In this document: positions 1-17,203 of the stretch, piece by piece
Layout of the letters: every line of letters starts with the position of its first letter
Position numbering within the stretch: position 1 is the first letter of the stretch
Source: Bacteroidales bacterium
Lineage (GTDB): Bacteria; Bacteroidota; Bacteroidia; Bacteroidales; UBA3824
Length of the DNA: 17,203 nt
Assembly: GCA_017543645.1 (NCBI GenBank)
Contig: JAFYFR010000050.1
Coordinates: 1 to 17,203, forward strand
Direction of reading: 5' to 3'
Notes under the pieces: generated by a model
What the model was told of the DNA's origin: nothing
Databases searched by the model: none
The model's input: only the letters and a program-made list of their open reading frames with translations
Program-made: the position numbers and the translations under genes

Positions 1-2
1 AG

Positions 3-1091
3 GCTGCCGAACTCAGCGGCGACTTCAAAGCCCTGATGGATCTCTGCGACAAATATACAGTTCTTCAAGTACGTACCAATGCCGACACCCCCCACGATGC
101 AAAAATCGCACGTGAGTTTGGCGCAAAAGGTATCGGCTTGACTCGTACCGAACACATGTTTTTTGAGGATCAGAAGATTGTGGCAATGCGCGAGATGATT
201 CTTGCCGACACTGTTGAAGGTCGCGAGAAAGCTCTTGCTAAACTTCTACCTTACCAGAAAGCCGACTTCAAGGGTATTCTTGAGGCTATGGACGGCTTGC
301 CTGTCAATATCCGTCTGCTCGACCCGCCATTGCACGAGTTTGTTCCTCACGATCTTAAAGGTCAGCAAGTTATGGCAGAACAGATGGGCGTTAGCATCGA
401 CGACATCAAACGCCGTGTTAACTCGCTCGCTGAAAACAACCCGATGCTCGGACACCGTGGTTGCCGTCTCGGAATCACATTCCCCGAAATCACAGCTATG
501 CAGACCCGCGCTATTCTTTCGGCTGCTTGCGAACTCAAGAAAGAGGGCAAGAATCCCAAACCCGAAATCATGGTTCCGCTTATCGGTATTCTCTACGAGT
601 TCCGTCAGCAGAAGGAAATCATCGAGAAAACAGCCAAGGAGGTTTTCGCAGAATACGGTGTAACTATCGAGTTTGAAATCGGTACTATGATTGAGATACC
701 TCGTGCTGCCCTCACTGCCGACCGCATCGCTACCGAGGCTCAGTACTTCTCGTTCGGTACCAACGACTTGACTCAGATGACCTTCGGATACAGCCGCGAT
801 GACATCGCTTCGTTCCTCCCCGTATATTTGGAGAAGAAGATTTTGAAGGTAGACCCGTTCCAGGTGCTCGACCAGCACGGTGTAGGTCAGCTTATCGAAA
901 TGGCTGTAGAAAAAGGTCGCAAGGTACGTCCCAACCTCCGCACAGGTATCTGTGGCGAGCACGGCGGCGAACCCAACTCGGTTAAGTTCTGCGCCCGCGT
1001 AGGTATGAATTACGCAAGCTGCTCTCCGTTCCGTGTTCCTATCGCACGTCTTGCCGCTGCGCAGGCTGCTGTTGAAGATTCGCTGAAATAG
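3..1091 (+). CDS. ppdK: Pyruvate, phosphate dikinase, C-terminal part (5' end outside window)
   Basis: Cytoplasmic enzyme that interconverts pyruvate + ATP + Pi and phosphoenolpyruvate + AMP + PPi. The frame is open from base 3, so this is the last 362 residues of a protein normally near 900; the swivelling phospho-His domain and ATP-grasp part lie upstream. What remains is the PEP/pyruvate-binding TIM-barrel. Family motifs are intact: [68 protein letters not shown] and [10 protein letters not shown]. By family knowledge these carry the substrate-binding Arg pair, the Mg-binding Glu and the catalytic Cys. The gene ends in a strong terminator, so it is the last gene of its unit. The codon usage is GC-richer and more regular than its neighbours, which fits a highly expressed central-metabolism gene. 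The identification is secure. Confidence 0.97.
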
Positions 1092-1119
1092 TCAGTAACA
1101 ATTTCCGAATAATTATTCC

Positions 1120-1150
1120 CCCTCACGAAGCTGTTTCGTGGGGGTTTTTT
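1120..1150 (+). terminator. Rho-independent terminator of ppdK
   Basis: A stem formed by 1120-1129 (CCCTCACGAA) and 1135-1144 (TTCGTGGGGG) has ten pairs, one of them a T-G wobble, and a 5-base loop. Six T residues follow directly at 1145-1150. It lies 29 bases after the ppdK stop codon. Confidence 0.92.
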
Positions 1151-1245
1151 GTGTCAATAATGAAATTGAATCATTTGATATGTTTATAATTTGTTAATGG
1201 ATTTTTGTTGGCTTTTGTATTTTTTAAATATTTCTTAATCACTTG

Positions 1246-1279
1246 TTTCAAATCAGGTATAGTGGTTGGTTTATCTTTG
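1246..1279 (+). promoter_or_regulatory. Bacteroides-type promoter for the SulP gene
   Basis: TATCTTTG at 1272-1279 matches the Bacteroidota -7 consensus TAnnTTTG exactly. A weak -33 candidate, TTTC at 1246-1249, sits 22 bases upstream, slightly beyond the usual 19-21. Transcription would start near 1285 and leave a leader of about 75 bases. A small inverted repeat (CCTTG 1282-1286 with CAAGG 1292-1296) falls right at the expected start. The rest of 1151-1271 is AT-rich and shows nothing else. Confidence 0.6.
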
Positions 1280-1361
1280 CGCCTTGAATTGCAAGGGCAT
1301 CTTCCGCTTCTGCAAAATATACAAATTAATAGATAAATATTTGATTTAAAACAATTTAAGA

Positions 1362-3032
1362 GTGGAAAAAGTATTTAGTCCGAAGTTGTTTTCGGTATTG
1401 CACAAGGGATATTCCAAAAAGATGTTTCAAACCGACTTGATGTCGGGCATAATAGTAGGCATAGTGGCGTTGCCGCTTGCCATAGCTTTTGCCGTGGCAT
1501 CAGGAGTCTCGCCCGAAAAGGGATTAGTAACCGCAATTGTGGCAGGTTTTCTGATTTCGTTTTTTGGAGGCAGCCGCGTTCAGATAGGAGGGCCTACGGG
1601 TGCTTTTATCGTGGTGGTGGCAGGCATTGTTCATCAGTATGGAATGTCAGGACTGCTGATTTCTACCGTTTTGGCTGGTATTATGCTTGTGATTTTCGGA
1701 CTTTTAAAATTTGGCTCGGTTATCAAGTTCATCCCTCACCCCTTGGTTGTGGGCTTTACTTCCGGTATCGCGCTAACGATTTTTACCACGCAGATCAAAG
1801 ACGCTTTTGGCCTTTCGGTTACTGGCGAACTTCCTTCCGACTTTATCGGCAAGTGGGGCGCGTATTTCGCCAATTTCAACACTATTAATTGGACGGCTTT
1901 GGTTATCACTATAGTTACAATTTTTATTTCGTTGTTTTTCAAGAAGATAACTGATAAAATTCCCGGTTCGTTTGTGGCAATAGTGCTCACTACAGTGGCT
2001 GTGGCTGTGTTTCACCTGCCTGTCAGCACTATTGAGACGGTTTTTGGCGAAATTCCTTCTTCGTTTACCGTAGAAGTGCCTTACATCGACTGGACTCAGA
2101 TTGGCAATTATATCCAGCCCGCCATCACCATCGCAGTTTTGGGAGCTATCGAGTCGTTGCTTTCTGCTGTGGTGGCAGACGGTATGATTGGTGGCAACCA
2201 TCGTTCTAATACAGAGCTAATTGCGCAGGGAATCGCCAATATAGTATCTCCTATTTTTGGAGGAATTCCGGCTACTGGCGCAATAGCACGTACAGCCACC
2301 AATGTGAAGAACGGAGGGCGCACTCCTGTTGCTGGTATCATTCACGCAGTTACGCTGTTGTTGATAATGTTGTTTTTTGGACAGTACGCCAAACTTATTC
2401 CTATGTCGTGCCTTGCCGGTGTGCTTATCGTTGTGGCATACAACATGAGCGAATGGCGTTCGTTTGTGTCTATCACCAAAGGTTCTAAGTACGATACGGT
2501 TATATTGGTTACTACTTTTCTGATTACCGTCTTGATAGATCTTACAGTGGCTATTGAGGTGGGTATGGTTATGGCTTGCTTGCTCTTTATGCAGCGTATG
2601 TCGAAGCAGTGCCAAGTGCTTACCGTTTCGGAAGGTACCGATCCGTTGGAAAATTACTCGTTTCTGCCAAAGGGCATAGATGTGTACGAAATCAGCGGTC
2701 CCTTCTTCTTCGGAGCTGCCAAGAAATACCGAGAAACTCTCCGCGGACTTGCCGATTCTCACCGTGTCAAGGTTTTGGTAATCCGTATGCGCCATGTGCC
2801 TTTTATGGACAGCACCGGTATCAACAATTTTAGCGCGGTTATCGACGAGATTCACGCTGTTAATGTAACTATCGTATTGTCAGGCGTTAACGAAAGTGTC
2901 CGTTCCGAACTTGAACGTTCAGGTCTTGCCGACAAGCTCAACAAATTGAATATCTGTTCAAACTTTGACATTGCTAAGGAGCGTGCCAAAGAGGTTTTGA
3001 ACGAGATTAACGAGAAGGAAAAAACAAAATAG
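1362..3032 (+). CDS. SulP-family inorganic anion transporter with C-terminal STAS domain
   Basis: Inner-membrane carrier of the SLC26/SulP family, which moves sulfate, bicarbonate or related anions. The 556 residues have the usual size and order: a hydrophobic transport domain (about 25-410) and a cytoplasmic STAS domain (about 437-545). SulP signatures include PLAIAFAVASGVSPEKGL (38-55), GGPTGAFIVVVAGIV (76-90) and the stretch 263-315 with ESLLSAVVADGM and FGGIPATGAIARTATN. The STAS domain carries DSTG (483-486), the position of the phosphorylatable Ser/Thr in anti-anti-sigma factors, so it may be regulated by phosphorylation or nucleotide. The start is GTG; an in-frame stop lies 15 bases upstream and the next ATG (1421) would delete part of the amphipathic N terminus. 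The substrate cannot be decided: there is no carbonic anhydrase or sulfur-assimilation gene alongside. It ends 2 bases from the stop of the convergent channel gene. Confidence 0.93.
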   Translation: MEKVFSPKLFSVLHKGYSKKMFQTDLMSGIIVGIVALPLAIAFAVASGVSPEKGLVTAIVAGFLISFFGGSRVQIGGPTGAFIVVVAGIVHQYGMSGLLISTVLAGIMLVIFGLLKFGSVIKFIPHPLVVGFTSGIALTIFTTQIKDAFGLSVTGELPSDFIGKWGAYFANFNTINWTALVITIVTIFISLFFKKITDKIPGSFVAIVLTTVAVAVFHLPVSTIETVFGEIPSSFTVEVPYIDWTQIGNYIQPAITIAVLGAIESLLSAVVADGMIGGNHRSNTELIAQGIANIVSPIFGGIPATGAIARTATNVKNGGRTPVAGIIHAVTLLLIMLFFGQYAKLIPMSCLAGVLIVVAYNMSEWRSFVSITKGSKYDTVILVTTFLITVLIDLTVAIEVGMVMACLLFMQRMSKQCQVLTVSEGTDPLENYSFLPKGIDVYEISGPFFFGAAKKYRETLRGLADSHRVKVLVIRMRHVPFMDSTGINNFSAVIDEIHAVNVTIVLSGVNESVRSELERSGLADKLNKLNICSNFDIAKERAKEVLNEINEKEKTK

Positions 3033-3034
3033 TT

Positions 3035-4174
3035 CTATTTTTCTTCCTGTTTCTCTTTACGATTGAGCAGATCCTTCACGTGTTGAAGTTGTTTCTCAAG
3101 TTTGCTTACTTCGCGTGTAAGTTCGTCGTTTGATGACGACATGGCTTGGTTGTGAACTTCGTTTAGCGAGTCTACCACAATACCAACAATCAAGTTTACA
3201 AGTATATAGGAGGCGAGCAGAATGAACGAGCTGAAATAAATCCACGCCATCGGGTTGGTTTCCATTACGTTTAGTGTGATGTTCATCCAGTCGTCCATGG
3301 TCATGAGCTGCAGCAGAGTGAGGAATGTGCGGTGGAGCGTTGCAAAATGCTCGTCACATTCGCCGTAAAGCTCCACACCTGTGATACCGTAAATGTAGTA
3401 CAAAAGAATGAAAAACAAGCTTGCCCAAGATATTTGCGGCAGGGAGAATAGCAGGGCTTGAAGCACACGTTTCATGTTGGCTATGCCTGACGCTACACGT
3501 AACAGCCTGAGTTCGCGCAAGATTCGTATCGCACGTGCTCCAACGAGACCTTCCAAACCGGTAAAGAAACTAAGCGACGATATTACCGTAACTATCAAGT
3601 CGAAAATATTCCACCCTTTGTCTTCGCAGGTAAAAAACTCGAGCGGTTTTTTGCGGCAGAAGATTCTTATGAGGATTTCGATGATGAAAATTATTATGCT
3701 TATGTCGCAGAAATGGTTGAGCCAGATTTCGGTGAGGGAGTTGTCTTCGGTGTAGGTCATTACTCCGGCAGCGATTGCGTTGAGGACGATAAGTATGGTG
3801 ATAAATAGCGACCCCGCTTTGGCGAGTTTGTCAATACGGTTTGACTTTTTCTCCGACGCGTTTTTAAGTTGGAGCGCGGATGAGATTTCTGCATCCTCGC
3901 CGTTTTTGCTGTATCGCTTGAGAACTTCGCCCTCTAAAAACAGGCACTGGTCGTCGATAATTTTTACAAACCGCCCGATTTCTTTGAAGTATGTGTGGAG
4001 TAATATGCCCGAAGTGTCGAAAATCTTGTAGTCGTTTTCGCTTTCGGTAACGAAAAAATCCGAGCCGCTCGCAAGCACTTTGCCACCCTTGTTGGGTATG
4101 TTGTTGATAATTTTGCCTTCTAAATCGTATATTGTCAACTGATTGACATCTTCTTTTATATATGCTATCGCCAT
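3035..4174 (-). CDS. Voltage-gated-type cation channel (BacNaV-like) with repeat-containing N-terminal domain
   Basis: Six-helix inner-membrane channel subunit expected to work as a tetramer. In the 379-residue product, S1 is about 120-141, S2 155-173 (acidic E166), S3 188-204 (D192) and S4 211-228, with Arg at 214, 217, 220, 223 and 226, a full voltage sensor. S5 is about 236-262, the pore loop about 280-300 and S6 310-336. The tail 350-379 is a predicted coiled coil, as in NaChBac/NavAb. The selectivity filter reads TMDDWMN (292-298), unlike TLESWSM of NavAb, and has two adjacent Asp residues. The first 110 residues are extra compared with typical channels of about 270 residues and contain three 36-residue repeats. 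The start is chosen at ATG 4174; the longer frame to 4261 begins with TTG and adds a Lys-rich stretch read from A-tracts. It is convergent with SulP and divergent from the aldo/keto reductase. Channel assignment is firm; ion choice is inference. Confidence 0.92.
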   Translation of the reverse strand: MAIAYIKEDVNQLTIYDLEGKIINNIPNKGGKVLASGSDFFVTESENDYKIFDTSGILLHTYFKEIGRFVKIIDDQCLFLEGEVLKRYSKNGEDAEISSALQLKNASEKKSNRIDKLAKAGSLFITILIVLNAIAAGVMTYTEDNSLTEIWLNHFCDISIIIFIIEILIRIFCRKKPLEFFTCEDKGWNIFDLIVTVISSLSFFTGLEGLVGARAIRILRELRLLRVASGIANMKRVLQALLFSLPQISWASLFFILLYYIYGITGVELYGECDEHFATLHRTFLTLLQLMTMDDWMNITLNVMETNPMAWIYFSSFILLASYILVNLIVGIVVDSLNEVHNQAMSSSNDELTREVSKLEKQLQHVKDLLNRKEKQEEK

Positions 4175-4196
4175 TTTGTTTTTCTTTTTGACTATG

Positions 4197-4225
4197 CTAA
4201 AATACAAAATTTTGTTAAATGCAAA
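4197..4225 (-). promoter_or_regulatory. Possible promoter of the channel gene, with upstream A-tracts
   Basis: On the minus strand, TATTTTAG (plus 4197-4204) is one mismatch from TAnnTTTG, and TTTG (plus 4222-4225) lies upstream, but the 17-base gap is shorter than usual. Immediately beyond are runs of eight A (4227-4234) and nine A (4238-4246) on that strand, resembling an UP element. If real, it supports translation from 4174. Tentative. Confidence 0.3.
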
Positions 4226-4310
4226 CTTTTTTTTGCCTTTTTTTTTGGTTTTTATAATCAATTATCGGTAATTTTGGATTCTGGATTTTGATATTATTAG
4301 TTTTCAAACT

Positions 4311-5150
4311 ATGGACAACTTTATTTTAAACAACGGAGTATCAATTCCTTGCATAGGATTGGGTACATGGCAGAATAACGACGAAAAGTCTGTAAGCGAC
4401 ACTATTTTAGAGGTTTTGAATATCGGCTACCGCCATATCGACACCGCCGCCGTTTACAACAATGAAAAATTTATCGGCAATGCCCTCAGCAAGGCAGGAG
4501 TCGACCGCAAAGACCTTTTTATTACAAGCAAAGTGTGGAATACCGAGCGCGGATATTGCAAAACTATCAAGTCTTTTGAACAGACTCTCAACGACTTGCA
4601 GACAGATTATCTCGATCTCTATCTCGTGCATTGGCCGGCATCGCCCAACCGTTACGACAACTGGGCAGAGCTTAATGCTTCTACTTGGCACGCTCTCGAA
4701 GACCTTTACAAATCGAAGAAGGTGAGGGCGATTGGTGTCAGCAATTTTTGGATTCACCACTTGGAGCCGTTGCTGAAAATTGCCAATATCGCGCCTATGG
4801 TCAACCAGATTGAGTGTCATCCCGGATACCGCCAAAGCTATGTAGTAGACTATTGCAAAGCTCATAATATACTTATTGAGGCGTGGAGTCCTCTTGGACG
4901 AGGTAAGATGCTTGCCGTTCCCCAGCTTGCACAAATGGCTGAAAAATACGGAGTTACCATCGCTCAGATTTGTATCAAATGGTGTCTGCAGAACGGTGTC
5001 TTACCGTTACCCAAATCTACCAAACCCGAGCGTCTGAAAGAGAATGTCAACATCGACGATTTTACCATCAGCGATGAGGATATGCTGGTAATCAACAATA
5101 TGCAGTTAGAAAGCAGTTCGGGACAGTTCCCAGATGAAATTGATTTTTAA
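4311..5150 (+). CDS. Aldo/keto reductase
   Basis: Cytoplasmic NADPH-dependent reductase of the AKR superfamily, closest in pattern to the bacterial 2,5-diketogluconate reductase / AKR5 type; the physiological carbonyl substrate is not evident. The 279 residues are full length. The catalytic tetrad is visible: D44 and Y49 in the stretch YRHIDTAAVYNNE, K74 in ITSKVWN, and H107 in LDLYLVHWP. Other signatures are GLGTWQN (16-22), AIGVSNF, NQIECHPGY, EAWSPLGRG and the C-terminal cofactor motif PLPKSTKPERLKENV. The ATG at 4311 follows an AT-rich leader. The downstream exported protein begins only 20 bases after the stop, so they may be cotranscribed, although no functional link is apparent. A TTTG at 4273-4276 followed by TAGTTTTC at 4298-4305 could be a promoter, but it would leave almost no leader. 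Confidence 0.93.
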   Translation: MDNFILNNGVSIPCIGLGTWQNNDEKSVSDTILEVLNIGYRHIDTAAVYNNEKFIGNALSKAGVDRKDLFITSKVWNTERGYCKTIKSFEQTLNDLQTDYLDLYLVHWPASPNRYDNWAELNASTWHALEDLYKSKKVRAIGVSNFWIHHLEPLLKIANIAPMVNQIECHPGYRQSYVVDYCKAHNILIEAWSPLGRGKMLAVPQLAQMAEKYGVTIAQICIKWCLQNGVLPLPKSTKPERLKENVNIDDFTISDEDMLVINNMQLESSSGQFPDEIDF

Positions 5151-5170
5151 ATTTTATTATATTAAGTACG

Positions 5171-5713
5171 ATGAAAAAACTATTATTAATTATTGTAGCG
5201 ATAATTTCGCTCAACCTCAGCGCAACAGTTAACTCCAACGCGCAGACAGTTTTCAACATTGGTAATTTCGGATTGAATGCTGGATTCGGTGTCGGCTCGG
5301 AAGGCGACATCTTCGTGCCTTCTTTCAATGTGGCAGGCGATTACGGATTTCTTGGCAACATTATCAACGGCAGGGGCTGCATCAGCGGCGGCGGTTATTT
5401 CGGCGTGGGCCAGGGATCTAAAACTGTTAACGGTGTTAAAAATATCCACGGAGTCTGGCAGATAGGAACACGTGGCGCATTGCACTATCAGTTTGTTCCT
5501 AATCTTGATACATACGGTTGTATTTCAATTGGTTATATCCATTGGAAAGACAAACTTGACCTTCCTGATTCTAAGCCGTACAAAAACGGCGAGATGAAGT
5601 GTTTTCCCACAGCCGGAGCGAGGTATATGTTCGGCACTGCTGGTGTTTATACCGAATTTTCACCTTGGAACGATTTGGCGTGGGTTAAATTCGGTTTGAC
5701 TTTTATTTTTTAA
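5171..5713 (+). CDS. Small exported protein, probable outer-membrane beta-barrel
   Basis: I do not recognise a named family. The 180-residue product starts with a clear signal peptide (KK followed by a hydrophobic stretch 4-19) with likely cleavage after SNA at residue 24, before Gln, the usual Bacteroidota pattern. The mature part is rich in Gly and aromatic residues in alternating hydrophobic/polar stretches (for example NIGNFGLNAGFGVG, ISIGYIHWKD, AWVKFGLTFIF) and ends in Phe, which fits the C-terminal beta-signal of small 8-strand outer-membrane barrels. It has Cys at three or more positions (GRGCIS, YGCIS, MKCF), unusual for a barrel. It lies 20 bases after the aldo/keto reductase and is followed by a strong palindrome-type terminator. 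Outer-membrane location is inference. Confidence 0.75.
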   Translation: MKKLLLIIVAIISLNLSATVNSNAQTVFNIGNFGLNAGFGVGSEGDIFVPSFNVAGDYGFLGNIINGRGCISGGGYFGVGQGSKTVNGVKNIHGVWQIGTRGALHYQFVPNLDTYGCISIGYIHWKDKLDLPDSKPYKNGEMKCFPTAGARYMFGTAGVYTEFSPWNDLAWVKFGLTFIF

Positions 5714-5744
5714 TTCTTTTTTTATTTATTGTTTGACATTTATG

Positions 5745-5777
5745 GTAGGGACGTTGTCAGTGCGTCCCTACTTTTTT
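5745..5777 (+). terminator. Palindromic terminator after the exported protein gene
   Basis: A perfect 9-bp stem, GTAGGGACG (5745-5753) with CGTCCCTAC (5763-5771), has a 9-base loop and is followed by six T (5772-5777). The T-run overlaps the stop codon of the convergent gene. It works as a terminator for the plus strand only, as no T-run follows on the minus strand. Its sequence also resembles dispersed palindromic repeats seen in many bacterial genomes. Confidence 0.8.
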
Positions 5778-6237
5778 ATAGCTCTATCCCTAAGGCTATT
5801 ACAAAGTATTTCTCCTTTTTGTAGAACTGTACCCCAACATCCGTAACGTATCTTACCCGTCGGAGATAGCCAGTTTCGATGCTCAGGCATGGACTCCATA
5901 TTCCGCCTCCGTTTACTCCTTTAGAAATGTTTGCACCATATCCTCCGCTTAGAGTGAATGCCGGCATGATGTTTTTCTTGCCCAAAGGACGGATTCTTAG
6001 GCTGGCTTCGATAGGTATCATTTTTTGTTCCGAAAACACTAATCCCGTCTGTGTGCCTGCTGAAAAGTGGTTTTCAAAATTGAACAGGTAGGCATATCGG
6101 ACGTAAACGCCGCAATTGTTTGAATTATAGTTGATTCCTGTCGTGATTTTGTTTGTGAACCATCCGTCGTCGCTCTGGGCGGAGAGTTTCATAGTAAAAA
6201 AAAATGCAATTAATGCGCAGATTATCCTTAGTTTCAT
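5776..6237 (-). CDS. Small exported protein, beta-rich, unknown function
   Basis: No family recognised. The 153-residue product begins with a signal peptide (residues 1-20, likely cleavage in LSA|Q). The mature part consists of alternating strands with Gly and aromatic residues, such as TTGINYNSNNCGVYVRYAYL, FSAGTQTGLVF, PAFTLSGGYG and VGVQFYKKEKYFVIALGIEL, suggesting a small outer-membrane barrel. The start at ATG 6237 is preferred: the longer frame starts with GTG at 6291, overlaps the divergent gene and would place hydrophobic residues before the signal peptide. It converges on another small barrel-like gene with only the terminator palindrome between them. The two proteins share style (signal peptide, size, beta pattern), but I see no clear residue-level homology. 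Confidence 0.72.
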   Translation of the reverse strand: MKLRIICALIAFFFTMKLSAQSDDGWFTNKITTGINYNSNNCGVYVRYAYLFNFENHFSAGTQTGLVFSEQKMIPIEASLRIRPLGKKNIMPAFTLSGGYGANISKGVNGGGIWSPCLSIETGYLRRVRYVTDVGVQFYKKEKYFVIALGIEL

Positions 6238-6249
6238 AAAATATCTGAT

Positions 6250-6257
6250 TATTTTTG
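6250..6257 (+). promoter_or_regulatory. -7 element upstream of the B3/B4 protein gene
   Basis: TATTTTTG fits TAnnTTTG exactly and lies 23 bases before the ATG at 6281. No convincing TTTG is found 19-21 bases upstream. It sits in the 43-base gap between two divergent starts. Confidence 0.4.
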
Positions 6258-6280
6258 CAAAGAAATAAAAAATCAGACTT

Positions 6281-6940
6281 ATGAATATCACTATTTCCGA
6301 AGAATTTTACAAAATATTCCCCGATTTTGCGGGATGCGCACTTACTGCCACTGTAACAAATTCAGAACCTGATGATAACTTATGGAAAGAAATATCCACA
6401 CTTTCAGATAGTTACCGTCAAGTTTTAACCGAAGAGAGCATCAAAAAAATGCCCCCGATACACGCCACACGCGAGGCTTACAAAAAATTTGGCAAAGCAC
6501 CAAGCCGCTACCGTCCTGCAGCCGAGGCTCTTTTGCGCAGGATAGTAAAAGGGGAGGAGTTATATAAAATTAACACTCTTGCCGATTTGGTAAATCTTGT
6601 GAGCATCTACACAGGCTACAGCATCGGTGGCTTTGATTCGGACAAAATACAAGGCAACCTTGTTCTTGGAATAGGACGAGCCGGAGAACCATACGAAGGA
6701 ATCGGGCGCGGTATGTTAAATATTGAAAATCTGCCAGTTTACCGTGATAATGTAGGCGGTGTAGGTACTCCCACAAGCGACAACGAGCGCACGAAAATTA
6801 CCCATGAAACCACCCATTTCCTTTTGCTTGTTAACGGTTACGACGGTAGTCGCGAGGGTGTTTTTAAGTGTGCCGAGTATACACAAGAACTCATAAAAAA
6901 ATATTGCAACGCTGAGCATTGCAATATTTTTCAATACTAA
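6281..6940 (+). CDS. Stand-alone B3/B4 (PheRS beta-type) domain protein
   Basis: The 219-residue cytoplasmic protein consists almost entirely of a B3/B4 domain, the module that in bacterial phenylalanyl-tRNA synthetase beta subunits hydrolyses mischarged Tyr-tRNA(Phe). Family-like stretches are REAYKKFGKAPSRYRPAAEALLRRI (64-88), LADLVNLVSIYTGYSIGGFD (100-119, with the conserved N-x-VS core), YEGIGRGMLNIENLPVY (138-154) and VGTPTSDNERTKIT (161-174). There are no anticodon-binding or synthetase domains. A trans-editing role on tRNA is a reasonable inference, but stand-alone members remain poorly characterised. It starts 43 bases from the divergent exported-protein gene and has its own -7 element. 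Its last codons form one arm of the terminator hairpin shared with the convergent DUF1573 gene. Confidence 0.88.
   Translation: MNITISEEFYKIFPDFAGCALTATVTNSEPDDNLWKEISTLSDSYRQVLTEESIKKMPPIHATREAYKKFGKAPSRYRPAAEALLRRIVKGEELYKINTLADLVNLVSIYTGYSIGGFDSDKIQGNLVLGIGRAGEPYEGIGRGMLNIENLPVYRDNVGGVGTPTSDNERTKITHETTHFLLLVNGYDGSREGVFKCAEYTQELIKKYCNAEHCNIFQY
6897..6931. terminator. Bidirectional terminator hairpin overlapping the end of the B3/B4 gene
   Basis: ATATTGCAA (6901-6909) pairs with TTGCAATAT (6919-6927), flanked by A-run 6895-6900 and T-run 6927-6931, so both strands get a stem followed by T residues. A small inner GC/GC pair closes the loop. It lies inside the coding sequence, 9-44 bases before the stop at 6938-6940, between two convergent genes. 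Confidence 0.75.
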
Positions 6941-6952
6941 CTATAAAATTTA

Positions 6953-7405
6953 TTATTCTATTACTGTGCCAGTAAGCTTAAGTTCGTAAACGTTGTCGGG
7001 CGCATTAGAATTAATAGCTCCTACAGTGAGAGTGATGGACTTTTGAAACATACCTAACTCCTTGGCATCGTATACGGTAGAAACCGTTCCTTTTTGTCCG
7101 GGCATAATTGGTTTCTGGTCGTATGTAAGTTTTGTGCATCCGCACGAAGCCTCAGCTTTGTTAATCAGAATGGCTTTGTCGCCAGTGTTTTCAAACACAA
7201 ATTCCACTTTTTGGGGATTATTCTGCTTGATCTCGCCGAAATCATATTCGGTTTTGTCCCATTTTATGGTGGCATCATTGTTGGTAGATAGTTCAGCCTT
7301 TCCTTTGTTGCCAGAATTGAGGAGCATTTGATTCCACTGGGCTGAGGCATTGTTGGCTGCGAATAATCCGAGCGCCACTATTACTGTAAATAATAACTTT
7401 TTCAT
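6953..7405 (-). CDS. DUF1573 exported protein
   Basis: The 150-residue periplasmic protein has a signal peptide (1-22, cleavage after ASA before Gln23). The rest is one DUF1573 domain, an immunoglobulin-like beta-sandwich (ASH/MSP-like) common in Bacteroidota. Typical segments are YDFGEIKQ (54-61), VEFVFENTGDKAILI (67-81), the signature ASCGCT with C88 and C90, and the strand-rich end SITLTVGA and YELKLTGTV. The family's biochemical role is unknown; the CGC pair is nearly invariant and may bind metal or form a disulfide. It is a single-domain version; many family members have repeats. Convergent with the B3/B4 gene 12 bases away, sharing a terminator. A 196-base gap (7406-7601) separates it from the divergent dehydratase gene and shows no clear minus-strand promoter. 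Confidence 0.93.
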   Translation of the reverse strand: MKKLLFTVIVALGLFAANNASAQWNQMLLNSGNKGKAELSTNNDATIKWDKTEYDFGEIKQNNPQKVEFVFENTGDKAILINKAEASCGCTKLTYDQKPIMPGQKGTVSTVYDAKELGMFQKSITLTVGAINSNAPDNVYELKLTGTVIE

Positions 7406-7560
7406 CTTTCAATAATTTTTTGGTTTTATGTTTAATAGACGTATGCTTATTGTAGATTGTTGTATCGTTTTTTATAAAAAATGTTAATAGGGTATCTGGC
7501 ATGAAATGTGTTTTAATTAAAAATGGCGGAAAAAAAGTACAGAGTTAGAAAAATAGTTTT

Positions 7561-7568
7561 TATCTTTG
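7561..7568 (+). promoter_or_regulatory. -7 element upstream of the nucleotide-sugar dehydratase gene
   Basis: TATCTTTG followed by C is an exact TAnnTTTG match, 33 bases before the ATG at 7602, and identical to the box before the SulP and AAA/nuclease genes. No TTTG lies at the expected -33 distance. The remainder of 7406-7560 is AT-rich with no other recognisable signal. Confidence 0.55.
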
Positions 7569-7601
7569 CACCATTAAAATTAAAAATAACGACTTTTAGG
7601 T

Positions 7602-9620
7602 ATGATAAAAAAACTGATGTCTAAATTGCACGCCCCTAAGTGGGTGGTGTTTTCAATTGACGTTATATTGATATGTTTGTCAGTATTTTCGGCATATATG
7701 CTCCGTTTTAATTTTAATTTCGGAGAATCAATTAATCAAAATCTGTTTTACGCATTCGCGCTTATTCTTCCTATCAGGATAATTAGTTTCGTGATATCTA
7801 AGACTTATGCCGGACTTGTGCGTTATACGAGTACCAACGATGCCATACGGATATGTATAACTATTATTACAGGATCTTTGGTGGCGTTGAGTTTTAATTA
7901 TCTCTTTGTTAAACTGAATCTTACGGAACTATCAATTCCTCTCTCGGTTTTGCTTATCGATTGTGTGCTGTCTATTGCCTTTATGTCGATTTCAAGATTT
8001 ATTGTTAAGGCGTTGTATTTCGATTACCGTTCGCACCAGACTACGTGCAAAAATGTGGTTATTTACGGTGCAAACGAATTTGCTCTCACCACCAAACGTA
8101 CTCTCGACCGTGATGCTGGTACTAATTATCACGTGGTAGCGTTTCTCGACCAAAGCAATAATTCGGTAGGCAAGAGCATCGACGGAATCAAGGTGTGGCC
8201 TTTGGAAAAACTGGAAGAAATTATTTTAAACCAGGGAGTTAAAATGTTGATTCTTTCGGAACAACTTCCCAACACCAAGCAAAAACAATCTATCATCGAC
8301 ATCTGTCTTTCGCAGAATGTGAAGGTGCTCTCTACCCCCAAGGTGAGCAACTGGATCAATGGAGAGCTGAGTTTCAAGCAGATACGTCAAATTAAAATCG
8401 AAGACCTTCTGGAACGCGACCCCATTAAACTCGACGAGATGGAAATCCGCAAAGACCTCGTTAACAAGACTATTCTCGTTACAGGTGCGGCAGGAAGTAT
8501 CGGTAGCGAAATTGTCCGTCAGGTGGCTAAGTTCAACCCCAAGACCATTGTTATTTTCGACCAAGCCGAATCGCCTCTCTACGATTTGGAACTTGAACTT
8601 CAGGAAAAACTCAACTTCTTTAATTTTGAGATAGTTATCGGTAGTGTTACTGACTCTGTAAGACTTACCGCTGTTTTTGAGAAATTCCATCCTTCGGTAA
8701 TATACCATGCCGCTGCCTACAAGCACGTGCCAATGATGGAAAACAACCCCTCGCAGGCTATTCAAAACAATGTTTTCGGCACAAAACTCTTAGCCGATTT
8801 TGCTGTAAAATATAAGGTGAACAAATTTGTGATGATTTCTACCGACAAGGCTGTAAATCCCACAAACGTAATGGGTTGCAGCAAGCGTATCTGCGAAATC
8901 TACACTCAGTCGCTCAATAGTTGTTTCCCCACTAAATTTATCACCACACGTTTTGGCAACGTTCTCGGAAGCAACGGTTCTGTTATTCCGAGATTCAAAG
9001 CCCAGATTGAAAAGGGCGGTCCTGTTACCGTTACCGACCCGAAAATCACACGTTTCTTTATGACAATTCCCGAGGCTTGTCAGTTGGTATTGCAGGCAGG
9101 CACTTTGGGCAACGGCGGTGAGATTTTCGTGTTTGATATGGGTAAGTCGGTTAAAATCATCGATTTGGCTAAGAAAATGATAAAACTTTCGGGATTAACT
9201 CTCGGCAAGGATATTCAAATTTCGTTCACAGGTCTGCGCCCGGGCGAAAAACTTTACGAAGAGGTGCTCAACGACAAGGAGACTACGCTGCCAACATCGC
9301 ACTCGCAGATTATGGTTGCAAAAGTTCGCGAATACGATTTCGCTCAGGTTTCGGAGCAAATCAATCAACTTATAGGACTTGTGAAATGCGGCGACAACTT
9401 CAAGATTGTGGGTATGATGAAACGCATTGTGCCTGAGTTTAAGAGCGAAAACTCTGTTTACGAAGTGCTCGACACTAACAGGACTACCGAATCAAATGCC
9501 GCTGAAATTTCAGAAGAAACCGCTAAAAAATCAATCAACGGCAGTAAGCCTCAGATTTTTGTCAACGGCACTAATGGTTCCTCTGTTTCGATAGGCAAGA
9601 AATTTTCGCTCATGCGTTAG
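7602..9620 (+). CDS. Membrane-anchored nucleoside-diphosphate-sugar 4,6-dehydratase (CapD/PglF family)
   Basis: Inner-membrane SDR-fold enzyme that makes 4-keto-6-deoxy sugars from UDP-HexNAc for capsule, O-antigen or protein glycosylation. Four transmembrane helices (about 14-36, 46-68, 82-105, 112-136) precede a first Rossmann-like domain (from IYGANEFA at 154) and the catalytic SDR domain with VTGAAGSIGSEIVRQ (293-307), HAAAYKHVPMMENNP (369-383), ISTDKAVNPTNVMGCSKR (412-429) and GLRPGEKLYEE. In the last motif, Met424 occupies the position of the classical SDR Tyr while Thr414, Asp415, Lys416 and Lys428 remain, as in PglF/WbpM-type 4,6-dehydratases. The length of 672 residues is within family range, with a low-complexity Ser/Asn-rich tail after about 620. 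No glycosyltransferase or flippase is next to it, so it stands outside a visible polysaccharide cluster. Confidence 0.95.
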   Translation: MIKKLMSKLHAPKWVVFSIDVILICLSVFSAYMLRFNFNFGESINQNLFYAFALILPIRIISFVISKTYAGLVRYTSTNDAIRICITIITGSLVALSFNYLFVKLNLTELSIPLSVLLIDCVLSIAFMSISRFIVKALYFDYRSHQTTCKNVVIYGANEFALTTKRTLDRDAGTNYHVVAFLDQSNNSVGKSIDGIKVWPLEKLEEIILNQGVKMLILSEQLPNTKQKQSIIDICLSQNVKVLSTPKVSNWINGELSFKQIRQIKIEDLLERDPIKLDEMEIRKDLVNKTILVTGAAGSIGSEIVRQVAKFNPKTIVIFDQAESPLYDLELELQEKLNFFNFEIVIGSVTDSVRLTAVFEKFHPSVIYHAAAYKHVPMMENNPSQAIQNNVFGTKLLADFAVKYKVNKFVMISTDKAVNPTNVMGCSKRICEIYTQSLNSCFPTKFITTRFGNVLGSNGSVIPRFKAQIEKGGPVTVTDPKITRFFMTIPEACQLVLQAGTLGNGGEIFVFDMGKSVKIIDLAKKMIKLSGLTLGKDIQISFTGLRPGEKLYEEVLNDKETTLPTSHSQIMVAKVREYDFAQVSEQINQLIGLVKCGDNFKIVGMMKRIVPEFKSENSVYEVLDTNRTTESNAAEISEETAKKSINGSKPQIFVNGTNGSSVSIGKKFSLMR

Positions 9621-9652
9621 TGCAATTTTTATAACTGATATGATAGTTTTTT

Positions 9653-9684
9653 TTTGGCAGTATTCAACCTTTGTTGTAATTTAG
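9653..9684 (+). promoter_or_regulatory. Promoter of the phosphatase/YibE-F operon
   Basis: TTTG at 9653-9656, 20 bases, then TAATTTAG at 9677-9684 (one mismatch from TAnnTTTG). Spacing is ideal. The start of transcription would be near 9691, leaving a leader of roughly 25 bases before the ATG at 9717. The -33 box coincides with a TTG that opens the longer reading frame, arguing against that start. Confidence 0.6.
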
Positions 9685-9716
9685 CCGAAAAAATTAAACA
9701 CAATGATTATACAGTT

Positions 9717-11261
9717 ATGAAAAAGAATTTATTATCTATTGCGGCGGTATCTGCCGCATTGTTACTTGCATCTTGCACTGGCAACAACGGTGGTAACAAC
9801 ACATCTGGGAATGCTCCTCAGGGAGGTAAAGCTCCAAAGTACATCTTTTATTTTATTGGCGACGGTATGTCAACGCCCCAAATCAATATGGCTGAAAAGG
9901 CCGTTAGCGAGGAGGGTTTTTTGGAGATTTTTAACCGTCAGACTGCTGGACGATACAACCTCCAGCCTGGAACGCTCAACGTTCGTCGGTTTACAGCAGC
10001 GGGACTTGCCAACACTCACGCTCAAAACCGCTTTATCACTTGTTCGGCTGCCGCTGCCACTGCGCTCGCCACTGGCAACAAAACCGACATCAACCGTGTT
10101 TCGGTAACGCCTGACGCATCTGCGCCGTATAGAACCATTGCCGAAATGGCTCACGACAAGGGTATGAAGGTGGGCATTATTACAAGCGTAAGTATCGACC
10201 ACGCAACGCCTTCGTGCTTTTATGCCCACTGCGCCGACCGCAACGAGTATCCACGTATCGATAGTTTCCTGTTGAAAACTAATTTTGAGTTTTTCGGCGG
10301 AGGCTTTGTCCGTTGGAAATCCAAACATCACGAGGGTCTTTATCCCTATTTAGACGAATTGAAGAATGCCGGATATAAGTTTGTTAATAACCGCAAAGAT
10401 TTTGAGGCTCTCAAACCTGGTGATAATAAGGTTGTTGCAACAATTGCTCGCACATCCTCCGACACTACGAGCCTGCCCGACGACGCTTCGCTACCTTATA
10501 ATATCGACCTTAGTATTCAATCACCTGACAATCAGATTGTTCTCGCTGAGTTTCTCTCAAAGGCAGTGGAACTTCTCGACAATGACGACAAAGGTTTCTT
10601 CATTATGACCGAAGGCGGAAAAATCGACTGGGCAGATCATGCCAACGATGCGGTTAGCAACGTTTACGAAACTATTGCCCTCGACCGCGCTATTGGTGTG
10701 GCTCTCGATTTTTACAAAAAACATCCTGATGAAACACTGATAGTTATGACTGGCGACCACGAATGTGGTGGCTTGACTCTCGGTTTTGCTGGAACTGGTT
10801 ATGAATCGGCGTTCAACTTTATGAAAAATCAACAGTTGTCTTTTTTAAGCTTTTCCGATTCGGTGAACACTTATATGAAAAATAACGCCTCGTTTGATTT
10901 TATTCTCAAAAAAATTGAGCAATACTTTGGTCTCGGCAACGAGGAAAAAAGCCTCAAACTGTCTGATTTTGAGATAAAACGCTTAAAAGACGCTTATAAC
11001 ATCAAGATGGACTTGTCTAAGAAGAAAAGACCCTCTATTTCGCGCGACGAATGGATGCTCTACTACGGTTCGTACGAGCCTATCACTGTAACAGTTACGC
11101 ATATTCTCGACAACAAATCGGGTGTGGATTGGGCAAGTTTTGCGCACACTGCGTTGCCTGTTCCCGTGTTTGCAATCGGTGTGGGTGCCGACAATTTCAA
11201 CGGCTACTACGACAACACAGATATTCCTAAAAAAATAATGCAGTTGGCTGATTTAAAATAA
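9717..11261 (+). CDS. Alkaline phosphatase, exported lipoprotein
   Basis: PhoA-superfamily metal-dependent phosphomonoesterase. The 514-residue product starts with a lipoprotein signal peptide whose lipobox LLASC gives acylated Cys20, followed by a Gly/Asn linker. All metal ligands known from E. coli PhoA have visible equivalents: D49 in IGDGMS, nucleophile S110 in TCSAAAATALATGNKTD, T164 in DHATPS, R175 in AHCADRNEY, E299, D304 and H308 in TEGGKIDWADHA, D347 and H348 in MTGDHE, and H477 in AHTALPVPVFAIG. The residue before the nucleophile, Asp101 in PhoA, is Cys109 here. Residues about 360-455 form an insertion between the last two motifs, where family members vary. The start at 9717 is chosen because it gives the signal peptide directly and the longer frame (TTG, 9654) overlaps the promoter. 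The YibE/F gene follows after 3 bases, so they form an operon. Confidence 0.94.
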   Translation: MKKNLLSIAAVSAALLLASCTGNNGGNNTSGNAPQGGKAPKYIFYFIGDGMSTPQINMAEKAVSEEGFLEIFNRQTAGRYNLQPGTLNVRRFTAAGLANTHAQNRFITCSAAAATALATGNKTDINRVSVTPDASAPYRTIAEMAHDKGMKVGIITSVSIDHATPSCFYAHCADRNEYPRIDSFLLKTNFEFFGGGFVRWKSKHHEGLYPYLDELKNAGYKFVNNRKDFEALKPGDNKVVATIARTSSDTTSLPDDASLPYNIDLSIQSPDNQIVLAEFLSKAVELLDNDDKGFFIMTEGGKIDWADHANDAVSNVYETIALDRAIGVALDFYKKHPDETLIVMTGDHECGGLTLGFAGTGYESAFNFMKNQQLSFLSFSDSVNTYMKNNASFDFILKKIEQYFGLGNEEKSLKLSDFEIKRLKDAYNIKMDLSKKKRPSISRDEWMLYYGSYEPITVTVTHILDNKSGVDWASFAHTALPVPVFAIGVGADNFNGYYDNTDIPKKIMQLADLK

Positions 11262-11264
11262 ATT

Positions 11265-12395
11265 ATGCCGAAAGATAATAACAAACGCCGAAACCTTGTG
11301 TTTATCGCTGTAATTAGTGCGGTAACATTGGTTTTGGCGTTTTTGCCAACGGGGTTCGACAATCCGTCGCTTGTAGAAAATACGCTTTACGAAAAAGCCG
11401 AGGTGCTCAGCACCGACGATGCCGCCCTCACCACCATTTCTGTGGTAACGCTCGGTAACCAAAAACTGCGTATCAAAGTACTTTCGGGCAAATTCGACGG
11501 GCAAGAATTTGACGCCGACAACATCCTCAACGGTCAAAAAAACATCGACAAGATTTTCAAGTCTGGGGACCGTGTGCTTGCCGTCATCAACACCGACCCC
11601 ACTGGTGAAAAAGTTATCGGTATCCGCGCCGCAGAGTATTACCGCAGCGGCATCGAGATTTTTCTTGTGGCTGTGTTTGTGGTGGCGCTTTTGGCGTTTG
11701 CCGGAATTACTGGCGTAAAGGCAATTATTTCGTTTATATTCACAGCGTTAGCCTTTTGGAAAATACTTTTGCCGATGTATCTCAACGGTGTGAGTCCAAT
11801 TCCGGCGGCATTGCTGATGGCGTTTTTGTCGTCGGCGGTGATAATTTTTCTTGTGGTAGGCATTGATCGTAAAGGAGTTACGGCTGTTTTAGGAGCAACA
11901 TCGGGAATTGCGTTTACGGCTGTGGTTTCGTTTGTTTCGGGACATTGGTTTAAGATTCCCGGCACGGTGCAAGATTACAGCGAAGCATTGATTTACAGCG
12001 GGTTTAACCTCAATTTGTCGGAGATTTTTCTCTCGGCGGTGTTTATTTCGGCTGCGGGAGCGTTGATGGACGTTGCCACCGACATTGCCGCCTCTATCGA
12101 CGAAATTCATTCTCGCCGTCCCGACCTTCCACGACGCGAACTTATGATTTCGGGCTTTAAAATTGCCCGTCCTGTAATCGGCTCTGCCACAACCACTTTG
12201 CTCTTTGCCTATTCGGGAGGATTTATGTTTGCATTTATGGCATTTATGGCCAAAGGCGTGCCCTTTGTTTCTATTTTCAATTCAAATTTCATCTCTGCCG
12301 AAATTCTCCATACAATGGTTGGCAGCCTCGGCTTGGTTCTCGCCGCACCACTTACGGCTATTATTGGGGCGATGATTTATGGGGGAAAGAAATAA
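11265..12395 (+). CDS. YibE/F family membrane protein
   Basis: Polytopic inner-membrane protein of unknown function. The 376 residues contain one N-terminal helix (about 11-28), a soluble, probably extracytoplasmic beta-rich domain (about 35-125) and then some seven hydrophobic helices (about 128-148, 150-169, 177-199, 205-225, 252-272, 303-330, 343-372). Family-like motifs are GALMDVATDIAASIDEI (265-281) and GSATTTLLFAYSGG (306-319). In Firmicutes the two halves are often separate yibE and yibF genes; here they are one chain. It begins 3 bases after the phosphatase stop and so is translated from the same message, suggesting a common role at the envelope, perhaps in phosphate or nucleotide handling, which is only inference. 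No terminator with a T-run follows before the next promoter. Confidence 0.9.
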   Translation: MPKDNNKRRNLVFIAVISAVTLVLAFLPTGFDNPSLVENTLYEKAEVLSTDDAALTTISVVTLGNQKLRIKVLSGKFDGQEFDADNILNGQKNIDKIFKSGDRVLAVINTDPTGEKVIGIRAAEYYRSGIEIFLVAVFVVALLAFAGITGVKAIISFIFTALAFWKILLPMYLNGVSPIPAALLMAFLSSAVIIFLVVGIDRKGVTAVLGATSGIAFTAVVSFVSGHWFKIPGTVQDYSEALIYSGFNLNLSEIFLSAVFISAAGALMDVATDIAASIDEIHSRRPDLPRRELMISGFKIARPVIGSATTTLLFAYSGGFMFAFMAFMAKGVPFVSIFNSNFISAEILHTMVGSLGLVLAAPLTAIIGAMIYGGKK

Positions 12396-12457
12396 TCTTT
12401 CACCATCTTCCGATACTATATTCCCATAATTTTCTGCAATCTTTTTTTTATTGTATA

Positions 12458-12489
12458 TTTGCAAATAACCGCTCCATCTATTATCTTTG
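12458..12489 (+). promoter_or_regulatory. Consensus Bacteroides promoter of the AAA/nuclease gene
   Basis: TTTG at 12458-12461, a 20-base spacer, then TATCTTTG at 12482-12489: both boxes match the consensus exactly. The expected start is near 12496, about 30 bases before the ATG at 12527. It is the best promoter match in the window. Confidence 0.8.
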
Positions 12490-12526
12490 CAGTCAAAGAA
12501 AACAAAATTAAAAAACGCAACTGATT

Positions 12527-14155
12527 ATGGCTATTTCGCTTGATGACTTGTCTCGTAAACTGCCTATTGGCGTACAGAGTTTTGAAAACCTGAGAAAGGT
12601 CGGTTGTCTGTATGTCGATAAGACTGATTATATCTATTTTCTTGCTAATTCAGGCACGAAATCCTATTTTCTCGCTCGTCCGAGGAGATTTGGCAAAAGT
12701 CTGTTTGCCAATACGTTACGTGCGTATTTCGAGGGTCGGAAGGATTGTTTTAACGGACTGAAAATCAGCAAATACGAAAAAGATTGGATCAAATATCCGA
12801 TGGCGTATTTTGATTTTGTGGATGGCGACTATTCTTCGCCGAGTACTTTGCTATTCAAGATTAGGATTGTATTAAGGGAATTTGAAATTAAGAATGGAAT
12901 TCAATTCGACGAAAGTTTCATCAAAGAGGAGATTGAAAAAGACGAAGACAAATCGGAAGGTAAAAAAATATCGTATCGTTTCCGTTACGATATGCAAGCG
13001 GTATATGAAAAAACAGGCTTGCAGACTGTAATTATCGTTGACGAATACGACAATCCATTGATAACAAGTGAAAACCTCACCGAATCTAAAAAGATTTACC
13101 GTGGATTTTTCTCTGTTCTTAAAGCTGCCGACGAGTATATCCGCTTTGTATTTATCACAGGCGTTACCAAGTTTGCCAAAACATCTATTTTCAGCGGTTT
13201 AAATCAACCCGAAGACATTACAGACAATGAAAAGTTTTCAGCCATCTGCGGTATCACACACGAGGAGTTGATTGCCAATTTCACTCCCGAAATCGAAAAA
13301 CTCGCAAAACATCAAGGCTTTACCTTCGACGAATGTTTAGCCGAACTAAAACATTGGTACGATGGTTATCTTTTTCACGAAAACGGCGAAAAGGTCTTCA
13401 ATATAGTTAGTTTGTTGAATTGTTTTTCAGGTCTCGATTTTCAAAACTATTGGTACGATACTGGCAACCCAACTATTTTGATGAAGCGCATACACAGTAC
13501 GTATTATGATTTCAAGCGTTTTGAAAACGACGTGGAGTTTTCAAAGGACGACCTCAAAACTTTCAAGAACGACGAACACAATATGGATCTCGTGCCGTTG
13601 CTCTATTACACTGGATATCTCACCATCAAGAGTTACGACCGTAAAACACGCACTTACATTCTCGGTTTCCCAAACAACGAGATAAAACTCAGTTTCCTTC
13701 AAGGACTGATTAATGAATTTTACCGCGCGCCCGACAGTCTTACAGGGTTCATCTATGCCGATTTTCTTCGTGATTTCCGCAAGGGCGACATCGACAGCCT
13801 TATGGAGCGGTTTCAAGCCTTGTATTCAACTCTGCCGTATGCCAACGACAACAACGAGAAGTATTTGGAGCGTGATTTTCAAAACGTGATTTTCCTTGTG
13901 TTTACCATCTGCGGACAGTTTGTGCTCTCCGAGGCGCATTTCTCCAAAGGCAGAGCCGACGCCGTTGCCACTTCCGACAATTATATCTATATCTTTGAGT
14001 TCAAGATGGATCAAGACCCTCAAATTGCCCTCGACCAAATCAACGAAAAAGACTACGCCGGACGTTTCAAAAAAGACAGCCGCAAAATCTTTAAAATAGG
14101 TGTAAACTTTTCGAGCAAGGAGAAGAATATAACTGAATGGAAGGTGGAAGAGTAG
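12527..14155 (+). CDS. AAA-ATPase-like protein with C-terminal PD-(D/E)XK nuclease domain
   Basis: Two-domain protein of the AAA-ATPase_like / PDDEXK_9 (DUF1703) type, common and often multicopy in Bacteroidota, with unknown biological role. The N-terminal domain starts with the family motifs PIGVQSFENLRK (13-24) and YVDKTDYI (29-36). The Walker A equivalent is RPRRFGKSLF (51-60), which keeps GKS but lacks the first Gly. Walker B is VIIVDEYDNPL (168-178), followed by the sensor-like FITGVTKFAKTSIFSGLN (209-226). The C-terminal nuclease-like core is GRADAV (475-480) followed by EFK (491-493), giving the D...ExK pattern, then ALDQINEKDY. Length 542 is usual and no disruption is seen. It has its own consensus promoter and is followed after 33 bases by the aminopeptidase. 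A role in defence or mobile-element biology is often guessed for the family but is not shown. Confidence 0.93.
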   Translation: MAISLDDLSRKLPIGVQSFENLRKVGCLYVDKTDYIYFLANSGTKSYFLARPRRFGKSLFANTLRAYFEGRKDCFNGLKISKYEKDWIKYPMAYFDFVDGDYSSPSTLLFKIRIVLREFEIKNGIQFDESFIKEEIEKDEDKSEGKKISYRFRYDMQAVYEKTGLQTVIIVDEYDNPLITSENLTESKKIYRGFFSVLKAADEYIRFVFITGVTKFAKTSIFSGLNQPEDITDNEKFSAICGITHEELIANFTPEIEKLAKHQGFTFDECLAELKHWYDGYLFHENGEKVFNIVSLLNCFSGLDFQNYWYDTGNPTILMKRIHSTYYDFKRFENDVEFSKDDLKTFKNDEHNMDLVPLLYYTGYLTIKSYDRKTRTYILGFPNNEIKLSFLQGLINEFYRAPDSLTGFIYADFLRDFRKGDIDSLMERFQALYSTLPYANDNNEKYLERDFQNVIFLVFTICGQFVLSEAHFSKGRADAVATSDNYIYIFEFKMDQDPQIALDQINEKDYAGRFKKDSRKIFKIGVNFSSKEKNITEWKVEE

Positions 14156-14188
14156 GAATTATAATAAATGTTATAAATATTTACAATT

Positions 14189-15571
14189 ATGACAAAAGAC
14201 GAACTGAAAAAACTTATGATGGATAGAAAAAACGCCTCGCTTTTGCTTGACGACAAGGAGATTGACAAGGCGTTTAAGTTTTGCGAAGGCTACAAAGACT
14301 TTATGTCGAAGGCCAAAACCGAACGCGAAATTAATATTTTCGCTATTGAAGCCGCTAAGAAAAAGGGTTTCAAAGAGTTCCATTTTGGCGACAAGGTTAA
14401 AGCCGGCGACAAAATCTATTTCGACAACCGTGGCAAGGCTGTTATTCTTGCCGTTATCGGCTCAGAAGATATTGCAAAAGGCACTAATATCACCGCCGCC
14501 CATATCGATTCGCCCCGTTTAGACCTTAAAGAAAATCCGCTTTACGAACAAGAAGAACTCGCTCTCTTTAAAACCCATTACTACGGTGGTATAAAAAAAT
14601 ATCAGTGGACAACCGTGCCGCTTTCGCTTCACGGCGTAATTATCAAGGCTAACGGTGAAAAAATTACCGTTAACATCGGCGAAGATGATGGCGACCCTGT
14701 TTTTGTGGTTACCGACCTTTTGCCTCACTTGGCTCAAAATCAGATGAAACGTCCCGCTCCCGAAATTATTAAGGGCGAGGAACTTAATATTCTTATCGGC
14801 GCAAATTGCATCAAGGGCGAAGACCTCAGCAACCGCGTAAAAGCCAATGTGTTAGATATTTTGAATAAAAAATACGGCATTGTAGAATCCGACCTCTTGA
14901 ACGCCGAACTCGAAGCCGTGCCTACTTACAAGCCCAAAGACGTTGGTTTTGACCGCAGTATGGTGGGCGCTTACGGACACGACGACAAGGTGTGCGCTTA
15001 TCCCGAACTGATGGCTATTCTCGACATCAAAAAACCGAAAAAGACCGCTATTGCAGTGCTCACCGACAAGGAAGAGACCGGCAGCGACGGTAACACTGGC
15101 TTGAATTCTTCTTACCTTAAATATTTTATCGAAGACCTCGCCGCCACTCTCGGTGCCAATCCGCGTCAGGTTTTCAGCAATTCTAAATGTCTGAGCGCCG
15201 ACGTTAACTCGGCTTTCGACCCCACTTTCCCCGATGTTTTTGAAAAAGCAAACTCGTCGTTTATCAATTACGGAGTGGTTGTAACCAAGTTTACGGGTTC
15301 GCGCGGCAAGTCGGGCACAAGCGATGCCAATGCAGAGTTTGTGGCTGAAATTCACCACCTTTTCGACAAGGAGAAAGTTATTTGGCAAAACGGCGAACTT
15401 GGTCGCGTAGACCTTGGCGGCGGCGGCACAGTTGCCCTCTATATGGCAAATCTCAATATCGACACCATTGATGTTGGCGTGCCTGTGCTTTCGATGCACG
15501 CGCCGTTTGAAATCGTCTCTAAATTAGATACTTATATGGCATACAAAGCGTTCTATGTATTCCAAAAGTAA
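14189..15571 (+). CDS. M18 family metallo-aminopeptidase
   Basis: Cytoplasmic zinc aminopeptidase of the M18 (aspartyl aminopeptidase / aminopeptidase I) family, releasing N-terminal residues from peptides. Its 460 residues are full length, and the family's dinuclear metal site is visible: H105 with D107 in AAHIDSPRLDLKENPLYE, D265 in YGHDDKVCAY, the E295-E296 pair in TDKEETGSDGNTG, D338 in SADVNSAFD and H437 in SMHAPFEIVSK. The start at ATG 14189 lies 33 bases after the AAA/nuclease stop in an AT-rich leader. The last 17 bases overlap the next gene, so the two are probably translationally coupled, although the products have no obvious shared task. No organelle or export signal is present. 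Substrate preference (acidic or other residues) cannot be read from the sequence. Confidence 0.95.
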   Translation: MTKDELKKLMMDRKNASLLLDDKEIDKAFKFCEGYKDFMSKAKTEREINIFAIEAAKKKGFKEFHFGDKVKAGDKIYFDNRGKAVILAVIGSEDIAKGTNITAAHIDSPRLDLKENPLYEQEELALFKTHYYGGIKKYQWTTVPLSLHGVIIKANGEKITVNIGEDDGDPVFVVTDLLPHLAQNQMKRPAPEIIKGEELNILIGANCIKGEDLSNRVKANVLDILNKKYGIVESDLLNAELEAVPTYKPKDVGFDRSMVGAYGHDDKVCAYPELMAILDIKKPKKTAIAVLTDKEETGSDGNTGLNSSYLKYFIEDLAATLGANPRQVFSNSKCLSADVNSAFDPTFPDVFEKANSSFINYGVVVTKFTGSRGKSGTSDANAEFVAEIHHLFDKEKVIWQNGELGRVDLGGGGTVALYMANLNIDTIDVGVPVLSMHAPFEIVSKLDTYMAYKAFYVFQK

Positions 15572-16616
15572 ATATAGCGACGCAGAAGTCCTCAGATGTC
15601 CGGCGTGCGGGGCCAACATTGTCTATTCGCCTGTTACAGGGCGGTGGACGTGTTCCTCGTGCGGCGGAACATTTACCGAGGATGATTTTAAAAACGCTGC
15701 TAATGAGAATGTTGCGGCTGAGGTTAAGCCCTCTGTCACTGAATCTTCGCACCCCGAATTAGATGTTTTTAGATGTCAGAGTTGCGGAGCGGAACTTGTT
15801 ACCGACTCCAACACCGCAGCCACGTTTTGCGCCTATTGCGGTAGCGCCGACATTATCAAAGAGCGTTTGCAGGGCGAATACCGTCCCGATTATGTTTTGC
15901 CATTTACCATCAGTAAAGACGAGGCATTAAACTGTTACACAAAGCATTGCAAAAAAGCGAGTTTTGTGCCCGGAGGTTTTTTCGACCAAAGGAATGTAAA
16001 AATTCAAGGCATATACGTTCCGTTCTGCCTTTACAGCGGACGATCCGAAGGCACTGTAACGGGTAAATACGAAACCACATCGCCTACAAACAGCAATATG
16101 TTAGATATTCACAGTTATGTGCGCAGCGGACGAATGGATTTTGCACGTATTCCCGCTGATGTAAGCAAAAAAATGGACGATGCTCTGATGGATTCTATCG
16201 AACCGTTTGATTTTAACCAACTTAAAGAGTTTAATTACGCCTATCTGTCGGGTTTTCTTGCCGAAAAATACGACGTGGAGCGCGAAGGTAGTGAACAGTT
16301 GCAACGTGTGGCATCGCGTATGGAATCGTCGCTCAAAAGTAAACTCACAAAAAGTTCCGATTTTAAAACAACGGAAATGAAAATCGAATTTCCTACCATC
16401 GAATATGTTTTGATGCCGGTGTGGATGCTTAGCGTTGAGTATAAAGGCACAGAATATCATTTTGCAATCAACGGACAATCAGGCACTACCGAAGGATTTT
16501 TGCCTTGCGAGCCAAGCAAAAAATGGCTTTGGTTCTTTATTCTAACCATTTCGATTTCGGCAGTGATAATTGTGCCACTTTATTTCTTTATTGTTTGGTT
16601 GTTTAATAATGCTTGA
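15555..16616 (+). CDS. Double zinc-ribbon membrane protein
   Basis: Protein of unknown function with two N-terminal zinc ribbons: C15-x2-C18 with C33-x2-C36, and C74-x2-C77 with C92-x2-C95. Both look able to bind Zn. The first resembles a TFIIB/rubredoxin-type knuckle (CPACGANIVYSPVTGRWTCSSCGG). A middle domain (about 105-320) of mixed structure follows, then a single hydrophobic helix at about 325-350 near the C terminus, so the ribbons should be cytoplasmic. Zinc-ribbon proteins of this build are often found beside TPM-, LemA- or SPFH-domain genes, and a TPM gene indeed follows after 3 bases. The start at 15555 lies within the end of the aminopeptidase gene (17-base overlap, different frame). 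No catalytic residues are recognised. Confidence 0.85.
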   Translation: MYSKSKYSDAEVLRCPACGANIVYSPVTGRWTCSSCGGTFTEDDFKNAANENVAAEVKPSVTESSHPELDVFRCQSCGAELVTDSNTAATFCAYCGSADIIKERLQGEYRPDYVLPFTISKDEALNCYTKHCKKASFVPGGFFDQRNVKIQGIYVPFCLYSGRSEGTVTGKYETTSPTNSNMLDIHSYVRSGRMDFARIPADVSKKMDDALMDSIEPFDFNQLKEFNYAYLSGFLAEKYDVEREGSEQLQRVASRMESSLKSKLTKSSDFKTTEMKIEFPTIEYVLMPVWMLSVEYKGTEYHFAINGQSGTTEGFLPCEPSKKWLWFFILTISISAVIIVPLYFFIVWLFNNA

Positions 16617-16619
16617 TGT

Positions 16620-17203
16620 ATGGAAGAAGATACAAAAAAAACGCTTGTTGGTTGTGGAATTTTCCTCGTGTTTATGGGATTATTAACTTGGGGAATAATT
16701 TGGCTTATAGGTTATATAGATTCATTGCCCGACGAAAGCAGCAATTCTGCAATTTCTGCCGTTCATGTTGCACCCGATACACTTGATTATCAAAGCGGTT
16801 GGGAAAAATATGTGGTAGCACGCCGCAATTCATCAGATTATCATATTTCTAAGAAATTTATCACAGATTCGTTGACAAATTCTAAGATTTCCGCCGCAAT
16901 GACTACCCCGTATGTGGATTCGTCGTTAAAAGTGTACGATGCAGCTGGATTGTTGGGCGTTTCGGAGTATGAAATGGTGCAACGCCGTGTTAAACAGTTT
17001 ATAAATTCCACGGGTTTGGATATGGCAATTGTTACCACCGATTTTAACCCCAAAAAAGCCGGAAACGGTAATCAACCTTGGGAGGAATTTGCCATAGATT
17101 TTTATGAATACAACGATTTTGGTACGGGCGCAACCACAAAATATGGTTACAATGGCGTTGTAATGGCAATAGATATGCAATACCGCGCTGTAAGCGTTTT
17201 TGA
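16620..17203 (+). CDS. TPM-domain (YgcG-like) membrane protein, truncated by window end
   Basis: Open frame from ATG 16620 to the window edge, 194 codons with no stop. The product starts with a short charged segment and one hydrophobic helix (about 10-32), then a low-complexity linker, then a TPM-like domain from about residue 97: VYDAAGLLGVSEYEMVQRRV, a strand LDMAIVTTDFN, and YNDFGTGATTKYGYNGVVMAIDMQYRAVSVF. These match the N-terminal half or more of the TPM (YgcG/Psb32-type) fold, a membrane-associated domain reported to have phosphatase activity in plants but unproven in bacteria. It begins 3 bases after the zinc-ribbon gene and shares its orientation, so they are almost certainly cotranscribed. 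Another ATG overlaps the previous stop (16616-16618) but is in a different frame. The C terminus, including any further helix, is outside the window. Confidence 0.82.
   Translation, partial: MEEDTKKTLVGCGIFLVFMGLLTWGIIWLIGYIDSLPDESSNSAISAVHVAPDTLDYQSGWEKYVVARRNSSDYHISKKFITDSLTNSKISAAMTTPYVDSSLKVYDAAGLLGVSEYEMVQRRVKQFINSTGLDMAIVTTDFNPKKAGNGNQPWEEFAIDFYEYNDFGTGATTKYGYNGVVMAIDMQYRAVSVF

Follow-up and report, generated by a model that had tools for sequence, protein, structure and literature searches.

The window analysed here, a 17,203-nucleotide stretch of DNA from a Bacteroidales bacterium, contains a channel gene whose selectivity filter carries two adjacent aspartates, and the question it raises is whether this is a native channel that, like the engineered channel CavAb, prefers calcium over sodium. 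The gene occupies positions 3035..4174 of the minus strand, with an ATG start at 4174 and its stop codon at 3035-3037, and encodes a protein of 379 residues. The program-made open reading frame, 3035-4261 on the same strand, begins at a TTG and is 29 residues longer; we set the gene to 3035-4174 because P0001, a protein 99% identical to that of the window, is itself 379 residues long, and because the matching internal methionine is the first residue in 32 of 36 homologues. Measured against the 408-residue query that includes the 29-residue extension, these 36 homologues span 89-99% of its length.

The gene product is a member of the BacNav (NaChBac/NavAb) superfamily of one-domain, six-helix channels with the Ion_trans fold. 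It matches Pfam Ion_trans with an E value of 4.2e-37 and is identical to NavAb at 79 of 247 aligned positions, and Foldseek, queried with an AF2 monomer model of the whole channel that is itself of modest confidence (pLDDT 77.2, pTM 0.44), listed 50 matches at E values from 5.9e-13 to 1.8e-9, to NavMs, NavAb, CavAb, NavRh and chimeras. The canonical sodium filter TLESW is absent; the window protein reads TMDDW, and xxDDW is present in all 37 family members, that is, the window protein and its 36 homologues. The channel is a variant within the bacterial voltage-gated channel type, belonging to the BacNav superfamily and lying outside its canonical TLESW group.

The pore domain (S5-P1-filter-P2-S6, residues 245-345, 3140..3442, minus strand) was delimited from the AF2 model and by alignment to solved BacNav pores, the model placing P1 at residues 280-291, P2 at 296-306 and the start of S6 at 310. 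Within it, HMMER and MAFFT alignments locate the selectivity filter, T292-M293-D294-D295-W296-M297-N298, at 3281..3301 on the minus strand. The original prediction had numbered these residues correctly for the 379-residue protein that starts at 4174, but had assigned them to 3274-3300, an interval that lacks one base of the first codon and extends seven bases beyond the final one. Its central placement, that of the two aspartates at the positions of NavAb E177 and S178, is borne out by both programs: HMMER sets MTMDDW on the MTLESW of solved BacNav pores, and in the MAFFT alignment to the NavAb chain D294 falls on E177, D295 on S178 and W296 on W179. The broader alignment it had claimed with NavAb, through S4, the pore loop and S6, was likewise recovered, with partners for R99, R102, R105 and R108, for E177 and S178, and for N211, which pairs with N327 of S6. 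The two aspartates, at the high-field-strength site and the position next to it, are encoded at 3290..3295 (minus strand).

With residues 267-320 as the query, the best PDB matches are the CavAb constructs 4ms2, 6juh, 6keb and 5klb, all with the filter TLDDWSN, followed by 4mw3 with TLDDWSM; both filters come from the 2014 CavAb paper and are reportedly calcium-selective. The whole pore, as a query of 106 residues, finds Cav3.1 best (3e-23), then further solved BacNav pores, while the CavAb chain 6juh ranks lower, at 3.8e-18, and the best PDB match for the whole protein is Cav3.2; the Cav3.1 and Cav3.2 entries are presumably human proteins. Because the longer queries match Cav3.1 and Cav3.2 best, the particular resemblance to CavAb is confined to the filter. 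The last filter position is a more delicate matter. P2 of the window channel is one residue shorter than that of NavAb, and the compensating gap falls just past the tryptophan or one residue further on in two alignments, which pairs N298 with G182, or past the asparagine in the filter-region alignment, which pairs N298 with the engineered Asn of CavAb TLDDWSN. Judged from these alignments, the register of the Asp pair is secure and that of N298 less so. The asparagine that the original prediction had read at the last filter position is indeed present in the window protein, but it does not extend to the family as a trait, given this uncertain register and the alanine found in 27 of the 37 members.

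The pair itself is invariant in all 37 members, whereas the positions around it drift: position 2 is Phe in 20, Met in 10 and Leu in 7; position 6 is Met in 15, Thr in 11, Ser in 6 and Ala in 5; and position 7 is Ala in 27 and Asn in 10, so that the third aspartate engineered in the TLDDWSD form is absent from all 37. At position 1, 36 members have Thr and the remaining one has Ser. At the codon level, across 19 genes, D295 varies silently (GAC in 12, GAT in 7) and D294 is GAC in all 19. As far as sequence conservation can tell, a pair that is invariant while positions 2, 6 and 7 vary is beyond chance.

A protein search over 5.8 billion proteins returned 301 matches, and the figures given here come from the best 120 of them. 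The best 36 are 51-99% identical to the window protein and have its full architecture in common, and the score then breaks sharply, from an E value of 1.9e-111 for P0036 to 1.0e-47 for P0037. Scanning named genomes yielded 21 loci. Eighteen (L001-L018) encode the full protein, each with DDW in the filter; all are titled "Bacteroidales bacterium", and their titled sources, where named, are goat, yak or sheep stomach compartments, red deer and horse faeces. The other three, from MAGs of Coriobacteriaceae, Coriobacteriales and Eggerthellales, are partial matches. Searches of whole genomes found full-length members in 17 of the 18 genomes examined of one Bacteroidales genus (the genomes examined at the level of the taxonomic family being the same 18), and in 5 of 393 genomes sampled across the order, all five belonging to that genus. 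The remaining 11 of the 16 matching genomes in the order sample contributed one protein that matched the N-terminal domain only and ten channels with other filters: TLESWSM (1), TLEGWTD (2), TLEGWVE (1), TLEDWTD (1), TGEDWTD (4) and TGDDWAG (1). Collections of plasmids and phages (39 and 1 records) held partial matches only, all below 60% identity and none covering 80% of the query. That 17 of the 18 genomes from a single genus carry the channel suggests a real role for it.

The family also stands apart from the canonical channels in a tree of 54 rows, comprising the window protein and 12 of the 18 family loci, together with 11 further loci, 28 of the 84 remaining listed matches, NavAb and one potassium channel; the alignment included the filter columns, CavMr and NavPp were not among the rows, and stars mark 28 of the 48 inner branches. 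All 13 rows of the family group together (100/99) within a larger clade of 20 rows (99/97). The others in it are P0037-P0042, which are among the nearest relatives of the family in the tree, and the long-branched P0064; the branching order among these three groups is not settled by the tree. The six proteins P0037-P0042 carry TLEGW (TFEGW in P0038), the same glycine type of filter as in CavMr, a native calcium channel. NavAb with the TLESWSM rows, and a TLEDWTD/TLEGWTD clade, are placed elsewhere, and L044-L047, whose filters are similar to those of CavMr and NavPp, form a clade apart from the family in this tree, which contains neither of those two channels. Asp-Asp is also found in P0092 and P0120 (TLDDWK) and in L051 (TGDDWAG), and because these lie in clades other than the family, the Asp pair probably arose more than once.

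The same searches turned up a variety of other filters. P0064 reads TLDGWGS, with Asp at position 3 and Gly at position 4, and in P0092 and P0120 the Asp-Asp-Trp is followed by lysine. Three of the TLEGW proteins (P0037, P0039 and P0042) show, between S2 and S3, an apparent tandem duplication of a WNLFDLIVT-type stretch. The filters of P0046 and P0104, and of P0043, P0044 and P0059, read LSSW, with no acidic residue, or ADDLG, with no tryptophan. In L048-L052, other Bacteroidales channels, the filter is TGEDWTD (4) or TGDDWAG (1), which recalls the domain II filter of Cav1.2, TGEDWNS, as given in an excerpt of PMC4436565.

Upstream of the pore, the voltage-sensor domain (S1-S4, residues 116-230, 3485..3829, minus strand) follows from the AF2 helices and their NavAb equivalents. 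The gating-charge run of S4, R214, R217, R220, R223 and R226 together with E221 (3497..3535, minus strand), is invariant in all 37 members; MAFFT pairs R217, R220, R223 and R226 with NavAb R99, R102, R105 and R108, and R214 has no NavAb partner. Equally invariant are F163, E166 and D192, the counterparts of NavAb F56, E59 and D80. These intact residues, read from the alignment, support a working voltage sensor. E221 (3512-3514) places a glutamate inside S4 in every member, where NavAb has Val. At the other end of the protein, the C-terminal helix (residues 346-379, 3038..3139, minus strand) continues an AF2 helix of residues 310-378, and may form a tetrameric coiled coil by analogy with that of NavAb, which we take to be a coiled coil at the same end.

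The N-terminal domain (residues 1-100, 3875..4174, minus strand) is a further distinguishing feature, conserved in the family and absent from the TLEGW relatives. It resembles about three beta-propeller blades per chain, so that closure of a propeller would need several chains, and its likely location is the cytosolic side. Queried alone, the domain had no match in Pfam or PHROGs, and by sequence nothing significant in the PDB, the best hit being fibroblast growth factor 2 at an E value of 0.076. Nor is there a significant sequence match to the small or fragment-built beta-propellers Ph1500 (2m3x) and 6r5x, or to Helicobacter pylori IceA2 (7xfp), whose title states no fold; the titles of 2m3x, 6r5x and 7xfp place none of them in an ion channel, unlike the domain described here. 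A search of openly licensed PMC literature for IceA2 together with propeller found nothing. Homologues of the domain also occur as standalone small proteins with three repeats of about 36 residues, namely L053 (minus strand, mid-locus) and P0121-P0152. The L053 protein matches phrog_4903 in PHROGs (E 2.2e-8), has no Pfam match over the cut-off and no NCBIfam match, and a profile of the standalone family has no PDB match.

What the filter implies for ion selectivity is the harder question. The original prediction took it to indicate calcium rather than sodium selectivity, and its groundwork holds, in that the pair sits at the CavAb positions, CavAb constructs are the best filter matches and the pair is fixed throughout the family. 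Published recordings, cited here and below from excerpts of the papers, lend this reading weight. Aspartates added at these sites increased calcium preference in NaChBac and NavAb (PMC7764494, PMC10120453), the CavAb filter being quoted as TLDDWSD (PMC10120453); NsvBa given a DDWAD filter has a PCa/PNa of about 30 (PMC4225499); and CatSper1, which has Asp at both sites, is described as calcium-selective (PMC10120453), although it is one of several distinct subunits in a eukaryotic sperm channel complex. With CavAb the window channel shares the six-helix fold, Asp-Asp-Trp at filter positions 3-5 and, if the P2 gap is set after the asparagine, the Asn at position 7 of TLDDWSN. The CavAb pair, however, is man-made, whereas that of the window family is native and conserved, and the window channel, unlike CavAb, has Met at positions 2 and 6, the shorter P2 and the N-terminal domain. 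In the openly licensed PMC literature searched, mostly titles, abstract openings and passages, we found no report of an Asp-Asp filter in a native bacterial channel, and the AnclNav filters listed by PMC7041947 may include such a filter.

The step from two aspartates straight to high calcium selectivity, on the other hand, does not stand, as NavPp, CavMr G4D and NsvBa all break such a simple charge rule. CavMr of Meiothermus ruber is, like the window channel, a native one-domain bacterial channel, and relatives of the family bear its type of filter. Its own filter, TLEGWVD, depends for selectivity on the glycine at position 4 (PMC7041947), where the family has Asp in all 37 members, and its long disulphide-bearing loop (PMC10120453) is absent from the window family. 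In CavMr, G4D lowers PCa/PNa from 218 to 7.73, and the whole NavPp filter gives 13.8 (PMC7041947); with either change, CavMr continues to prefer calcium, the ratio being above 1. Taking the NavPp, CavMr and NsvBa comparisons together with the absence of Asp7, we conclude that the filter is a better predictor of calcium permeability than of high calcium selectivity, and that selectivity hangs on the channel background. Among the three types of background for which we found recordings with Asp at position 4 (canonical BacNav, CavMr and NavPp), only NavPp stays sodium-preferring, and it has Glu at position 3 (PMC7041947). Because this sole sodium-preferring background retains that glutamate, we put the probability that the window channel prefers Ca2+ over Na+ at about 0.55. 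The idea that a natural Asp at position 4 is rare can be set aside: a search with L045, a TLEDWTD channel from Bacteroidales, gave 6042 relatives at an E value of 0.001, and since TLEDWTD is found in all of the best 120 of these 6042, which all lie near the one query and include the query itself (P0153, 100% identical), native Asp at this position is not rare.

NavPp of Plesiocystis pacifica nonetheless provides the model for a different outcome, in which the window protein would be a sodium-permeable, voltage-gated channel blocked by external Ca2+, which its aspartate rings would hold instead of passing. NavPp (filter TLEDWTD) has, like other TLEDWTD channels, a native Asp at position 4, and it is sodium-permeable and calcium-blocked with a PCa/PNa of 0.308; its TLEDWSD mutant is also calcium-blocked, and its TLEDWAD mutant passes no inward current in divalents (PMC7041947). 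For Asp at position 4, PMC10120453 itself allows either calcium selectivity or a calcium-blocked sodium conductance. We nevertheless think this outcome rather unlikely for the window channel. In NavPp, position 3 is Glu and position 7 is Asp, whereas the family has Asp at position 3, and in NsvBa the change D186E ended Ca2+ and Ba2+ conduction (PMC4225499). The NavPp filter occurs in L045, which belongs to a different clade, NavPp itself being outside the tree. Position 2 of the family is Phe, Met or Leu, and in NavAb L176A, L176G, L176N and L176Q create calcium block and L176F does not (PMC10349818), an argument blunted by the Leu of NavPp. A loss of selectivity altogether strikes us as less probable still. 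NsvBa of Bacillus alcalophilus (TLDSWGSG), which likewise has Asp natively at position 3, is nonselective (PMC4225499), the diatom channel OsEukCatA1, also with Asp at position 3, is described as nonselective (PMC10120453), and CavMr G4D no longer tells K+ from Na+ (PK/PNa 1.20; PMC7041947). NsvBa, however, has Ser at position 4 and a GxG motif that is absent from the window filter, and its DDWAD mutant prefers divalents (PMC4225499); Asp at position 4 would make a second ring in the window channel.

A further alternative concerns gating rather than permeation, and holds that the channel is opened chiefly when its N-terminal domain meets a ligand or partner, more than by voltage, or that the protein is silent without a partner. 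The conservation of that domain and its absence from the TLEGW relatives would fit, the invariant glutamate of S4 could shift voltage dependence, and no current could be detected for two of the four AnclNav genes that were tested. Invariance of the S4 charges and charge-transfer residues in all 37 members, on the other hand, suggests selection for voltage sensing, and we consider this alternative very improbable.

We favour a calcium-preferring, voltage-gated channel, and the general course of its operation can be outlined. The gene product would be one subunit of a homotetrameric cation channel that opens on depolarisation. On depolarisation, the S4 arginines would shift past F163, E166 and D192, the pore would open and external Ca2+ would enter. 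The narrow, high-field-strength ring would be lined by D294, with a further acidic ring, from D295, directly above, and the eight filter carboxylates may bind and pass Ca2+ much as in engineered CavAb TLDDWSN. On the cytosolic side, the four N-terminal propeller-like fragments might assemble with one another or bind a partner, and so stabilise or regulate the channel. In its boldest form, the proposal would be a native voltage-gated calcium channel whose double-Asp filter evolved before CavAb was engineered, and in which the four N-terminal fragments, each of about three blades, join up as a single large, closed propeller of possibly 12 blades on the cytosolic side beneath the pore, serving as an assembly or gating ring; taken as a whole, we find this doubtful.

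The surroundings of the gene do not identify a physiological role, and neither do the other channels of the same genomes. A SulP gene converges on the channel gene and ends two bases from its stop codon. Across 19 loci (the window and L001-L018), the genes that recur near the channel gene encode a small protein with a signal-like start (at least 18 loci), an aldo/keto reductase (at least 13) and SulP (at least 9), these counts being lower bounds drawn from the 25 most widespread clusters of open reading frames of at least 90 residues, with some loci incomplete; no calcium-handling or transporter gene was recognised by eye among the recurrent neighbours in those 25 clusters. The small protein is encoded in the window at 5171-5713 on the plus strand, looks barrel-like by eye and has no Pfam match; relatives are found in 18 of the 19 channel loci, mostly within about 2 kb of the channel gene and about 6 kb off in L010. 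All seven genomes searched contain at least one additional Ion_trans match outside the family, eight in all; the three of these that were read (L031, L033 and L036, in G003, G004 and G005, genomes that encode the DDW channel as well) are KvAP-like, with the TTVGYGD potassium filter.

For a voltage-gated channel, the propeller-like fragment, with its probable cytosolic location, would be an unusual module. If calcium-selective, it would be another native one-domain calcium channel, and its family would have reached an Asp-Asp filter in nature separately from the glycine solution of CavMr. Nature would then have supplied a test of what sets calcium selectivity, charge or the geometry of the backbone. 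The TLEGW relatives are matched backgrounds for filter swaps.
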